Below, one piece after another: positions 1-64,000 of a stretch of DNA of 64,000 bases (position 1 is the first letter of the stretch; every line of letters starts with the position of its first letter). Made by a program: the position numbers and the translations under genes. This DNA comes from Spartobacteria bacterium LR76 (GTDB taxonomy: Bacteria; Verrucomicrobiota; Verrucomicrobiia; Chthoniobacterales; Terrimicrobiaceae). The notes beneath the pieces were generated by a model, which worked only from the letters and a program-made list of their open reading frames with translations, did no database searches and was not told the DNA's origin. The DNA lies in the NCBI GenBank assembly GCA_003054655.1, contig QAYZ01000016.1, positions 1,116,001 through 1,180,000 of the forward strand, given 5' to 3'.

Positions 1-3000
1 GCCACCACTGTCGCGACAGTCATCACCTTGGGACGCAGGCGCAGCATCGCGCCTTCCAGCACGGATTCCTTGAGATCGCTGAGTGAGAAATTCGCCCCCC
101 TCTCCTCCATGCGGCGCTTCAGCGCCTCCTCAAGATAAACGACCATGACAACGCCCGTCTGGATGGCCGTACCAAAGAGCGCGATGTAGCCAATCCATAC
201 CGCGACGCTGAAGTTATAGCCCAGCAGGTACTGGAGTAACACGCCACCCGTGAGAGCGAAGGGCACGGCGAGCAATACGTGCGAGGCTTCCAACGCGGAA
301 CGAAACACGACCGTGAGGAGCATGAAGATGATCAGCAGGACGACCGGGACTATCATCGTCAGGGTACGCTGGGCGCTAAGCTGATTTTCGTATTGCCCGC
401 TCCACTTGATCGTCACCCCCGGCGGGAGCTGGATTTTGTCCGCAATCCTTTGCTGCACTTCCTTGACGAAACCACCCAGGTCGCGTCCTTGGACATTGGT
501 CTGCACGAAAACCCGCAGCAGCCCATCCTCGCTGGCGATCTCGCTGGGACCGGAAGCCCGTACGATCTGCGCCACCTGGCCAAGCGGCACGCTGCCGCCG
601 CCCGGGCGCGGGACGAGGATATTGCCGAGATTCTCAATATCGTCGCGCTCTCCGCGATCCAGTCGGAGCTGAATCGGATACCGCTCGCGCCCTTCAATGG
701 TCGTACTGACATTGACACCGCCGATGCCAATCTCAACCACATCCATCACCTCGCGAATGTTGAGTCCATACCGCGCCATGGCGAACCGGTCGGGGATGAC
801 CTCGACGTACGGCTTGCCTTGAACCCGCGACGCCGCCACGCCGACCGCGCCTGGAATTTTCCGTACGAGTTGCTCCACATGGAAGGCGGTGCGTTGCAGC
901 ACATCGAGATCCGAACCGAGGATCTTGATGCCCACCTGGGCGCGGATTCCCGTGCTGAGCATGAGGATGCGGTTTTCGATAGGCTGGAGGAAGCCGGGAA
1001 CGTAGCCCGGGATAACGCTGAGTTTCTCACTAAGCTCGGCGACGATTTTGTCCTTTGTCATTCCAGCCCGCCATTGCTCCTGCGGCTTGAGCATGATGGT
1101 CGTCTCGATCATCTCAACCGGGGCGGGATCGGTGGCAGACTCGGCACGGCCCAGCTTGCCCGCGGCGGACTCCACCTCCGGAACGGATTTGATCACGCGA
1201 TCCTGCCACGACATCACACGCTTCACCTCGGTCAGCGAAGTACTCGGCAGCAGGACGGGCATAAAAAGCAGGCTGCCCTCCTTGAGCGGAGGCATGAACT
1301 CGCTACCGATCCGCGAGGCGAGAAACAGCGCCCCGACCAGCAACGCGAAGGCAAGCATCAGCACGGTCCTGCCATGATGGAGCGCCCATCCGAGCACCGG
1401 GCGGTACAGCCCCATGAGAAACCGCATGACGATGTTTTCCTTTTCCGCATGAAACGGCCCTCTCACCAGCCATGTGCAGAGCACCGGCACGAGCGTCACG
1501 CCCAGGATGGTCGCGCCGACCATGGCGAAGGTTTTCGTGAAAGCCAGCGGATGGAAGAGCTTCCCCTCCTGCCCGGTCAGCGCGAAGACCGGCAGGAAGG
1601 CGAGGATGATCACCGCCATGGCGAAGAAGATGGGGCGTCCCACCTGATGCGCCGCCGTGCGCGTGACTTCCAGCGTCTCCAGGGCCGTCAGGCGCGAGCC
1701 TTTCCTGCGCTCCGCCTCCTCACAATGGCGCAGGACGTTTTCCGTCATCACGATGCCCGCATCGACCAGCACGCCAATGGCGATGGCGATGCCTGCAAGA
1801 GACATAATGTTTGAGCTAATCCCGAATTCCTTCATCAGGATGAACGAAATCAGGATCGAAATCGGCAGCGGCAGCGTGACGATCAGGATGCTGCGGAAGT
1901 GCCAGAGGAAGATGATATGAGCCAGCGTGACAAGGATGATCTCCTCCACGAGCGCATGCTTGAGCGTGTCGATGGTGCGCTCGATCAATCCACTGCGATC
2001 GTAGAACGGCACGATGCTCACGCCCTTTGGAAGCGACGGAGATATCTGCGCGATCTTCTCCTTCAACCGCTCAATGACGCGCATCGCATTCTCGCCTGTG
2101 CGCATGATGACAATGCCGCCCACGACCTCCCTCCCATCAACATCGAGAGCGCCCCGGCGGAAGTCTCCGCCAAGCGAGACCTCGGCGATATCCTGCAGGG
2201 TGATCGGGAGTCCGTTCACCGTGCGTACGGCAATCTGCTTCAGGTCATCGACGGAATGCACGAGCCCGATGCCGCGCACAACGAACTCCATGCCGTTCTC
2301 CTCCACGACCTTGCCGCCGACATTGAGGTTGCTGTTCGTCAGCGCATCCATGACTTCGCGGAGGCTCACGCCCGCTGCGCGCATCTTGCCGGAATCCGCC
2401 GTCACCTGATACTGGCGCACGAATCCGCCGACGCTCGCCACCTCGGCGACGCCATCGACCGCGGCAAGTTGATAGCGGATAAAGAAATCCTGGGCCGCTC
2501 GCAGGGCACCCAGATCATAGCCGCCATCCGGTGCCTTGGCCGGATCGACCTTGAGGTAATACTGGTAAACCCAGCCGAGGCCGGTGGCGTCAGGACCAAG
2601 GCGCGGCGTCACTCCCGGAGGCAGAAGCTCCTGAAGGAAGCTCAGCCTCTCCAGGACTCGTGTGCGCGCGAAGTAGTTATCGATACTGTCCTCGAAAACC
2701 ACCGTGAGCAGCGAAAAGCCAAACATCGACTGCGCCCGCACCTCCTTCACTCCGGCGAGTCCCTGGAGGTTGGTCGAGAGCGGATAGGTTACCTGATCCT
2801 CAACCTCCTGCGGACTGCGGCCCGCCCAGTCCGCCGTCACGATGACCTGATTTTCACTAAGGTCGGGAATGGCGTCGACCGGCGTGGTCCGCAGGGCGCG
2901 CACGCCCAACGCAATCACGATGAGGACGGCGCAGGCGACGATGAATCGATTGTTCAGCGACCAGTCGATGAGCCAGCCAATCCCGCCGCGAGATTCGCGC

Positions 3001-3008
3001 GTATTCAT
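1..3008 (-). CDS. cusA: CusA-type heavy-metal RND efflux pump, partial at window edge
   Basis: Inner-membrane, proton-driven RND permease that exports metal ions through a tripartite pump with the adaptor encoded just upstream. The frame stays open from the ATG at 3008 to the window edge, about 1002 codons, so only the last few dozen residues of a usual ~1040-residue protein are missing. The start reads [16 protein letters not shown], followed by a first membrane segment and the AIPDLSENQV motif of heavy-metal RND pumps. The TM4 relay reads VDAGIVMTENV with its Asp at residue 416, closer to CusA/SilA (VDAAIVM) than to CzcA (VDGAV). The start overlaps the adaptor stop as ATGA. Copper/silver specificity is inferred from this motif and the linked copper ATPase; zinc or cobalt transport is the main alternative. 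Confidence 0.9.
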   Translation of the reverse strand, partial: MNTRESRGGIGWLIDWSLNNRFIVACAVLIVIALGVRALRTTPVDAIPDLSENQVIVTADWAGRSPQEVEDQVTYPLSTNLQGLAGVKEVRAQSMFGFSLLTVVFEDSIDNYFARTRVLERLSFLQELLPPGVTPRLGPDATGLGWVYQYYLKVDPAKAPDGGYDLGALRAAQDFFIRYQLAAVDGVAEVASVGGFVRQYQVTADSGKMRAAGVSLREVMDALTNSNLNVGGKVVEENGMEFVVRGIGLVHSVDDLKQIAVRTVNGLPITLQDIAEVSLGGDFRRGALDVDGREVVGGIVIMRTGENAMRVIERLKEKIAQISPSLPKGVSIVPFYDRSGLIERTIDTLKHALVEEIILVTLAHIIFLWHFRSILIVTLPLPISILISFILMKEFGISSNIMSLAGIAIAIGVLVDAGIVMTENVLRHCEEAERRKGSRLTALETLEVTRTAAHQVGRPIFFAMAVIILAFLPVFALTGQEGKLFHPLAFTKTFAMVGATILGVTLVPVLCTWLVRGPFHAEKENIVMRFLMGLYRPVLGWALHHGRTVLMLAFALLVGALFLASRIGSEFMPPLKEGSLLFMPVLLPSTSLTEVKRVMSWQDRVIKSVPEVESAAGKLGRAESATDPAPVEMIETTIMLKPQEQWRAGMTKDKIVAELSEKLSVIPGYVPGFLQPIENRILMLSTGIRAQVGIKILGSDLDVLQRTAFHVEQLVRKIPGAVGVAASRVQGKPYVEVIPDRFAMARYGLNIREVMDVVEIGIGGVNVSTTIEGRERYPIQLRLDRGERDDIENLGNILVPRPGGGSVPLGQVAQIVRASGPSEIASEDGLLRVFVQTNVQGRDLGGFVKEVQQRIADKIQLPPGVTIKWSGQYENQLSAQRTLTMIVPVVLLIIFMLLTVVFRSALEASHVLLAVPFALTGGVLLQYLLGYNFSVAVWIGYIALFGTAIQTGVVMVVYLEEALKRRMEERGANFSLSDLKESVLEGAMLRLRPKVMTVATVV

Positions 3009-4638
3009 GGCTTGGCCGGAACGCCGCAACTCAGCATCGCCGCCCCGAGATAAGGGTTACGAGTGTCTGCTCCCGCCTGCACCCAGCGCGCCTTGTTCGG
3101 CGCTCCGGGGAAGCTGCCTCCGGTCATCGGGCACTCCAGTATTTGCACGCCGGGATCCATGCCTGTTTTGGCAACCGCCAGCGCCAGCGTTGAACCTGCC
3201 TGACTCCACGGGAGAAAGGTCTTCCGTACGTCCTCAAGAGTGTTGCCCGCCGGAGCTGACGACACTGCCTGAACCGCCTCGATCTCTGACATTATCGCAT
3301 GCTCGTGCGGGATTGCTTTCGCCAACGAGGGCAAGGATTCTCCTGCCGCGACAGCCTGGGCGGGATTGTCTCCCGCCAGCGCGTCGGAAACCCTGGCCAG
3401 ACCTTGCAGGAAGGCCGCAACCTCGGCTGGCGCCGCCTGTAATGCGACTGGCGGTGACGGTACTGGCGGAGTGTCTCCGCCACGCAGTTGCGCTTCAGCG
3501 TCAATCATGAGGTTGCCATTGGAAACGACCTTGTCCCCGGCCTTCACCCCGGCAAGGATCTCGACCCGATCACCCGCCACCCGTCCCGTTTTCACCGACC
3601 GCTGGATGTATTTGCCGGGAGCCTCCTCCAGATAGACCACCTCCCGGCGTCCATCGCGCAACACCGCCGAGCGAGGCACCACGAGGCGCTCGCCCAGATC
3701 AGCTATCAGGTCGGCCTCGGCGTAGGCCCGATGCGGGAGCAAGCGTCGCAACCCATGCTGATCGCCATCGGCCAGCGGATTCTCCACCTCGATGCGCACC
3801 TTGGTACTGCGAGTCGCAGCGTCAAAATTCGGATCGATGAAAGTCACGACACCAGGAAACTCCCTGCCCGGCACGGTCGGAGTCCGAATGATCGCCTTTT
3901 CGCCGATCCGGATATCCGGCAGGTCGCGTTCATAGACCTCGGCGTGAAACCAGAGTTTCGAAAGGTCACCCATTTCAAACAATGGCTCCCCGGTCTTGAT
4001 GTACTGACCCTGGTAAGCCTTCTTCACCACGACTGTCCCGCTGATCGGCGCAAGGAGGTCGATCATGTAAACGGCCTCGGGAGTCTTGGCGAGACCAGCA
4101 AGTTGCTCCGGGCTGAGTCCATACTGCACGAGCCTCTGGGCGGAGTTTCGCGCCACCGTCTGGTCCCCTCCCCGCATGGCGTTCTGGTATTCCCGGACGA
4201 TGTAGAGCAGCTCCGGGCTGTAGATGGCTGCCAGCGGCTTGCCCTTCTCGATGTACTCGCCGACATGCTGGACATACACCCGGTCGATGCGCCCGTCGTA
4301 AAAGGCGGCGATAACGCGATGAATGTTCTCGTCATCTTCGAGAATGCCGGTGAAACGCAGGTTCTTCGTCATCATCTCGCGCTGTACCGGTGCGGTGGCG
4401 ACACTCAGAGCCGCCACCGAGGAGTCGTGCAGGCTGATCAGGTTTTTATCCCCGTTCATGACATCCTCCCCCTCGTAAACCGGCACAAGCTTCATGCCGC
4501 AGATCGTGCAGTTGCCCGGCTTGTCCGAGGTGATCCATGGATGCATCGGGCTTTGATACATCTTGATCTTGCGCGTCTCCTGCGGGGCCTTGTTACAGGC
4601 CGCCAGCAGTACGGCGCATAAAAGAAGAGTAAGCGTTC

Positions 4639-4642
<4 letters not shown>
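3005..4642 (-). CDS. cusB: CusB-type RND periplasmic adaptor lipoprotein with HMBD and DUF3347 domains
   Basis: Periplasmic adaptor that links the CusA pump to an outer-membrane channel; 545 residues, longer than E. coli CusB because of extra domains. It has a lipoprotein signal with lipobox LAAC (Cys16). At residues 30-54 a heavy-metal-binding module shows [20 protein letters not shown], the same fold type as in the neighbouring ATPase. The barrel-sandwich and beta-barrel adaptor regions follow, and the last ~140 residues look like a DUF3347 domain, with ECPMTGG and [12 protein letters not shown] near the end. It overlaps copA upstream and cusA downstream by four bases each (ATGA). Function is secure at the family level; the metal is inferred. 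Confidence 0.9.
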
Positions 4643-7038
<2,396 letters not shown>

Positions 7039-7114
7039 ATCCTCGTAAGCAGGCGTCCCGGCGCATCAACAAACGCCGGGCACGCAATGATTCAGATTTC
7101 CTTCGGGGGATGGA

Positions 7115-7363
7115 CTAGTGCGTCTTTCCCGCGTTATCGAGCACCTTCAGGTACTTCGCCGGGTTCTTTTCGAACGTGGCTTTGCAGTGCTCACAGCAGA
7201 GCTGAATCTCCCGGCCCTCGTAGGTAAAGACGTAGGGAGCGCCCATGCCGCCGAGCTTTTCGCCGGAAACGAGACAGGTCGTCAGAGGATATGCGGGTTT
7301 GGCATCCGCAGCGTTGAGACTGAGCGGAGCGAGGATCGTTGCGAGTAAGGTCAGAAATTTCAT
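7115..7363 (-). CDS. Small exported YHS/TRASH-like Cys protein of the copper operon
   Basis: An 82-residue protein with a Sec signal peptide (MKFLTLLATILAPLSLNAAD). The mature part has Cys30 in TTCLVSGEKLGG and Cys56, Cys57, Cys60 in LCCEHCKATFEKNP, the spacing expected of a YHS or TRASH-type metal-binding fold. It lies 76 bases before copA on the same strand. A periplasmic copper-binding or copper-delivery role is inferred from the cysteines and the context; no experimental function is known to me. Its start codon lies inside an 11-bp inverted repeat with the end of the upstream gene (see 7360-7454), so its translation may depend on that gene. Confidence 0.7.
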   Translation of the reverse strand: MKFLTLLATILAPLSLNAADAKPAYPLTTCLVSGEKLGGMGAPYVFTYEGREIQLCCEHCKATFEKNPAKYLKVLDNAGKTH

Positions 7364-7454
7364 GTCGTTGTCTTGTGTATGTATTTGGAAATACCGGCAT
7401 TGCCGGGTGGATACAGTTGCGTTCTGCGAGGGATCGCTTCAGGCAACGACATGA
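7360..7454 (-). promoter_or_regulatory. Inverted repeat pairing end of one copper gene with start codon of the next
   Basis: On the minus strand TCATGTCGTTG (7454-7444, last codons of the upstream gene) is perfectly complementary to CAACGACATGA (7370-7360), which contains the ATG of the 82-residue protein. The 73-base loop holds the upstream stop codon and two small palindromes, CCGGCAATGCCGG (7394-7406) and GTATTTCCAAATAC (7381-7394). In mRNA this could mask the start codon until a ribosome finishing the upstream gene opens it. The repeat is seen directly; the switch is inferred. Confidence 0.45.
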
Positions 7455-7861
7455 GGCGGAGCATGAGCGGGCATGCTCCGTTTGAAAACAAGACTCGTCC
7501 AGAGAGACAGTCCGGGTGGACCGGAGGAGTATCCCAGCACAGCAGGAGCTGCGACGAGCTCCGGACGTACAAAAGACAGCATCGGGCCAAAGTCCACCAA
7601 GCCCGCTAGCAAAAAGGCATCCGTGGCATGCAGAGTCGCCGGGACAGGAGCGATCAGCGCCGTACAGCAAGCGGTCGATTCCTGAACGGGAGATTTTTTG
7701 GACTCCGTATTATGAGAGCAACAAACGCGCTGCTCATGGTGCTTGGCGGCGGAATCGATGATCGCAGCCCAGGCGCAGTGATTACTGGCCACCAGCCACG
7801 CCAATCCGAGACAACAAAGCGCCGTCAGCTTGATCAGCCGCGACTGTCGGATTGCGTTCAC
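7439..7861 (-). CDS. Small exported Cys/His-rich protein, first gene of copper operon
   Basis: About 140 residues from a GTG at 7861 preceded by AAGGGAAGG. An ATG at 7939 in the same frame would add 26 residues in front of the signal peptide and seems less likely. The signal segment is LIKLTALCCLGLAWLVASNH, and the mature part has HHEQRVCCSH and STACCTAL, so five or more cysteines plus histidines. The C terminus ends in SMPAHAPPHVVA. This layout recalls the short secreted DUF2946-like proteins near metal pumps, but I do not recognise it with certainty. Position at the head of the operon suggests a periplasmic metal-binding role; this is inference. Confidence 0.5.
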   Translation of the reverse strand: MNAIRQSRLIKLTALCCLGLAWLVASNHCAWAAIIDSAAKHHEQRVCCSHNTESKKSPVQESTACCTALIAPVPATLHATDAFLLAGLVDFGPMLSFVRPELVAAPAVLGYSSGPPGLSLWTSLVFKRSMPAHAPPHVVA

Positions 7862-7974
7862 CCTTCCCTTGTACCTCACCCCGGCATCTTTTGCAACTGA
7901 CGAGAATTTTTGAAGTTCCGCCCTTTCGTCCCGGATCATTTGAAGGTAGGTTTCCCGAGAAACTTTTTCCTCCT

Positions 7975-8412
7975 ATGAAACCGCGTGTGCTCATCGTGGA
8001 CGGTCACAGCATGATTTTTCAATGGCCTGACCTGACTCTCCAGCATGCCAAGCGCGGTGTGGTCGCGCGGGAGACACTGGTCAAGATGCTTACCGGCCTG
8101 CATGACAACAGCGACTGGCACGTCGCAGTGGTCTTCGACGGCGCAGGGGTTAAGGCCTCCGAGGAATCCAAGGGCGATGGCATTCAGGTATTTTACTCCA
8201 AGGCGGACCAGACGGCGGATTCCATCATTGAGCGTCTCACCGCCAAGTATGCGCAGGAATATGATGTCACCGTGGCGACGGATGACATTCTCGAGCGCAC
8301 GACGGTCGAAAGCTTCGGCGCGACCTCCATGTCCGCCCATCAACTGCGCGAGGAGATCGACATTGCCGGGCGGGAGCTCGACCAGCGCCTGAGACAGTTG
8401 CGCCGATCCTGA
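7975..8412 (+). CDS. NYN-domain (YacP-like) putative ribonuclease
   Basis: A 145-residue protein of the YacP/NYN family, a PIN-like fold usually linked to RNA cleavage. It starts KPRVLIVDGHSMIFQW, where the first Asp of the PIN-like acidic centre sits at residue 9. Further acidic segments are VVFDGAG, SKADQTADS and VATDDILERT, as expected of the family. In Bacillus the family member Rae1 cuts mRNA on ribosomes; whether this one does the same is unknown. The ATG at 7975 is chosen because upstream in-frame codons do not look like protein sequence. It is divergent from the copper operon and convergent with tsf, with which it shares a terminator hairpin. Confidence 0.75.
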   Translation: MKPRVLIVDGHSMIFQWPDLTLQHAKRGVVARETLVKMLTGLHDNSDWHVAVVFDGAGVKASEESKGDGIQVFYSKADQTADSIIERLTAKYAQEYDVTVATDDILERTTVESFGATSMSAHQLREEIDIAGRELDQRLRQLRRS

Positions 8413-8420
8413 TAAAGAAA

Positions 8421-8452
8421 AAGGCGCTCCCCGACGAATCGGGAAGCGCCTT
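8421..8452 (-). terminator. Terminator after tsf
   Basis: Arms AAGGCGCTCCCC (8421-8432) and GGGAAGCGCCTT (8441-8452) form a 12-bp stem with one mismatch and an 8-base loop. On the minus strand the stem is followed by TTTCTTT, 18 bases past the tsf stop, so it should end the long ribosomal/polymerase operon. On the plus strand there is no T tract, though the hairpin also lies just after the NYN gene. Confidence 0.8.
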
Positions 8453-8470
8453 GAAAGACGACAGCGAGCC

Positions 8471-9091
8471 TTAGGCTTCGGCCTGGGCCTCCCCCGAGAG
8501 TTCCTCGCCCACCAGGTAGCGGGTGAAGCGGCGGATGACGATGTTCTCGCCGAGTTCGGCGATCTTGGAGTTCACGTAATCCTTGATCGTGAGGTCGGGG
8601 TTTTTAATGAAAGCCTGTTCGAGAAGGCAGAGCGTGCCGTAGAATTTGTCGATCTTGCCGTCGACAATCTTCTCGACGATGTTCTCGGGCTTGCCAACCA
8701 CCTGCGCAGCGTAGATGCGGCGCTCCGTCTCGATGAGGGTGCCGGGCACCTGGTCGCGGGAAACGTAGAGCGGGCTGGCCGCAGCGATGTGCAGCGTGAT
8801 GTCCTTCACGAACTCGCGGAAGATCTCGTTCTTGGCGACGAAGTCGGTCTCGCAGTTGATCTCGACGAGCACGCCGACCTTGCCCTGTAGGTGGATGTAG
8901 GAGGCGACAATGCCTTCCTTGGCGACGCGCGAGGCCTTCTTGCCGGCGCTGGCGATGCCCTTCTTGCGGAGGAATTCCTCAGCCTTGACCAGATCGCCAC
9001 CGGTCTCGGTGAGCGCTTTCTTACAATCCATCATCCCCGCGTTGGTCTTTTCGCGGAGTTCTTTTACGAGTGCGGGAGATATATCAGCCAT
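8471..9091 (-). CDS. tsf: Translation elongation factor Ts (short form)
   Basis: Guanine-nucleotide exchange factor for EF-Tu; 206 residues, much shorter than E. coli EF-Ts (283) and close to the short forms of Thermus and others. The N-terminal UBA-like module (ISPALVKELREKTNAGMMDC) and the TDFVAKN motif that contacts EF-Tu are present. One core subdomain appears to be absent, as in other short forms. It is the last gene of the rplK-to-tsf operon, about 100 bases after rpsB, with a 12-bp hairpin in between. The usual rpsB-tsf order is kept. Confidence 0.97.
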   Translation of the reverse strand: MADISPALVKELREKTNAGMMDCKKALTETGGDLVKAEEFLRKKGIASAGKKASRVAKEGIVASYIHLQGKVGVLVEINCETDFVAKNEIFREFVKDITLHIAAASPLYVSRDQVPGTLIETERRIYAAQVVGKPENIVEKIVDGKIDKFYGTLCLLEQAFIKNPDLTIKDYVNSKIAELGENIVIRRFTRYLVGEELSGEAQAEA

Positions 9092-9141
9092 GAGTCAAAA
9101 ATATGTGTATAAAGAGGAACGGAGAGAGTGCCGAAATCAAG

Positions 9142-9170
9142 AGGGCCGGAAAAGTTCTTTTTCCGGCCCT
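9142..9170 (-). promoter_or_regulatory. Perfect 12-bp hairpin between rpsB and tsf
   Basis: AGGGCCGGAAAA (9142-9153) and TTTTCCGGCCCT (9159-9170) are perfectly complementary with a 5-base loop. It lies between the rpsB stop and the tsf start. There is no clean T tract after it on the minus strand, so it is more likely a partial terminator or mRNA-stabilising/processing element that sets the rpsB:tsf ratio than a full terminator. Confidence 0.55.
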
Positions 9171-9196
9171 GCGTGAAATCGGAGTTGGAACCTGGA

Positions 9197-9946
9197 TTAT
9201 TCCGAGACGGCCTCGAGCTCGTTGGCCGGTGCAGCCGGAGCGGCTACCTTGCCACGAACACCCTTGGCCTGAACGATGGCGTCCACGAGCTTCTGCAGGA
9301 TCACGCGGATCGAGCGAATAGCGTCGTCGTTGCCAGCGATCGGGTAGTCGACCTTCTCGGGGTCGCAGTTCGTATCAACGATGGCCACCACCGGGATCTT
9401 CAGGCGCGCGGCTTCCGCCACGGCGATGCTTTCGCGGTTGGTGTCGATGATGACGATCGCGTCCGGGAGGCGCTCCATATTGAGCACGCCTTCGAGGTTG
9501 CGATGAAGCTTGGTGGCTTCGCGACGGAGGGCGGAGGCCTCCGCCTTGTTCATGCGGGCAAAGGTCTGGGTCTTCTCGAGTTCCTGGAACTCGCGGAGAC
9601 GGCCGACGCTGCGGCGGATGGTCTGCAGGTTGGTGAGCGTTCCACCCAGCCAGCGCTGGTTGACGAAGAACTGACCGGTCGCCTCGGCGGCTTCCTTGAC
9701 AGCTTCCTGGGCCTGCTTCTTGGTTCCGACAAAGAGTACCTTGCCATTTCCCTTCACGATGTCGCCAAGGAAGGCAGCCGCTTTCGCGAGCTGATCCACC
9801 GTGATCGACAGATCGATGATGTAAATGGAGTTTTTCTCTTCGAGGATGAAATCCTTCATTTTGGGATTCCATCGTTTGGTCTGGTGTCCGTAATGGACCC
9901 CGGCTTCCAGGAGTTCGGTCATTGATTCGACGTTAGGAGAGGGCAT
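9197..9946 (-). CDS. rpsB: 30S ribosomal protein S2
   Basis: Ribosomal small-subunit protein bS1-contacting uS2, 249 residues, normal length. Recognised from ELLEAGVHYGHQTKRWNPKM, IIDLSITVDQLAKAA, FVGTKKQAQEAV and NQRWLGGTLTNLQTI, with VVAIVDTNCDP near the C-terminal part. It begins only nine bases after the rpoC stop on the same strand, so it is very probably co-transcribed with RNA polymerase genes. That junction is unusual, because str-operon genes (rpsL, rpsG, fusA) often follow rpoC. Confidence 0.98.
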   Translation of the reverse strand: MPSPNVESMTELLEAGVHYGHQTKRWNPKMKDFILEEKNSIYIIDLSITVDQLAKAAAFLGDIVKGNGKVLFVGTKKQAQEAVKEAAEATGQFFVNQRWLGGTLTNLQTIRRSVGRLREFQELEKTQTFARMNKAEASALRREATKLHRNLEGVLNMERLPDAIVIIDTNRESIAVAEAARLKIPVVAIVDTNCDPEKVDYPIAGNDDAIRSIRVILQKLVDAIVQAKGVRGKVAAPAAPANELEAVSE

Positions 9947-9955
9947 GGTTTTGGG

Positions 9956-12900
9956 TTAGCTCGCGGCTTGCTGCGGTTCGGGGTCTGTCTGCAGAGCATC
10001 CCCGATATGGACGATATCGATTTCGCGGTTGGTTGGGAAGCCCGTACCAGCCGGAATGAGATGGCCCATGATGACATTTTCTTTGAACCCGCGCAGACGG
10101 TCCACCTTGCCGAGTGTAGCGGCTTCGGTGAGTACCCGGGTCGTATCCTGGAAGGAGGCTGCCGAGATGAAGCTGTCGGTCTCCAGCGAGGCCTTGGTGA
10201 TACCAAGGAGCACCGGGCTGGCTTCGGCGGGTTTACCGCCCTTCTCGACGACGCGCTCGTTCTCAGCATCGAACTCAAGGCGGTCGACCTGATCACCCCA
10301 CAGGAGGCTGGTATCACCGGGATCGGTGATCTTCACCTTGCGAAGCATCTGGCGAACGATGATTTCGATGTGTTTGTCGTTAATTTCGACACCCTGGAGA
10401 CGGTAAACCTCCTGGACCTCATTGAGCAGATGCTCCTGGAGTTCCTGGGGTCCACAGACCTCGAGGATTTCGTGGGGCACGACCGGCCCCTCGGTAAGCT
10501 GCTGGCCTTTCTTCACAAAATCGCCCTTGAAGACGATGATGTGCTTGGCGAGAGGAATCAGGTGCTCCTCTTCGGCGCCAGTCGCCTGATCGCGAACGAG
10601 CAGGCGGCGCTTGCCGCGGACGGTGCCGCCGATGTCGACGATACCGTCAATCTTGGCGATCTCCGCTGCGTCCTTGGGACGGCGGGCCTCGAATAGCTCG
10701 GCCACGCGCGGGAGACCACCCGTAATGTCTTTGGTCTTGGCGATCTTACGCGGAGTTCGCGCAAGACGGGTGCCGGCGGAGATTTTGCTGCTCTCCTTCA
10801 CTTCGATGTGAGCGCCGGCGGGAATCGAGTAGCTGGCCAGGACTTCCCTGGCATCGTCGACGATGACGATCTGCGGGTGCAGGTCTTCCTTGTGCTCGAT
10901 GACCACGGTGCCCATGACGCCGGTGGCTTCGTCGACTTCCTTGCGGACGGTAACGCCCGGGATCATGTCGCGGAACTCGATCTTACCAGCCTTTTCGGTG
11001 ATGATCGGCACGTTGTACGGATCCCACTGGATGAAGGTCTCACCCTTCTTGACCGTGGCACCGTCGGCGATCGCGATCACGGAACCAACAACGATGTTGT
11101 AGCTCTCGAGCTCGCGGCCATCCTTGCCGTGCACGCTAACCGTACCGTTCTTGTTCAGAACGACGTAATTGTTCTCGGTCGTTGCCACGACCTTCAGTTC
11201 GTTGAAGCGAACCGTACCGTCGTTCTTCGCCTTGATGATCGGCTGCTTGAAGGTCTGGCTGGCCGTACCACCGACGTGGAACGTACGCATCGTGAGCTGG
11301 GTGCCGGGTTCGCCGATCGACTGCGCGGCAATGATGCCGACAGCCTCACCGAGCTTGACGATGTTGCCAGTGGCCAGGTTGCGGCCGTAGCACTTGGCGC
11401 AGATGCCGCGACGGGATTCGCAGGTCAGGGCCGAGCGGATCTTGAGCTGCTCTAGACCGATCTTTTCCAGAGCGGCCGCGGTCTCCTCGTCGATGATCTG
11501 GCCCGACTTGAGAATCGACTGGCCGGAGACGGGATCCTTGACGGTTTCGCAACTGGTGCGACCGATGATGCGGGTGGACAGGCTGACCACCTCTTCGTCG
11601 CCCTCATAGATCGGGCGGACGATGATACCGTTGACGGTACCGCAATCATCCTGGGTGATGATGACGTCCTGCGCGGCGTCGACGAGCTTGCGGGTCAGGT
11701 AACCCGAGTCAGCCGTCTTCAGCGCCGTATCGGCCAGACCCTTGCGGGCGCCGTGGGTCGAGATGAAGTACTCGAGCACGGAGAGACCTTCGCGGAAGTT
11801 CGAGATGATCGGCGTCTCGATGATTTCGCCCGAGGGCTTGGCCATGAGACCGCGCATACCGGCGAGCTGCTTGACCTGGGTGCGGTTGCCACGAGCGCCG
11901 GAGTCCACCATCATGAAGACGGGGTTCATGTCCTTGCGGCCGTCGTTGAACTCCAGCGTGCGGAAGAGGGCGTTGGCCAGCTCTTCACCCGTGTGGGTCC
12001 AGATATCCTGCACCTTGTTCTTGCGCTCACCGTCGGTGATAATACCGCGGCGATACTGCTTCTCGACCTCGGCGATTTCCCGGTAAGCCTTCTCGAGCTG
12101 AGCAGACTTCTCCTTCGGGATGATCATGTCGGTGATACCGATCGAGATACCGGCCTTGGTGGCGGAGCGGAAACCCATCTCCTTCAGGCGGTCGAGGGTT
12201 TCGACCGTGCGCTGCTGGCCCACGGCCTTGTAGCAGCGCCAGATGATGTCGGAGAGCTGCTTCTTACCGCAGACCTTGTTGTAGAAACCGAGTTCCGGCG
12301 GCCAGATTTCGTTGAAAATCACGCGGCCAGCGGTGGTCTCAAGAATCTTCGTCTCGGTGTTGCCGTAGACGGTCGGCGCGCCACCGAAGTTCGGGTTCTT
12401 GTAGCGGATGCGGCTGTGCGTGACGACTGCACCCTCGGAAAGGGCGAGTTCCACCTCGGCAGCGCTGGCGAAGAGCGGGAGACGCTTGTCCCCCTTCTCA
12501 CCACGCGGATTCTGCGTGAGGTAGTAGCAGCCGAGCGGAATGTCCTGCGAAGGCGTCGTGATCGGCTTGCCGCTTGACGGCGAGAAGATGTTGTTCGGCG
12601 CGAGCATGAGCATGCGCGCTTCCATCTGGGCCTCGACCGAGAGCGGAACGTGCACGGCCATCTGGTCACCGTCGAAGTCCGCGTTGTAAGCGGTACAAAC
12701 GAGCGGGTGAATGCGGATGGCCTCGCCTTCGATGAGCTGCGGCTCGAAAGCCTGGATCGAAAGGCGGTGCAGGGTCGGAGCGCGGTTCAGGAGAACCGGG
12801 TGGCCCTTGGTCACCTCTTCGAGGATGTCCCACACTTCCGGCGTCTGACGCTCGATGAGCTTCTTGGCGCTGCGGACCGTATGGACGTGTCCCTGCTCCT

Positions 12901-14059
12901 TGAGCCGGCGGATGATGAAGGGCTCGAAAAGAACGAGCGCCATCTTCTTCGGCAGACCGCACTGGTTGAGCTTGAGCTCGGGACCGATGACGATGACCGA
13001 ACGGCCGGAGTAGTCGACACGCTTGCCGAGGAGGTTCTGACGGAAGCGACCGCCCTTGCCCTTGAGCATGTCGCTGAGGGACTTGAGCGGACGGTTCGCC
13101 GCACCGGTGACGGCGCGACCATGGCGGCCGTTGTCGAACAAAGCGTCGACGGCCTCCTGGAGCATGCGCTTTTCGTTGCGGATGATGACCTCGGGCGTCT
13201 TGAGCTGCAACAGGGTCTTGAGACGGTTGTTGCGGTTGATGACGCGGCGATAGAGATCGTTAAGATCGGATGTGGCGAAGCGGCCACCCTCGAGCGGAAC
13301 CAGCGGGCGGAGATCCGGAGGGATCACCGGGAGCACGTTCAGGATCATCCACTCGGGACGAGTCTTCGAGTTCATGAAGCCCTGGACGAGCTTCAGGCGC
13401 TTGGCGAGCTTCTTACGGAGCTGCTTGCTGCGCGTGGCTGTCATCTGCTGCTCGATCTCGTCGTGGAGATTCTGCAGGTCGGTCTGCTCGAGGAGCTTCT
13501 GGATGGCCTCGGCACCCATGCCGGCGACGAATTCGTCACCGTACTGATCCTCGGCTTCACGGAACTCACCCTCGGTGAGCAACTGGCAACGCTGAAGCGG
13601 TGTGCTGCCCGGGTCGATGACGATGTAATCTTCGTAATAGATGACGCGCTCGAGCTGGCGGCTGGTCATGTCGAGCATGAGGCCGATGCGTGAGGGCATG
13701 CACTTGTAGAACCAGATGTGCGAAACCGGAACGGCAAGGTCGATGTGCCCCATGCGCTCGCGGCGCACGCGGCTCAGGGTGACTTCGACGCCGCAACGAT
13801 CACAGACCACGCCCTTGTGCTTGATGCGCTTGTACTTGCCGCACGAGCACTCCCAGTCGCGGGTCGGGCCAAAGATACGCTCGCAGAACAAGCCGCCTTT
13901 TTCCGGCTTGAACGTACGGTAATTGATCGTCTCCGGGTTCTTGACCTCGCCTTTGCTCCAACTGCGAACGCTTTCCGGAGAGGCGACGGTAATACCGACT
14001 TCGTCGAACCCAAGAGCCCTCTGCTCGCCGAAGATTTCACCGATATTGACTTCTTTCAT
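9956..14059 (-). CDS. rpoC: DNA-directed RNA polymerase subunit beta'
   Basis: Catalytic subunit of RNA polymerase, 1367 residues, close to the E. coli length without large insertions. The N-terminal zinc ribbon has Cys71, Cys73, Cys86 and Cys89. The Mg-binding motif NADFDGDQM is at 459-467. The second zinc site shows [13 protein letters not shown], and the trigger-loop region has [10 protein letters not shown]. It starts 41 bases after rpoB. The 40-base gap contains a short inverted repeat (AGTAAC at 14060-14065, GTTACT at 14083-14088). No frameshift or split is seen. Confidence 0.99.
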
Positions 14060-14099
14060 AGTAACTTTCGTATTCTTTCTACGTTACTTCAGCTGTCTC

Positions 14100-17894
<3,795 letters not shown>

Positions 17895-18091
17895 GGCGGT
17901 TATAGATTCGGTATGGGGAGCCGAGTTAACGTCCAGCTCCTGCGGCGAAATGCGGGAAAAGCAAAACGCCCTCACGCGAGGCAAGAGTCATCTCTTGGCT
18001 CGTGCGGGGACGCAAAATGTTAAAACTTTTCCAGTCGACGCAGATATGTGGGACGGTATTCGGCGGAATTTTTAATTTTGAACACCCGCCC

Positions 18092-18138
18092 CGGGAACGC
18101 AAGCCAAAAGTTTTGGTAAACTTTTGGCCGCGTTCCCG
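18092..18138 (-). promoter_or_regulatory. 20-bp hairpin in the rplL-rpoB intergenic region (attenuator or RNase III site)
   Basis: Outer arms CGGGAACGC (18092-18100) and GCGTTCCCG (18130-18138) pair over 9 bp. Inner arms GCCAAAAGTTT (18103-18113) and AAACTTTTGGC (18118-18128) pair over 11 bp around a TGGT loop, with a small AA/C internal loop. It lies 20 bases after the rplL stop and about 200 bases before rpoB. E. coli has an attenuator and an RNase III site in the same place; a matching role here is inferred. No uninterrupted T tract follows, which favours processing over full termination. Confidence 0.65.
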
Positions 18139-18157
18139 CACTTGGCGGGGAAAGGAA

Positions 18158-18535
18158 CTACTTGATCTCGACTTTGGCGCCGGCCGCTTCGATCTTCTTC
18201 TTGATCTCTTCGGCTTCTTCCTTGGTGACACCTTCCTTGAGGGCCTTCGGAGCGCTCTCGACGAGGGCCTTGGCTTCGGCGAGGCCGAGGCCGGCAACAG
18301 CGGCGCGCACTTCCTTAATGACGGCGATCTTGTTTCCGCCGGCCTCAGCGAGGATGACGTCGAACGAGGTCTTTTCCTCAACCGGAGCCGCAGCGACGGC
18401 CGGGCCTGCGGCAGCGACTGCCACCGGAGCAGCGGCGCTCACGCCCCACTTGTCTTCGAGTTGCTTAACGAGATCAGCGATTTCGAGGACGGTGAGTCCG
18501 CTGAGCTGATCGACCAATGCTTGTGTATCTGCCAT
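18158..18535 (-). CDS. rplL: 50S ribosomal protein L7/L12
   Basis: Stalk protein that recruits translation factors; 125 residues, normal. The N-terminal dimer domain ([20 protein letters not shown]) is joined by an Ala/Val/Pro hinge to the conserved C-terminal domain ([39 protein letters not shown]). It follows rplJ after 139 bases that hold several short inverted repeats (for example GCCTCA/TGAGGC at 18569-18587), so mRNA structure may help raise L12 output over L10. Confidence 0.99.
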
Positions 18536-18674
18536 GGTATGTATTTTTTGGTATCGTCGCGCCCAGAAGCCTCAGGGCATTTGAGGCCGACAGCCGTCGA
18601 CCCGACGAGGAACCGTTGTGTGTTTGGGTATCCCATGGCGCGGCTTCTGACGCCTTGGGAAATTCTTTTCTCTT

Positions 18675-19196
18675 TTAGGCTCCCTGCTCGTCCTTCTCGG
18701 CCTTGGCCTTGAGGAGGCGGGCCAGGCTGGCACCGGGCTCGTTGAGGATACGGACAAACTGGCTGGCCGGAGTCTGGAGCAGACCGAGGAGCTTGGCCTG
18801 GAGAACTTCCTTGGAAGGAAGGTCGGCAAGGGCCTTGACCTGATCGGCGGTCAGAAGGGCGTTATCGAGGATGCCGACCTTGACCGGAGGGCGCTCGAAC
18901 TCGGAAACAAAGGTCTTGAGGACCTTGGCAGCGGCGCAGATGTCGCTCTCGCCCGTGACGATGGCAGACTGTCCGCTGAGGGCGTCATTGAGCTCGGGAA
19001 GACCGAGATCCTTGACGGCGCGCTTGACGAAGGAGTTCTTGACGACCTGGAAGGTCGCGCCCACGCCGGCGAGGCGGGTGCGGAGTTCCTCGAAATGCTT
19101 GACCTGCATGCCGGAGTAGTCGGCAACGAGGAGAAACGGCGACTTCTGAAGCTTGGCTTCGATGTCGGCGACGATAGTGGTTTTTTCGGGTCTCAT
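18675..19196 (-). CDS. rplJ: 50S ribosomal protein L10
   Basis: Stalk base protein that binds 23S rRNA and L12 dimers; 173 residues, normal length. Typical segments are FLLVADYSGMQVKHFEELR and FQVVKNSFVKRAV in the rRNA-binding domain, and a C-terminal helix for L12 binding (SFVRILNEPGASLARLL-like, here ASQFVRILNEPGASL). It starts only 12 bases after rplA, which leaves no separate leader for the L10-L12 autoregulation known in E. coli unless the site lies inside rplA. Confidence 0.98.
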   Translation of the reverse strand: MRPEKTTIVADIEAKLQKSPFLLVADYSGMQVKHFEELRTRLAGVGATFQVVKNSFVKRAVKDLGLPELNDALSGQSAIVTGESDICAAAKVLKTFVSEFERPPVKVGILDNALLTADQVKALADLPSKEVLQAKLLGLLQTPASQFVRILNEPGASLARLLKAKAEKDEQGA

Positions 19197-19208
19197 TGCA
19201 GGTGCAGG

Positions 19209-19910
19209 TTAGTTTTTCAGGAACGGAGCAGCGTCGACCGTGACACCAGGGCTCATGGTGGCGCTGAGGGTGATGTTTTCAACAAACGCGCCCTTGGCGG
19301 TCGCCGGGCGGGCTTTGACGACGGCGTCGATGACGGCGCTGCCATTCTCCACGAGAGCAGTCTCGTCGAAAGAGAACTTGCCGACCGGAACGGCGATGTT
19401 GGCGTTCTTGTCGAGCTTGAACTCCACACGACCGGCCTTCACTTCCTTGACAGCCTTGGCGGTGTCGTCGGTGACGGTGCCCGTCTTGGGGTTCGGCATG
19501 AGGCCGCGCGGTCCGAGGACCTTGCCAAGCTTCTTGACCTCGGCCATGGCGGCCGGAGTGGCGATGGCGACGTCGAAGTCGGAGAAACCGCCGGTGACCT
19601 TCTTGAGGAGGTCGTCATAACCGACGAATTCCGCACCAGCCTCGCGGGCGGCATCAGCGGCGGCACCGGTCGCAAAAACGAGGACTCGGACATTTTTACC
19701 GCTGCCGTGCGGGAGCGGGCAGGTGCCGCGGACCATCTGGTCGCTCTGCTTGGGATCGACGCCCAGCTTGAAGGAGAGAGTGACCGTCTGGTCAAACTTC
19801 GGGGCGGGCAGGCCCTTCAGGGTCTTGATCGCTTCGGAAAGCGGGTACTTGCGATTGCCATCCACCTGCTCGGCGGCGGCACGATAACGTTTGCTGCGTT
19901 TGTTAGCCAT
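19209..19910 (-). CDS. rplA: 50S ribosomal protein L1
   Basis: L1-stalk protein, 233 residues from the ATG at 19910 (MANKRSKRYRAAAEQ). A longer in-frame start at 20042 would run into rplK and gives no L1-like sequence, so it is rejected. Diagnostic segments are KFDQTVTLSFKLGVDPKQSD, VRGTCPLPHGSGK and GPRGLMPNPKTGTVT. In other bacteria L1 represses its own rplK-rplA mRNA; the binding site would lie in the rplK leader, which holds a hairpin (20405-20419), but I cannot show an L1 site. Confidence 0.98.
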   Translation of the reverse strand: MANKRSKRYRAAAEQVDGNRKYPLSEAIKTLKGLPAPKFDQTVTLSFKLGVDPKQSDQMVRGTCPLPHGSGKNVRVLVFATGAAADAAREAGAEFVGYDDLLKKVTGGFSDFDVAIATPAAMAEVKKLGKVLGPRGLMPNPKTGTVTDDTAKAVKEVKAGRVEFKLDKNANIAVPVGKFSFDETALVENGSAVIDAVVKARPATAKGAFVENITLSATMSPGVTVDAAPFLKN

Positions 19911-19965
19911 TTTTGGGTTGCAGTACAGACGATCCGCCTCACGGCAAATCTCCTGCGGTTTGGTT

Positions 19966-20391
19966 TTATTCGGTGATTTCGATGCCCATCTGGCGGGCGG
20001 TGCCACAGATCGAGCGGAATGCAGCCTCTTCGGTGCGCGCATTCATGTCCTTGATCTTGATCTTGACGATGTCGAGGACCTGCTTCTTCGTGAGCTTGGC
20101 GACCTTGGTCTTGTTCGGCTCCTTGGAACCCGAGGCGAGACCGGCGGCCTTCTTGAGAAGGATCGAGGCCGGGGGCGACTTCGTGATGAAGGTGAAGCTC
20201 TTGTCCTTGTAGACGGTGATGACTACGGGAAGGATATCACCCGCCTGCTTCTGCGTGGCGGCGTTGAATTCCTTGCAGAAGGCCATGATGTTGACACCCT
20301 GCTGGCCGAGGGCAGGACCGACCGGAGGCGCGGGATTCGCTTGCCCGGCGGGAATCTGCAATTTGATCTGTCCGACGATTTCTTTTGCCAT
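19966..20391 (-). CDS. rplK: 50S ribosomal protein L11
   Basis: GTPase-centre protein, 141 residues from the ATG at 20391 ([20 protein letters not shown]); an upstream in-frame ATG at 20451 is not L11-like. The conserved [22 protein letters not shown] and the 23S-binding C-terminal domain ([19 protein letters not shown]) are clear. It is the first gene of the operon. The usual upstream partners secE and nusG are not here; an LptF/LptG permease lies upstream instead. The 77-base leader has two inverted repeats, TTGCCC/GGGCAA (20444-20459) and CCGCC/GGCGG (20405-20419). Confidence 0.98.
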
Positions 20392-20468
20392 AAAAATGAG
20401 AGAGCCGCCGCTCGGGCGGAAAGGGTCAAGAAGCAACCACGTATTGCCCAATCGGGCAAGAAGAAACT

Positions 20469-21578
20469 TTACTTTTTGGAGAGCCTATAGAAGAGCACCG
20501 CTCCCAAAGTGATGAAAAGGATGTTGGGAATCCAGATCAACAGCGCGGGGTGCGCGACCGGATTACCCCGGAAGGTATCGGCCATGATGATGAAGAAAAA
20601 GTAGGTAAACGCGACGACGAGGCTCAGGCCGAATCCGACCGATGTCTCCTTGCGGTGCGTGGTGATGCCGAGCGGGACGGCGATGAGGGCAAAGGCCATG
20701 CAGGCCAGCGAAGCGGAGAACCTCTTGTTCAGCTCCACCGAGGCCTCAAGCATCTTTCCATCTGCGCCTTGGGACATGAACGTCAGAAGCTCCGGCAGCG
20801 TGTAGGAGCTCAACCGGCGACCGGTGAGAAATTCATCGTAGAACTGCTGGAGCGAAATAGGGAAGTCTCCCTCCGCCACGACGATACCCTGATGGATTTT
20901 CGAAATATCCCGGGGCGCTTTATCGTCGCGCTGCTCGAAGCGGGCATCAAACAACTTCAGAATCAACTGTTTATTGGGAATGTCCGGCGTGAGAACGCCC
21001 TCGCTGGCGTAAACCATCTTGGTCGGTTCGCCATCGTCATTGATCTCGAAGACGATGAGGTTTTTCAGCTTATCACCGTCCTTGCCGCCCACGTAAATGC
21101 GCCGATCGGGAAACTGATCGACCACTTCGTCGGCACGGAATACTGCCGCCGGATTGCTCGTGGCGATCTCCACGATGGCCTTGCTCATTTTCTGCTCGGC
21201 CCGCGGAGCCACATCGACATTGATCCAGAAGCAAATCGCCGTCAGGACGATGGCGAGGAGGAAGACCGGGATGCAAAGACGGGGAATACTCACGCCATTG
21301 GCGCGAAGGGCGATCAGTTCGTTATCTGCGGAAATGCGACCGAAAACCAGAAGGAGGGCGGTAAGGAACCCCCAGGGAATCGTAAAGGTGAGCGAAAACG
21401 GCAGCACCAGCGCCATGAAGGAGACGACGGTGAGGATGGGCACGTCCGGGTTGTTGATGATGACATCCAGGAGTTCCTTGAACAGGTTGCCGAGGACGAG
21501 CACCAGACTGAGCACCACGACGCCAAAAAAGGCGGTCGCCACCACGCTCATCCCGACATAACGATCGATAATCTTCAT
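20469..21578 (-). CDS. LptF/LptG family lipopolysaccharide export permease
   Basis: Inner-membrane YjgP/YjgQ-type protein of the Lpt machine that lifts LPS from the membrane with the LptB ATPase; 369 residues. The start [12 protein letters not shown] is typical, followed by three N-terminal membrane segments, a periplasmic beta-jellyroll region (about 130-275) and three C-terminal membrane segments. [11 protein letters not shown] in the first cytosolic loop matches the family coupling region. I cannot tell LptF from LptG without a comparison, and only one of the pair is in the window. Its start codon lies just after a terminator-like hairpin (21584-21620). Confidence 0.88.
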
Positions 21579-21583
21579 GAACT

Positions 21584-21620
21584 AAAAAGCCCCTGCCTGG
21601 GTGAAAGCCCGGGCGCGGGG
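21584..21620 (-). terminator. Terminator after the MFS gene, abutting the Lpt permease start codon
   Basis: On the minus strand the arms 21620-21608 and 21601-21590 form a 12-bp GC-rich stem with one bulge, two G-T pairs and a 6-base loop. CTTTTT follows (21589-21584). It is 36 bases past the MFS stop. The T tract ends only five bases before the ATG at 21578, so this could be a terminator, an attenuator for the permease gene, or both. Confidence 0.7.
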
Positions 21621-21655
21621 TGAATCCCATCAAATAGGCGATGAGGCATGGACGA

Positions 21656-22876
21656 TCAAGCGTTTTGCCCCAAAGCAGTTTCCTCCGGACGTTCGCGCCG
21701 CATCTCCAGAGCGACCGCCGCGATGGTCGCCACGGCGAGAAAGCCCGCAGCCACGGCGAACGGGAGCGCGGCATACGGCATCCTGTGTCCAGCCTCGGAT
21801 ATCCCGAGCAGCCCGCCTGCCGTCAGCGGCCCGGCAAAGCGCGCCAGGCTGCCGGCGGATTGCACGACTCCCAACGCCCTGCCCTGCCATTCCGCCGAGG
21901 CGCTGCGAGACGCCAGCGCAGAAAGCGTCGGCATGAGCAGACTGTTGCCGATGCCGACAAGAGCCGAGGCTCCGAGCATCACGCCGAACGTGCCGGCGAA
22001 TGCCAGGACGACCAGCCCGACGAACACAAGAAAACTCCCCGCGACAGCGAGCACGCCCTCCCCAAAACGTTTTACCAGGCGACCGATGAGCCCTCCCTGG
22101 ATGACAACGCCCAGGACGCCGATTCCCGCGAGAATGTAGCCGGTGTGGAGGGCATCAAGGCCGAAGCGATGCTTCAGGTAGAGCGCGAAGAGCGCCGTCA
22201 TCATCGAAAACCCGGCGATCACCAGGAAATAGCACACGAGACTGGCGACATACTGCTGCACTCGCACGTGCTGGAAAAGATCCGGAAAAATGCGCTTCGC
22301 CTCCGGAGCGGCGGCCCCGGCTTTGCGGGACTCCGGCAGGAAAAAAACGATGAAGAGGAAATTCACTGCGGCGAGTCCGGCTGCGATGAACATGGGAGCG
22401 GAGTAACTGAACTTCACCCCGGCCCATCCGCCCAAAGCAGGGCCAAAAACGAAGCCAAGTCCGAACGCCGCTCCGAGGAGGCCCATGGCTTTCGCTCGGT
22501 TCTCCGGCGACGAAATATCCGCCAGATACGCCTGGGCCGCGCCGATGTTGGCTCCGGCAATTCCGTCGATCAACCGGGCCACAAACAGCATGAGAACCGA
22601 TCCAGCCATGCCCATGAGCAAATATCCCACGATCGTTCCGATGACACCCAGCAACAGGACAGGCTTGCGTCCGATGCGGTCCGACACCTTGCCCCAGATG
22701 GGAGCAAAAAAGAACTGGGCCAGGGAAAAGATCCCGACCAGCCAGCCGATCTGCCACGGCGTGGCCCCGAAGTGCTCGGCGTAGAGAGGCAATACCGGAA
22801 TGACAATCCCGAAGCCGAGAATGTCGATAAAAACGGTAAAAAAGATCGCGAGGTATTGCAGCGGACGTCTGTCCAT
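21656..22876 (-). CDS. MFS multidrug/tetracycline-type efflux transporter
   Basis: A 406-residue, 12-TM major facilitator protein of the DHA1 drug:proton antiporter type. The N terminus resembles TetA-like proteins: DILGFGIVIPVLPLYAEHFG, then GWLVGIFSLAQFFFAPIWG and the loop 2-3 motif GKVSDRIGRKPVLL. The D..GFG element in TM1 and the duplicated motif in the second half (VKRFGEGVLAVAGS) fit this group. The substrate cannot be told from sequence. It ends at a good terminator and is divergent from the transporter-thioesterase fusion gene. Confidence 0.85.
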   Translation of the reverse strand: MDRRPLQYLAIFFTVFIDILGFGIVIPVLPLYAEHFGATPWQIGWLVGIFSLAQFFFAPIWGKVSDRIGRKPVLLLGVIGTIVGYLLMGMAGSVLMLFVARLIDGIAGANIGAAQAYLADISSPENRAKAMGLLGAAFGLGFVFGPALGGWAGVKFSYSAPMFIAAGLAAVNFLFIVFFLPESRKAGAAAPEAKRIFPDLFQHVRVQQYVASLVCYFLVIAGFSMMTALFALYLKHRFGLDALHTGYILAGIGVLGVVIQGGLIGRLVKRFGEGVLAVAGSFLVFVGLVVLAFAGTFGVMLGASALVGIGNSLLMPTLSALASRSASAEWQGRALGVVQSAGSLARFAGPLTAGGLLGISEAGHRMPYAALPFAVAAGFLAVATIAAVALEMRRERPEETALGQNA

Positions 22877-22961
22877 GAGAGAGGATCACAATCAACAGGA
22901 CTTCCCGCGCAAAAGCAAGGGCGCGACATGATTTGTCGGAGGGCTGCGCAGGCGTTGCACA

Positions 22962-22989
22962 TTGCGCGAAAATCTGAAAAGTTTATCTT
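22962..22989 (+). promoter_or_regulatory. Candidate promoter of the 23002-28843 operon
   Basis: TTGCGC (22962-22967) and TATCTT (22984-22989) are separated by 16 bases, 12 bases before the ATG. Spacing and the -10 box fit a sigma-70 type promoter, but the leader would be only about six bases. Judged by eye only. Confidence 0.3.
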
Positions 22990-23001
22990 CACTATTTGTT
23001 C

Positions 23002-24855
23002 ATGGCCTCTTCCCCGAATCCGACTCCGACCCGCTGGTTTCCAACTCTCCTCTGGGGCAACTCCGTGGCGCTCTCCTGGATGTGGGGCCTCGGGCTGTTT
23101 TTCTCCGTCCAGTTTTCCACCCAGTTTGGACTCTTTGGCCTGCTGATTTTTGCCATCACCAACGGCCTCGGGCTGCTGTGTTTTGGCCTCGTTACCCACC
23201 ATATCGCACGTCGTGAGCAGGGATCGGAATCCCTCGCGCGCTTCTTTACGACGTGGTCCCGGCCCTTCCGGCTGGTCTTTTTCCTGTACCAGCTCCTGGC
23301 GATTACGCTGACGATCTTCGCCTTCATCCGCTACGGATGGCTCTCGCTCGGGATGCAGCCCTGGCTGCTTTATCTCCCCCTCACCCTTCTGATCGTGCTG
23401 GCGGCGGCGATCCTGTTTGGCGAGGAGTTTGATATCAAGAGGATCAAGTACAGCCACGGCGTGCTGGGTCTCATCCTCGCCGCGGCGGTCGCCGTGCTGA
23501 TCATTAACGCGATCCAATCGGGACCGGCCACCGCCCAGGGCCAGCCGAAGATGCTCGCTCCCGACTGGGATTTCTGGGGCTACGTCATTCCGATCATCAT
23601 CGGCTTCCTCGTCGGCCCCTGGCTCGATCTCCAGCAATGGCAGCGCGCCATCCAGATGCATCGCGAGCGTGTTTCGATCGCCGCTGCATATTGGGTGGGG
23701 TCGATCCAGTTTACCCTGATGCTGATCTTCCATGGCACGATGACCCTCTGGGCGCTGGGCCATGGTGCCGGCCAGTATCTGCGGCAGGGCATCGGGAACT
23801 ACATGTACGGCCATGAGACGCTGGTGCTTCAGTTTTTTGAGCATGCCTCGCCGTGGGTCTTCGGTGCCTACGCGGTGTGGATCTGCGTGTGCGTCCTCAC
23901 GACGCTGGACAGCGGGTACATCTCTCTGCGCTGGTTCCTGCAGGACAATGCCGCCCTGTCGAACAACCCGCTCTTTGCCCTGATCCCGAAGCGGCTCATC
24001 ACCTCGCCCATACCGATCTTCATCTTTGCGGGTGTGATCGCCCTCATTGCGGCCGTGCTCAGGCTGGAGCTGGAGTACTTCATGATCTTCTACGCGACGT
24101 TCTTCGTCGGGTACTCCGTGCTCTCGATCGCCCGCTGTTACGTCATCACCCCGGCCAACGCCATTCCTCAGGTGAAGATGTTCTGCATTGGCAGCCTGGC
24201 CGTGGTGATTTTTGCCTACGGGTATTTTCTGCGCCTCCCGCTCTTTCAGATCATCGGTTCACTCCTGCCTCTGGCCTATGTCGTGTGGCTGCTGGTGAAG
24301 CCCGGTTCGCCTCAGGAGTTTGTCAGCGGCTCGGAGGAGCTTGAGGCTCCCTCCCAGGATATCGGCCCGGCCACAGCGCCGACGGTGGTTTCCACAGCCC
24401 CGGCGGGAGCCAGCGCTCCCATGGGAGGCCATCCGGTCGGCGGACATTTCGAGGGCAAGTGGTTCATTCACTCCTTCGTCGCGACCTATGCGGATACGAA
24501 CTCGGTGGGCAACGTGTACTTCGGCATGTACGCGATGTGGGTGGGCAAGACGCGCGAGCTGTTCTTCAACCAGGTCATGCCAAAGTTTGACCTGAAGAAC
24601 ACGCCGTTCTACATCCTCACCCGTTCGTTCGAGCATAAGTTCGTACGCGAAACGCGCGAGTTTGAGACGGTGAGCGTGCGCATTCGCATTGCGAGCTACA
24701 ATCGCAAGTTCGTCATTCTCGAGCACGAGATTTACGACTCCGCCCAGAAGCTTCTCGGGCATGGCAAGCAGTCGCTGCTTTTCGTCGCCTCGACCGATTA
24801 CAAGCTGATCGACCTCCCGGCCGAAGTGACCGCGGCCTTCATGGTCTACACCTAG
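23002..24855 (+). CDS. SSS-like membrane transporter fused to a CalE7/DynE7-type hotdog thioesterase domain
   Basis: A 617-residue two-part protein. Residues ~12-430 have about twelve membrane segments. DLQQWQ at 209-214 and TTLDSG at 300-305 resemble elements of sodium:solute symporters (the second matches the Na-site region of SSS TM8), so an LeuT/APC-fold transporter is inferred. A Pro/Ala/Thr linker (432-485) leads to a ~130-residue cytosolic domain: TYADTNSVGNVYFGMYAMW (495-513), KTRELFF and ETVSVRIRI. This is the pattern of hotdog thioesterases of the enediyne type, where TN replaces the catalytic TD of 4HBT/YbgC enzymes. It starts an operon, two bases before the next gene. The ATG at 23002 is chosen over a TTG six bases earlier. 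Substrate unknown. Confidence 0.7.
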   Translation: MASSPNPTPTRWFPTLLWGNSVALSWMWGLGLFFSVQFSTQFGLFGLLIFAITNGLGLLCFGLVTHHIARREQGSESLARFFTTWSRPFRLVFFLYQLLAITLTIFAFIRYGWLSLGMQPWLLYLPLTLLIVLAAAILFGEEFDIKRIKYSHGVLGLILAAAVAVLIINAIQSGPATAQGQPKMLAPDWDFWGYVIPIIIGFLVGPWLDLQQWQRAIQMHRERVSIAAAYWVGSIQFTLMLIFHGTMTLWALGHGAGQYLRQGIGNYMYGHETLVLQFFEHASPWVFGAYAVWICVCVLTTLDSGYISLRWFLQDNAALSNNPLFALIPKRLITSPIPIFIFAGVIALIAAVLRLELEYFMIFYATFFVGYSVLSIARCYVITPANAIPQVKMFCIGSLAVVIFAYGYFLRLPLFQIIGSLLPLAYVVWLLVKPGSPQEFVSGSEELEAPSQDIGPATAPTVVSTAPAGASAPMGGHPVGGHFEGKWFIHSFVATYADTNSVGNVYFGMYAMWVGKTRELFFNQVMPKFDLKNTPFYILTRSFEHKFVRETREFETVSVRIRIASYNRKFVILEHEIYDSAQKLLGHGKQSLLFVASTDYKLIDLPAEVTAAFMVYT

Positions 24856-24857
24856 GC

Positions 24858-26351
24858 ATGAAGCACATCCGACTACTGGCCGGGGCTGGCGTGATGGTCG
24901 TTCTGGCCGGCTGCCAGCCGCCCAGCACCCAGCCCGTCCTGCCTGCGGAGACACCCTCTCCGCCCCCTGCGGTCACACCAGTAGTCGCCACATCGACACC
25001 GTCACCCACTCCGCTTCCCGTACCTGCGCTGCCCCGCAAGCCGGTGGAGCTGGGGAGGATGTTCAACGGCATCACCTTCCAGACCAAATTTGCCACTCCC
25101 GCCAGCGACGAACCGGCCTCGGTCGAGCGCATACAGGACAACGCCTACGAAGTGCAGGTCACCTTCACTGCCAGGCTGCCTCGGGCCAGCAGGAGCCTCG
25201 AGGATCTGGCAAAGAATGATCCCAAGCTCCCGCATGTCCTGAACCAGATGCCGTCTCTGGTCGAGAATGCCAAGGTCTCCCCGTTCTTCGAAAAACTCTA
25301 CAGCAACAAGATCGAGTCGATCCGCAGCCAGCTCTTCCAGTTGGACGAGGTGCTCTCGCGCCACAACTTCTACGACTGCGAAACCATACTGGAGTTCACG
25401 TCGCCCGATACCGGTCGCAAGGCCCTGCTTCTCATTGGAGACATGGACGTCAATGTCGACGGCACCGATGGCGATCGCAACGTCCAGATCGATGACTCCG
25501 GGCGCTTCTTCCAGCCTCAAACAAGCTATCGCTGGAAGCGCACCACGGATCGCGTCAATCCGCTCCTGCCCCGCTATCAGCAAAAGCTGGCGGATTTGAA
25601 GCGCGAGTATGCGGTGCCCGGCCTCACCGCAGCCCGCAACAAGGACCTCCAGCAGGCCATCGACCAGACAACGCGCACGATCAACGATCTCAAGACCTAC
25701 AGCTTTCTGATCTCCTCCACCGACCCGTCGATCGTGATCCCGACCTTCATGATCAACGACAAGGAGAACCCCTTCGCGCCCAAGGTCGGAGATTACGCTG
25801 CCGTGATCTACAACGGCGTGGTCTATCCCGCCATCGTTGGAGATGCGGGTCCATCCGCCAAGATCGGCGAAGCGTCAATCCGTCTGGCCCGGGAGATCAA
25901 TCCCAAGGCCTCCTCCATCGCGCGCCCCGTCAGCAATATCAAGGTGGCCTACCTCGTATTCCCGGGAACGGCTGATCCGGCCACACAACCGAACCTCGCG
26001 GACTGGCGGGCGAAATGCAAAGCCTACCTGGACGAGTTGGGAGGCACGGCTCCCGAGCTTTTCACCTGGACCGACATCGTGCCGCCATGGCCGACGCCCA
26101 CCCCGACTCCGACACCGGAACCTTCTCCCAGCGCCTCCCCAAGCTCGTCGCCCGAGGGGTCCCCGGCGGCGGAGGCATCACCGGCAGCCACGGTAAATCC
26201 GAATTTCATCATCGAAACTCCCCAGCCCTCGGCAACGCCAGCGCCGTCCGCCTCTCCCTCCCCGGCGGCATCCCCCAGCCCGACCCCGACAGCTCCGCAG
26301 CCCGCCGTCATCACCCCCGCCGACGCCCCGGCGGCTCCGTCCAACCCGTGA
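24858..26351 (+). CDS. Lipoprotein with GH75 chitosanase-like domain and Pro/Ser/Thr-rich tail
   Basis: A 497-residue lipoprotein (lipobox LAGC, Cys19) with a Pro/Thr linker at 20-60. The middle region (about 65-400) looks like glycoside hydrolase family 75: GDMDVNVDGTDGD at 194-206, FFQPQTSYRW just after, FMINDKENPF, VGDYAAVIYNGVVYPAIVGD and GPSAKIGEAS. GH75 enzymes cleave chitosan. I cannot assign both catalytic acids with confidence, so it may be an inactive or re-purposed member. The last ~95 residues are almost only Pro, Thr, Ser, Ala and Glu. It follows the fusion gene by two bases and its TGA overlaps the next ATG by one base. Confidence 0.65.
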   Translation: MKHIRLLAGAGVMVVLAGCQPPSTQPVLPAETPSPPPAVTPVVATSTPSPTPLPVPALPRKPVELGRMFNGITFQTKFATPASDEPASVERIQDNAYEVQVTFTARLPRASRSLEDLAKNDPKLPHVLNQMPSLVENAKVSPFFEKLYSNKIESIRSQLFQLDEVLSRHNFYDCETILEFTSPDTGRKALLLIGDMDVNVDGTDGDRNVQIDDSGRFFQPQTSYRWKRTTDRVNPLLPRYQQKLADLKREYAVPGLTAARNKDLQQAIDQTTRTINDLKTYSFLISSTDPSIVIPTFMINDKENPFAPKVGDYAAVIYNGVVYPAIVGDAGPSAKIGEASIRLAREINPKASSIARPVSNIKVAYLVFPGTADPATQPNLADWRAKCKAYLDELGGTAPELFTWTDIVPPWPTPTPTPTPEPSPSASPSSSPEGSPAAEASPAATVNPNFIIETPQPSATPAPSASPSPAASPSPTPTAPQPAVITPADAPAAPSNP

Positions 26352-27349
26352 TGGCACCCGAAGAAATCCGACAGCTTCTTTGCGCGCTGGGTGATCACAT
26401 TCAGTCGCGTTTCCTGAGCGGGAGGGCCTCACGGACGGTTGAGGAACTCTCGGGTATTGCGGCCGAAACCGCGGCGGACACGATCTATCAGATCGACCGC
26501 CTGAGCGAGGAGGCCATCGCCGAATGGTTCTCGGCACACTGGCCGCCAGACGAACCGGTGCAGGTCGTGATGGAGGGCATCGAGGACGACGATCCGCTAT
26601 GCTTTCCCAAGGGTATTGACGTCTCCGCGACACGCTGGAAATGCATCATCGACCCGATCGATGGGACAAGGGAAATCATGCATGACAAGCGCAGCGCATG
26701 GACGCTCGCGGGCGTCGCTCCGCAGAAAGGAAATGACACCCGTCTTTCCGACATCGTTGCAGCCGCCATGACCGAGCTGCCGGTCACGAAGCAATGGCGT
26801 GCCGACCAGATCAGCGCGTCTCGAGGAGGAGGATGTCTCTCCACCTCCCGCAATGTGCTCGATGGGAGCACCACCCCCCTGCAACTCCAGCCATCCCGGG
26901 CGACGAATTTTGAGCATGGTTTTTCCTGGCTGGCCAAGTATCTGCCGGAAGGCCGCACCCTCACCTCCCAGATCGAGGAAGCCCTTTGGGAGGAGTTGAC
27001 CGGCTATAATGGTACGGCTCCCCTGCCCGTCTTTGACGATCAGTACATCAGCACGGGGGGCGCGTTTTATGAGATGCTCTCCGGACATGACCGGCTTGGC
27101 GGAGACATTCGTCCGCTGATCTTCGCCCGGCTCGGTCTGGATGCGGCCCTCGTCTGTCATCCCTACGATGTCTCGGCGGCCCTGATCCTGTCGGAGGCCG
27201 GAATCATCTACGAACATCCGCTGGGCGGCTTCCCGGACGCTCCGCTCAACACCACACACCCGATGGCCTGGGTGATCTATGCCAACCCCGTCCTCGCCGG
27301 CAAGGCCCGTCCGGTGCTGCAAAAACTCCTGAATCGCTTCCTGGCATGA
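26351..27349 (+). CDS. Inositol monophosphatase-family protein
   Basis: A 332-residue member of the Mg-dependent sugar/inositol phosphatase superfamily. The key metal motif reads IIDPIDGTREIMHDKRSAWT near residues 99-118, matching the family DP(I/L)DGT. An upstream acidic segment VVMEGIEDDD takes the place of the GEE motif. The late motif reads YDVSAALILSEAG instead of the usual WDxAAG...EAGG, so the Trp is lost but the Asp is kept. Longer than a typical IMPase (~265), so it may be an outgroup enzyme with a different phosphorylated substrate. The ATG overlaps the upstream TGA (TGATG). The reading frame also runs back into the GH75 gene, but that part is a composition artefact. Confidence 0.75.
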   Translation: MAPEEIRQLLCALGDHIQSRFLSGRASRTVEELSGIAAETAADTIYQIDRLSEEAIAEWFSAHWPPDEPVQVVMEGIEDDDPLCFPKGIDVSATRWKCIIDPIDGTREIMHDKRSAWTLAGVAPQKGNDTRLSDIVAAAMTELPVTKQWRADQISASRGGGCLSTSRNVLDGSTTPLQLQPSRATNFEHGFSWLAKYLPEGRTLTSQIEEALWEELTGYNGTAPLPVFDDQYISTGGAFYEMLSGHDRLGGDIRPLIFARLGLDAALVCHPYDVSAALILSEAGIIYEHPLGGFPDAPLNTTHPMAWVIYANPVLAGKARPVLQKLLNRFLA

Positions 27350-27978
27350 CCCGCGAATCCCTGCTGGCTGGCATCGCTGTCGCCATCCTCCGCCTTCTTT
27401 TCAGCACCATCCGCCTCAAAGTTGACGACGACTCCGTCATCAAGGACGACACCTCGGGAAAATCGATCATTCTGTGCTTCTGGCACAATCGCATCCTGGG
27501 CATCACGGTTTCGTTTCTGCGAAGATATCCCAAACATCGCAAGGGCGTCACCGTGCTCACCAGCCCGAGCAAGGATGGCGAAATCCTAGCCCAGATCATG
27601 GCGGGCTTTCGCATGGGAGCCATTCGCGGCTCCAGCTCCCGCCGGGGTTCGCAGGCCATGCGCGAACTCGTGCGCGCCGTGGACCGGGGCATCGATATCG
27701 CTGTGACGCCCGACGGCCCGCGCGGTCCGTGCTACAAACTCGGTCCCGGCGTCGTCTTCCTCGCCCAGACGACAGGCACCCGCATCCTGCCGATCCACGC
27801 AAAATTCTCCCGGTGCGTGCGGTTGAAAAGCTGGGACCGCTTTATCATCCCATTGCCCTTCTCGACCATCTCGGTCAAAGTGGGCGAACCGATTTCCGTA
27901 CCCGCCGAGTTGACCCCGGAGGAATTTGAAAAGGTGCGGCTGGATTTGGAAAACACTTTAAAAAATGAAGCAGATTGA
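27346..27978 (+). CDS. DUF374 lysophospholipid acyltransferase-like protein
   Basis: A 210-residue protein of the DUF374 branch of the LPLAT superfamily, thought to move acyl chains onto lipid acceptors at the inner membrane. An N-terminal hydrophobic helix is followed by [12 protein letters not shown] (the family HxxxxD-like region, here without the Asp), [26 protein letters not shown] and VTPDGPRGP. These are the usual DUF374 blocks. Its ATG overlaps the previous stop as ATGA and its end overlaps folD by 14 bases. The exact lipid acceptor (possibly lipid A or an ornithine-type lipid) is not known. Confidence 0.8.
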
Positions 27979-28843
27979 CGGAGCAGCCGTAGCCCAGAAG
28001 GTTCACCAGGAAACCCGCCAGCGCATCGAGGCGCTCGCCGCTCGAGGCATCCAGCCCGGCCTCGCCGTGGTGCTCGTCGGTGATGATCCGGCCTCCCGCG
28101 CCTACGTGCGCTCCAAGGACAAGCGCGCGGCGGAATTGGGGATTTACTCTGTCAAAAGAGAACTGCCCGCCACGACGACCCAGGAGGAACTCCTCGCCGT
28201 CGTCCATGAGCTGAACAACGACCCGGCGATCCACGGCATCCTCGTCCAGTCGCCTCCGCCGAAGCAGATCGACGAAGCCGCCATCGTGCGCGCCATCGAT
28301 CCCAACAAGGATGTCGACGGGTTCCATCCCGTGAATGTGGCAAAGCTCGCCCTTGAAGACCCGACAGGTTTCGTCCCCTGCACTCCGCTGGGCTGCATCC
28401 GTCTCCTGGAGGAAGCCGGGGTGTCCACCGCCGGAGCCAATGCCGTCGTCGTCGGCCGCAGCATGATCGTGGGCAAGCCGATGGCGCTGCTCCTCATGCG
28501 CCGTGGTAAAGGCGGCGACGCCACCGTCACCGTGGCGCACTCGCGTTCGAAAAATCTCGCCGCCATCACGCGCTCCGCGGAGATCGTGATCGCCGCAGTG
28601 GGACGTCCGCATTTCCTCGGAGCCGAGCACATCGGCGAAGGCGCTGTCGTGATCGACGTGGGCATCAACCGTATTGACGATCCCACCTCGCCCAAGGGCA
28701 CACGCCTCGTCGGCGATGTGGATTATGACGCGGTGGCAGAAAAATGCGCGGCCATCACCCCTGTACCCGGTGGCGTGGGTCCGATGACGATCGCCATGCT
28801 CATGGCCAATACCGTGCAAGCCTGCGAGCAGCTCACAAAATAA
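27965..28843 (+). CDS. folD: Bifunctional methylenetetrahydrofolate dehydrogenase/cyclohydrolase
   Basis: Cytosolic enzyme that interconverts 5,10-methylene-, methenyl- and 10-formyl-tetrahydrofolate with NADP; 292 residues, normal. Seen: [17 protein letters not shown] with the catalytic Lys, [10 protein letters not shown] (family VQLPLP), [20 protein letters not shown], the nucleotide site [17 protein letters not shown] and [15 protein letters not shown]. It overlaps the acyltransferase gene by 14 bases and closes the operon; mntR is convergent 30 bases further on. Confidence 0.97.
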
Positions 28844-28873
28844 ACCGTCATGGAGCGCCAACCAGGTCGGCTT

Positions 28874-29338
28874 CTAGGCCAATCTGGCAGCGCGCTCGGC
28901 GACAAATCGCTCAAAGGCAGCCAGCGTCTCCGCGCTGACATGATGCTCGATGCCCTCGGCGTCCGCTCGCGCCGTGGCGGAAGACACGCCCAGAGCTTCC
29001 AGAAAAGCGACCACGGTCTGATGCCGGGCCCGGGCCTTGATCGCAAGCCGTTTGCCTGCGTCGGTCAGGAAAATCGAGCGATACGGCTGGGTCGTCACCA
29101 AGCCGTCGCGCTGCAACCTCTGCACGGTGCGAATGACCGTGACATGCGTCACCCCGAGATTGCGCGCCAGATCGGTCGCCCTCGCTTCTCCCCGCGTCGC
29201 GAGGAGATCGGCGATGGCCTCCACATAGTCCTGCGCCCGCTCCTGGGCGTGCTGCTGACGGGTGCGTCGTTGGTGGAGGGCGCTCTCATCGCCGTGGGGG
29301 GCCAGCTTGGCGGAGGGCTTCATTTTCTGCACAGGCAT
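28874..29338 (-). CDS. mntR: Manganese-responsive DtxR-family regulator MntR
   Basis: A 154-residue DNA-binding repressor that senses Mn(II). The winged helix covers roughly residues 35-90 (YVEAIADLLATRGEARATDL, LGVTHVTVIRTVQRL). The dimer/metal domain has RHQTVVAFLEALGVS and DAEGIEHHVSAETL, very close to E. coli MntR; the Asp, Glu and His ligands expected for MntR are all present. It lacks the SH3-like domain of DtxR/IdeR. The ATG at 29338 is chosen because it has GGAAGG before it and gives an MntR-like length. A perfect 15-base palindrome lies just upstream. No manganese transporter gene is in the window. Confidence 0.92.
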   Translation of the reverse strand: MPVQKMKPSAKLAPHGDESALHQRRTRQQHAQERAQDYVEAIADLLATRGEARATDLARNLGVTHVTVIRTVQRLQRDGLVTTQPYRSIFLTDAGKRLAIKARARHQTVVAFLEALGVSSATARADAEGIEHHVSAETLAAFERFVAERAARLA

Positions 29339-29344
29339 CCTTCC

Positions 29345-29359
29345 TCTTGTGCCACAAGA
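29345..29359 (-). promoter_or_regulatory. Perfect palindrome before mntR, candidate operator
   Basis: TCTTGTGCCACAAGA is a perfect 7-1-7 palindrome, six bases before the mntR ATG and partly overlapping the ribosome-binding region. It could be an autoregulatory operator or a small hairpin hiding the Shine-Dalgarno sequence. It does not match the E. coli MntR box I know (AACATAGC...), so MntR binding is only a guess. Confidence 0.4.
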
Positions 29360-29382
29360 CAGGCACGTTGACAAATCCGATG

Positions 29383-30126
29383 CTAGGGGGCGTGCGGAGC
29401 CTGTTTTTGCGGGCCGCTCGTCCACTCCGCCTGACGAACCGCCTCCAGAGAGGCGTGGAAGCCGGGGTCTCGCATAAGGCTTTGAAAAATCAGCTTCCCC
29501 AGCTTGCGGCCCGCCTCCAGATCCGACAGATAATGCTCCCCGGCCAGGATGCGATCAGTGGCTACTCTTTGAGCGCAAAGGGCGATCTCCCGCTTCTTCG
29601 CGGGGTCCAGTTCGGACAACAGCAGCGCATAGAGCCGGCTTCGCGTGCTGTGGCCGCTGGGATAAGAGTATCCTGCCTCGGCTGGCACGTAGATCGCGAC
29701 CTTGCTCGGATGAGCCTGAAAGGGACGCACGCGTTTGTAGTGATTCTTCAGGCCGGTGATAATGATGTTGGCGTCATTTGCCACCTTGGCGAAAAAGGCG
29801 GCCGTCTGCGGATAATTCTTCGGATTGAACCCCTCACCCACGGCTTCGGAGAAGGTAAAAACCGTCAGCCTGAAGGTCTCGCGGGCATGAGCCAGTTGCT
29901 CTGGCGACATACTGGCCTGCCGGGCCTGAGCGTCCTGCAGGTCGAGGCGGTCGCGAAACGATCCCTCCCGCGGCGGGGCGGGCAGCTTTTCGATGAAATC
30001 CTCGAGTGATGGCAAGTGCCACTGGGGCGCAGGAGAGGGAGTGGCGGAAGGTGCCGCGCCAAGGGACGACGCGGCGGTCAGGGCCAGAGAGCAAAGAAAA
30101 GCACGGAGGGGCGGGAAACCAAGCAT
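29383..30126 (-). CDS. Exported class A acid phosphatase (PAP2 superfamily)
   Basis: A 247-residue protein with a Sec signal (FLCSLALTAASSLGA) and a Pro/Ala linker, so periplasmic. The three PAP2 motifs are intact: KNHYKRVRP, YPSGHSTRSR and RILAGEHYLSDLEAGR, with the catalytic His in each of the last two. The order and the HYLSD form fit nonspecific acid phosphatases of the PhoN type that release phosphate from many esters. It lies upstream of mntR on the same strand with its own promoter region presumably in 30127-30229; I see no clear boxes there. Confidence 0.88.
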   Translation of the reverse strand: MLGFPPLRAFLCSLALTAASSLGAAPSATPSPAPQWHLPSLEDFIEKLPAPPREGSFRDRLDLQDAQARQASMSPEQLAHARETFRLTVFTFSEAVGEGFNPKNYPQTAAFFAKVANDANIIITGLKNHYKRVRPFQAHPSKVAIYVPAEAGYSYPSGHSTRSRLYALLLSELDPAKKREIALCAQRVATDRILAGEHYLSDLEAGRKLGKLIFQSLMRDPGFHASLEAVRQAEWTSGPQKQAPHAP

Positions 30127-30229
30127 ATGGCTCCCGCCCTGCTAGCAGCATCCCACTGGGGAGGTCAAGCTGGCGAACCGCCAGTGATTCAACCTTGCCA
30201 AAGCGGGCGCAAAGAACGACGTTGCCATC

Positions 30230-30610
30230 ATGTCCCCCGGCTCCGTCACCGCCCGGCGAGTCGTTGTTTTCACTGCCGCCCTCATCGTTTTCTACATCCT
30301 GTGCATCGGTCCGGAACGCTTCGCCTTTGAGAGCTTCGGCACCTGGATACTCTCTCCGCTGATCTATGTGAGGCTGCTCCCGGAGCCATTGAACCACTGG
30401 CTGGTTACGGCCATGCTTCGCCACCCGCTGATCGGCCACGCATTTTGCGTGATCCCCATCGCCATGCTGGTTGCGGCCTTTGTGCTGGCAATCCATGCCG
30501 TGCGTCGAAATTCCCTCTCCAGCGCCTATGTCTCCCTGGGGCTTTCGGCGACGGTCTTTTCCGTCTACCATCTGATCCAGCCGATGGGAATGACCTACGT
30601 AGCCTACTAG
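30230..30610 (+). CDS. Small membrane protein of unknown function
   Basis: A 126-residue protein with three or four hydrophobic segments (VVVFTAALIVFYILCIG, HAFCVIPIAMLVAAFVLAIH, AYVSLGLSATVFSVYHLI) and short charged loops. I recognise no family. The ATG at 30230 has no clear Shine-Dalgarno sequence. Codon use looks like that of neighbouring genes and no better frame exists here, so it is probably real. Its stop codon shares bases with that of the convergent small gene at 30607. Confidence 0.55.
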   Translation: MSPGSVTARRVVVFTAALIVFYILCIGPERFAFESFGTWILSPLIYVRLLPEPLNHWLVTAMLRHPLIGHAFCVIPIAMLVAAFVLAIHAVRRNSLSSAYVSLGLSATVFSVYHLIQPMGMTYVAY

Positions 30611-30861
30611 GGATCGGAATCCAGCCGACCCGGCATGATGACTTCAAACATCATCTCGCCGCCCTTTCCCAAGCCCGGCCGCGGCTCCAGGCTCAGCGAC
30701 TGATAAACTTCCTCAAGAGCTTTGGGATCGCACCTCAGCTCCGGGTACATGTGCTTCAAGCGCTCCTTTACCCAGCGTTTGGCCATCATTCGCTCGATGG
30801 GGGCAACGGGGGGAGGTGCGCCAAACTTGCTGCGGAAGAAATCGATGATCGCGCTCGACAT
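30607..30861 (-). CDS. Small conserved-looking hypothetical protein
   Basis: An 84-residue soluble protein starting MSSAIIDFFRSKFG at 30861; the frame extends 16 codons further upstream (30909), but that part looks non-coding. It is basic in the middle (RMMAKRWVKERLKHMYP) and acidic/Gly at the end (GLGKGGEMMFEVIMPGRL). No family recognised. It sits divergent to the AI-2E permease gene and convergent to the membrane protein at 30230, with overlapping stops (CTAG-type junction). Confidence 0.55.
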   Translation of the reverse strand: MSSAIIDFFRSKFGAPPPVAPIERMMAKRWVKERLKHMYPELRCDPKALEEVYQSLSLEPRPGLGKGGEMMFEVIMPGRLDSDP

Positions 30862-30968
30862 CCCTGCACACCGTACGCATGAGCACTTAAATCGCAAAGT
30901 CGAATTCACCCTGCGGATTCACTCTGTTTGGCCTTTTCAGACCTGGCATCCCTCACTAGGAATGAGCC

Positions 30969-32183
30969 GTGGTTCCATCCCTGTTCCAGAAAAAGACCCT
31001 TTGGGCCGCCATCACCGCGTTCTCCTGTGTGGTGATCTTTGCTGTCATCGCCTTCGCCGGGTGGTTGATCGTCAGCGCCATCTCCTATCTCCAGCCGGTG
31101 CTCATTCCCATCGCCATCTCGGCGATCCTGGCTTTTCTCCTCGATCCGGTGGTACGGCTGCTGGAAAAGTGGCGGTTCTCCCGCACCTGGGCGGTATTGA
31201 CGGTCTTCTTTGCCTTCGTCCTCATCGGGGCGACCGTTATTCTCGGCATCGTACCCACGGTATCGCACCAGGCCGGGGTACTGGCAAAAAACATGCCAGC
31301 CTACACGGCAAAGGCCCAGGCGCTGTTCACCCAGACGCTGGACCAGGTGAAACGCCTGAGCGAAAAACCCTGGCTGCAGAAGCAGACCGATCCCGAGACC
31401 CCCGTCGACCCGATCACCAGCTACATCTCGACCACGGTCGATAACGGCATCGGCTGGCTGCAAAAAGAGGTTCCCAACATGGCGGTGGCGACAGGAGGAT
31501 TCCTCCATCGCAGCGTGGGCGGCTTTCTCGGGGTCTTCGGATTCCTCCTCAGCTTGATCCTGGTCCCGATCTTTCTCTTTTTCTTCCTGAAGGAGGGCCG
31601 GGCCATTTCAAAAAACTGGAGCAATTACCTGCCCCTCCGCGCCTCGCCGCTGAAGAGCGAGATTGTGTCCCTCTTTACCGAGATCAACCGCTATCTCATT
31701 AACTTCTTTCGCGGTCAGTTGCTCGTCAGCCTGATCGATGGAGCGCTCATCGCGGTGTGCCTGCTGGTGGTGCGGCTGGAGTTTGCGCTGATCATCGGGC
31801 TTTTCGTGGGAATCCTCGGCCTCATCCCGTATCTCGGAGTGATCATTTGCTGGATCCCCGCCGTCATCATCGCTGCGGCCCAGTTTGGCGATTGGGGGCA
31901 TCCACTCGCCGTGACGATCATTTTCATCACGGTGAACCAGTTGGATGGTCTGTTCATCGCCCCCAAGATTGTAGGCGAGTCCGTGGGCCTTCACCCGCTC
32001 ACAGTCATCATCTCCGTACTGGCGTGGAGCTTGATTCTCGGCGGTCTGCTCGGGGCGCTGCTCGCCGTGCCACTGACCGCCTCGATCAAGGTGCTGTTGA
32101 AGCGTTATTTCTGGGACCGCCCCGCCGCGCCAGAGCCCAGGCTGCCCTCACCCTCTGAAGCGCCTCCGGCTAGCCCTGCTTGA
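30969..32183 (+). CDS. AI-2E/PerM-family membrane permease
   Basis: A 404-residue protein of the AI-2 exporter (UPF0118, TqsA/YdiK) family with about eight membrane segments. Typical features are PVLIPIAISAILAFLLDPVV near the N terminus, a long amphipathic middle region (about 90-190), and IGLFVGILGLIPYLGVIICW with QLDGLFIAPKIVGESVGLHP near the C terminus. Family members export AI-2 or act in ion homeostasis; the substrate here is unknown. The GTG start at 30969 has AGGA nine bases upstream; no in-frame ATG is nearer. The end overlaps the convergent GT2 gene by 14 bases. Confidence 0.85.
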   Translation: MVPSLFQKKTLWAAITAFSCVVIFAVIAFAGWLIVSAISYLQPVLIPIAISAILAFLLDPVVRLLEKWRFSRTWAVLTVFFAFVLIGATVILGIVPTVSHQAGVLAKNMPAYTAKAQALFTQTLDQVKRLSEKPWLQKQTDPETPVDPITSYISTTVDNGIGWLQKEVPNMAVATGGFLHRSVGGFLGVFGFLLSLILVPIFLFFFLKEGRAISKNWSNYLPLRASPLKSEIVSLFTEINRYLINFFRGQLLVSLIDGALIAVCLLVVRLEFALIIGLFVGILGLIPYLGVIICWIPAVIIAAAQFGDWGHPLAVTIIFITVNQLDGLFIAPKIVGESVGLHPLTVIISVLAWSLILGGLLGALLAVPLTASIKVLLKRYFWDRPAAPEPRLPSPSEAPPASPA

Positions 32184-32868
32184 CCCGGTAATCGATGTAG
32201 CGGGATTGCAGCCAGCGCACCCCGAGCATGTCGGTGGTCGCCTTGATCGCGCGGTTGCCCAGGCCGTACTTGCTCACGCCGTACTGGCGCGCGCGATGAT
32301 TGACGGGAATCTCCACGATCCGGTAGCCCGCGTTTTTCACGAGGGCGGGAATGAATCTGTGCACGCCCTTGAAGGGCACCAGCGCCGTGGCGCACTCCCG
32401 GCGCATGGCTTTCAGCGTACACCCGGTGTCGCGCACTCCATCGCCAACGAACCGGCTGCGGACAAAATTTGCCACCCGGCTCGTGATTTTCTTCACCACC
32501 GTATCGCGGCGTTTGGCACGATAACCGCACACCAGATCGGCGCCCTTCGTGATTTCCTCCAGCAGCCGGGGGATGTCCTGGGGATCGTTTTGCAAGTCGC
32601 CATCGAGCAGGACGATCACGCTTCCCCTCACCGCAGCGATCCCGGCGACCATAGCCGCGCTCTGGCCCGCATTCTTTTCAAACTCCAGCACCCGCACCTC
32701 CGGGCTGCGCTCGATGCGGGACACCGTGGCATCAGATGACCCATCATCGACGAGGATCAGCTCATAATTTCGCCCAGCCAGGGCCTCGCCGATCTCCCGC
32801 TGGAGGATGGCGACGTTATCCTCCTCATTGTAAAGAGGGATAACCACGGAAAAGTCAGGGGTGTTCAC
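32170..32868 (-). CDS. GT2 polyprenyl-phosphate glycosyltransferase (DPM1/ArnC-like)
   Basis: About 232 residues from a GTG at 32868 whose GTGA overlaps the upstream stop; an ATG at 32895 would add nine residues. Cytosolic GT-A fold enzyme with SVVIPLYNEEDNV, LILVDDGSSDAT, VLLDGDLQNDPQDIP (the DxD metal motif), DTGCTLKAMRR and HRARQYGVSKYG. These are the blocks of dolichyl/undecaprenyl-phosphate sugar synthases. It lacks the C-terminal membrane pair of ArnC, so it is DPM1-like in length. It would make the lipid-linked sugar used by the GT39-type enzyme just upstream. Confidence 0.87.
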   Translation of the reverse strand: MNTPDFSVVIPLYNEEDNVAILQREIGEALAGRNYELILVDDGSSDATVSRIERSPEVRVLEFEKNAGQSAAMVAGIAAVRGSVIVLLDGDLQNDPQDIPRLLEEITKGADLVCGYRAKRRDTVVKKITSRVANFVRSRFVGDGVRDTGCTLKAMRRECATALVPFKGVHRFIPALVKNAGYRIVEIPVNHRARQYGVSKYGLGNRAIKATTDMLGVRWLQSRYIDYRVKQG

Positions 32869-34355
32869 AAAGGCAACGTCTGGTAATTCTTGCAAAGATA
32901 GATGTACAGCGGGTTTCGGTGAGCGCCGCGCAGGGGATACTCTTCGAGAAGCGTCACAGACTCAAATGCCGCCTTGATCGTCTGCGGCACCTCGTCGGCT
33001 TTCTCTTCGGTGATATACATAGCGCTTCGCCCAAGGAAGGGATTTTCCCCCTTCTGCTCGGTGTAGTACTCGTCGACGACCCGCGTGCTGTCGACGAAGT
33101 CGGCATAGGTCGGCCACAGCGAGTATTGACTGGAAATATCCTGGGATTCTCCCACGTAGACCACGGGATGCCCGGCCGGGGGGATGAGGCTGTCCTTGAG
33201 ATAATAGCCGAGCACCGAGGCGAGCGAGGGATTCTCGGCCACAAGGAAGAAGCTTTCATTCCCTTTCTTTAGCTCCTCCATGAAGACCTCGCGAGCATGA
33301 GCCGCCGCCGCGTCCCACGCCCGGCCGTCATCCATCGATGCCGCCGCCGCGTGGAGGGAAAACCCGAGAGCCAGGACTATCGCCGCCCCCCCGGCCCAGC
33401 GCCCTCCCGGAAGGAGATCGAGAAAGTCCCGCGCCCTCACCAGGAGCACCGGCACGGCAAGCAGAAAGAAAAATGCGGCGTCGCCCCCATGATACAGCAT
33501 GTAAAAGCTCAGCAACACAAACGGCATGGCCGCGAGAAACAGGAACCGGGCGCGGATATGGGAATGCGCGCCTCCGGCCAGCATCGCCCACGTCCCGAGC
33601 AAGGTGACTGCCACGAGCGGCGAGATGAAATACAGCAAAGACACCAGCGACGCCAGGAAGCCGCCGCTATCAAAATGCCACAGACTGCGAAGCGTGCCGG
33701 GCATCATGGGAATCCACTCCTGCCGGGCATTCCAGATCAAAGCCGGGAAAAGAAACGCCGCGGGCAAGGCGATCCAGATCACCAACCCTCCGATGTCCCG
33801 GCCCCTGCGGTGTCTGGCGCTCGACAGGACAAAGATGATCACCAGGGGAACCACGAAAACCGCTGCATAGGAATACAGGCACGCTCCGCCCAGGGCGACA
33901 CCCGCCAGAGCCCACCAAACCAGGGAATTCTTCTCGGCTTCAAAAGCCGCCCAGACCCAGAGCAGGCAGAGAATCAGCAGCGCCAGCGCGGGGAGCTGAG
34001 GGCCGACACGCAAGGCCTGCACATTGAACCCCGGCAGGAGATTGAGGACCACCACCGCAATGGAAGCGACAGAATCACTGGAGAGCCTCCGCACGAAGAG
34101 AAAGCAGAGAATCGACGCCGCCAGCGCCCAAGCTGGAGCTGCCGCCCTCCAAAGGAAATCCCCTCCCCCCAGGCCGTTGAAGAGACCGACCTGCCAGGCC
34201 GTAGCCGCGGGCCCGTCGAAGTAGGCTGGCTCGGGATGTTGTGAGCAGAGGTAATAATAGGCTTCGTCGGGCGATGGGTTTTGGAGCCAAACCAGCGCCA
34301 GGCGCAAAAGCGTCAGCACGACCACAAAGAGAAGGACAATCCGCGCGGGTTTCAT
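32865..34355 (-). CDS. ArnT/PMT-like GT-C glycosyltransferase
   Basis: A 496-residue integral membrane protein (start MKPARIVLLFVVVLTLLRL at 34355) of the GT39/GT83 type that moves a sugar from a polyprenyl-phosphate carrier to an outside acceptor such as lipid A or protein. The first loop has NPSPDEAYYYLCSQHPEPAYFDGP, with the acidic DE pair and YF.HPP-like element of the ArnT family. About eleven hydrophobic segments follow, then a periplasmic C-terminal domain. It overlaps the PAP2 gene (ATGA) and the GT2 gene (GTGA). The acceptor is unknown; lipid A is suggested by the nearby lpxK. Confidence 0.85.
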   Translation of the reverse strand: MKPARIVLLFVVVLTLLRLALVWLQNPSPDEAYYYLCSQHPEPAYFDGPAATAWQVGLFNGLGGGDFLWRAAAPAWALAASILCFLFVRRLSSDSVASIAVVVLNLLPGFNVQALRVGPQLPALALLILCLLWVWAAFEAEKNSLVWWALAGVALGGACLYSYAAVFVVPLVIIFVLSSARHRRGRDIGGLVIWIALPAAFLFPALIWNARQEWIPMMPGTLRSLWHFDSGGFLASLVSLLYFISPLVAVTLLGTWAMLAGGAHSHIRARFLFLAAMPFVLLSFYMLYHGGDAAFFFLLAVPVLLVRARDFLDLLPGGRWAGGAAIVLALGFSLHAAAASMDDGRAWDAAAAHAREVFMEELKKGNESFFLVAENPSLASVLGYYLKDSLIPPAGHPVVYVGESQDISSQYSLWPTYADFVDSTRVVDEYYTEQKGENPFLGRSAMYITEEKADEVPQTIKAAFESVTLLEEYPLRGAHRNPLYIYLCKNYQTLPL

Positions 34356-34999
34356 GCAGCAAGCAGTGAGGGGTGTTGTGCAGAGAAACGGGGGAGGACC
34401 CTTCCAGACCAGCGACGCCAGGAGGCCTCCAGCAGAGCCACGGTGAGAAAGCCGATTCCCGCTCCGATGAGACACGAGGTGACGACGTCGAGCGGCCAGT
34501 GCGCCCCGACATAGATGCGGCTGTAGGAAACCAAAGCCGCCGGAAAAAACGCGATCCAGCCCCAACGCCGGTAAAAACAAAAAATCACCACCGCCACGGC
34601 AAAGTTGTTCGAGGAGTGCCCCGAAGGAAACGAATTCCCGGAGGAGCCGCGGATTTTTGCGACGGAAATCTCCTCCTGCAAGGGCTGCGCGGCAGCGAGA
34701 AAGCGCGGTTTTGCCCTCGCAAGATCGAGAGTGCGCACTCCCGCGACCGTGTCATGCGGCCTGGGGCGTCCCACCATGCCCTTGATCGTGTCCACCACCA
34801 GCGCATCCGTCACGCCCACGGCCAGCCCAATGGCCAGCAGCATGGCTCTAGCCCGCCACCCGCCAAAAACCGCCGCCAGCAAGCCGCCAGCCACGAGGAA
34901 TGGCAGCCAGAAATCGAAGCTGGATGCCACAGCCATCACCCGGTCGAAGGCAGGATGCGCCCAACTGCGATTGATGAGGAAAAGAAGCTGTTGATCCAT
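34352..34999 (-). CDS. PAP2-family membrane lipid phosphatase
   Basis: A 215-residue membrane protein (start MDQQLLFLINRSWAHPAFD). The PAP2 motifs are KGMVGRPRP, SFPSGHSSN and SRIYVGAHWPLDV, all with their catalytic residues, between about six membrane segments. Such enzymes recycle undecaprenyl pyrophosphate or modify lipid A phosphates. An in-frame ATG at 35044 would overlap the divergent gene and is not preferred. It heads a three-gene operon with an ArnT-like transferase and a GT2 enzyme, consistent with polyprenyl-phosphate chemistry. Its start codon is only 24 bases from the divergent gene's start codon. Confidence 0.85.
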   Translation of the reverse strand: MDQQLLFLINRSWAHPAFDRVMAVASSFDFWLPFLVAGGLLAAVFGGWRARAMLLAIGLAVGVTDALVVDTIKGMVGRPRPHDTVAGVRTLDLARAKPRFLAAAQPLQEEISVAKIRGSSGNSFPSGHSSNNFAVAVVIFCFYRRWGWIAFFPAALVSYSRIYVGAHWPLDVVTSCLIGAGIGFLTVALLEASWRRWSGRVLPRFSAQHPSLLAA

Positions 35000-35023
35000 C
35001 CTGAAAGGCAAGTAGCGTGGCGT

Positions 35024-35728
35024 ATGATTTTCCGTTCGGGCCATTTACGCAAGCTAGTTGCTACAGGTTTGGGCATTCTTTGCGTGGCAGCGACCACCGA
35101 CGCAGCCGACCCGACCGGACAGCAAATCCTGGAGGCGGCCCGGGTAAACCCCCTCGGCAACCAGATGGCGCTGGATGCCCAACTCCGACGCCAGTCAAAG
35201 ACCACCCCGTTCACCATCGTGGTCGATGGCGCTGTACGGTTTCTATTCAAGGCCCCCGACCAGGAGATCATTCTGGAACTCGGTGATGATGCTCCCAAGC
35301 TCACAGAGCGGATCGGAGGCAAGGCGGCTGCGGTCAAACCGGCTCGATTCGACGAGAAAATCCGAGGGTCCGGTGTGACCTACGAAGACCTTTCTCTCCA
35401 GTTTCTCTACTGGAAGAATCCCAAATTGATTGGCGAAGAGCGAATCAACGCGCGTCCTGCGTGGAAAATCGAGGCCCAGGCCCCCCGCGGGGCCTCTCAG
35501 TACGGCGTCGCCCGGATGTGGATCGACAAGGACTCCGGCGCTCTCGTCCGGGTGGAAGGCTACGACATGTCCGGCAAAATGATCCGCCGGTTTGAGGTCG
35601 TCTCCGCCCAGAAAATCGAGGGCCAGTGGATGCTCAAGCAGATGCGGTTTGAAGCACTCGACCCGGAGACCAGGAAAGTCACGGACCGCACCTACCTCGA
35701 GGTGCTCGGCAAGGCGGCGAACTCCTAG
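35024..35728 (+). CDS. Exported outer-membrane lipoprotein-sorting-like protein
   Basis: A 234-residue protein with a Sec signal (KLVATGLGILCVAATTDAAD) and a mature domain of LolA/LolB-like build: repeated beta strands with WKIEAQAP, GVARMWIDKDSGALVRVEG, KMIRRFEVVSAQKIEG and WMLKQMRFEALDPETRK. This pattern fits the outer membrane lipoprotein-sorting protein family (DUF4292/LolA-like fold). It has no lipobox Cys, so it is probably soluble in the periplasm. It may carry lipids or lipoproteins between membranes. Its TAG overlaps the stop of the convergent lpxK (shared CTAG). Confidence 0.7.
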   Translation: MIFRSGHLRKLVATGLGILCVAATTDAADPTGQQILEAARVNPLGNQMALDAQLRRQSKTTPFTIVVDGAVRFLFKAPDQEIILELGDDAPKLTERIGGKAAAVKPARFDEKIRGSGVTYEDLSLQFLYWKNPKLIGEERINARPAWKIEAQAPRGASQYGVARMWIDKDSGALVRVEGYDMSGKMIRRFEVVSAQKIEGQWMLKQMRFEALDPETRKVTDRTYLEVLGKAANS

Positions 35729-36918
35729 GCAAAGAACCGCTGCGGGGCCTTCACCGGCTGGTGCGTAGTGAGGCGGTCAACGAATCGCTCCCAGTTGGCC
35801 TGCCCTGCGAGGATTTCGATTTCGACGCGCAGGTAATACATCGGCACCTCGGGATCGATGATGCGGGGAATGCGTACGGCATCCTTTTCCGTCGTCAGGA
35901 TGGCGTGGATGTCGCGGCGCGCACATCGGCGGATGAACTGCTCGATTTCCCGCTTGGTATAGCGATGGTGGTCGGTGAAAGACTTGGCGACCTCGATCTT
36001 CGCGCCGAGTTTTCGCAAGGCGTCCTCAAAACTCGCCGGCATGGCAATGCCGCAGATGGAGCCGACGGTCATGCCCTTGAGGACATCCAGCGGCTCATTC
36101 TCCCCGGTAAAAACATTGGTCACGTGGGTGGGACGGTGTGAACACTCGATGATGTCCGCCGTCCGGTTGTAGCTGCGGATGCGGTCGATGAGGTCGGCAT
36201 TATCCGCGCCGCTGCACTTGGTGATGAATATATGCGTGGCGCGGCGGAGATTCTCCGGCGGCTCGCGCAGGGTGCCGCGCGGCAGGAGGTACTCATTGCC
36301 AAACGGCGCCTGGCGATCGACCAGCGCGACCTCGATGCCCCGCTTCATGCGCACATACTGGTATCCGTCATCCAGCAGCAGCGTATCACAGCCGAAATGC
36401 TCCACGGCGTATTGACCGCTCTTCACGCGGTCGCGGTCGACGAGCACCACGACTCCGCGCAGGTTGTTGGCGAGCATGAATGGCTCGTCGCCCGCCGTGC
36501 GCGAGTCCAGCAGCAGCGTCTGGCCGTCGGAGACCACTCGAGGGACGAAGACAGCTTTCTTTTTCGCGAGCTTGTCCCAGAGGCGCAGCAGGAAGGGACG
36601 CGGCACGCTTTTGTAACCACGGCTCAGAATGGCCACCTTGCGCCCGCCCGCATGCAAGGCCCGGGCCAGCATCTCCACCACCGGCGTCTTGCCCGTACCG
36701 CCGACACTGAGGTTGCCCACGCTGATGACGAGACACCCGACCGTGCGCGGACGCATGACCCGGCTGCGATAGAGCGAAAGACGCGTCTGGACGATCGCGA
36801 GATAAATCCGCGACAGCCCGTAGAGGAACCATCGCAGGATATCCGCACGCCGCCCGTAGCGACGCTCCAGAATGACGTCGATGGCAAAGGTTTCGAGACC
36901 TTCCAGCCAGCGCCGCAT
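35725..36918 (-). CDS. lpxK: Tetraacyldisaccharide 4'-kinase
   Basis: Inner-membrane-bound kinase that adds the 4'-phosphate of lipid A; 397 residues, somewhat longer than E. coli LpxK (328). The start [20 protein letters not shown] includes an N-terminal amphipathic part and a membrane-anchoring segment. The Walker A motif reads [17 protein letters not shown], followed by [18 protein letters not shown] and LLLDDGYQY, all standard for LpxK. It begins one base after the thrB stop at 36920; a longer in-frame start (37050) would overlap thrB and is rejected. Its presence implies a lipid A-based outer membrane. Confidence 0.95.
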
Positions 36919-36919
36919 A

Positions 36920-37765
36920 TCAGGAAAGCACTTTGACCCGCACGCCCTTGTTGTCTGCCTGGGTGATGAAGACCTTCGTGTTCTGCAATCCGCTCGCCTC
37001 CTGCATGGCCGCGGCAACTTTCTCGGGATCAGCCAGCGTGATACAGGCAATCGTCGATCCCGATCCGCTCAGCCAGCCGCCGAGCGCGCCGGCTTTTTCG
37101 CCCGCAGCGATGACATCGTTCAGGCAGGGAATCAACGGGAGGCGGTAGGGCTGATGCAGGTGGTCGGCGAATGTCCCGCGCAGGCTCTCATATTCCCTGC
37201 TGGCAAAGGCGGCAGAGATCGCAGCGGCGTTGGAGGCGGACACGACGGCATCCTTGAAAGGAACGGTCTCGGGCAGAGCCTTGCGCGCCGCCGGAGTTTC
37301 CACCTCAAAATCCGGGATGAGGAGAACGAAACGGAGCTTTTTGGAAACCTTGTAGCGCTGGAAGGAAGCATCCTGGCGAGCGACCGTAAACCCGCCAAAA
37401 GCCGCCGGGGCGGCGTTGTCCGGATGGCCCTCAAGCTCGCAACACAGATGGTAAAGCTCCACGGCATCGAGAGGCCTCTCCGCGAGTTCATTGAGTCCAT
37501 GGAGCAGGCCGAGGCGCACGGTGACGCTGCTCCCCATCCCTCGCGAACGAGGCACCCGCCCCTCCACCGACCAGTCGAAATCAAAGGGCGCGATGTCGGC
37601 CCTGGTAAAAAAAGCCTCCGCCGCCTGGTCCGCCATCCCGTCTGGATGACCGGGCGCAGCCCGCACGATCACCTCGTTGTAAATGCGAAGAGCGATTCCC
37701 AGGCAGTCAAACCCCGGGCCGAGGTTGGCCGTCGTAGCAGGTACTTTCGTGCGGACTTCTTTCAT
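36920..37765 (-). CDS. thrB: Homoserine kinase
   Basis: GHMP-family kinase of threonine synthesis, 281 residues from the ATG at 37765 (MKEVRTKVPATTANLGPGFD). Motif 1 is VPATTANLGPGFDCLG, motif 2 is PRSRGMGSSVTVRLGLLHG and motif 3 is GGWLSGSGSTIACI. Motif 2 reads GMGSSVT, where GLGSSAA is usual; the phosphate-binding Ser pair is kept. An ATG six codons upstream is also in frame but adds no conserved residues. Coupling with lpxK (one-base gap) is positional rather than functional. thrC and thrA are not in the window. Confidence 0.93.
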   Translation of the reverse strand: MKEVRTKVPATTANLGPGFDCLGIALRIYNEVIVRAAPGHPDGMADQAAEAFFTRADIAPFDFDWSVEGRVPRSRGMGSSVTVRLGLLHGLNELAERPLDAVELYHLCCELEGHPDNAAPAAFGGFTVARQDASFQRYKVSKKLRFVLLIPDFEVETPAARKALPETVPFKDAVVSASNAAAISAAFASREYESLRGTFADHLHQPYRLPLIPCLNDVIAAGEKAGALGGWLSGSGSTIACITLADPEKVAAAMQEASGLQNTKVFITQADNKGVRVKVLS

Positions 37766-37859
37766 GAATGAGCAAACCACCATAAAAGGGCAAACCCCTC
37801 GAAGGAAAGGGAGAAGGTCACCGGGTCACAAGGAAATCGCGCTTCATGAAAATCCGCAT

Positions 37860-37888
37860 TTGACGTTTCGCCAACTTCCCCGGATACT
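37860..37888 (+). promoter_or_regulatory. Sigma-70-type promoter of tRNA-Ser
   Basis: TTGACG (37860-37865) and GATACT (37883-37888) with a 17-base spacer, placed 18 bases before the mature tRNA start. Box match and spacing are close to consensus. Confidence 0.65.
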
Positions 37889-37906
37889 CCCCCACTCGCT
37901 GACCAC

Positions 37907-37997
37907 GGTGAGGTGGCTGAGTGGTCGAAAGCAGAGCTTTGCTAAAGCTCCGAGCTCCAAAAGGGCTCCGGGGGTTCGAATCCCCCCCTCACCGCCA
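37907..37997 (+). tRNA. tRNA-Ser(GCT)
   Basis: Class II tRNA of 91 bases. The acceptor arm GGTGAGG (37907-37913) pairs with CCTCACC (37987-37993), then discriminator G and an encoded CCA (37995-37997). The anticodon stem GAGCT/AGCTC (37934-37938, 37946-37950) holds the loop TTGCTAA with anticodon GCT (37941-37943), reading AGC and AGU. A long variable arm and a GGTTCGAAT-type T loop support serine. It stands alone between thrB and bioF with its own promoter. Confidence 0.97.
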
Positions 37998-38033
37998 GTT
38001 TTTCTCTCGATAGCCGCGCAGGCTTTTCCCTTC

Positions 38034-39191
38034 TCACTCCAGCTCCCGGAGCGTCTTTGCCAGCAGCGAAATTTGCTCCATTGAGTGCGCGGCAGTCACT
38101 ACCACACGGAGTCTCGCAGAACCTCGGGAAACGGTGGGATATCGAATCGCCGGAACGAGAAAGCCGCTGTCCAGCAAAGCCGCCGCAGCGTTCACCGCCT
38201 CGCGTTCATCACCTATCACGATAGGGAAAATGGCTGTCGGGCTTTCGCATCCGGACTCCCCGGCAAACTGACGGATATTGTCACGCAGTCGGGCAACCAG
38301 ACCCTGGCCGGCCTCTGTTTCCAGAAGTTCGAAAGCGGCGCGAGCGGCGGCGGCCACGTAGGGCGGCGGCGCAGTGGAGTAGATGAAACTGCGGGAGCGA
38401 TTAATCAGGTAATCCCGCAGAGGCGCGCTGCCGCAGAGATACGCTCCGGCAGATCCGAGGGCCTTGCCCAAGGTGCCCATCTGAATCTCGATGCGGTCGG
38501 TCAGACCAAGCAGATCGACCAGCCCCTGCCCTTTCGCCCCCAGGACCCCCACTCCGTGAGCCTCGTCCACCATGAGCCAGGCTCCATGGTGTTCCTTGAG
38601 GCTGACGATGTCGGCCAGAGGAGCCAGGTCGCCATCCATGCTGTAAACAGACTCGACAATGACAAGTACCCGAGCCTGGGGATGCTCGCGGCGCGCCCAC
38701 TCGAGATGACTCCGTAGCTTCTCGAGGTTGTTATGGGGAAAAACGCGGATAGTGGCTCCGCTCAGGCGGGCGCCATCGACCAGCGAGGCGTGACAGAGCT
38801 TGTCGAGGATGACGACATCCTCCGAGCCGACAATAGCCGGGATCGAGCCGACCGCAGCGGCATAGCCAGTCGAGAAAGTCAGCGCCGCCTCGGTCTTCTT
38901 GAATCGAGCGATGGCGGTTTCCAGCTCCTCATGCAGCCTGGAGGTGCCACAGATCAGCCTGGAGGCTCCGGCACCCGTGCCAAACACCTCCAGCGCCTCC
39001 CCCGCAGCCCTGGCCAGCGCGGGATGGTTGGCGAGGCCGAGGTAGTCGTTCGATGAAAAGTTCAGCACCGCACGACCACCGACCTTCACCTCTGCGCCTT
39101 GCGCCGAGTCGAGGACCCGGAGCGAACGGCGCAGGCCAGCCTGCTCGACCTCCTCCAACCGCTGGAGGAGGATGGCGTCAAACTCGCTCAC
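38034..39191 (-). CDS. bioF: 8-amino-7-oxononanoate synthase
   Basis: PLP-dependent alpha-oxoamine synthase that joins pimeloyl-ACP/CoA and L-alanine in biotin synthesis; 385 residues, normal. Seen: NFSSNDYLGLANHPA at the N terminus, CHASLVDGARLSGA, VYSMDGDLAPL, DEAHGVGVLG and the Schiff-base lysine in TLGKALGSAGAY. Related KBL or glycine acyltransferases are possible, but the N-terminal pattern fits BioF. Its start overlaps the pdxJ stop as ATGA, so a PLP enzyme is coupled to PLP synthesis. No other biotin genes are in the window. Confidence 0.9.
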   Translation of the reverse strand: MSEFDAILLQRLEEVEQAGLRRSLRVLDSAQGAEVKVGGRAVLNFSSNDYLGLANHPALARAAGEALEVFGTGAGASRLICGTSRLHEELETAIARFKKTEAALTFSTGYAAAVGSIPAIVGSEDVVILDKLCHASLVDGARLSGATIRVFPHNNLEKLRSHLEWARREHPQARVLVIVESVYSMDGDLAPLADIVSLKEHHGAWLMVDEAHGVGVLGAKGQGLVDLLGLTDRIEIQMGTLGKALGSAGAYLCGSAPLRDYLINRSRSFIYSTAPPPYVAAAARAAFELLETEAGQGLVARLRDNIRQFAGESGCESPTAIFPIVIGDEREAVNAAAALLDSGFLVPAIRYPTVSRGSARLRVVVTAAHSMEQISLLAKTLRELE

Positions 39192-39925
39192 GCCCCCTTC
39201 ATCAGGCTAAGCATGTCCTTCACCGCCTGGCTAAGTCCGGTGAAAACCGCTCGCGAGATGATTGAATGGCCGATGTTCAGCTCGTGCAGATGCGGGATGC
39301 GCAGCACTTCAAAGATGTTCTCGTAGTTGATGCCGTGCCCGGCATTGACCTTGAGCCCGGCGGCATGAGCTCGCTCCGCGCCATGGATCAGGCGGACGAT
39401 CTCCATGTCGCGCTCGGTGCCCTGGGAGTTGGAAAAGGCTCCGGTGTGCAGCTCGATGAATTCCGCGCCGAGTTCCGCGGCAGCGTCGATCTGCTCCTCC
39501 TCGGGGTCGATGAAAAGACTCACCACGATGCCCGCCTCCTGAAGGCGCTGAATGGTCGGACGCAGGGAGTTTTTCTGCCCTGCGCAATCCAAGCCGCCCT
39601 CGGTCGTGACCTCGCGTCGATTTTCCGGCACGAGGCAGACGTCTGCCGGTTTCACCCGGAGAGCGATCTCGAGGATCTCGGGGGAGTTTCCCATCTCCAG
39701 GTTCAGCTTCGTGGAAATCCGGCGGCGAAGCTCAAAGATATCGCTGTCCTGAATGTGCCGACGATCCAGGCGCAGATGGGCGGTGATGCCATGCGCCCCG
39801 GCGGCCTCGGCGATCTCCGCGGCATCGATCGGGTTGGGCTCGGCCAGAGGAGAGGCGTGCGTGTCGCGATAGCGGGCCTGCCGCAGGGTGGCGACGTGGT
39901 CGATGTTTACTCCAAGCTTTATCAT
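39188..39925 (-). CDS. pdxJ: Pyridoxine 5'-phosphate synthase
   Basis: TIM-barrel enzyme that condenses 1-deoxyxylulose 5-phosphate with aminoacetone 3-phosphate in the DXP-dependent vitamin B6 route; 245 residues, normal. Typical segments are LGVNIDHVATLRQAR, LEMGNSPEI, CLVPENRREVTTEGGLD, VSLFIDPEEEQI, KVNAGHGINYEN and LNIGHSIISRAVF. One change stands out: the HLREDRRHI motif reads HLRLDRRHI, so the Glu that corresponds to E. coli Glu48 is Leu53 here. Catalytic His50 is kept. pdxJ is translationally coupled with bioF. Confidence 0.95.
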   Translation of the reverse strand: MIKLGVNIDHVATLRQARYRDTHASPLAEPNPIDAAEIAEAAGAHGITAHLRLDRRHIQDSDIFELRRRISTKLNLEMGNSPEILEIALRVKPADVCLVPENRREVTTEGGLDCAGQKNSLRPTIQRLQEAGIVVSLFIDPEEEQIDAAAELGAEFIELHTGAFSNSQGTERDMEIVRLIHGAERAHAAGLKVNAGHGINYENIFEVLRIPHLHELNIGHSIISRAVFTGLSQAVKDMLSLMKGA

Positions 39926-39931
39926 GGGGAA

Positions 39932-40660
39932 TCAGATACTCTCCGCCCGAGCACGCCTCGCGGCAAGCACGGCTTCGAAAAAGGCGCGGGAACCGTCGGA
40001 AAGCGCCCGGACCTTGGTGCCGGGGGCGTCGTTCCACTCGACCGGTCGTTCCAGCAGGCGGTACCCGAGGGCGTCCGCCCAGGCCAGCGCCTCGACGTCG
40101 AAGCCAAATCCATCGACGGTCAGCCGCGAAAAAACGGCCCGGGCCGCCTCGGCACGAAAGGCCTTGAAGCCGCACTGGGTGTCGCGAAACCGGGTCACGC
40201 CGCAGAAGCGCAGGGCCAGATTGAACGCCCGGCCCGAAACGACGCGGAAAAGAGGCTGGCGCTGCCCGATGATGCTCTGCGGATGACGCCGGCTGCCGAA
40301 AACGACGTCGGCATGGTCAAGGCAGGGCAAAAACTCATCCACAAACCGCAGCGGCACGCTGAGGTCGGCATCCATGAAAAAGATGATGTCCCCGGTGGCG
40401 GCCAGCATCCCGGTTTTCACCGCGAAGCCCTTGCCTCTCTGGAGGGGCTGGATAATGGCGCGAAAAGCCGGATTCTCCGCCTCCATCCGGCGGGCCAGTG
40501 CCACAGTGCCGTCCCGGCCCGGTTCGACCACGATCACGACCTCGACGGGGTAGGAGGCCCCGGCGATAAACCGGTCGAGTGCCGCGAGTGTCCGAGGCAG
40601 TCTGGACTCCTCATTCCGGCACGGAACAACGATCGAGACTCGTGGAGCTTGATCAGTCAT
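39932..40660 (-). CDS. GT2 polyprenyl-phosphate glycosyltransferase (ALG5-like)
   Basis: A 242-residue GT-A enzyme close to ALG5 dolichyl-phosphate glucosyltransferase and its bacterial relatives. Blocks are VSIVVPCRNEESRLPRTL, QPLQRGKGFAVKTGML, FFMDADLSVPLRFVD (metal-binding DxD), VVFGSRRHPQS, FRDTQCGFKAFRAE and GFGFDVEALAWAD. It probably loads a hexose from a nucleotide donor onto undecaprenyl phosphate for the membrane transferases encoded divergently. The start codon is 23 bases from the Agl23 gene's GTG, and pdxJ follows seven bases after its stop. Confidence 0.85.
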   Translation of the reverse strand: MTDQAPRVSIVVPCRNEESRLPRTLAALDRFIAGASYPVEVVIVVEPGRDGTVALARRMEAENPAFRAIIQPLQRGKGFAVKTGMLAATGDIIFFMDADLSVPLRFVDEFLPCLDHADVVFGSRRHPQSIIGQRQPLFRVVSGRAFNLALRFCGVTRFRDTQCGFKAFRAEAARAVFSRLTVDGFGFDVEALAWADALGYRLLERPVEWNDAPGTKVRALSDGSRAFFEAVLAARRARAESI

Positions 40661-40683
40661 CGTTACGACATTATCCCAATCGC

Positions 40684-42222
40684 GTGAACGAGCGGAAAAT
40701 TCCCTGGGTTGAGATTGGCATATTGGTGTTGGCCGCTCTTCTACGGTTCGTTTTGCTCGACATCAAGCCGCCTCATTTCGACGAGGGGGTGAATGGCTGG
40801 TTCGCCGCTCAGATGGCGAAGAATGGGTATTACCATTACGACCCGACGAATTACCACGGCCCCCTGCATTTTTACGCTGTCTTCGCCGCTCAGACGCTCT
40901 TTGGCCGGGAAATCTGGGCCATCCGGCTGCCGATCCTCCTGGTCAGCATGGCCTGCGTGTGGATGACCCTGCGTTTTTCGCGGTTCCTGGGTGCCCCGGC
41001 AGCCCGCTGGGCTGCCCTGGCGATGGCGATTTCCCCCGCTTACGTCTTTTACGGTCGCTATACCATCCACGAGTCCTGGCTGGTGCTGTTCCTTCTGATG
41101 ACCTGCTGGGGCCTCCTGGGCCTCTGGCGGGACGGCACGCGGCAATACCTCTTTGCCATCGTCGCCGGTATCTGCGGCATGATCCTGACCAAGGAAACCT
41201 ATGTCATGCACATTGCCGCCTTCGGGCTGGCGGCGCTGACCCTGTGGGGCTGGCAATTCATCTCGCCTTCCCGTCCGGCTCATCCCATCGCAGCCCAGAG
41301 CTGGACACGCCGCGACCTGGCCTCCAGCGTGGGACTCGCCATTCTGGCCATTGTCTTTTTCTATTCGGGGAACTTCCTCGATTTCCCGGGATTGAAGGGC
41401 CTTTATCAAACATTCGCCGCCTGGACTCACACGGGGGTCGATGCGGCAGGCCACGACAAGCCACTCTACGATCTCACCCTCCTGGGCCACAAGGTCATCA
41501 ACACCTACTGGCTCATGCTGTTTGCCCGCTATGAGTGGCCTGCCTTGATCGGCTTTGCCACCGCGGTGGTGCTCGCGTCTCCATCCGACGCCCGGCTGCG
41601 CTTCATCGCGATCTACGGAGCTGGCGCGCTGGTGGCGTACTCAATCGTTCCTTACAAGACCCCGTGGTGCATCATCTCGATCCAGTGGCCGTTTCTCCTG
41701 CTCTTCGGCGTCGCCATCGCCTGGCTGTCCAAACGCCATTTCCTCGCCGCCGTCACCATGGCGGCAATCGTGCTCGGGGTAAGCCTGTACCAGTCGCTGC
41801 GCCTGAATTTCCAACACTTCACCGACGAGAAAGAGCCGTACGTCTACGTGCAGACCTACCGCGAGGTAAATACGCTCGTGAAACCCCTGCTCGATCTCGC
41901 GAAGAGCGATCCGCGCTACTATGGGGTCACCGGGCAAATCCTCCTCGACAGCTACTATCCCCTGCCCTGGATGCTCGGCGACTTCACGCAATTTGGGTAT
42001 TACAACAAGTCCAACTTCCCGGAAGCCCACGACGTGGACGTGGTAGTGGTCGAATCCAGCCGGGCCGATGCCGTGGCAGCCAGACTCCCTGAACCCTACT
42101 ACCGCCGGGATTTTCGCCTGCGAGACTCGCAGGATCTCTGCGTGGTCTTTTTCCGGCAGGAAGTTTTCTCCAAGTGGTTCGGCAATCAGCCTCTGGAAAT
42201 CAAGGAGGTGACTCCGAAATGA
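40684..42222 (+). CDS. Agl23-family (TIGR03663) membrane glycosyltransferase-like protein
   Basis: A 512-residue multi-spanning protein that starts with GTG at 40684 (VNERKIPWVEIGIL). The first periplasmic loop has PHFDEGVNGWFAAQMAKNG and YHYDPTNYHGPLHFY, the marker blocks of the flippase-associated Agl23 family, part of the GT-C superfamily. About ten membrane segments follow, with GRYTIHESWLV and TKETYVMH. The family is known from archaeal N-glycosylation loci and is scattered in bacteria. The stop overlaps the next ATG (ATGA). A frame extension to 40579 would run into the divergent gene. Transfer of a lipid-linked sugar is inferred. Confidence 0.8.
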   Translation: MNERKIPWVEIGILVLAALLRFVLLDIKPPHFDEGVNGWFAAQMAKNGYYHYDPTNYHGPLHFYAVFAAQTLFGREIWAIRLPILLVSMACVWMTLRFSRFLGAPAARWAALAMAISPAYVFYGRYTIHESWLVLFLLMTCWGLLGLWRDGTRQYLFAIVAGICGMILTKETYVMHIAAFGLAALTLWGWQFISPSRPAHPIAAQSWTRRDLASSVGLAILAIVFFYSGNFLDFPGLKGLYQTFAAWTHTGVDAAGHDKPLYDLTLLGHKVINTYWLMLFARYEWPALIGFATAVVLASPSDARLRFIAIYGAGALVAYSIVPYKTPWCIISIQWPFLLLFGVAIAWLSKRHFLAAVTMAAIVLGVSLYQSLRLNFQHFTDEKEPYVYVQTYREVNTLVKPLLDLAKSDPRYYGVTGQILLDSYYPLPWMLGDFTQFGYYNKSNFPEAHDVDVVVVESSRADAVAARLPEPYYRRDFRLRDSQDLCVVFFRQEVFSKWFGNQPLEIKEVTPK

Positions 42223-43934
42223 AACCCTTGTCGGCCGCCCTTTCCGCCCTCGTCGCCGCCACGTTTGCCGCCCTGACCGGTGGATGGCTCGCCGGGGGCC
42301 TGTCGCGTACCGCAGCCATCGCAGCGATCGTGATGGGACTCCTGATCGGAACTCTCGCCTGGATCACGACTCCAGCCTCGCAAACGCGCAAACCGGGCTT
42401 CTGGGATTGGGTGATGATCACCATCTTCGCCCTTGTCTCGCTCCGGGCTTTTGTCTGGCTGATCTACCCCGCCGGCGACTCCCTCCTCATTCTCTCTCCG
42501 AACAACCTTGGAGATATTTCCCTCCATATCGGCCTGATCCGCTATCTCGCCAGCGGGGTTCCCTTCTGGCCCGAGAGCCTCATCCTTACGGGGGTGCCGT
42601 TGACCTATCCCATCGGGGCGGATCTCCTCAACGCCGTAGGCGAGGTGCTGGGCCTGGATACTTTCCGCGGACTCATTATCGCGGGGCTGATCGGCTCCGC
42701 CCTCACGGCGGCAGCCCTTTGGATGTGGGGGCGCGCCTTTGCCATGGCCGCATTTCTTTTTAATGGCGGGCTGGCCGGGTTTGTCTTCTTCCGCACCTTC
42801 GCGATCGACGATTTCCAGACGGAACTCGTATGGAAAAGCCTGTTTCTGTCCATGTTTGTCACGCAGCGCGGTCTGCTGATTGCGATTCCTGCCGGGCTGC
42901 TGCTTCTTTGCGCATGGCGCGACCGGTATTTCCGTGCGCACCCCAGCCTGCCTCTCTGGGTGGAGTGGCTGCTGTATGCGTCGATGCCGCTTTTCAACAT
43001 CCATGCGTTTCTCTTTCTGAGCCTGGTGCTTCTCGGGCTGTTTCTGTTCCGTCCGGGGCAGAGAGCGTCTGTTTTCAGGCTGGTGGCTGCTTCGGTGGTT
43101 CCCGCCTCGGTCCTGGTGGCTTTGATCACGGGATACTTCTCCGCCACCTCGGCGATGCGCTGGCTGCCGGGCTGGATGATGGAAAAGGAAGGATTGCGGG
43201 TACTCTGGTATGACTTTGGCATCAGCCTGCCGCTGATCGCGATCCTCTGCGTAGCGGTTGTCCGACAAAAGGATGAGGAGGCCCGTTTCTTTGCCTGGAG
43301 TTCCGCCGCGGTCTTCCTGCTCGGTTCGCTGGTGGTTTTTGCCGTCTGGCCCTGGGACAATCTCAAGCTCGTGATCTGGTCATGGCTGGTGGTTGCTCCT
43401 TATCTCTGGACCAACCTCCTGTCACACATTCACTGGCTGGGGCGCTCGGCCCTCTGCTTTGTCCTGTTTTTTTCCGGCGCGATTTCGCTCATCGGCGGCC
43501 TGGATTCCCGGCATGGGTACTTTCTGGCCCGCAAGTCGGAGCTGGCAGCCTGGAAAATGGCGACCATCGACCTGCCGCCCACGGCGCGTTTCGCGATCAC
43601 GCCGGATTACAACCATCCGGTTATTCTTTTGGGCCGCAAGGTGGTGTGCGGCTACGACGGTCATCTCTGGAGCCATGGCCTGCCATACGAGAAGAAATAT
43701 GCCACGCTCACGGCAGCGCTGACCGGCCAGACCACGTGGGCGGAGGCAAATGCCCTCCTCCAGGCAGACTGGCTCGCCCGCCGGAGCTTCGATCCGATCG
43801 TGACCGGATCGACGCCGACGGCAGACAGCCCGGGCATCGGCATGCTTTACGATCTGTCGCCGTACCTCAAACCAAGCCCAGATAACCAATCAGGCCAGCC
43901 AAGGCCACCACGACCAGTGGGTTCACCTTGGTAA
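42219..43934 (+). CDS. Multi-spanning membrane protein, possible GT-C transferase
   Basis: A 571-residue protein with about twelve hydrophobic segments. I do not recognise a named family. The first long loop has NNLGDISLHIGLIRYLASG followed by PFWPESLILTGVPLTYPIG; an Asp-x-x-x-His pair after TM3 in a loop facing the periplasm resembles the active-site loop of GT-C enzymes. A soluble C-terminal part (about 450-571) contains FAITPDYNHPVILLGRKVV. Coupling to the Agl23 gene through ATGA and to the ALG5-like gene by position supports a role in lipid-linked glycan transfer. The 3' end overlaps the convergent chrA gene by 68 bases. Confidence 0.55.
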   Translation: MKPLSAALSALVAATFAALTGGWLAGGLSRTAAIAAIVMGLLIGTLAWITTPASQTRKPGFWDWVMITIFALVSLRAFVWLIYPAGDSLLILSPNNLGDISLHIGLIRYLASGVPFWPESLILTGVPLTYPIGADLLNAVGEVLGLDTFRGLIIAGLIGSALTAAALWMWGRAFAMAAFLFNGGLAGFVFFRTFAIDDFQTELVWKSLFLSMFVTQRGLLIAIPAGLLLLCAWRDRYFRAHPSLPLWVEWLLYASMPLFNIHAFLFLSLVLLGLFLFRPGQRASVFRLVAASVVPASVLVALITGYFSATSAMRWLPGWMMEKEGLRVLWYDFGISLPLIAILCVAVVRQKDEEARFFAWSSAAVFLLGSLVVFAVWPWDNLKLVIWSWLVVAPYLWTNLLSHIHWLGRSALCFVLFFSGAISLIGGLDSRHGYFLARKSELAAWKMATIDLPPTARFAITPDYNHPVILLGRKVVCGYDGHLWSHGLPYEKKYATLTAALTGQTTWAEANALLQADWLARRSFDPIVTGSTPTADSPGIGMLYDLSPYLKPSPDNQSGQPRPPRPVGSPW

Positions 43935-44394
43935 AGACAAAGACGATCGTGCAGAGGCCGGTCAGGATATAGGCGTGCCAGCCATGGTCGGCGGCCTGAC
44001 TCATCACGTAGCCGCTGGCCAGCACGAGGCCGACCGTGAGAGGGGCAAAGCCCTTCTCGATGGCATGGCGGAGCGGGGAATTCTGCGCATTCTGCCAAAA
44101 CCGCGTGACCATGTAGACCAGCAATCCCGCCGGAAGCATCATCGCGATCGTGGCGATGATGGCACCAGGGATCTTTCCAGCCTTAAACCCGATGAGGGTC
44201 ACGATCAGGATGCTGGGACCGGGCGCAGCCTGCGAGATGGCAAAAACATCGGCAAACTGCGAGTCGCTCATCCAGTGGTAGGTCTGCACCGTCTTGCGAT
44301 GCATCTCGGGCAATACGGTATTGCCTCCGCCGATGGACAGCAGGGACAGCGAGCTGAACAAGGCGATGATCTGAAAGAGTGTCTTGACGTTCAT
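43867..44394 (-). CDS. chrA: Chromate transporter half-protein (C-terminal partner)
   Basis: A 175-residue, about six-TM protein of the short-chain CHR family. Seen: SLLSIGGGNTVLPEMHRKTV, FADVFAISQAAPGPSILIVT and GKIPGAIIATIAMMLPAG, the CHR block (GG, PGP, GA) in one copy. Two such proteins form a functional pair with opposite topology, equal to one full-length ChrA. It starts by ATGA overlap with the other half. Chromate export is the family label; in many bacteria the real substrate is unproven. Confidence 0.85.
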   Translation of the reverse strand: MNVKTLFQIIALFSSLSLLSIGGGNTVLPEMHRKTVQTYHWMSDSQFADVFAISQAAPGPSILIVTLIGFKAGKIPGAIIATIAMMLPAGLLVYMVTRFWQNAQNSPLRHAIEKGFAPLTVGLVLASGYVMSQAADHGWHAYILTGLCTIVFVFTKVNPLVVVALAGLIGYLGLV

Positions 44395-44954
44395 TTCTTC
44401 GCAGGCCTGGGCCAGGCCCAGAGAAGAGCCAGGGGACCGATGAGCGCCACGGTGCCGAGCAGAGGGAACCGGATCAGCCCGTTGAGCAAAAAGGCCCCGA
44501 GGAAGAGCGCCACGGCGACAAAGCTGCCGAGACATTTCTTCCCGGTTTTAAACGCCATGGAAAGCGTCAGCGCAACCGCGGCGGCAGTGGCTCCGCGGAG
44601 GATGCCCTGCAAGGCCGGGACTTCATGATACCTGAAGTACGCGTAACCGAGGATCAGGATGAGCACCACGGGAATGGTGGTCAGGCCGACAATCGCCGAG
44701 ATTGCTCCCGGGATGCCTCGCATCTTGGTCCCGACGAAGACCGCCAGGTTGACCTGATTGGCCCCCGGGAGGATGCGGCACATCGTGACGGCACTGAGAA
44801 ACTCCTCCTCCTCCATCCACTTTTTCTCAACCACCAGCACCTCCCGGGACCAGGCCGAAAGCCCGCCCCCAAAGGAGGCGAGCGCGATGTGATTGAACGT
44901 AAGGGCCAGGTCGAGCAGCGAGATCGACGGCTTGCCGATCACCGCCTCACTCAT
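44391..44954 (-). CDS. chrA: Chromate transporter half-protein (N-terminal partner)
   Basis: A 187-residue CHR protein (start MSEAVIGKPSISLLDL at 44954). The block reads FGGGLSAWSREVLVVEKKW, CRILPGANQVNLAVFVG and MRGIPGAISAIVGL, the N-half version of the family. About six hydrophobic segments. It overlaps the PLD-family gene by eight bases upstream and the second half by ATGA downstream, so all three are likely made together. Confidence 0.85.
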   Translation of the reverse strand: MSEAVIGKPSISLLDLALTFNHIALASFGGGLSAWSREVLVVEKKWMEEEEFLSAVTMCRILPGANQVNLAVFVGTKMRGIPGAISAIVGLTTIPVVLILILGYAYFRYHEVPALQGILRGATAAAVALTLSMAFKTGKKCLGSFVAVALFLGAFLLNGLIRFPLLGTVALIGPLALLWAWPRPAKK

Positions 44955-45936
44955 GACGCAGGTCGTGATCGTGCGGAAAGTCGGTCTCGGTGTGCTTTTC
45001 CGGCGCGAGCGGGTCCGGCGCATCGTAGTGATGCGACCCATCCCAGTCCGACTCAAACACCTCGCTCAATCGGGCGACGATCGAGGCATCGGTGATGGTC
45101 GTACCGAGCTCGCGGCGCAGGTCGAAGGCGCTGCGGTCGATATTCATCGACCCCACCAGCGCATGCTTGTTGTCGGACAAGATCAGCTTCGCATGGAGGC
45201 GGAGGTTCTTCTGTTTATGGACTTTGACGCCGAAGCGCTTGAGGACGCGGAGCGACGAGAAGGTATCCAGGATATCCCAGTCGCTGATGCCATGGCGTCC
45301 GCCGCAGAGCACGCGCACATGCACGCCGCGATCCGCCGCGTCGATGAGACGATCGAGAATGACGGCATCGACGAACTTCGGGTGCTGTACGCACAGCGTC
45401 TTCTCAGCAGCGTCAATGAATCGCGCCATGTGCAGGCGGGAGTTGGCATTACTCCAAAGCAATCCGGTCTCCTCGCTCGGCAGCCAGTCGCGGTGCTCCC
45501 AATCAGCCTCGAAGCCCTCGATGACCTGGGCAACGCGCTCGGGGTCCTGGGTGACCACGCCGTAATCGCGGGTCTGGGTGAAATACTTTTCGCAGAGGTT
45601 GAAAGTCGCGATGAGAGCGGCCTCCTTGTCGATGACGATCGACTTCTCGTGCGTGACGTAAAACTTTGGGTTGGCCCACTGAATGTTGACCCCGTTGTTC
45701 TGGAAATACTCGAAGGTGGCATCGTTGGCACGATCCCCGCCCGACCGCTTCGGGTTCAGCATGACCCGCACATCGACCCCGGCATTCTTTCGGTCCACCA
45801 CGGCCTGGAGGAGTGAGGACTCGGAAAAGGTGAACTGCTTGATCAGCAGCGAGTGCTTGGCTGTCCGAATGAACTCCCGAACGGGACTGACTCCATCGTC
45901 GGGCTCAACTATGAGGTGAGGGATGGGAAGAAACAT
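44947..45936 (-). CDS. Phospholipase D-family protein (cardiolipin synthase-like)
   Basis: A 329-residue soluble protein with two intact HKD motifs: His96, Lys98, Asp103 in THEKSIVID and His248, Lys250, Asp255 in LHAKLILSD, followed by GSMNIDRSAF. Unlike ClsA it has no N-terminal membrane segments, so it is closer to ClsB/YbhO-like or nuclease-like members. The reaction could be phosphatidyl transfer or phosphodiester cleavage. The ATG at 45936 has GGAG eight bases upstream; a GTG at 45957 is possible. It heads an operon with the split chromate transporter. Confidence 0.8.
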   Translation of the reverse strand: MFLPIPHLIVEPDDGVSPVREFIRTAKHSLLIKQFTFSESSLLQAVVDRKNAGVDVRVMLNPKRSGGDRANDATFEYFQNNGVNIQWANPKFYVTHEKSIVIDKEAALIATFNLCEKYFTQTRDYGVVTQDPERVAQVIEGFEADWEHRDWLPSEETGLLWSNANSRLHMARFIDAAEKTLCVQHPKFVDAVILDRLIDAADRGVHVRVLCGGRHGISDWDILDTFSSLRVLKRFGVKVHKQKNLRLHAKLILSDNKHALVGSMNIDRSAFDLRRELGTTITDASIVARLSEVFESDWDGSHHYDAPDPLAPEKHTETDFPHDHDLRHE

Positions 45937-45972
45937 TCTTTCCACTCCGCTTAACACATAATTTCACAAAGA

Positions 45973-46000
45973 AAAGCGCCCGTTTTGCAACGGGCGCTTT
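45973..46000 (-). terminator. Terminator after the RRM gene
   Basis: AAAGCGCCCG (45973-45982) and CGGGCGCTTT (45991-46000) form a perfect 10-bp stem with an 8-base loop. On the minus strand TTCTTT follows. It lies 40 bases past the RRM gene and before the PLD-family gene, so it separates two transcripts. Confidence 0.8.
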
Positions 46001-46040
46001 CGCATGTAACTTTCTTTAAAACAGGTTAGGAAGCCGCGAA

Positions 46041-46409
46041 TCAGTTACGACGACGATCGTAGCCGCCGCCACCACGGCGATCACGGTCGCGATCACGGTC
46101 ACGGTGCTCACGGAATCCACCGCCGCCGCCGCCCTCACCGCCGAAGTCACGCCGCGGAGGACGGTCTTCCTTGGGACGGGCTACGCTCACCGAGATCGGA
46201 CGACCGTCGAAGGTCTTTCCGTTCAGCGATTCAATGGCTTTCTGTCCTTCCTCCTCCGAGCTCATGGTCACAAAGCCAAAGCCGCGAGGGCGCTGGGTCA
46301 TACGATCCATGACAAGGTGGGTGTCCGTAACAGTGCCAACAGTGGCGAAGAGTTCCTCCAGAGCCTGTTCAGTGGTTTTGAAGGAGAGGTTGCCTACGTA
46401 GAGTTTCAT
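46041..46409 (-). CDS. Glycine/arginine-rich RRM RNA-binding protein
   Basis: A 122-residue single-RRM protein (start MKLYVGNLSFKTTEQALEEL). RNP2 is LYVGNL (3-8) and RNP1 is RGFGFVTM (42-49). The tail (about 88-122) is low complexity, with Gly runs and Arg-Asp repeats. This resembles the cold-induced Rbp proteins of cyanobacteria and other bacteria, which bind single-stranded RNA. It has a leader of about 100 bases if the candidate promoter at 46521-46550 is right, and its own terminator. Cold regulation is a guess from the family. Confidence 0.92.
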   Translation of the reverse strand: MKLYVGNLSFKTTEQALEELFATVGTVTDTHLVMDRMTQRPRGFGFVTMSSEEEGQKAIESLNGKTFDGRPISVSVARPKEDRPPRRDFGGEGGGGGGFREHRDRDRDRDRRGGGGYDRRRN

Positions 46410-46520
46410 ATGTGGAGTGCTTTGCAGAGGGATCAAAAACCTAGGTAGGAGCAGGACCTGACTGTGTCTGGGGAACCGAGCTTTCTATCCGAAGAGTTCA
46501 ATGACCTGAGCGTTTCGCGG

Positions 46521-46550
46521 TAAATAAGAACGATTTTGCTCGCCAGACAA
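46521..46550 (-). promoter_or_regulatory. Candidate promoter of the RRM gene
   Basis: On the minus strand TTGTCT (46550-46545) and TATTTA (46526-46521) are 18 bases apart, giving a leader of roughly 105 bases before the ATG at 46409. The rest of 46410-46569 shows no strong structure. Confidence 0.35.
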
Positions 46551-46569
46551 GTGCAAATGATGCGTCCCC

Positions 46570-49500
46570 CTAGGCAATCGCCTTGGAATCGCCCTCCGCG
46601 GGCTCATTTTTCTCGCCCTCACCCCTCTGGAAAAAGGGGATTTTATCGAGCACTCGCTCTTGGAAGTACTCCATGTAGACGTAGAACACCGGAGTACAAA
46701 ATAGGGTCAAAACCTGAGCCACGATCAGACCGCCCACGATGCAAAGTCCCAGCGGCTGGCGGGAAGCCCCGTCCGCACCGAAACCGAACGCCATCGGCAA
46801 CGCACCGAAAATGGCGGCAAATGTGGTCATGAGGATTGGCCGCACACGCTCGATGGCTGCCTCCTCCGCCGCAGCCTCGATACTAAGGCCGTCCTTGCGC
46901 CGCATGATGGCAAAGTCGACCAGCATGATGCCGTTCTTCTTGATCAGGCCGAGCAGCAGGAAAATGCCGATGAAGCCGTACAAGTCGAGCGTCATGTCGA
47001 ACATCCGCAGGGTGATCAAGCCCCCCAGCCCCGCCACCGGCAGCGTGGAGAGCACCGTGATCGGATGGATGTAGCTCTCATAGAGTACGCCCAGGATGAT
47101 ATACATGACAAAGATCGCGATGATAAGCAGGACGATCATCGCCTTCACCGTCTGGATAAACTGGGCGCTGGAACCCGCCGGGGCTCCGGCAACCGCTGGC
47201 GGCAAAACCTGCGCCGCGGCGGTCTGGATGGCGCTCGTCGCATCGCTCGTCGGGAAACTCGGGTCGAGGTTATAAAAGATGGTGACCGAGGTGACCTGAT
47301 TAATGTGGTTGATCGACTCCGGTCCGGTCTTGACGCTGGCTTTGACGAGCGACTTGAGCGGCACCATGTCACCAGCCGAGTTTCTTACCCAGAGGAGCGC
47401 GAGATTATCCAGTTGGGCCCGGTACTTATCCAGCAGTTCAACGATGACCCAGTAGACATTAAGAGGAGTCTTGATCTGGCTCGCCTCTCCTTGGGTAAAG
47501 GCAATCGCAAGGGTCTGCTCAATCGCCTGGGCCGTCACGCCGTAGGATGAAGCCTGGTCGCGCAGGATCTCCAGATCGAGCATCGGCGTATTTGTACGCA
47601 TGTCGCTCGACACCCCGACAAACCCGGGGTTGGCGCGCATCTTGGCCATGAGATCACCCGCAGCCTTGTAAAGGAGCGTCGGGTCGGTGCCTGTCAGTTG
47701 ATAGGCAAACTGCCCCTGGGTATTGTTCGTCGCTCCCGTATCGATATTCAGCGTCGGGAACGGCTGCAACAGCGGCACGACACCCGGGATTTCACTCCGG
47801 ATTTTTGCGATGACCTCCCGCGTGATCTGGGCGATCGGCGCTCGCTGGTTCTCGGGCTTCAGAAAGATCACCGCCAGTCCCATGGAGTTCGTGAGCTGGT
47901 TGTTCTGGAGGCCGGTTACGGTGATAGCCTGACGCACACCGGGCACGGATTCCGCCACCTTCATGATCCGGTCCTGATAGTCCTGAATCTGCGCGGGCGA
48001 GGTTCCCTCCGCTGTCAGAAACACCCCGCGGATCATTCCGCTATCACCGACGGGAAGAAAGCCCTTGGGGATCGTGATGAAGAGATAAATCGTAACGCCC
48101 AGAGAAATGATCCACAAAGCCAGCGCCAGCGGCTTGCGCTGCATCATCCAGCCAAGCGACGCCTTGTAATGCCGCTTGAAGGCATCGAAATACCGATTGA
48201 ACCACCGCTGGTAACCCGACTCCTTTTCGGACTTTCGCAGCATCCGGGCACACAGCATGGGAGAAACCACGATCGCCACCACGCCGGAAAGCACGATGGC
48301 CACCACGATGGTGATCGCCATCTCGTGAAACATGCGCCCGATGATTCCCGGCATGAAGACGATCGGGATGAAGATCGCCGCCAGGGAAAGCGTCATCGAG
48401 AGCACCGTGAAGCTGATCTCCTTGGCTCCGAGCAACGCGGCAACCGTAGGGGGCTTTCCGTCCTCCAGATGGCGGACGGTGTTCTCCAGGACGACAACGG
48501 CATCATCAACCAGCAGGCCGACTGCCAGGGTGAGAGCCATGAGCGAAAGGTTATCCAGGCTGTAGCCCAGCAGCAGCATCACCGCAAAGGTCATCAGCAA
48601 GGCAAGCGGTAGCGCCACCGCAGGCACCACGGTTTCCCGCACACGACCGAGAAAGAGGAAAACGACCAACACGACCAAGGCAAAGGCGATCAGGATGGTG
48701 AGTTTTACGTCGTTGATGCTCTCGACGATCTGCACCGAGCGATCAAAGGTGATGTAGGTGTCGATGGAGGCCGGGAGGGATGACCGGAGCGAGTTCAGCG
48801 TCTTGCGGACGCTTTTCGCCACCTGCACGTCATTGGCCCCGGGCGCAGGCGTCACCGCCACGACCATGTAGGCAGAGCGAGGAGGCTCGATGGCGGACCA
48901 GAACCTCATGTTCAGGTACTGCTTTTGCAGCCCGTCCACGGTATTGCCGATATCGCGCAGGCGCACGGGAGCGCCATTCTTGTAAGCTATTACGAGGTCA
49001 TTGTACTCCGCCGAGTGAAGCAACTGGCCCTTGGGGTTGATGATGAACTGGAGCGAATTGCCGTAGATCTCGCCACCCGGGGTGAAGACGTTGGCCGAGG
49101 TGATGGCATTCGAAACATCCGCCACCGTCATCTGACGGGCAGACAGCGCGTTGGGATCAAGCTGGACGCAGATGGCCCGGGGAGAACCGTAGACCTGCGC
49201 ATTGGACACGCCGTCGAGCATCATCATGCGCTGCGCGACCATCGTGTTTGCATAGTCGTAAAGATCGCCGAGCGTGAGCGTATCGGTCGCCATCGCGATA
49301 TAGACGATGGGCTGCGTATTGGGGTTCGTTGTCTGAAACGACGGCGGAGCCGGCAGGTCGACGGGCAGGTTGCCCATGGCACGCTGAATGGCCGCCTGCA
49401 CCTCGGCCTCGGCCTGTCCCATGGGCTTGTCCAGGCCAAACTGGAGGACGATCGTACTGGTGCCTTCCTGGTTCTTGGAGGTGATGAGATTCAGATCCTC

Positions 49501-49722
49501 GATCTGCATCATCTGGATCTCCAGCGGCGTCGACACGTTGTCGGCCATGATCTCCGGGCTGGCCCCGGGATAGTTCGTGGTGACGGTGATCACCGGATAG
49601 GCCACATCCGGCAGATCGCTCACCGGGAGGAGGAAATACGCAGCAATGCCAAAGATGGCGGCGGAAAACGCGCAAAGCGTCGTCATCACCGGCTTGCGAA
49701 TGAACGGCTCGGAGAGATTCAT
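46570..49722 (-). CDS. RND efflux pump permease (MdtB/MdtC-like, HAE1)
   Basis: A 1050-residue inner-membrane drug:proton antiporter. The start NLSEPFIRKPVMTTLCAFS and the VTTNYPGASPEIMADNVSTP block fit the MdtB/MdtC branch. The TM4 proton relay is VGLLVDDAVVVLENTVRHLE with both Asp residues; GVVAIVVSPMLCARML and IMLVDFAIMRRKDG are also typical. MdtB and MdtC normally act as a heteromer, but only one copy is present here. It is the last gene of a four-gene operon with two adaptor-pump pairs, 12 bases after its adaptor. Substrate unknown. Confidence 0.92.
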   Translation of the reverse strand: MNLSEPFIRKPVMTTLCAFSAAIFGIAAYFLLPVSDLPDVAYPVITVTTNYPGASPEIMADNVSTPLEIQMMQIEDLNLITSKNQEGTSTIVLQFGLDKPMGQAEAEVQAAIQRAMGNLPVDLPAPPSFQTTNPNTQPIVYIAMATDTLTLGDLYDYANTMVAQRMMMLDGVSNAQVYGSPRAICVQLDPNALSARQMTVADVSNAITSANVFTPGGEIYGNSLQFIINPKGQLLHSAEYNDLVIAYKNGAPVRLRDIGNTVDGLQKQYLNMRFWSAIEPPRSAYMVVAVTPAPGANDVQVAKSVRKTLNSLRSSLPASIDTYITFDRSVQIVESINDVKLTILIAFALVVLVVFLFLGRVRETVVPAVALPLALLMTFAVMLLLGYSLDNLSLMALTLAVGLLVDDAVVVLENTVRHLEDGKPPTVAALLGAKEISFTVLSMTLSLAAIFIPIVFMPGIIGRMFHEMAITIVVAIVLSGVVAIVVSPMLCARMLRKSEKESGYQRWFNRYFDAFKRHYKASLGWMMQRKPLALALWIISLGVTIYLFITIPKGFLPVGDSGMIRGVFLTAEGTSPAQIQDYQDRIMKVAESVPGVRQAITVTGLQNNQLTNSMGLAVIFLKPENQRAPIAQITREVIAKIRSEIPGVVPLLQPFPTLNIDTGATNNTQGQFAYQLTGTDPTLLYKAAGDLMAKMRANPGFVGVSSDMRTNTPMLDLEILRDQASSYGVTAQAIEQTLAIAFTQGEASQIKTPLNVYWVIVELLDKYRAQLDNLALLWVRNSAGDMVPLKSLVKASVKTGPESINHINQVTSVTIFYNLDPSFPTSDATSAIQTAAAQVLPPAVAGAPAGSSAQFIQTVKAMIVLLIIAIFVMYIILGVLYESYIHPITVLSTLPVAGLGGLITLRMFDMTLDLYGFIGIFLLLGLIKKNGIMLVDFAIMRRKDGLSIEAAAEEAAIERVRPILMTTFAAIFGALPMAFGFGADGASRQPLGLCIVGGLIVAQVLTLFCTPVFYVYMEYFQERVLDKIPFFQRGEGEKNEPAEGDSKAIA

Positions 49723-49734
49723 CGGGTGGGGCGA

Positions 49735-50868
49735 TTATTTCGCCGAATCCTGCCGGGTGGGCAGAGGAGCCGGGGCCTGCCAGAGCGTGGGAGTCACCTT
49801 CTTGCCAGTGACGAGTCCCAACTGCCCCGCCGTAATGATCCGGTCGCCAGCCGAAACGCCCTTGGTCACGACAGCGAAATCACTGCGCCTCTGGCCGAGC
49901 GTCACAGACTGCAGCGTGACGGTATCATCCGCATTGACCTTAAAAACATACGGGCCAGTCTGGCCGACCATCACGCACATCGAGGGGATGGTCACCGCCT
50001 GCTCGACCGTCGTAAGGATGAGACTGACATTGACGAAGAGCCCCGGCCAGAGCAGGGCGTCCGGATTGGCAAACGTTCCCCTGAGGGAAAGCGTCCCCGT
50101 GTCGCTGGCCACACTGTTGTTAATAAAGGTCAGCTTGCCGGGAATGACTTTGTCCGGCGCTCCCGGGATGGTCACCTCAATGGGAAGCTCCCCGTTGGTG
50201 AAATACTTTCGGATCGTGTTGAAGTCGTTTTCCGAAACGGTGAAATCAACATAGATCGGGTCGATCGTCTGGATATTGATCAACTGCGTCTGGCTGGCGG
50301 TGACGAGGTTCCCGGCATCCACCATGTAAATGCCAGCCTTGCCGGTAATCGGTGATTTGATGGTGCAATACCCGAGATTGATCTGAGCGTTGGCCAGTTG
50401 CCCCTGGGCCGTCAATACGCTGCCCTGCGCCTGGAGCTGATTGGCTTCGGCACTCTGGAGGTCGGCCAGGTCGATGGTCTTCGTTTTATAAAGCTGCTGT
50501 TGGCGCTGCAGCGTGACATCGGCATTGGCCAACTGGGCCTGGGCGGAATCCAGGCTGCCCTGGGCTTCCTGCACTGCTGCCTTGAAAGGCGCAGGATCGA
50601 TCTCTGCGATGAGGTCTCCTTCCTTCACCAGCGCCCCCTGCTGCACGGCAAAACGGGTCAAGGTTCCCGTCACCTGCGCCTGGAGCGTCACGTCGGCGAC
50701 CGTGACGCAATTTCCGAACGTGTTGATCGTGAGCGGCACATTCTGCTGCTCGGCCACCGCATAGGTCGCAGGCGGCGTAGGCACGGTCGCCGAGGGCTTG
50801 GGGCCGCAACCAGCCAGCCCCATGATGGTCAGCGCCGCAGCAATCGTCCTTGTCTCCCAACAGATCAT
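49735..50868 (-). CDS. RND periplasmic adaptor lipoprotein (second pair)
   Basis: A 377-residue membrane-fusion protein with lipobox LAGC (Cys21). Barrel-sandwich halves are VTLQAQVTGTLTRFAVQQGA and YCTIKSPITGKAGIYMVDAG, separated by a long coiled-coil hairpin with QQQLYKTKTIDLADLQSAEA. The beta-barrel and membrane-proximal parts follow. It shares QLYKTK and AQINL.YCTI with the other adaptor in this operon, so the two are related copies. It starts one base after the upstream pump's stop. Confidence 0.92.
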   Translation of the reverse strand: MICWETRTIAAALTIMGLAGCGPKPSATVPTPPATYAVAEQQNVPLTINTFGNCVTVADVTLQAQVTGTLTRFAVQQGALVKEGDLIAEIDPAPFKAAVQEAQGSLDSAQAQLANADVTLQRQQQLYKTKTIDLADLQSAEANQLQAQGSVLTAQGQLANAQINLGYCTIKSPITGKAGIYMVDAGNLVTASQTQLINIQTIDPIYVDFTVSENDFNTIRKYFTNGELPIEVTIPGAPDKVIPGKLTFINNSVASDTGTLSLRGTFANPDALLWPGLFVNVSLILTTVEQAVTIPSMCVMVGQTGPYVFKVNADDTVTLQSVTLGQRRSDFAVVTKGVSAGDRIITAGQLGLVTGKKVTPTLWQAPAPLPTRQDSAK

Positions 50869-50869
50869 G

Positions 50870-53800
50870 CTAGGCCGAGACCTCGGGCGTTTCCGGAGCC
50901 TTGGGGGTGGAGCCGCCCCCCTCGTCCTCCGACTTCTTGCCGACGAAGAACTTCTCCACGAAGTAAAACGATGCCGGGATAAGGAAAATCGAAATGAGAG
51001 TGGCTGCGAGCATGCCGCCGATCACCGTTGTACCCAGGATACGCCGGGAGACAGCGCCGGAGCCCGTCGCAATGGCCAGCGGCACGGTGCCTAGGATGAA
51101 TGCAAATGCCGTCATCAGGATGGGACGCAGTCGGAGCTTGGCTCCCGCCAGGGTGGCCTCAAAGAGGGGCTTCCCTTTCTCGTACTCGTCCTTGGCAAAT
51201 TCCACGATGAGAATGGCGTTTTTCGCCGCGAGACCGATCAGCATGACCAGACCGATCTGCGCATACAGGTTGTTCTGCATGCCTCGAGCCGCCAGTCCCG
51301 CAAACGCTCCAAACACCGCGATCGGCGTGGTGAGCAGTACGCTGAAGGGCAGCGACCAGCTTTCATATTGCGCAGCGAGAATGAGGAAAACAAAGAGCAG
51401 CGAAAGTCCGAAAATCGCAGCCGGAGGCACACCCTGGGCCGCCTGCTGCTCCTGGTACGACATACCGAAATAGTCGTATCCCGCACCCGGCGGCATCGTT
51501 TCCGCAAAGACCTCCTCCAGCGCCTTCATCGCCTGGCCCGTGCTGTAACCCGGAGCCACCGAGGCGCTGATCTGCGAGCATCGATACATATTGTAGCGCA
51601 TCGTGAACTCAGGACCGTACGTTTTCTTAGGAGTCACAAAGGACGACACCGGCACCGCCTGGCCATCCGTGTTCGTGACGTAGAACAGGCCAAGATTGTC
51701 AATATCCGTACGATAGTCGCCTTCGGCCTGAACGTACACCTGCCATTGAAGGCCGAAGCGGTTGAAGTAGTTGACGAAATATCCGCCAAAGAAGGTCTGA
51801 ACCGTCTGGTAGGCGTCCGACAGGCTGACGCCCTGCACCATGGCCTGCGCCTGATCGACGTCGAGGTAAATCTGCGGCACGTCCCACAGAGCCGTCGTGA
51901 AGAGCGAGGCCAGCTCAGGGCGCTTTCTCGCCGCTTCCATGAAGGTCTGCGTATTCTTGGCGATCAGTTCCACCGAACCACCAGTGCGATCTTCAAGAAT
52001 GAACGTCACACCGCCGGAGGTACCGATGCCGGGAATGGCAGGCGGCGGAAAGGCAAAGGAGGCAGAGGGCTTGGGCAATGCGGCAACCTCGCGATTGATA
52101 TTCTGCTGGATGGCATTGACCTGAAGCTCCGGCGTGGTCCGCTCCGCCCACGGCTTAAGAGTAATGAAGAAGAATCCCGTGTAAGTACTCTGCACCGTGC
52201 TGAGGAGGTTGAAGCCGACGATTGTCGTCACCGACTGAACGCCGGGCGTCTTCATCAGGATATTCTCGATATCCGTTGCGGCTTCGCTGGTCTGCTGGAG
52301 CGAGGAAGCTCGAGGCAACTGAACCACGCCAAAAAGGTAGCCTTGATCTTCCTCGGGAATGAAGCCCGACGGCATCTTGGAGGCAATGCCGCCGCCGAGA
52401 AGGCCGATACCGACGATCAGGATGAGACTGATCATCAGCTTGCGAATAAGACCGTGGCAGACATTCACGTAGCCGTTGGTCGCCATGCCAAAGAACTTGT
52501 TGAAACCGCCGAAGAATTTCGAGAGCAGCCCGTGAGACTCCTTCTTGGGGCGCAGCAGCAGGGCACCGAGCGCCGGGCTGAGGGTGAGAGCGTTAAAGGC
52601 CGAGATCAACACCGATACGGCCATCGTGACCGCAAACTGCTGGTACATCTGGCCGGTGATGCCCGGAATGAACACCGTCGGGATAAAGACCGCCGCGAGG
52701 ATGAGGGCAATGGCGACGACGGGGCCTTGCACCTGGGACATCGCCTTGATGGCAGCATCCCGTGGCGATAGCCCCTCCTCGATATGACTCTCGATCGCCT
52801 CCACCACCACGATGGCGTCGTCGACGACCAGACCGATCGCCAGCACCAGACCAAACAGGGAAAGTGTATTGATCGAGAAACCGAGCATCGGGAACACCGC
52901 AAAGGTACCGATGAGCGACACTGGCACGGCAATGAGAGGGATGAGCGTGGCGCGCCAGCCCTGCAGGAAGATGAAGACCACGATGATAACGAGCACCATC
53001 GCCTCAAAGAGCGTCTTCACGATCTCCTTCATGCCCTCGGTCACGGCGAGCGTCGTATCGAGGGCAACCGCATACTTGAGATCAGCAGGAAACAGCTTGG
53101 ACGACTGCTCCATGAGCGCACTGGCGGCCTTCATGGTGTCGACAGCGTTGGACCCCGGCAACTGGTAAACCGCAATAATGGCGGCATTTTGCCCGTTAAA
53201 ACGACCTTTGAGATTGTAAACCTGGGCGCCGAGTTCGACGCGAGCGACATCCCCCACCTTGACGATGGAACCATCCTTGTTGGCCCGGATGACGATATTC
53301 TTGAAATCCTCCTCCGTGACCAGACGTCCGGTGGTATTGACGGTAAACGTGAAGACCTGCCCATGCGGCACCGGCTCGGCACCGATCTGACCGGCGGGGT
53401 TCACGTTATTCTGGGTCTGGACAGCACGGATGACCTCGGGAACCGTGATGTTGAGAGTGGCTAGGCGATCCGGCTTCACCCAGATGCGCATCGCGTATTC
53501 GCCAGCACCGAAGATGGTGACGCTGCCCACGCCGTTCACGCGGGTCATCGGGTCATTGATATTGATGTACGCGTAGTTGGCGAGGAAGGTCGGATCGTAC
53601 GTGCCGTTGGGCGAGTACAGAACGAAGACACCCAGCGGAGAAGAAAGCGCCTGCTCGACCGTGACACCGTAGTTGCGCACGTCGCTCGGCAACTGCGGCG
53701 AAGCCTGAGTCTGGCGCATCTGGGCCAGGATCTGGTCGGTGGTGGGAATGGTCGAGACGCCGAAGATCGTATTCAGCGTCATCATGCCGTTGTTGGCATT

Positions 53801-54043
53801 GATGGAATACATGTACTCCATGCCCTCGACGCCGCTCATTTCCTGCTCGATAGGGGTCGCCACCGAGGCCTCGACCGTCAGGGCGTCCGCGCCGACATAG
53901 GTCGTCTGGACCTGGATCTGTGGAGGGACGATGTTCGGGAACTGGGCCACGGGAAGCCCGAGCATCGAGACGATACCCACGATTACCGTGATGATGGCGA
54001 TGACCATCGCCACAATCGGCCGCCGGATGAAGAAATTCGACAT
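50870..54043 (-). CDS. RND efflux pump permease (AcrB/MexB-like, HAE1)
   Basis: A 1057-residue proton-driven multidrug pump. The start SNFFIRRPIVAMVIAIITVI, VQTTYVGADALTVEASVATP and the TM4 relay IGLVVDDAIVVVEAIESHIE are those of AcrB. Near the C terminus GLAAKNAILIVEFAKDEYE and RLRPILMTAFAFILGTVPLA match closely. The C-terminal tail is charged (KKSEDEGGGSTPKAPETPE). It lies 17 bases after the first adaptor. Export of hydrophobic drugs or metabolites is expected, the exact range not predictable. Confidence 0.95.
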   Translation of the reverse strand: MSNFFIRRPIVAMVIAIITVIVGIVSMLGLPVAQFPNIVPPQIQVQTTYVGADALTVEASVATPIEQEMSGVEGMEYMYSINANNGMMTLNTIFGVSTIPTTDQILAQMRQTQASPQLPSDVRNYGVTVEQALSSPLGVFVLYSPNGTYDPTFLANYAYININDPMTRVNGVGSVTIFGAGEYAMRIWVKPDRLATLNITVPEVIRAVQTQNNVNPAGQIGAEPVPHGQVFTFTVNTTGRLVTEEDFKNIVIRANKDGSIVKVGDVARVELGAQVYNLKGRFNGQNAAIIAVYQLPGSNAVDTMKAASALMEQSSKLFPADLKYAVALDTTLAVTEGMKEIVKTLFEAMVLVIIVVFIFLQGWRATLIPLIAVPVSLIGTFAVFPMLGFSINTLSLFGLVLAIGLVVDDAIVVVEAIESHIEEGLSPRDAAIKAMSQVQGPVVAIALILAAVFIPTVFIPGITGQMYQQFAVTMAVSVLISAFNALTLSPALGALLLRPKKESHGLLSKFFGGFNKFFGMATNGYVNVCHGLIRKLMISLILIVGIGLLGGGIASKMPSGFIPEEDQGYLFGVVQLPRASSLQQTSEAATDIENILMKTPGVQSVTTIVGFNLLSTVQSTYTGFFFITLKPWAERTTPELQVNAIQQNINREVAALPKPSASFAFPPPAIPGIGTSGGVTFILEDRTGGSVELIAKNTQTFMEAARKRPELASLFTTALWDVPQIYLDVDQAQAMVQGVSLSDAYQTVQTFFGGYFVNYFNRFGLQWQVYVQAEGDYRTDIDNLGLFYVTNTDGQAVPVSSFVTPKKTYGPEFTMRYNMYRCSQISASVAPGYSTGQAMKALEEVFAETMPPGAGYDYFGMSYQEQQAAQGVPPAAIFGLSLLFVFLILAAQYESWSLPFSVLLTTPIAVFGAFAGLAARGMQNNLYAQIGLVMLIGLAAKNAILIVEFAKDEYEKGKPLFEATLAGAKLRLRPILMTAFAFILGTVPLAIATGSGAVSRRILGTTVIGGMLAATLISIFLIPASFYFVEKFFVGKKSEDEGGGSTPKAPETPEVSA

Positions 54044-54060
54044 GCTGTTCCTCTAGAAGG

Positions 54061-55251
54061 TTAGGATGCCGGAGTGGGTGTCGGGGAGGCCCCCGGAGCC
54101 GGGGTCGGCGTTGGAGCCTGCCAGGCTGAGGGACTCACTTTCACATCTCCGCGCACCTTTTCCACGCCGCCCACGATGACCTTGTCTCCGGCAGCGAGCT
54201 TGAACTGCTTAACGACCGGATCGATCACCTGATATTCTCCATCGAGGGGGCCGGGTTTGATGGGAACAAACTGCACGGTGTTGTCGGGCTTCAGCACGCC
54301 GACGAAATACTTGCCCTGAAGCTCCACCAGCGAGGCCTGCGGAACGACCAGTGCATCGGGAAGCATCTGCACCGGAGCGGTGATACGCCCAAAGAGACCA
54401 GGGCGCAGCACGTCATTATCATTGGGAAACAACGCGGTGATCTGGATCGTGCCAGTGCTTGAGGTAACCTGACGATTAACGAAGTCAAATTTGCCGAGTT
54501 CCGGATACTCCTTGCCGTCGGCAAGGCGCAACTGAATGCGAGCCTCAAGGTCGGCGGCGGCGGTATCCTGCAATTTTTTAAGGAGCGGAGCCGCTTCGAG
54601 GTATTGCTCTTCCGTGATCGAGAAGTTCACCTTGATCGGATTCACCTGCGACATTTGCGTAAGAACCGCCTCCGAGCCACTCGGTCCCACGAGGTCACCG
54701 ATCTGGGCCTGGGCAAGACCGACGATTCCATCAAAGGGAGCGGTGATCGTGCAGTAGTTCAGATTGATCTGAGCGGTGTCGACCTGAGCCTGCTGGGCGG
54801 CCACGGCGGCGAAGTCGGCCTGAGCCTGCTGGTAGGAGGTGTCGTATTCCTGCTGGCTGATGACCTTGGTCTTATACAACTGGGTCTGGCGATCCAGGGT
54901 GACCTTGGCGAGAGTGGCCTGGGCGACGGCCTTGGCGTAATCCGCCTGGGCTTGGGCGAGAGCGGCCTCGAACGGGCGCGGGTCGATGGTGAAGAGGATG
55001 GTCCCCTTCTTGACCAGAGAGCCTTCCTTATAATTCTGCGTCAGCAGATAGCCATTCACCTGGGCGCGAATATCGGCATTCTGATAACCATTCAGCAGGC
55101 CGACCCACGTGCGGGACACATAGACGTCCTTTTGCGTAATCGGGGTAACGGTTACCGGAACCGGAGCTGTCGCTCCCTGCTCGGCTTTTTTCTCACACGA
55201 CACCAGGAGCGCCACCAAACCCAGGGCGGCAAATGCACGCGCACTCTTCAT
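54061..55251 (-). CDS. RND periplasmic adaptor lipoprotein (first pair)
   Basis: A 396-residue AcrA/MexA-like membrane-fusion protein (start MKSARAFAALGLVALLVSC at 55251, lipobox LVSC). An ATG ten codons earlier would put RRRLRPG before the signal and is less likely. Lipoyl-type halves are DIRAQVNGYLLTQNYKEGS and YCTITAPFDGIVGLAQAQIG, with a coiled-coil hairpin of Ala/Gln repeats between. The tail is Pro/Thr-rich (APTPTPAPGASPTPTP). First gene of the operon, after the fbaA terminator. No TetR or MarR regulator is next to it. Confidence 0.92.
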   Translation of the reverse strand: MKSARAFAALGLVALLVSCEKKAEQGATAPVPVTVTPITQKDVYVSRTWVGLLNGYQNADIRAQVNGYLLTQNYKEGSLVKKGTILFTIDPRPFEAALAQAQADYAKAVAQATLAKVTLDRQTQLYKTKVISQQEYDTSYQQAQADFAAVAAQQAQVDTAQINLNYCTITAPFDGIVGLAQAQIGDLVGPSGSEAVLTQMSQVNPIKVNFSITEEQYLEAAPLLKKLQDTAAADLEARIQLRLADGKEYPELGKFDFVNRQVTSSTGTIQITALFPNDNDVLRPGLFGRITAPVQMLPDALVVPQASLVELQGKYFVGVLKPDNTVQFVPIKPGPLDGEYQVIDPVVKQFKLAAGDKVIVGGVEKVRGDVKVSPSAWQAPTPTPAPGASPTPTPAS

Positions 55252-55303
55252 TGCCCCCGGTCGTAGGCGGCGGCGAGCCATCTGTCAATCGCGCTCAAAC
55301 GAA

Positions 55304-55341
55304 AACGGGCGGATGACGCATTTTCACGCCATCCGCCCGTT
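55304..55341 (-). terminator. Terminator after fbaA
   Basis: AACGGGCGGATG (55304-55315) and CATCCGCCCGTT (55330-55341) form a perfect 12-bp stem with a 14-base loop. On the minus strand TTCGTTT follows. It lies 24 bases after fbaA and before the RND operon. Confidence 0.8.
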
Positions 55342-55364
55342 AAGATAATAGTCCGCTTAGCCGA

Positions 55365-56438
55365 TTAGGCGTTGCGGTTGATGCAGTTCAGATCTTCGAA
55401 GGAAGCGATGAGACGCTTGGTGAAGGACTCCTCGGCGGCACCGAGCCACACGCGCGGGTCGTAGTACTTCTTGTTCGGCGAATCGGGGCCTTCCGGATTG
55501 CCGATCTGGCCCTGGAGATAACCGTGATTCTTGGCCTCGTAAGCGCGGATGCCGTCCCAGAACGCCCACTGGAGGTCAGTGTCGAGGTTCATCTTGATCG
55601 CGCCGTAGCCGATGGCCTCGCGGATTTCCTCGCGGGAGGAGCCGGAGCCGCCGTGGAACACGAAATTCACCGGCTTCGGTCCCGTACCGAGGGTCTTCTC
55701 AATGTACTCCTGCGAATCGCGGAGGATCGAGGGCTTGAGCTTCACGTTGCCCGGCTTGTAAACGCCGTGCACGTTGCCAAAGGCAGCCGCAACCGTGAAA
55801 TTCGGGCTGATCGCGTTGAGCGTCGTGTAGGCCTGGGCGACTTCCTCGGGCTGGGTGTAGAGCTTGGACTCTTCCACGCCGGAGTTGTCGACGCCGTCTT
55901 CCTCACCGCCGGTCACGCCGAGCTCGATCTCGAGCGTCATGCCCATCTTGGCCATGCGGGCGAGGTACTTGGCGCAGGTCTCGAGGTTTTCATCGAGGGG
56001 TTCCTCGGAAAGGTCGAGCATGTGGGAACTGAAGAGAGGCTTGCCCGTCTTGGCAAACTGCTCCTCACTGGCGGCGAGCATGCCGTCCACCCAGGGAAGG
56101 AGCTTCTTGGCGCAATGGTCGGTATTGAGAATGACCGGCACGCCGTAGGCCTTGGCCGCTGCGTCCACGAAATGAGCACCAGCCACACCGCCGAGGATCG
56201 CGCCCTTCTGGCCTTCCTTCGAGATGCCCTTGCCAATGAAGAAATGCGCTCCGCCATTGGAGAACTGGACCATCATGGGCGATTTCACCTCGCGAGCAGC
56301 CGCGAGGGCGGCGTTCACGGAGTTCGTGCTGATACAGTTGACCGCCGGAAGGGCGAATTCGTTGGCTTTGGCGTAATCAAGGAGTTCCTTGACCTCTTCT
56401 CCGAAGAGAACGCCGGGACGGAAAGTAGAAGTGGGCAT
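55365..56438 (-). CDS. fbaA: Class II fructose-bisphosphate aldolase (type A)
   Basis: Zinc-dependent aldolase of glycolysis/gluconeogenesis; 357 residues, like E. coli FbaA (359). The start is MPTSTFRPGVLFGEEV at 56438. Zinc and active-site blocks: NTDHCAKKLLPWVDGM, ELGVTGGEEDGVDNSG, FGNVHGVYKPGNVKL, NFVFHGGSGSS and KMNLDTDLQWAFW. A monocistronic gene with a 20-base inverted repeat (56485-56504) upstream and a strong terminator downstream. Confidence 0.97.
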   Translation of the reverse strand: MPTSTFRPGVLFGEEVKELLDYAKANEFALPAVNCISTNSVNAALAAAREVKSPMMVQFSNGGAHFFIGKGISKEGQKGAILGGVAGAHFVDAAAKAYGVPVILNTDHCAKKLLPWVDGMLAASEEQFAKTGKPLFSSHMLDLSEEPLDENLETCAKYLARMAKMGMTLEIELGVTGGEEDGVDNSGVEESKLYTQPEEVAQAYTTLNAISPNFTVAAAFGNVHGVYKPGNVKLKPSILRDSQEYIEKTLGTGPKPVNFVFHGGSGSSREEIREAIGYGAIKMNLDTDLQWAFWDGIRAYEAKNHGYLQGQIGNPEGPDSPNKKYYDPRVWLGAAEESFTKRLIASFEDLNCINRNA

Positions 56439-56484
56439 AGATGTTTGTTGGAGTTGCACGAGCTCGCATAGTGCAAGCAGCGTC

Positions 56485-56504
56485 CCGATCTTGTCACAGA
56501 TCGG
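56485..56504 (-). promoter_or_regulatory. Inverted repeat upstream of fbaA
   Basis: CCGATCT (56485-56491) and AGATCGG (56498-56504) are perfect 7-base arms around TGTCAC, 46 bases before the fbaA ATG. It could be an operator or a leader hairpin; I cannot match it to a known regulator. Confidence 0.35.
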
Positions 56505-56575
56505 TATGACAGGGGCAGCATATTTTGCGCCGTTCCTCGAAGAATCCGTGAAGATTTCTCAATATTCATCGAAGA

Positions 56576-56605
56576 TTGACCGATCCTTGCAACATTGCGA
56601 ATACT
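56576..56605 (+). promoter_or_regulatory. Candidate promoter of the carbonic anhydrase gene
   Basis: TTGACC (56576-56581) and AATACT (56600-56605) with an 18-base spacer. The start ATG at 56616 is about ten bases after the -10 box, so the mRNA would be nearly leaderless; no Shine-Dalgarno sequence is seen. Confidence 0.35.
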
Positions 56606-56615
56606 CCCCTTCACC

Positions 56616-57350
56616 ATGTGCGATCAATGCCCCCCACGCCAAGGTGATGCCCGCGCGTCACGACGAACGTTTTTTCGCCTTGCCGCTGCCGCCGCCGCAG
56701 GCCTGCTGCTGCCGAACTGGACCAAGGCCGCTCCGCCGTCGGCTCCGCCCAAGCCGGGAAACGTCGTTTCCCCACAGGAAGCCCTGGAACGCCTGATGGC
56801 GGGAAACGCACGCTATGTCCGGGGAACGATGCAGGAGCATGACTTTCAAGCCGAGCGCCCGGCCCTCGCCCTGGGCCAGAACCCATTCGCCGGGGTTCTC
56901 AGTTGCGCGGATTCGCGCATCGCTCCCGAGTACGCCTTCGACACGGGGCGAGGCGACCTCTTCGTTTGCCGCGTCGCGGGGAATTTCGCCGAGGTCGACG
57001 AAATCGCGAGCTTCGAATACGCAGTAGCCGTGCTGAACACCCCGCTCATTTTGGTACTGGGTCACGAGCGTTGCGGCGCGGTTGACTCCACCATCAAGGC
57101 GGTCAACGACGGCGTCGAGTTCCCGGGACACATCCCCTCTCTGGTCAAGGCCCTGCGTCCCGCTGTAAAGGCCGCCAACAGCCTCCCGGGAAACCTCCTC
57201 GATAACGCCATCACCCAGAATGTCTTGCAAAACGTGGTGAAGCTGCAAAAGGCCAGTCCGATCCTGGACAAGGCCGTCTCCGAAGGGCGCTTGAAGATTC
57301 ACGGCGGGATCTATCATCTGGCAGACGGCAAGGTATCGATCATCGTTTAG
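56616..57350 (+). CDS. Tat-exported beta-carbonic anhydrase
   Basis: Zinc enzyme that interconverts CO2 and bicarbonate; 244 residues. The N terminus MCDQCPPRQGDARASRRTFF has a twin-arginine motif SRRTFFRL, then a hydrophobic Ala/Leu stretch and an AxA-type end, so it should be exported folded. Zinc ligands are Cys97, His150 and Cys153 (LSCADSR, LGHERCGAVDS) with the Asp99-Arg101 dyad. A frame extension of seven codons upstream is not needed. Exported beta-CAs are less common than cytosolic ones; a periplasmic role in CO2 supply or pH balance is inferred. Confidence 0.92.
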   Translation: MCDQCPPRQGDARASRRTFFRLAAAAAAGLLLPNWTKAAPPSAPPKPGNVVSPQEALERLMAGNARYVRGTMQEHDFQAERPALALGQNPFAGVLSCADSRIAPEYAFDTGRGDLFVCRVAGNFAEVDEIASFEYAVAVLNTPLILVLGHERCGAVDSTIKAVNDGVEFPGHIPSLVKALRPAVKAANSLPGNLLDNAITQNVLQNVVKLQKASPILDKAVSEGRLKIHGGIYHLADGKVSIIV

Positions 57351-57446
57351 AGACCGGACCTTCAGACAGTAAACGCGATTTCGTCATTCCCTGCTTGCCA
57401 GACGGGAAGGGATGCGGCACTCTGGACAGTTCTACTTTTTAACGCC

Positions 57447-57806
57447 ATGAGCATTATTGACAAAATCGAGAGCGAGCAGCTCAAGAAAGAGATCCCGGCC
57501 TTCAATGTTGGCGACACTGTGAAGGTCCACACGCGCGTTATCGAAGGCGACAAGGAGCGTATCCAGGTTTACAGCGGCATCGTCATCGGCCGCAAGGGCA
57601 CCGGAATCAACTCGAACTTCACCGTCCGCCGCGTGAGCTACGGAGAAGGTGTTGAGCGTGTATTCCCGCTGCACTCGCCCCGTATCGCCAAGATCGAGAT
57701 CGAGCGCCACGGCGAAGTCCGCCGCGCCAAGCTCAACTACCTCCGCAGCCGCAAGGGCAAGAGCGCCACGACGGTCAAGGAGAAGTCTCCGCAGTCCCGC
57801 GCCTGA
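57447..57806 (+). CDS. rplS: 50S ribosomal protein L19
   Basis: Ribosomal protein at the 30S-50S interface; 119 residues, normal. Recognised from [53 protein letters not shown] and [16 protein letters not shown]. The rimM-trmD genes that often precede rplS are absent here; it is followed after 19 bases by rnhB, a common downstream partner. Confidence 0.98.
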
Positions 57807-57825
57807 TAATATTCCCATCTCTACG

Positions 57826-58434
57826 ATGCCTTGTTCGCTCAAACACGAGCGCACGCTCTGGCAACAGGGCATCGAGAGAGTAGCTGGAATAGACGAAGCC
57901 GGCAGGGGTCCCCTCGCCGGCCCGGTGGTGGTAGCCACCGTCATCCTCACCGCGAAGTTCCGACTCAAGGAACTCGACGATTCCAAGAAGCTCGCCGCGA
58001 AAAAACGCGACGAGCTTTACTCGTTTCTGGTCAGTGAGGTCGAGTGGACCGTGGCGGTCTTCACCCATGAAGAGGTGGATCGGCTGAACATTCTTGGCGC
58101 GACGCATGAAGCCATGCGCGACGCCGTGATGAAGCACGCCCTGCCCGCGCACCATGCGCTCATCGACGGCCTGCCCGTTCCTCGCTTCCCCATTCCTCAC
58201 ACGGCCTTGGTCGGAGGTGATTCGCTCAGTAAATCCATCGCCGCCGCCAGTGTGATCGCCAAGGTCACGCGCGACCGGATCATGGAGGAGATGGACCAGA
58301 TTTACCCGCAATACGGCTTCGCCAAGCACAAAGGCTATGCGACTGCCGAGCATCTCGCTAAGCTGCGCGAGCATGGTCCTTGCCCGATCCATCGCCAGAG
58401 TTTTGAGCCGGTGGCGCAGCAGTATCTCTTCTGA
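57826..58434 (+). CDS. rnhB: Ribonuclease HII
   Basis: Endonuclease that cuts RNA of RNA-DNA hybrids and single ribonucleotides in DNA; 202 residues. The active-site motif GIDEAGRGPLAGPVVVA gives Asp and Glu, with later acidic residues in HALIDGLPV and the SIAAASVIAKVTRDRIM block typical of RnhB. The start MPCSLKHERTLW at 57826 is the first ATG after rplS. The 3' end overlaps yraN. Confidence 0.95.
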   Translation: MPCSLKHERTLWQQGIERVAGIDEAGRGPLAGPVVVATVILTAKFRLKELDDSKKLAAKKRDELYSFLVSEVEWTVAVFTHEEVDRLNILGATHEAMRDAVMKHALPAHHALIDGLPVPRFPIPHTALVGGDSLSKSIAAASVIAKVTRDRIMEEMDQIYPQYGFAKHKGYATAEHLAKLREHGPCPIHRQSFEPVAQQYLF

Positions 58435-58819
58435 GCAGCCCGAGCACATCCTGCTCGGCCGGAAGGGCGAACGCCTCGCCGCCCGTCATCTCGCTCGCAA
58501 TCGGCACAAGGTGCTTTATCGCAACTTCCGCGCACCCGGCGGCGGAGAAGTCGATATCGTGGCCCGCGATGTTCCGCATGGCGAACTTGTCTTTATCGAG
58601 GTCAAGACGCGCTCCAGCGAGGAGCATGGCCGCCCTCTGGACGCCGTGGATCGCAAGAAGCGCCGCCTGATTCTACGCGGCGCGATGGCCTGGCTGCGCA
58701 TGCTCGACATGCCCGACATCACCTACCGCTTCGACGTGGTCGAGGTCGTCATGACCGACCCGGTGGAGATTCGTCATATTGAGAATGCGTTTTCTCTCCC
58801 GGACAACTACATCTACTGA
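58403..58819 (+). CDS. yraN: YraN/UPF0102 endonuclease-like protein
   Basis: A ~138-residue protein of the UPF0102 family with a restriction-endonuclease-like core: LLGRKGERLAARHLARNRHK, GGGEVDIVARD and LVFIEVKTRSSEEHG (the D...ExK site). Its function is not settled; it is often next to rnhB, as here. The start is uncertain: a TTG at 58403 gives the usual short N terminus, while ATG at 58373 would add ten residues. Either way it overlaps rnhB by more than 30 bases in another frame. Confidence 0.85.
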   Translation: MSRWRSSISSEQPEHILLGRKGERLAARHLARNRHKVLYRNFRAPGGGEVDIVARDVPHGELVFIEVKTRSSEEHGRPLDAVDRKKRRLILRGAMAWLRMLDMPDITYRFDVVEVVMTDPVEIRHIENAFSLPDNYIY

Positions 58820-58824
58820 TCTCC

Positions 58825-59271
58825 ATGATTTTTCAGGCACTCTCGGTCCTCTCTCCCGCAGGCAGTCTCATTCGCTCCGGTCGCAAGACGATCGAGGTGC
58901 GCTCCTGGCAGCCGCCCACCCTGCCCCTCCACAACCTGCTCATCGTGCAAAACAGCGTACGGCTGAGTGATGAAACTCCGGCGGACGACGCCGGAGCCGT
59001 GGTGGCTTTGGTCGATGTCGTCGCTGTACGCGACTGGCAGCCCGAGGATCTGGAGAAATCGCGCAGCGAGAAGTTTGAGGAAGGCTATCAGGCCTGGGAA
59101 CTTACCAACGTGCGTCCGGCTGCCTACAATCGCTTCGTTCCCGCACGACTCGGAGTCTACGAGCTCGAGGTGAACCCAAAGTACCTCATGCTTCCCGACG
59201 GAGCGTACAATTACGTTTACCCCGACGAATCCCAGAGCGGTCTGGCTAACGATGGAGCTGCAGAGCAGTGA
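58825..59271 (+). CDS. ASCH-domain protein
   Basis: A 148-residue protein with the beta-barrel ASCH fold, related to PUA domains and thought to bind RNA. The early segment LIRSGRKTIEVRSWQPPTLP is the family marker (GxKxxExR), followed by NLLIVQNSV, VVALVDVVAVRDWQPED and YELEVNP. It follows yraN by five bases, so it likely belongs to the rplS operon. Specific role unknown. Confidence 0.75.
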   Translation: MIFQALSVLSPAGSLIRSGRKTIEVRSWQPPTLPLHNLLIVQNSVRLSDETPADDAGAVVALVDVVAVRDWQPEDLEKSRSEKFEEGYQAWELTNVRPAAYNRFVPARLGVYELEVNPKYLMLPDGAYNYVYPDESQSGLANDGAAEQ

Positions 59272-59366
59272 CCGCCCGGGGGTAATTTAATCTGGCAGGG
59301 CCTGCATCGAGAGGAATTTTCTCTCGCCCGCCCCACGTCGCGACCTTAACTTTTTCCCTTCTTTCC

Positions 59367-60329
59367 ATGCGTATTCTTTCCGGCATCCAGCCCTCGGGCA
59401 CCCTGCATCTCGGCAACTACTTTGGCATGATGCGTCCTGCGATCGAGCTGCAGGACCAGGGCGAGGCCCTGTACTTCATCGCGGACTATCACGCACTCAC
59501 GACCGTCCGCAATGCCGCCGACCTCAGCAAAAACATTCACGAAGTCGCCATCGACTTTCTCGCCTGCGGCCTCGATCCGCAAAAGGCGTGCTTTTTCCGC
59601 CAGTCACACGTTCCGGCGGTGACCGAGCTTTCGTGGATTCTCAGTGTATTGACGCCGATGGGTCTCCTCGAGCGCTGTCACTCGTACAAGGACAAGCTGG
59701 CGAAGGGATTCATCCCCTCGCACGGCCTCTTTGCCTATCCCGTACTGATGGCGGCGGATATCCTCATCTACGACAGCGATCTGGTGCCGGTGGGCAAGGA
59801 CCAGAAGCAGCATATCGAGGTCGCGCGCGATCTCGTCATCAAGTTCAACGAAGCCTACGGCGATACGCTCAAGCTCCCCGAGCCCAGCATCCGCGAGGAA
59901 GCTGCGGTCGTTCCCGGCGTCAACGGGGAAAAGATGAGCAAGAGCTACGGCAATACGATCGGGATGTTTGAGGAGGAGAAGCCGCTCCGGAAGAAGATCA
60001 TGAGCCTCAAGACGGACACCACGCCCCTCGAGGCTCCCAAGCCAACCGAAGACTCCAACATTCTCGCCCTGTACAAGCTCGTCGCCAGCGGAGCCGACTA
60101 CGACCAGATGGTCGCTGAGTTCCAAAGCGGAGGAGTGGGCTACGGCACCTTCAAGCAGCGTCTCTTTGAGGCGATCTGGACGTATTTTGCGCCGATGCGG
60201 GAGCGCCGCGCCGAGATTCTCGCCGATCCGGGATATGTCGACCGTGTCCTGAAGGAAGGCGCAGAGAAGGCCAATGCCCTCGCCACGCCCGTCATGCAGC
60301 GGGTGCGCAAAGCGGTCGGCCTGACCTAA
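59367..60329 (+). CDS. trpS: Tryptophanyl-tRNA synthetase
   Basis: Class I synthetase, 320 residues, normal bacterial length. The HIGH-like motif is in SGIQPSGTLHLGNYFGMM, the KMSKS motif is GEKMSKSYGNTIG, and PVGKDQKQHIEVARDLVIKF binds tryptophan/ATP. A leader of 95 bases has a small hairpin CGAGAG/CTCTCG (59308-59326); no T-box or trp leader peptide is visible. A 9-bp stem surrounds its stop codon (60312-60338). Confidence 0.97.
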   Translation: MRILSGIQPSGTLHLGNYFGMMRPAIELQDQGEALYFIADYHALTTVRNAADLSKNIHEVAIDFLACGLDPQKACFFRQSHVPAVTELSWILSVLTPMGLLERCHSYKDKLAKGFIPSHGLFAYPVLMAADILIYDSDLVPVGKDQKQHIEVARDLVIKFNEAYGDTLKLPEPSIREEAAVVPGVNGEKMSKSYGNTIGMFEEEKPLRKKIMSLKTDTTPLEAPKPTEDSNILALYKLVASGADYDQMVAEFQSGGVGYGTFKQRLFEAIWTYFAPMRERRAEILADPGYVDRVLKEGAEKANALATPVMQRVRKAVGLT

Positions 60330-60338
60330 GCCGACCGC
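60312..60338. terminator. Hairpin around the trpS stop codon
   Basis: GCGGTCGGC (60312-60320) and GCCGACCGC (60330-60338) form a perfect 9-bp stem whose loop contains the TAA. No T tract follows on either strand, so it may be a weak or factor-assisted terminator between convergent trpS and the DUF5069 gene. Confidence 0.45.
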
Positions 60339-60350
60339 CTCTGTGAATCC

Positions 60351-61274
60351 CTACGCTCCCGGCGAGACCAGGGGGCGTCCCTCATCGAGGTCGATGAAGT
60401 CAAACATCGTCAATGCCGCTCCCGCCGGATAACCGGCCTCCCCGAGGCGTTGAATCACTGTAGCCGTACCAGCATCGCGCCAGCCGCGCTTCGTCATGAA
60501 GGCGTTCCAGATCGACAGAGCGTCCTCGGAGAACTTTCGGCCATTCGCTCGTGTCCAGGCGAGCACTTCGTCATCCGAGGCACCGGCCTTGACCTGCGCG
60601 GCGAGATCCGCAAATTCCACCCCGAGAAAGCGGCAAATCCTGCCATCGAAATAGTTCCCTCCCGCGCCGAGATTTTCCACCCAGGCAGGCGGCAGCCCGC
60701 CTTTTTCGTGCAGGCGGATTTTGCTGATCATACGGGCGAGATAGACGATACCGCCGAGTCTGGCGTGCGGGCTGAGTAACTCGGGCAGCGGATTGGCCGG
60801 GGGAAATTGCTCGGTTGGCGGGGCGGGGTCCGGGGCAAATTTAAGCGGACGGCCCTCATCGTAGTCGATGTAATCGACAAATGTAGAAATCCGATCGGCG
60901 GGATACCCCGCCTCGGTCACGGATTTGCGGAGCACCGCCGTAGCCTCATCACGCCAGCCGCGCTTCTGGACGAAGGCGTTGAAAATCTCGATCTCCTCGT
61001 CGGATGGCTTGCGGCCATTCTCAAAAGCCCAGGCCAGAGCCGCCTCATCGCTGGCCCCGTCGAGAACGACTTTTTCCAGATCACGATAGTTGATCTGAAG
61101 CAATCGGCAGACGCGAGAGTCCATGCCGCGGTCGGAATTTTTGCCGAGGAAGGGCAGATACAGCTCGGGAAGCTTGTCGGCGGAAAGAAGCCGGATCTTG
61201 TCGCACGTGCGGCCAAAGAAAACAAGGCCGCCCACGGCGTCCGAGGGACTGCGCAGCTCGGGGATAATCGTCAT
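60351..61274 (-). CDS. Tandem DUF5069 protein
   Basis: A 307-residue soluble protein made of two copies of one domain. Copy 1 (about 1-140) begins ELRSPSDAVGGLVFFGRTCDKIRL and copy 2 (about 160-307) begins ELLSPHARLGGIVYLARMIS. Both repeat the pattern FLGKNSDRGMD / NLGAGGNYFDGRICRFLGV and end with NAFVQKRGWRDE / NAFMTKRGWRDA and DYIDYDEGRPL / DFIDLDEGRPL. DUF5069 has no known function; I associate it mainly with Verrucomicrobiota and nearby phyla, usually as a single domain. The start MTIIPELRSPSD at 61274 removes 14 unlikely residues. Confidence 0.8.
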   Translation of the reverse strand: MTIIPELRSPSDAVGGLVFFGRTCDKIRLLSADKLPELYLPFLGKNSDRGMDSRVCRLLQINYRDLEKVVLDGASDEAALAWAFENGRKPSDEEIEIFNAFVQKRGWRDEATAVLRKSVTEAGYPADRISTFVDYIDYDEGRPLKFAPDPAPPTEQFPPANPLPELLSPHARLGGIVYLARMISKIRLHEKGGLPPAWVENLGAGGNYFDGRICRFLGVEFADLAAQVKAGASDDEVLAWTRANGRKFSEDALSIWNAFMTKRGWRDAGTATVIQRLGEAGYPAGAALTMFDFIDLDEGRPLVSPGA

Positions 61275-61363
61275 TCCCAGTAAATCCCCACTCCGCCCGG
61301 GCGTGTCAATCGCCAAAGCCTGCGGAATGACACGCTCCGCGATGGGATTGACGAAAAACTACC

Positions 61364-61618
61364 TCACGCCTGACGACGCCCACCGATCAAGCGATACAAG
61401 ACGAGGAGAATGATCGCCCCGCAAACGGACGCCAGGAATCCAGCCGGTTCACCGTCCTGATACCAGCCGAGCGAACGGCCAAGAAATCCTGCGACGAAGG
61501 AACCGGCGATGCCGAGCAGGATCGTAATGATCCATCCGCCAGGATCCCGACCCGGCATCAAAAGTTTCGCAACGGCCCCGACGAGCAGCCCGATGATGAT
61601 TGCAGAGAGTATTCCCAT
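61364..61618 (-). CDS. GlsB/YeaQ/YmgE-family small membrane protein
   Basis: An 84-residue protein with three hydrophobic segments and the family pattern GLLVGAVAKLLMPGRDPGGW, ITILLGIAGSFVAGFLG and ending in YRLIGGRR. Called a transglycosylase-associated protein in databases, but the function is unknown; relatives are stress-induced. It lies between msrB and the DUF5069 gene on the same strand. Confidence 0.9.
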   Translation of the reverse strand: MGILSAIIIGLLVGAVAKLLMPGRDPGGWIITILLGIAGSFVAGFLGRSLGWYQDGEPAGFLASVCGAIILLVLYRLIGGRRQA

Positions 61619-61668
61619 GCCCCGAGATCGGAGGCCTCCCCGTTCCCGGTTCTTGCCTTATGGGTCGC

Positions 61669-62220
61669 TCAGTGCTCTCCCTTGGCCGGATACTCGCGGA
61701 AAACCAAGGACTCGGAGTTCAAGCAATACCGCAGGTTCGTCGGCTTGGGGCCGTCTTCAAAGACATGGCCCAGATGGCCTCCGCATCGGGCGCAGCGGAT
61801 CTCCGTACGTACCATACCGTGGCTGACATCCCGCAGTTCCAGGATATTTTCCTTGGCAAAGGGCTGATAAAAGCTGGGCCAACCAGTGCCGGAGTGAAAC
61901 TTCGCATGGGAACTGAAAAGCGGCAGGTCGCAGCCCGCGCAGAAATAAACCCCGCTTTTTTTGTTATCGAGAAGGAGGCCGCAAAAGGGAATCTCGGTTC
62001 CCTGCGCCCGGAGGATCTTGTACCGCTCAGGCCCGAGCTGCTTCAGCCATTCCTCATCGGTCTTTTTCACCGTGGGGACGGATTTCGGAGGTAAAGGCTG
62101 CCCATTTTCGTCGGCAAGCGAGACGGTGACCTGATCGGGGAGAGAGTCGGAAATGCTGGAAGACATGGCGGAAAAAAGTGGGGTTAGGCTCAAGATTATC
62201 GCCGCGAAGGCCTTGGTCAT
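61669..62220 (-). CDS. msrB: Exported peptide-methionine (R)-S-oxide reductase
   Basis: A 183-residue MsrB that reduces methionine-R-sulfoxide in proteins. The N terminus MTKAFAAIILSLTPLFSAMS is a signal peptide, so it acts in the periplasm. Two zinc CxxC pairs (CAGCDLPLF, CARCGGHLGHVFEDG), HSGTGWPSFYQP and the catalytic Cys in NLRYCLNSESL are present; the last usually reads RYCINSASL. A frame extension to 62265 is rejected because the signal peptide begins at 62220. Divergent from plsY. Confidence 0.93.
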   Translation of the reverse strand: MTKAFAAIILSLTPLFSAMSSSISDSLPDQVTVSLADENGQPLPPKSVPTVKKTDEEWLKQLGPERYKILRAQGTEIPFCGLLLDNKKSGVYFCAGCDLPLFSSHAKFHSGTGWPSFYQPFAKENILELRDVSHGMVRTEIRCARCGGHLGHVFEDGPKPTNLRYCLNSESLVFREYPAKGEH

Positions 62221-62279
62221 ACGAAAAGGTGCATCATTTTTGCTTGAGAGCAACCGCCCATCCATCCATTTACCACCCG

Positions 62280-62924
62280 ATGCTTTGGATCTTGCTACTC
62301 AGCACCATAGTGGGTGCATACCTGCTGGGGTCGATACCCAGCGGCTTTCTTGTAGGCCGCGCCCGAGGAGTCGACCTCCGCAAGGAGGGGAGCGGAAACA
62401 TCGGTGCCACCAATGCGCTGCGGGTGCTCGGAAAGAAATGGGGCTATCTCGTTTTTGCCGCCGATGCCTTCAAGGGCTTTGTCGCCACGGCCGGCACGGT
62501 TGCCATCGTGGAGTCGATCGCTCCCGTCTACGCCATTCCCATGGGCGTGGTGGCGGCGGCCTTTTGTGTGGCAGGGCACAATTTCCCCGTCTGGCTGAAC
62601 TTTGAGGGAGGCAAAGGCATCGCGACTTCCGCCGGAGTGATGCTCGGGCTTTTCCCGATCATGGTCTTCGTCAGCGGCCTCATGGTGTGGGTCGTGCTGT
62701 TTTTCGTCACCCGGTACGTGTCAGTGGCCTCGATCGGTGCGGCGATCACCCTGCCGACGGCTTCCGCCGTGCTGACTTTGATGGGGCATTGCGACTGGCT
62801 GCGCGTCTCCGTCGCCGGGGTGCTTTGCCTCATGGCCCTCTGGCGTCACCGGCCGAATATCCAAAGACTTTTGGCCGGAACGGAGAAAAAGTTCGAAAAG
62901 AAGCGCCCCAGCCCTCAAACCTGA
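62280..62924 (+). CDS. plsY: Glycerol-3-phosphate acyltransferase PlsY
   Basis: Membrane enzyme that uses acyl-phosphate to acylate glycerol-3-phosphate, the first step of phospholipid synthesis; 214 residues with about five to seven membrane segments. Three family motifs are clear: [37 protein letters not shown] and [19 protein letters not shown]. The start [12 protein letters not shown] at 62280 is chosen; upstream in-frame residues are not PlsY-like. gpsA, which makes its substrate, follows after 11 bases. Confidence 0.96.
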
Positions 62925-62935
62925 CGAGGTTCACG

Positions 62936-63952
62936 ATGTACAAAAAGATTTCCATCATTGGAGCAGGTGGCTGGGGCACGGCTCTGGCACTCCTTCTCGC
63001 GGAAAACCGCACTGCGGTTCGCCTCTGGGCGCACAATCCCGAGGTGACCAAGGAACTGGTTTCCCAGCGGACCAATGAGGACTATCTGCCGGGAGTGCGG
63101 CTCCCTCCCAATGTTTACGCCACGGGGAATCTGGCCGACACGCTCGATGCCGACCTGATGCTGCTCGTGCCGCCTTCCAAGGCGCTGCGCGAGGTGTGCG
63201 GCAAACTCGCCGCCCTCGGAGTGCCAAAGGAAGCCGTCATCGTCTCCTGCACGAAGGGGCTGGAGCACGATACGGGCAAGCTGATGAGCGAGATCGTCGA
63301 GGAGATCCTCCCGGAGAATCCCGTGGCGGTGCTCTCGGGCCCCAATCACGCCGAGGAGGTCGCCCAGCGCATCCCGGCAGCGGGCGTCCTGGGATCAAAG
63401 TCCCCCGCGCTGCTCGAGCCGCTTCAGCGTGTCTTTTCCCTGCCCACCTTCCGCGCCTACACCAGTGACGACGTGATGGGCATCCAGCTCGGCGGAGCCT
63501 TGAAAAACATCTTCGCCATCGGAGCGGGGGTTTCCGACGGTTTCAACATGGGTGACAATGCCAAGGCGGGTCTCGTCACGCGCGCCCTCGCTGAGATGAT
63601 GCGGCTCGGCATCGCCATGGGCGGACGCCGCGAGACGTTTTTCGGCCTCAGCGGCGTGGGTGATCTCATGGTCACCTGCTTCAGCCGTCACAGCCGCAAC
63701 CGCAAGGTCGGCGAGCGCCTCGGCCGGGGAGAATCCCCCGCCCAGATCCAGGAATCCATGCAAATGGTGGCGGAGGGAATACCGACTGCGCTCAGCGCCT
63801 GGCAGGTGGCGCAGAAGATGGGCATCGAGGCCCCGATCACCTACGAGATTTACTCCGTGCTTTACGAGAACAAGCCGCCTCATGAGGCGATGTGGGGCCT
63901 GCTGGGTCGTCCTCCCAAGCCGGAGTCCGACCGGGATCACCGCCAGGGATAA
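62936..63952 (+). CDS. gpsA: Glycerol-3-phosphate dehydrogenase [NAD(P)+]
   Basis: Cytosolic enzyme that makes sn-glycerol-3-phosphate from DHAP; 338 residues, complete. The dinucleotide motif is ISIIGAGGWGTALALLLAEN, with SCTKGLE, LSGPNHAEEVA, QLGGALKNIFAIGAGVSDG (catalytic Lys) and GDNAKAGLVTRALAEM. The start at 62936 gives the normal N terminus. It forms a phospholipid-precursor pair with plsY. The last 48 bases of the window (63953-64000) hold nothing I can name. Confidence 0.97.
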   Translation: MYKKISIIGAGGWGTALALLLAENRTAVRLWAHNPEVTKELVSQRTNEDYLPGVRLPPNVYATGNLADTLDADLMLLVPPSKALREVCGKLAALGVPKEAVIVSCTKGLEHDTGKLMSEIVEEILPENPVAVLSGPNHAEEVAQRIPAAGVLGSKSPALLEPLQRVFSLPTFRAYTSDDVMGIQLGGALKNIFAIGAGVSDGFNMGDNAKAGLVTRALAEMMRLGIAMGGRRETFFGLSGVGDLMVTCFSRHSRNRKVGERLGRGESPAQIQESMQMVAEGIPTALSAWQVAQKMGIEAPITYEIYSVLYENKPPHEAMWGLLGRPPKPESDRDHRQG

Positions 63953-64000
63953 CCGTCAGCTTCCCGCAACGAAGTTCCGCCAGGAACCGAGGCTCGTGAT

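Follow-up and report, generated by a model that had tools for sequence, protein, structure and literature searches.

A small gene for a cysteine-rich protein, a gene for a YHS-domain protein, and a series of copper-efflux genes follow one another on the minus strand of the window, the 64,000-nucleotide stretch of the Spartobacteria bacterium LR76 genome that was analysed. The small upstream gene (7439-7858) encodes 139 amino acids ending in AHAPPHVVA before the stop, if translation starts at the GTG codon indicated by the family alignment. After a spacing of 75 nt comes the gene for an 82-amino-acid protein (7115-7363), which we designated a YHS-domain protein from its match to Pfam YHS (E value of 2.1e-6; 28.1 bits versus the curated cut-off of 30.3). 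The next gene in the same direction (4639-7038) encodes a copper-type P1B ATPase (TIGR01511, 589.6 bits; cut-off, 397), and behind it are genes for a CusB-like RND metal efflux periplasmic adaptor (3005-4642; TIGR01730, 120.4 bits; cut-off, 94.9) and a CusA/CzcA-type RND permease that is cut by the window edge (3-3029; TIGR00914, 1063.9 bits; cut-off, 701.45). Scans of positions 7000 to 8100 returned no sigma-70 promoter-like and no terminator-like sequences, and no Rfam covariance model matched this segment at E values up to 1.

The sequence TCATGTCGTTG (7360-7370) and the segment 7444-7454 are exact reverse complements of each other, giving a perfect 11-bp stem in minus-strand RNA. The 5' arm (7444-7454) falls within the final codons of the upstream gene, and the 3' arm (7360-7370) takes in the end of the YHS leader and the start codon. 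In the mRNA, CAT GTC GTT G and the last base of the preceding proline codon pair with the leader end, the ATG, and one further base. That proline codon is the second of the two (CCG CCT; 7454-7459) in the HAPP motif of the upstream protein, and the 5' arm begins with its last base. The 73-nt loop (7371-7443) includes the upstream stop codon TGA (7439-7441) and two small hairpins. One, GCGA-UCCC-UCGC (7426-7437), is just 3' of the stop and is invariant in three congeneric genomes, and the other, CCGGC-AAU-GCCGG (7394-7406), can by eye still fold in two congeneric genomes. A perfect 11-bp repeat joining the last codons of one gene to the start codon of the next, with a 73-base loop holding the upstream stop and two palindromes, had been predicted, and this geometry was confirmed. 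No Shine-Dalgarno sequence is evident by eye in the YHS leader. A strong 9-bp hairpin is also found inside the upstream gene (7457-7480), just ahead of the proline codons and the 5' arm; by eye it has mismatches in both congeneric genomes.

RNA folding was one of the checks proposed with the original prediction. The stem is contained in the predicted fold of the minus-strand RNA (minimum free energy of -29.9; z, -1.9), with 8 of 200 shuffled sequences folding equally well, and also in the fold of an extended segment that includes another hairpin (z, -3.9), which none of 200 shuffles equaled. The YHS ATG has a pairing probability of about 1 (printed as 1.00) in the folds of all three congeneric junctions. 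The stem, its position, and its predicted folding are in this sense established computationally.

The upstream protein family and its closest known counterparts

The family of the upstream protein is concentrated in one order. Places belonging to it were found in 34 of 97 genomes of relatives, 37 of 384 genomes in a class sample, and 92 of 213 genomes in an order sample, and in 3 of 288 genomes in a phylum-wide sample, all three from the order of the window genome. The motifs NHC, CC, and CC and a C-terminal PP are common to 11 aligned members, and the invariant NHC, CC, and CC are a candidate metal-binding motif. Two prolines in succession occur within the last 19 residues in 93 of the 94 family genes at the junctions analysed below. 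The C-terminal core is HAPP in 76 of these members, NAPP in 6, MAPP in 3, RAPP in 1, and something else in 7, with none in 1; three residues follow PP in 62 members and four in 21. The window protein ends in APPHVVA. A predicted model of it, low in overall confidence (59.9), has two N-terminal helices, with pLDDT block means of 78 to 96 over the first 40 residues.

The family resembles CutF and CruR, which are nascent chains that sense copper. In the CutF-cutO system of Rhodobacter capsulatus, as described in the available part of the source, a stem shields the cutO ribosome-binding site, a copper-dependent delay at the C-terminal prolines of CutF is proposed to open that stem, and expression of cutO requires translation of cutF (PMC9973294). 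Like the CutF described there, the window protein is a small cysteine-containing protein with C-terminal prolines, encoded directly upstream of a copper gene, and RNA structure is predicted here over the downstream start region. Unlike CutF, it has no match to DUF2946, and its cysteines are arranged as NHC, CC, and CC rather than in the CxxxC pattern given for CutF. The 5' arm is within the last codons here, whereas the same text places the CutF stem-loop between cutF and cutO (PMC9973294).

The window protein matches no Pfam model. DUF2946 (PF11162) is absent from its hits at E values up to 1 and from those of 11 aligned relatives at E values up to 10, a search limited by HMMER filters that drop most matches above an E value of about 0.1. 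The DUF2946 model had no match in the window genome at E values up to 0.1, and none of the DUF2946 places listed for 58 genomes coincides with a place of the upstream family. By these searches the protein lies outside DUF2946. It agrees in part with the published rules for CutF-like proteins (PMC9973294): at 139 amino acids from the GTG start it falls below the limit of 150 residues. The rules also ask for an N-terminal signal peptide, and the predicted model has its two helices in that region.

CruR of Bordetella pertussis is described, in the part of the source available, as a DUF2946 protein with a RAPP motif that acts through Rho-dependent termination (PMC9426467). The end motif of the window protein is HAPP rather than the RAPP of CruR, and it thus lacks the Arg-Ala/Gly-Pro-Pro core of RAPP/RGPP arrest peptides. 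Unlike the lock proposed here, the CruR account in that text does not involve hiding of a downstream start. No publication on the upstream family was found in a search whose reach stopped short of many subscription journals and supplements.

Rarity and conservation of the stem

The original prediction put the odds of an 11-base match in such a short segment at about one in a thousand. Over the whole window, rarity by itself was rejected as an argument, as 11-bp repeats with loops of 20 to 100 nt are at chance level, with 2 observed and about 2.3 expected from six Markov sequences (1, 3, 3, 5, 2, and 0 repeats). At gene junctions the claim of rarity stands. Among 100 ordinary junctions (gaps of 32 to 200 nt) taken from 464 kb of the window genome, pairing between the gene end and the next leader never reached 8 bp and was 7 bp in 5. 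Extrapolation from these 100 junctions gives odds of a few in 10,000 for such a stem at one junction, close to the one in a thousand of the original prediction. The junction studied here is absent among the 100 printed, presumably because the simple gene finder missed the upstream gene. The window also holds another perfect inverted repeat of 12 bp (50693-50704 and 50782-50793; loop, 77 nt).

Three congeneric genomes (that of the window, G001, and G002) are about 90 to 92% identical at the locus and have stems of 11, 10, and 11 bp. The sole arm change within the genus is at the outermost base of the 5' arm in one genome. A 35-nt block (7419-7453) that takes in 7444-7453 of the 5' arm, the stop, and the small hairpin is invariant in the three genomes. 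On its own this block is modest evidence because there are other invariant runs nearby, two of them at gene starts. A 49-nt invariant run is also present at the 3' end of the YHS gene (7116-7164). A second copy of the upstream gene family in G001 could not be used as a junction because it is at a contig end, and a pattern match with 3 mismatches in a genome of the same family (G023, L034) was judged from its surroundings to be an unrelated chance match. No compensatory changes were found within the genus, where, in three genomes, the arms hardly vary. The conservation check proposed with the original prediction was accordingly uninformative at this level, and because the arms are nearly invariant in the genus the compensatory test was taken from other genera, where it came out in favor of the stem; a lack of compensatory variation would, by the original prediction, have refuted the switch.

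Another possibility is that this region encodes a further gene. A 30-residue frame (7360-7452, minus strand) opens with an ATG inside the 5' arm and closes with a TGA that overlaps the YHS start as ATGA, and if real it could couple both neighbors. The frame is open and of equal length in the three genomes, and its first 11 codons are invariant. However, its variable columns are distributed over the codon positions as 8/2/5, unlike the 12/10/65 of the upstream gene and the 6/2/27 of the YHS gene in the same three genomes. The frame was rejected as a coding gene on these counts, and we consider a real coupling gene here extremely improbable.

Pairing of gene ends with leaders across genera

To compare junctions of other genera, the pairing of each gene end with its own next leader was set by permutation against pairing with the leaders of other junctions, a swap of partners that preserves composition and coding content. 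Beside the loci from family searches, 56 extra stretches were added (20, 20, and 16); the order-search places G046, G469, G479, and G451:C170 and six weaker class-level places were left out. This gave 94 junctions, with 7 others dropped for a missing next start or missing sequence (repeats possibly counted), and with exact duplicates and profile matches short of the C-terminal part dropped uncounted. Setting aside three junctions with spacers below 32 nt left 91, removal of near copies left 73, and removal of the window's own genus left 72. Next starts were assigned mostly automatically, as the first ATG opening at least 70 codons, or 45 at a sequence end, and some may be wrong.

Own partners paired better than swapped ones. 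For the 72 dereplicated junctions the helix score was 962, versus 832.7 ± 19.6 with swapped partners, and the longest stem was 358, versus 304.6 ± 7.7; none of 10,000 permutations was as good in either measure, in tests that do not remove the descent that the junctions share. A perfect stem of at least 7 bp was present in 12 of the 72 own pairings and in 132 of 5,112 swapped pairings, leaving 60 junctions without one. The excess was found both for YHS junctions alone (n = 13; P printed as 0.0000 for the score and 0.0017 for the longest stem) and for junctions where the next gene is of another kind (n = 58; P of 0.0002 and 0.0000 as printed). A smaller set of 32 junctions, again leaving out the window's genus, gave a longest-stem sum of 180, versus 143.6 ± 5.5, with none of 5,000 permutations as good. 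In ten YHS junctions taken at genus level or below, also without the own genus, the longest-stem sum (P = 0.005) and the energy (P = 0.002) were significant and the count of stems of at least 8 bp was not (P = 0.13). The 100 ordinary junctions of the window genome had no own-partner excess (P of 0.63 and 0.95).

The excess differed between spacer classes. It was weak for spacers above 100 nt (n = 47; P of 0.011 and 0.006), and for spacers of 60 to 100 nt (n = 18), a class picked after the helices were seen, the score reached a z of 7.2, or 5.6 without the two best junctions. Helices scoring at least 16 were present in 11 of these 18 junctions, versus 30 of 306 swapped pairings. The 72-junction test is independent of the choice of this class.

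Shifted segments served as controls. Controls that put the next gene's body in the leader's place had little or no excess in any of the larger sets. In the 72-junction set, pairing of gene ends with next-gene bodies gave P values of 0.52 and 0.13 for the score and 0.51 and 0.038 for the longest stem, and the upstream segment -60 to -33 was raised against the leader (P of 0.005 for the score and 0.0002 for the longest stem), not clearly so in the YHS-type subset (P of 0.49 and 0.057). In the 32-junction set, the segment -69 to -33 was raised for the longest stem (P = 0.01; energy, P = 0.13), and the other shifted windows, of seven controls in all, gave P values of 0.42 to 0.95. Eight controls in the 60- to 100-nt class had z values of -0.1 to 1.8, with all four upstream ones mildly positive (1.0 to 1.8). 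As upstream controls were raised, part of the pairing signal may be diffuse.

Six junctions (that of the window, L125, L103, L009, L012, and L232) illustrate the anatomy of the stem. They come from five genomes and three genera, L103 and L232 being from the same genome, and they were picked for pairing, a pick of which the permutation tests are free. All six share the end point of the perfect 5' arm, which is the first base of the last sense codon; their 3' arms either span the next ATG or stop no more than about 10 nt short of it. Columns -12 to -6 contain Watson-Crick pairs only, with two or three pair types per column, and all 7 columns have a double change. Elsewhere the stem is 10 bp (L247), takes in the stop codon (12 bp in L111 and 8 bp in L104), or has a shifted register and one mismatch (L021). 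No perfect stem of at least 7 bp is present in L006, L007, L008, and L010, which belong to another genus of the same family, or in L017 and L026. Among the folds of 7 dereplicated short-spacer YHS junctions, including that of the window, 6 have a leader base paired with the gene end at a probability of at least 0.90; the fold of L010 has no leader base paired in this way. The helix found by search in L232 is nearly absent in its fold (0.06).

Judged by these comparisons, both arms change together across genera, a result that is likewise computational. One alternative is chance complementarity between two separately constrained stretches, the C-terminal codons and an A/C-rich leader before the ATG. 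The conserved C-terminal codons are often T/G-rich, as in TTT GTT GCC TGA, swapped YHS-type partners match fairly often (17 of 182 with at least 7 bp), and both the near invariance of the arms in the own genus and the raised upstream controls would fit this explanation. However, own partners clearly beat swapped ones of the same composition, and the six selected junctions have double changes in every column. Chance complementarity is therefore quite improbable.

Hairpins 3' of the stop are common in the upstream family, and in another family of the order several members carry, instead of the long stem, a hairpin whose start coincides with the stop codon. In L105, L102, and L017, recurring hairpins begin at or next to the TAA that closes the small gene, for example CTAACGATC...GATCGTTAG in L105; by their letters they resemble attC ends. 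The common hairpins raise the possibility that the target of the structure is not the YHS start but transcription or mRNA stability, by way of Rho access, attenuation, or processing, and CruR, by the available account, does act through Rho (PMC9426467). However, the excess in the 60- to 100-nt class sits at the leader beside the ATG, and the intergenic segment -56 to -25 has none (z, -0.1), which makes an effect on transcription or stability very improbable.

A proposed translational lock

We favor, with some reservation, the interpretation that the stem is a CutF-like translational lock on the YHS gene, opened by a ribosome paused on a nascent-chain sensor. In the resting state the end of the upstream gene would pair with the YHS leader and ATG and hide them. 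The small cysteine-rich protein with its N-terminal helices would act as the nascent-chain sensor, and a ribosome paused at its C-terminal HAPP would cover the 5' arm and so free the downstream start. The lock may extend by coupling to the copper-efflux genes behind the YHS gene. We infer that hiding the start lowers expression, that ribosomes pause at HAPP, and that the pause responds to a metal, probably copper; the direction of the response is of the same standing. The joint change of the arms, as read from sequence comparison, supports the dependence of the second protein on translation of the first that the original prediction proposed.

In the SecM-secA system, a ribosome that pauses on reaching the end of the first gene opens up RNA structure concealing the start of the second. 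SecM senses secretion, and its arrest end is RAGP. By described mechanism alone, the opening of a start-hiding structure by a paused ribosome proposed here is like that of SecM-secA, which is discussed alongside CutF in the available part of its description (PMC9973294).

The position of the prolines suggests control by ribosome pausing, not mere passage, as the C-terminal Pro-Pro of this CutF/CruR-like protein is directly before the 5' arm, a feature that the original prediction did not include. Numbered backward from the last base of the stop codon, the second proline codon of HAPP is at -18 to -16 and the 5' arm at -16 to -6. The leading edge of a ribosome usually lies 15 to 16 nt ahead of its P site. 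In RAPP-type arrest, according to the part of the source available, the P site holds the first proline and the A site the second (PMC12992588). Held in this way at HAPP, a ribosome would extend to about -6, where the 5' arm ends.

Plain translational coupling, in which a finishing ribosome opens the stem and fixes the ratio of the two proteins with neither arrest nor sensing, would account for the same covariation. A terminating ribosome should likewise cover the 5' arm, and only 1 of the 94 family members has the Arg of RAPP. However, plain coupling does not explain why a C-terminal PP is nearly universal in the family, or its place directly before the arm in the window, or the likeness to CutF and CruR. 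We regard it as rather unlikely and prefer pausing, mainly because the reach of the ribosome matches the end of the 5' arm.

Arrest at HAPP needs its own proof, because, as reported in the available part of the source, no other residue can replace the Arg of RAPP in ApcA, ApdA, and ApdP (PMC12992588). A further, tentative possibility, which we hold with less confidence than the lock, is that HAPP marks a new class of Arg-independent, metal-gated arrest peptides in Verrucomicrobiota, in which the arm fits the footprint of the arrested ribosome and one paused ribosome opens the whole operon.

According to the available parts of the sources, nascent-chain copper control has been tested in proteobacteria, with CutF (PMC9973294) and CruR (PMC9426467). 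The system described here offers a precise and easily mutated target, consisting of two arms, two prolines, and a few cysteines. A separate family in a different phylum, carrying an end motif of its own and a lock backed by covariation, would suggest that nascent-chain metal sensing arose or spread more widely.

What the first reader, a model, noticed from the sequence alone, without database searches (positions are those of the whole stretch)
23002..24855. Membrane transporter fused to an enediyne-type thioesterase domain
Seen: about twelve membrane segments with SSS-like elements (DLQQWQ, TTLDSG), then a linker and a hotdog domain with TYADTNSVGNVYF, KTRELFF and VSVRIRI. Known: CalE7/DynE7/SgcE10-type thioesterases carry TN...GNVYF...RExF and lack the catalytic Asp of 4HBT enzymes; they release polyene chains from enediyne PKSs. 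Inferred: a transporter whose cytosolic end may hydrolyse or bind a thioester, for example coupling uptake or sensing to acyl-CoA/ACP. No PKS is nearby, so the domain has another job.
Basis: partly seen in the sequence, partly recalled or inferred. Interest (0 to 1): 0.75.

Follow-up and report, generated by a model that had tools for sequence, protein, structure and literature searches.

The report
Membrane transporter fused to a thioesterase
A bacterial gene makes one protein that joins a sodium-symporter-like membrane carrier to an enzyme domain of the kind that cuts acyl chains off their carrier; the same joined protein is kept in many Verrucomicrobiota and is also present in Methylorubrum extorquens AM1, so the pairing is real and probably useful, but what it moves or cuts is unknown.

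Summary
One intact 617-codon ORF (23002-24855, +) encodes a 12-helix membrane domain, a disordered linker (about 441-477) and a cytosolic hotdog domain (about 482-614). The fusion is no sequencing error: full-length relatives occur in about half of 97 related genomes and in 80 listed contigs, nearly all Verrucomicrobiota (48-96% identity), and in Methylorubrum extorquens AM1 (31%). Both halves are under strong purifying selection; the linker much less. The membrane half misses Pfam's SSF model but has the SSS fold (DUR3 Z 31, CHT1 28.7) and keeps the Ser/Thr pair of the SSS Na2 site. The hotdog half is closest in sequence to CalE7/DynE7/EspE7/SgcE10, with the Asn and Arg signature invariant in 39 of 39. 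It is not an enediyne-pathway enzyme: no PKS lies in the window and type I PKS does not co-occur with the fusion. Best explanation: a divergent Na+-symporter-like carrier with a built-in, probably active acyl-thioesterase. Transport, hydrolysis and their coupling are inferred. I found no published description of the architecture. In Kiritimatiellales-like genomes a homologous stand-alone membrane protein always follows a ~200-aa protein of unknown fold; whether that is a split version is open.

The parts
23002..24855 (+). whole gene: SSS-like membrane domain + linker + hotdog thioesterase domain, 617 aa
   Evidence: full-length relatives
23032..24306 (+). SSS-like (LeuT-fold) membrane domain, residues 11-435, about 12 TM helices, lacking the SSS N-terminal TM0
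   Evidence: VIA-align DUR3 Z 31.1, CHT1 28.7, SGLT1 25.8; hhalign vs SSS proteins P 95.8%, E 7.8e-9
23899..23916 (+). TM8 motif TTLDSG, residues 300-305; T300/T301 align with the SSS Na2-site Ser pair
   Evidence: T/S300 in 39/39, T301, D303, S304 in 39/39; alignment to SSS proteins
24322..24432 (+). disordered, fast-evolving linker, residues 441-477
   Evidence: pLDDT below 50; dN/dS 0.17 (residues 436-480) vs 0.01-0.02 in the domains
24442..24852 (+). hotdog thioesterase domain, residues 481-617
   Evidence: Pfam 4HBT_2 E 2.9e-10; PDB EspE7/DynE7/CalE7; model pLDDT 88.2, CalE7 Z 17.4
24496..24558 (+). active-site signature T499-N500-S-V-G503-N504 ... R518-E519
   Evidence: invariant in 39 of 39 relatives and in M. 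extorquens AM1
24858..26351 (+). adjacent gene, GH75-like lipoprotein, 2 bp downstream; likely co-transcribed but a neighbour in only part of the relatives
   Evidence: PF07335 E 1.1e-12; directly downstream in 14 of 73 loci scored

Best explanation
The protein is a divergent relative of solute:sodium symporters (SSS, TC 2.A.21) that carries on its cytosolic C-terminus, by a flexible linker, a hotdog acyl-thioesterase of the CalE7/YbgC type. Shown by sequence: both domains, their fusion in many genomes, purifying selection on both, conserved signature residues in both. Inferred: the membrane half moves a small solute with Na+, and the tethered domain hydrolyses an acyl-CoA or acyl-carrier-protein thioester at the membrane, so that formation or removal of the free acid (or of CoA) is tied in space to transport. 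The most likely version is that the two halves act on the same or consecutive metabolites; the direction (import of an acid, or release of an acid for export) cannot be told.
For: Fusion fixed: about half of 97 relatives, one copy each apart from split contigs; 80 contigs at 48-96% identity; divergent member G410; M. extorquens AM1, 99% of the query at 31% identity, E 2e-62, hotdog domain 56% identical. Membrane half: SSS fold, homology to SSS proteins, Na2 hydroxyl pair T/S300-T301 kept in 39/39 and in AM1. Hotdog half: with the AM1 domain independently choosing DynE7/CalE7/SgcE10 first. N500, N504, R518, E519 invariant, which argues for catalysis rather than a dead fold. Selection: dN/dS 0.019 (membrane) and 0.011 (hotdog) against 0.17 (linker) between the window gene and L021. 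Identities of the two halves correlate at r 0.86, consistent with inheritance as a unit. Topology puts the hotdog in the cytosol, where acyl-CoA and ACP are. Precedent for transport tied to thioesterase activity: ABCD1 (PMC7838297).
Against: No activity has been measured. Pfam SSF and every NCBIfam transporter model miss the membrane half, and it lacks TM0, so it may have lost transport. No neighbour is conserved across all lineages, so nothing names a substrate. The correlation of the two halves would also arise from shared ancestry alone. The unfused Kiritimatiellales-like homologue sits beside a protein that could not be shown to be a hotdog.
Confidence: 0.5

Rival explanations
1. Sensor model: the SSS-like domain no longer transports in bulk but senses a solute and controls the thioesterase, as the SSS domain sits on a kinase in CbrA-type proteins.
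For: SSS domains fused to signalling output domains are established (PMC7918813); divergence from Pfam SSF and loss of TM0.
Against: No STAC, PAS or kinase domain; the Na2 hydroxyls and TM8 motif are strictly kept, as expected of a working symporter; in CbrA the SSS domain does transport histidine (PMC7918813).
Confidence: 0.2
2. Gate model: the hotdog domain binds an acyl thioester without needing to cut it and switches the carrier on or off with the acyl-CoA/ACP pool.
For: Flexible tether to a conserved domain; ligand-binding hotdogs exist (general knowledge: FapR).
Against: All signature residues of the active enediyne thioesterases are invariant, more than a pure binding role needs.
Confidence: 0.17
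3. Membrane-anchored product-release thioesterase for a polyketide or polyunsaturated chain, as in enediyne pathways.
For: Closest characterised relatives are enediyne thioesterases; the genome holds one type I reducing PKS on another contig.
Against: No PKS in the window; type I PKS dehydratase in 13 of 50 carriers and 13 of 47 non-carriers, odds ratio 0.92, p 1.
Confidence: 0.04
4. Two separate genes joined by a sequencing or assembly error.
For: None found.
Against: Full-length fusions in many independent assemblies and in a second phylum.
Confidence: 0.005

Closest known systems
Solute:sodium symporters (SSS, TC 2.A.21), nearest by fold DUR3 and CHT1
   Same: LeuT fold over residues 11-445 (Z 31.1 and 28.7); TM8 Ser/Thr pair; profile homology
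   Different: about 10% identity to the solved ones, no Pfam SSF hit, TM0 missing, C-terminal enzyme domain
Enediyne hotdog thioesterases CalE7, DynE7, SgcE10, EspE7
   Same: closest sequences in the PDB, same fold, Asn in place of the 4HBT-type Asp, conserved Arg that is R35 in EspE7 (9ccr)
   Different: fused to a membrane carrier, no PKS partner, 21-29% identity
SSS-STAC histidine kinases (CbrA, CrbS, MxtR)
   Same: SSS-like domain with a cytosolic C-terminal output domain (PMC7918813)
   Different: output is a kinase with STAC and PAS there, a hotdog enzyme here
Peroxisomal ABC transporters ABCD1 and Comatose
   Same: transport and acyl-CoA thioesterase activity in one protein (PMC7838297)
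   Different: ABC fold; thioesterase activity intrinsic to the transporter, not a hotdog domain
YbgC/FadM acyl-CoA thioesterases
   Same: same fold, tied Z
   Different: far below NCBIfam cut-offs; YbgC has Asp where this has Asn500 (YbgC residue from general knowledge)

Membership tests
SSS (TC 2.A.21) | LeuT fold closest to SSS structures | tested here: met
   top rows are DUR3, CHT1, SGLT1, SiaT, then NIS among others
SSS (TC 2.A.21) | sequence homology to SSS proteins | tested here: met
   hhalign P 95.8%, E 7.8e-9 over 369 columns; 28% identity hit to an SSF-positive protein in G050
SSS (TC 2.A.21) | Pfam SSF (PF00474) above gathering score | tested here: not met
   no SSF hit at E up to 1
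SSS (TC 2.A.21) | Na2-site Ser/Thr pair in TM8 | tested here: met
   T/S300 and T301 in 39/39; residue mapping from the alignment and established SSS structures
SSS (TC 2.A.21) | N-terminal TM0 (13 or more TMs) | tested here: not met
   model starts at canonical TM1; hence called SSS-like, not filed as an SSS member
SSS (TC 2.A.21) | Na+-coupled transport | not testable with these tools
   needs an assay
Enediyne (CalE7-type) thioesterases | hotdog fold | tested here: met
   CalE7 Z 17.4, rmsd 1.9 over 129 residues
Enediyne (CalE7-type) thioesterases | Asn instead of catalytic Asp, plus conserved Arg | tested here: met
   N500 and R518 in 39/39; alignment to EspE7 and CalE7
Enediyne (CalE7-type) thioesterases | encoded with an enediyne PKS | tested here: not met
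   no ketoacyl synthase in the window; no co-occurrence with type I PKS
Enediyne (CalE7-type) thioesterases | releases polyene from ACP | not testable with these tools
   needs an assay
YbgC/FadM thioesterases | NCBIfam TIGR00051/TIGR02799 above cut-off | tested here: not met
   24.4 vs 68.7 and 17.1 vs 141.35 bits
SSS-STAC sensor kinases | STAC and kinase domains after the SSS domain | tested here: not met
   Pfam finds only 4HBT-type domains

The most novel reading that the evidence does not exclude
A new class of transporter-enzyme in which a Na+-symporter fold and a CoA or carrier-protein thioesterase form one machine, so that cleavage of an acyl thioester is mechanically or kinetically coupled to solute movement across the inner membrane; with a possible split two-gene counterpart in Kiritimatiellales-like bacteria, if the ~200-aa partner there proves to be a hotdog enzyme, which profile comparison did not show.
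Probability: 0.25. Interest if true: 0.85.

Novelty: new variant of a known kind. Interest (0 to 1): 0.6.

Why it matters
Secondary carriers of the SSS fold were known to be fused to signalling domains, not, as far as I could find, to a thioesterase. If the halves are coupled, it would be a bacterial route that links acyl-CoA or acyl-ACP hydrolysis to Na+-driven transport, comparable in logic to ABCD1 but built from unrelated parts. The presence of a full-length relative in Methylorubrum extorquens AM1, a well-studied laboratory strain, makes it directly testable.

Tried and rejected
Sequencing-error fusion: rejected. Enediyne or other PKS partner: rejected. Conserved operon partner: none across lineages; GH75 lipoprotein, IspH, PpiD/SurA-like and CCA-adding enzyme neighbours are lineage-specific (names of the last three from reading the sequences, not from a family search). 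Direct PDB hits for the membrane half by sequence profile alone: none with A3, DUR3 at E 0.04 with A1; its homology rests. The idea that the ~200-aa Kiritimatiellales-like partner is a DUF4442/YiiD-type hotdog: suggested to me by its motif pattern, but Pfam gives nothing at E up to 10, the PDB nothing, and hhalign against hotdog proteins is at the level of reversed or shuffled controls; left open. dN/dS for L003 came out meaningless because of a strand or frame mistake of mine and is not used. The whole-collection scan used exact peptide patterns and listed only the best 80 of 129, so rarer relatives in other phyla may be missed. The two titles outside Verrucomicrobiota (Paceibacterota, Blastochloris) are probably mis-binned; not tested. 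A search around Methylobacteriaceae genomes was not possible.

Full report
What is there. Window 23002-24855 (+) is one open frame of 617 aa. Pfam finds a thioesterase-like domain at the C-terminus (4HBT_2, E 8.1e-9 for the whole protein, 2.9e-10 for the domain alone) and nothing for residues 1-433. NCBIfam gives only sub-threshold thioesterase matches. The genome is about 4.7 Mb; the window is contig 11, 1116001-1180000. Relatives place it in the Verrucomicrobiota, near Chthoniobacter.

The fusion is real. Matches occur in 51 of 97 related genomes, one of them only a weak SSS-type match and a few cut by contig ends, and in 80 listed contigs with 48-96% identity, from Chthoniobacterales, subdivision 6, Akkermansiaceae, Luteolibacter and Prosthecobacter. 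In a sparse sample of the phylum, 10 of 387 genomes carry it (a divergent one, G410, is read out). A protein search of plasmids found a full-length relative on the megaplasmid of Methylorubrum extorquens AM1, an alphaproteobacterium: 99% of the query, 31% identity, E 2e-62; its hotdog domain is 56% identical to the window's and independently matches DynE7 and CalE7 best in the PDB. So the architecture is not confined to one phylum. The plasmid table used here lists no genes around it and is known to be incomplete.

Membrane half. AF2 with 39 aligned relatives gives pLDDT 82.6 and about twelve helices. Second-look structural alignment ranks DUR3 (Z 31.1, 402 residues), CHT1 (28.7), SGLT1 (25.8) and SiaT (24.9) first. 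Profile comparison with six SSS proteins gives 95.8% probability, E 7.8e-9. T300 (T or S) and T301 fall on the Ser pair of the Na2 site of SSS carriers (mapping plus established knowledge of vSGLT) and are kept in 39/39 and in AM1. The N-terminal TM0 of SSS proteins is missing. I therefore call it SSS-like rather than a member. Positive charges are mostly on the loops predicted cytosolic (net charge positive on the inner loops and about zero or negative on most outer ones; the loop 7-8 also carries K/R but is net negative), which puts the C-terminus in the cytosol.

Hotdog half. Sequence search ranks EspE7 (5vpj, 9ccr), CalE7, DynE7 and SgcE10 first, well ahead of YbgC-type proteins. The separate model (pLDDT 88.2) matches CalE7 at Z 17.4 and YbgC at 17.3, a tie. 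Where YbgC and 4HBT have the catalytic Asp (general knowledge), this family has Asn500, and the Arg mutated in EspE7 R35A corresponds to R518; both are invariant. I could not read the CalE7 mechanism paper, so the role of these residues rests on general knowledge and on the title of entry 9ccr.

Selection. Between the window gene and L021, dN/dS is 0.019 for the membrane half, 0.166 for the linker and 0.011 for the hotdog. Both domains are constrained; the tether much less. Identities of the two halves across 39 proteins correlate at 0.86.

Context. No neighbour is shared by all lineages. In part of the Chthoniobacterales a GH75-like lipoprotein follows directly (2 bp here), 14 of 73 scored loci. 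The genome has one large reducing PKS elsewhere, but type I PKS dehydratase domains are as common without the fusion as with it (13/47 and 13/50, p 1). The hotdog therefore does not serve such a PKS in general.

A possible split form. In all eight it follows a ~200-aa gene, overlapping by 4 bases in the cases inspected, and the two co-occur in a phylum sample. The 200-aa protein looked to me like a hotdog, but every test was negative or uninformative. It is recorded as a lead only.

Literature. Searches of open papers found SSS fusions to kinases (PMC7918813) and ABC transporters with thioesterase activity (PMC7838297), and no SSS-thioesterase fusion. Subscription papers and domain-architecture databases could not be searched, so 'undescribed' means not found here.

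Verdict. Observation confirmed; interpretation right in its parts, unproven in function. Most likely a bifunctional carrier-thioesterase; substrate, direction and coupling unknown.

Noticed in passing
L116:5237-7017, L117, L118:4471-6257, L119, L149-L156: Kiritimatiellales-like genomes carry a ~200-aa protein of unknown fold directly before a stand-alone homologue of the membrane half (4-base overlap in those inspected), 8 of 8 cases.
   Followed up: partly
window 24858-26351 (+): GH75 (chitosanase-like) lipoprotein with a Pro/Ser/Thr-rich tail, 2 bp downstream; recurrent neighbour in part of the relatives.
   Followed up: partly
L138:8670-15023 (G000 contig 14): 2117-aa reducing type I PKS (KS-AT-DH-ER-KR-ACP) elsewhere in the genome; a GDSL lipase, an oxidoreductase and a LuxR-type response regulator lie before it.
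   Followed up: partly
L170:17263-18811 (M. extorquens AM1 megaplasmid): LuxR/LuxI-type autoinducer receptor and synthase about 5.4 kb from the fusion homologue.
   Followed up: no
window 21656-22876 (-): MFS efflux protein resembling tetracycline exporters but far below their NCBIfam cut-offs, divergent from the finding gene; an LptF/LptG permease lies beyond it.
   Followed up: no
L115:4121-5635 (-): SSF-positive symporter, the nearest conventional SSS relative found, next to a 1191-aa caspase-like/NTPase gene (from reading the sequence, not searched).
   Followed up: no
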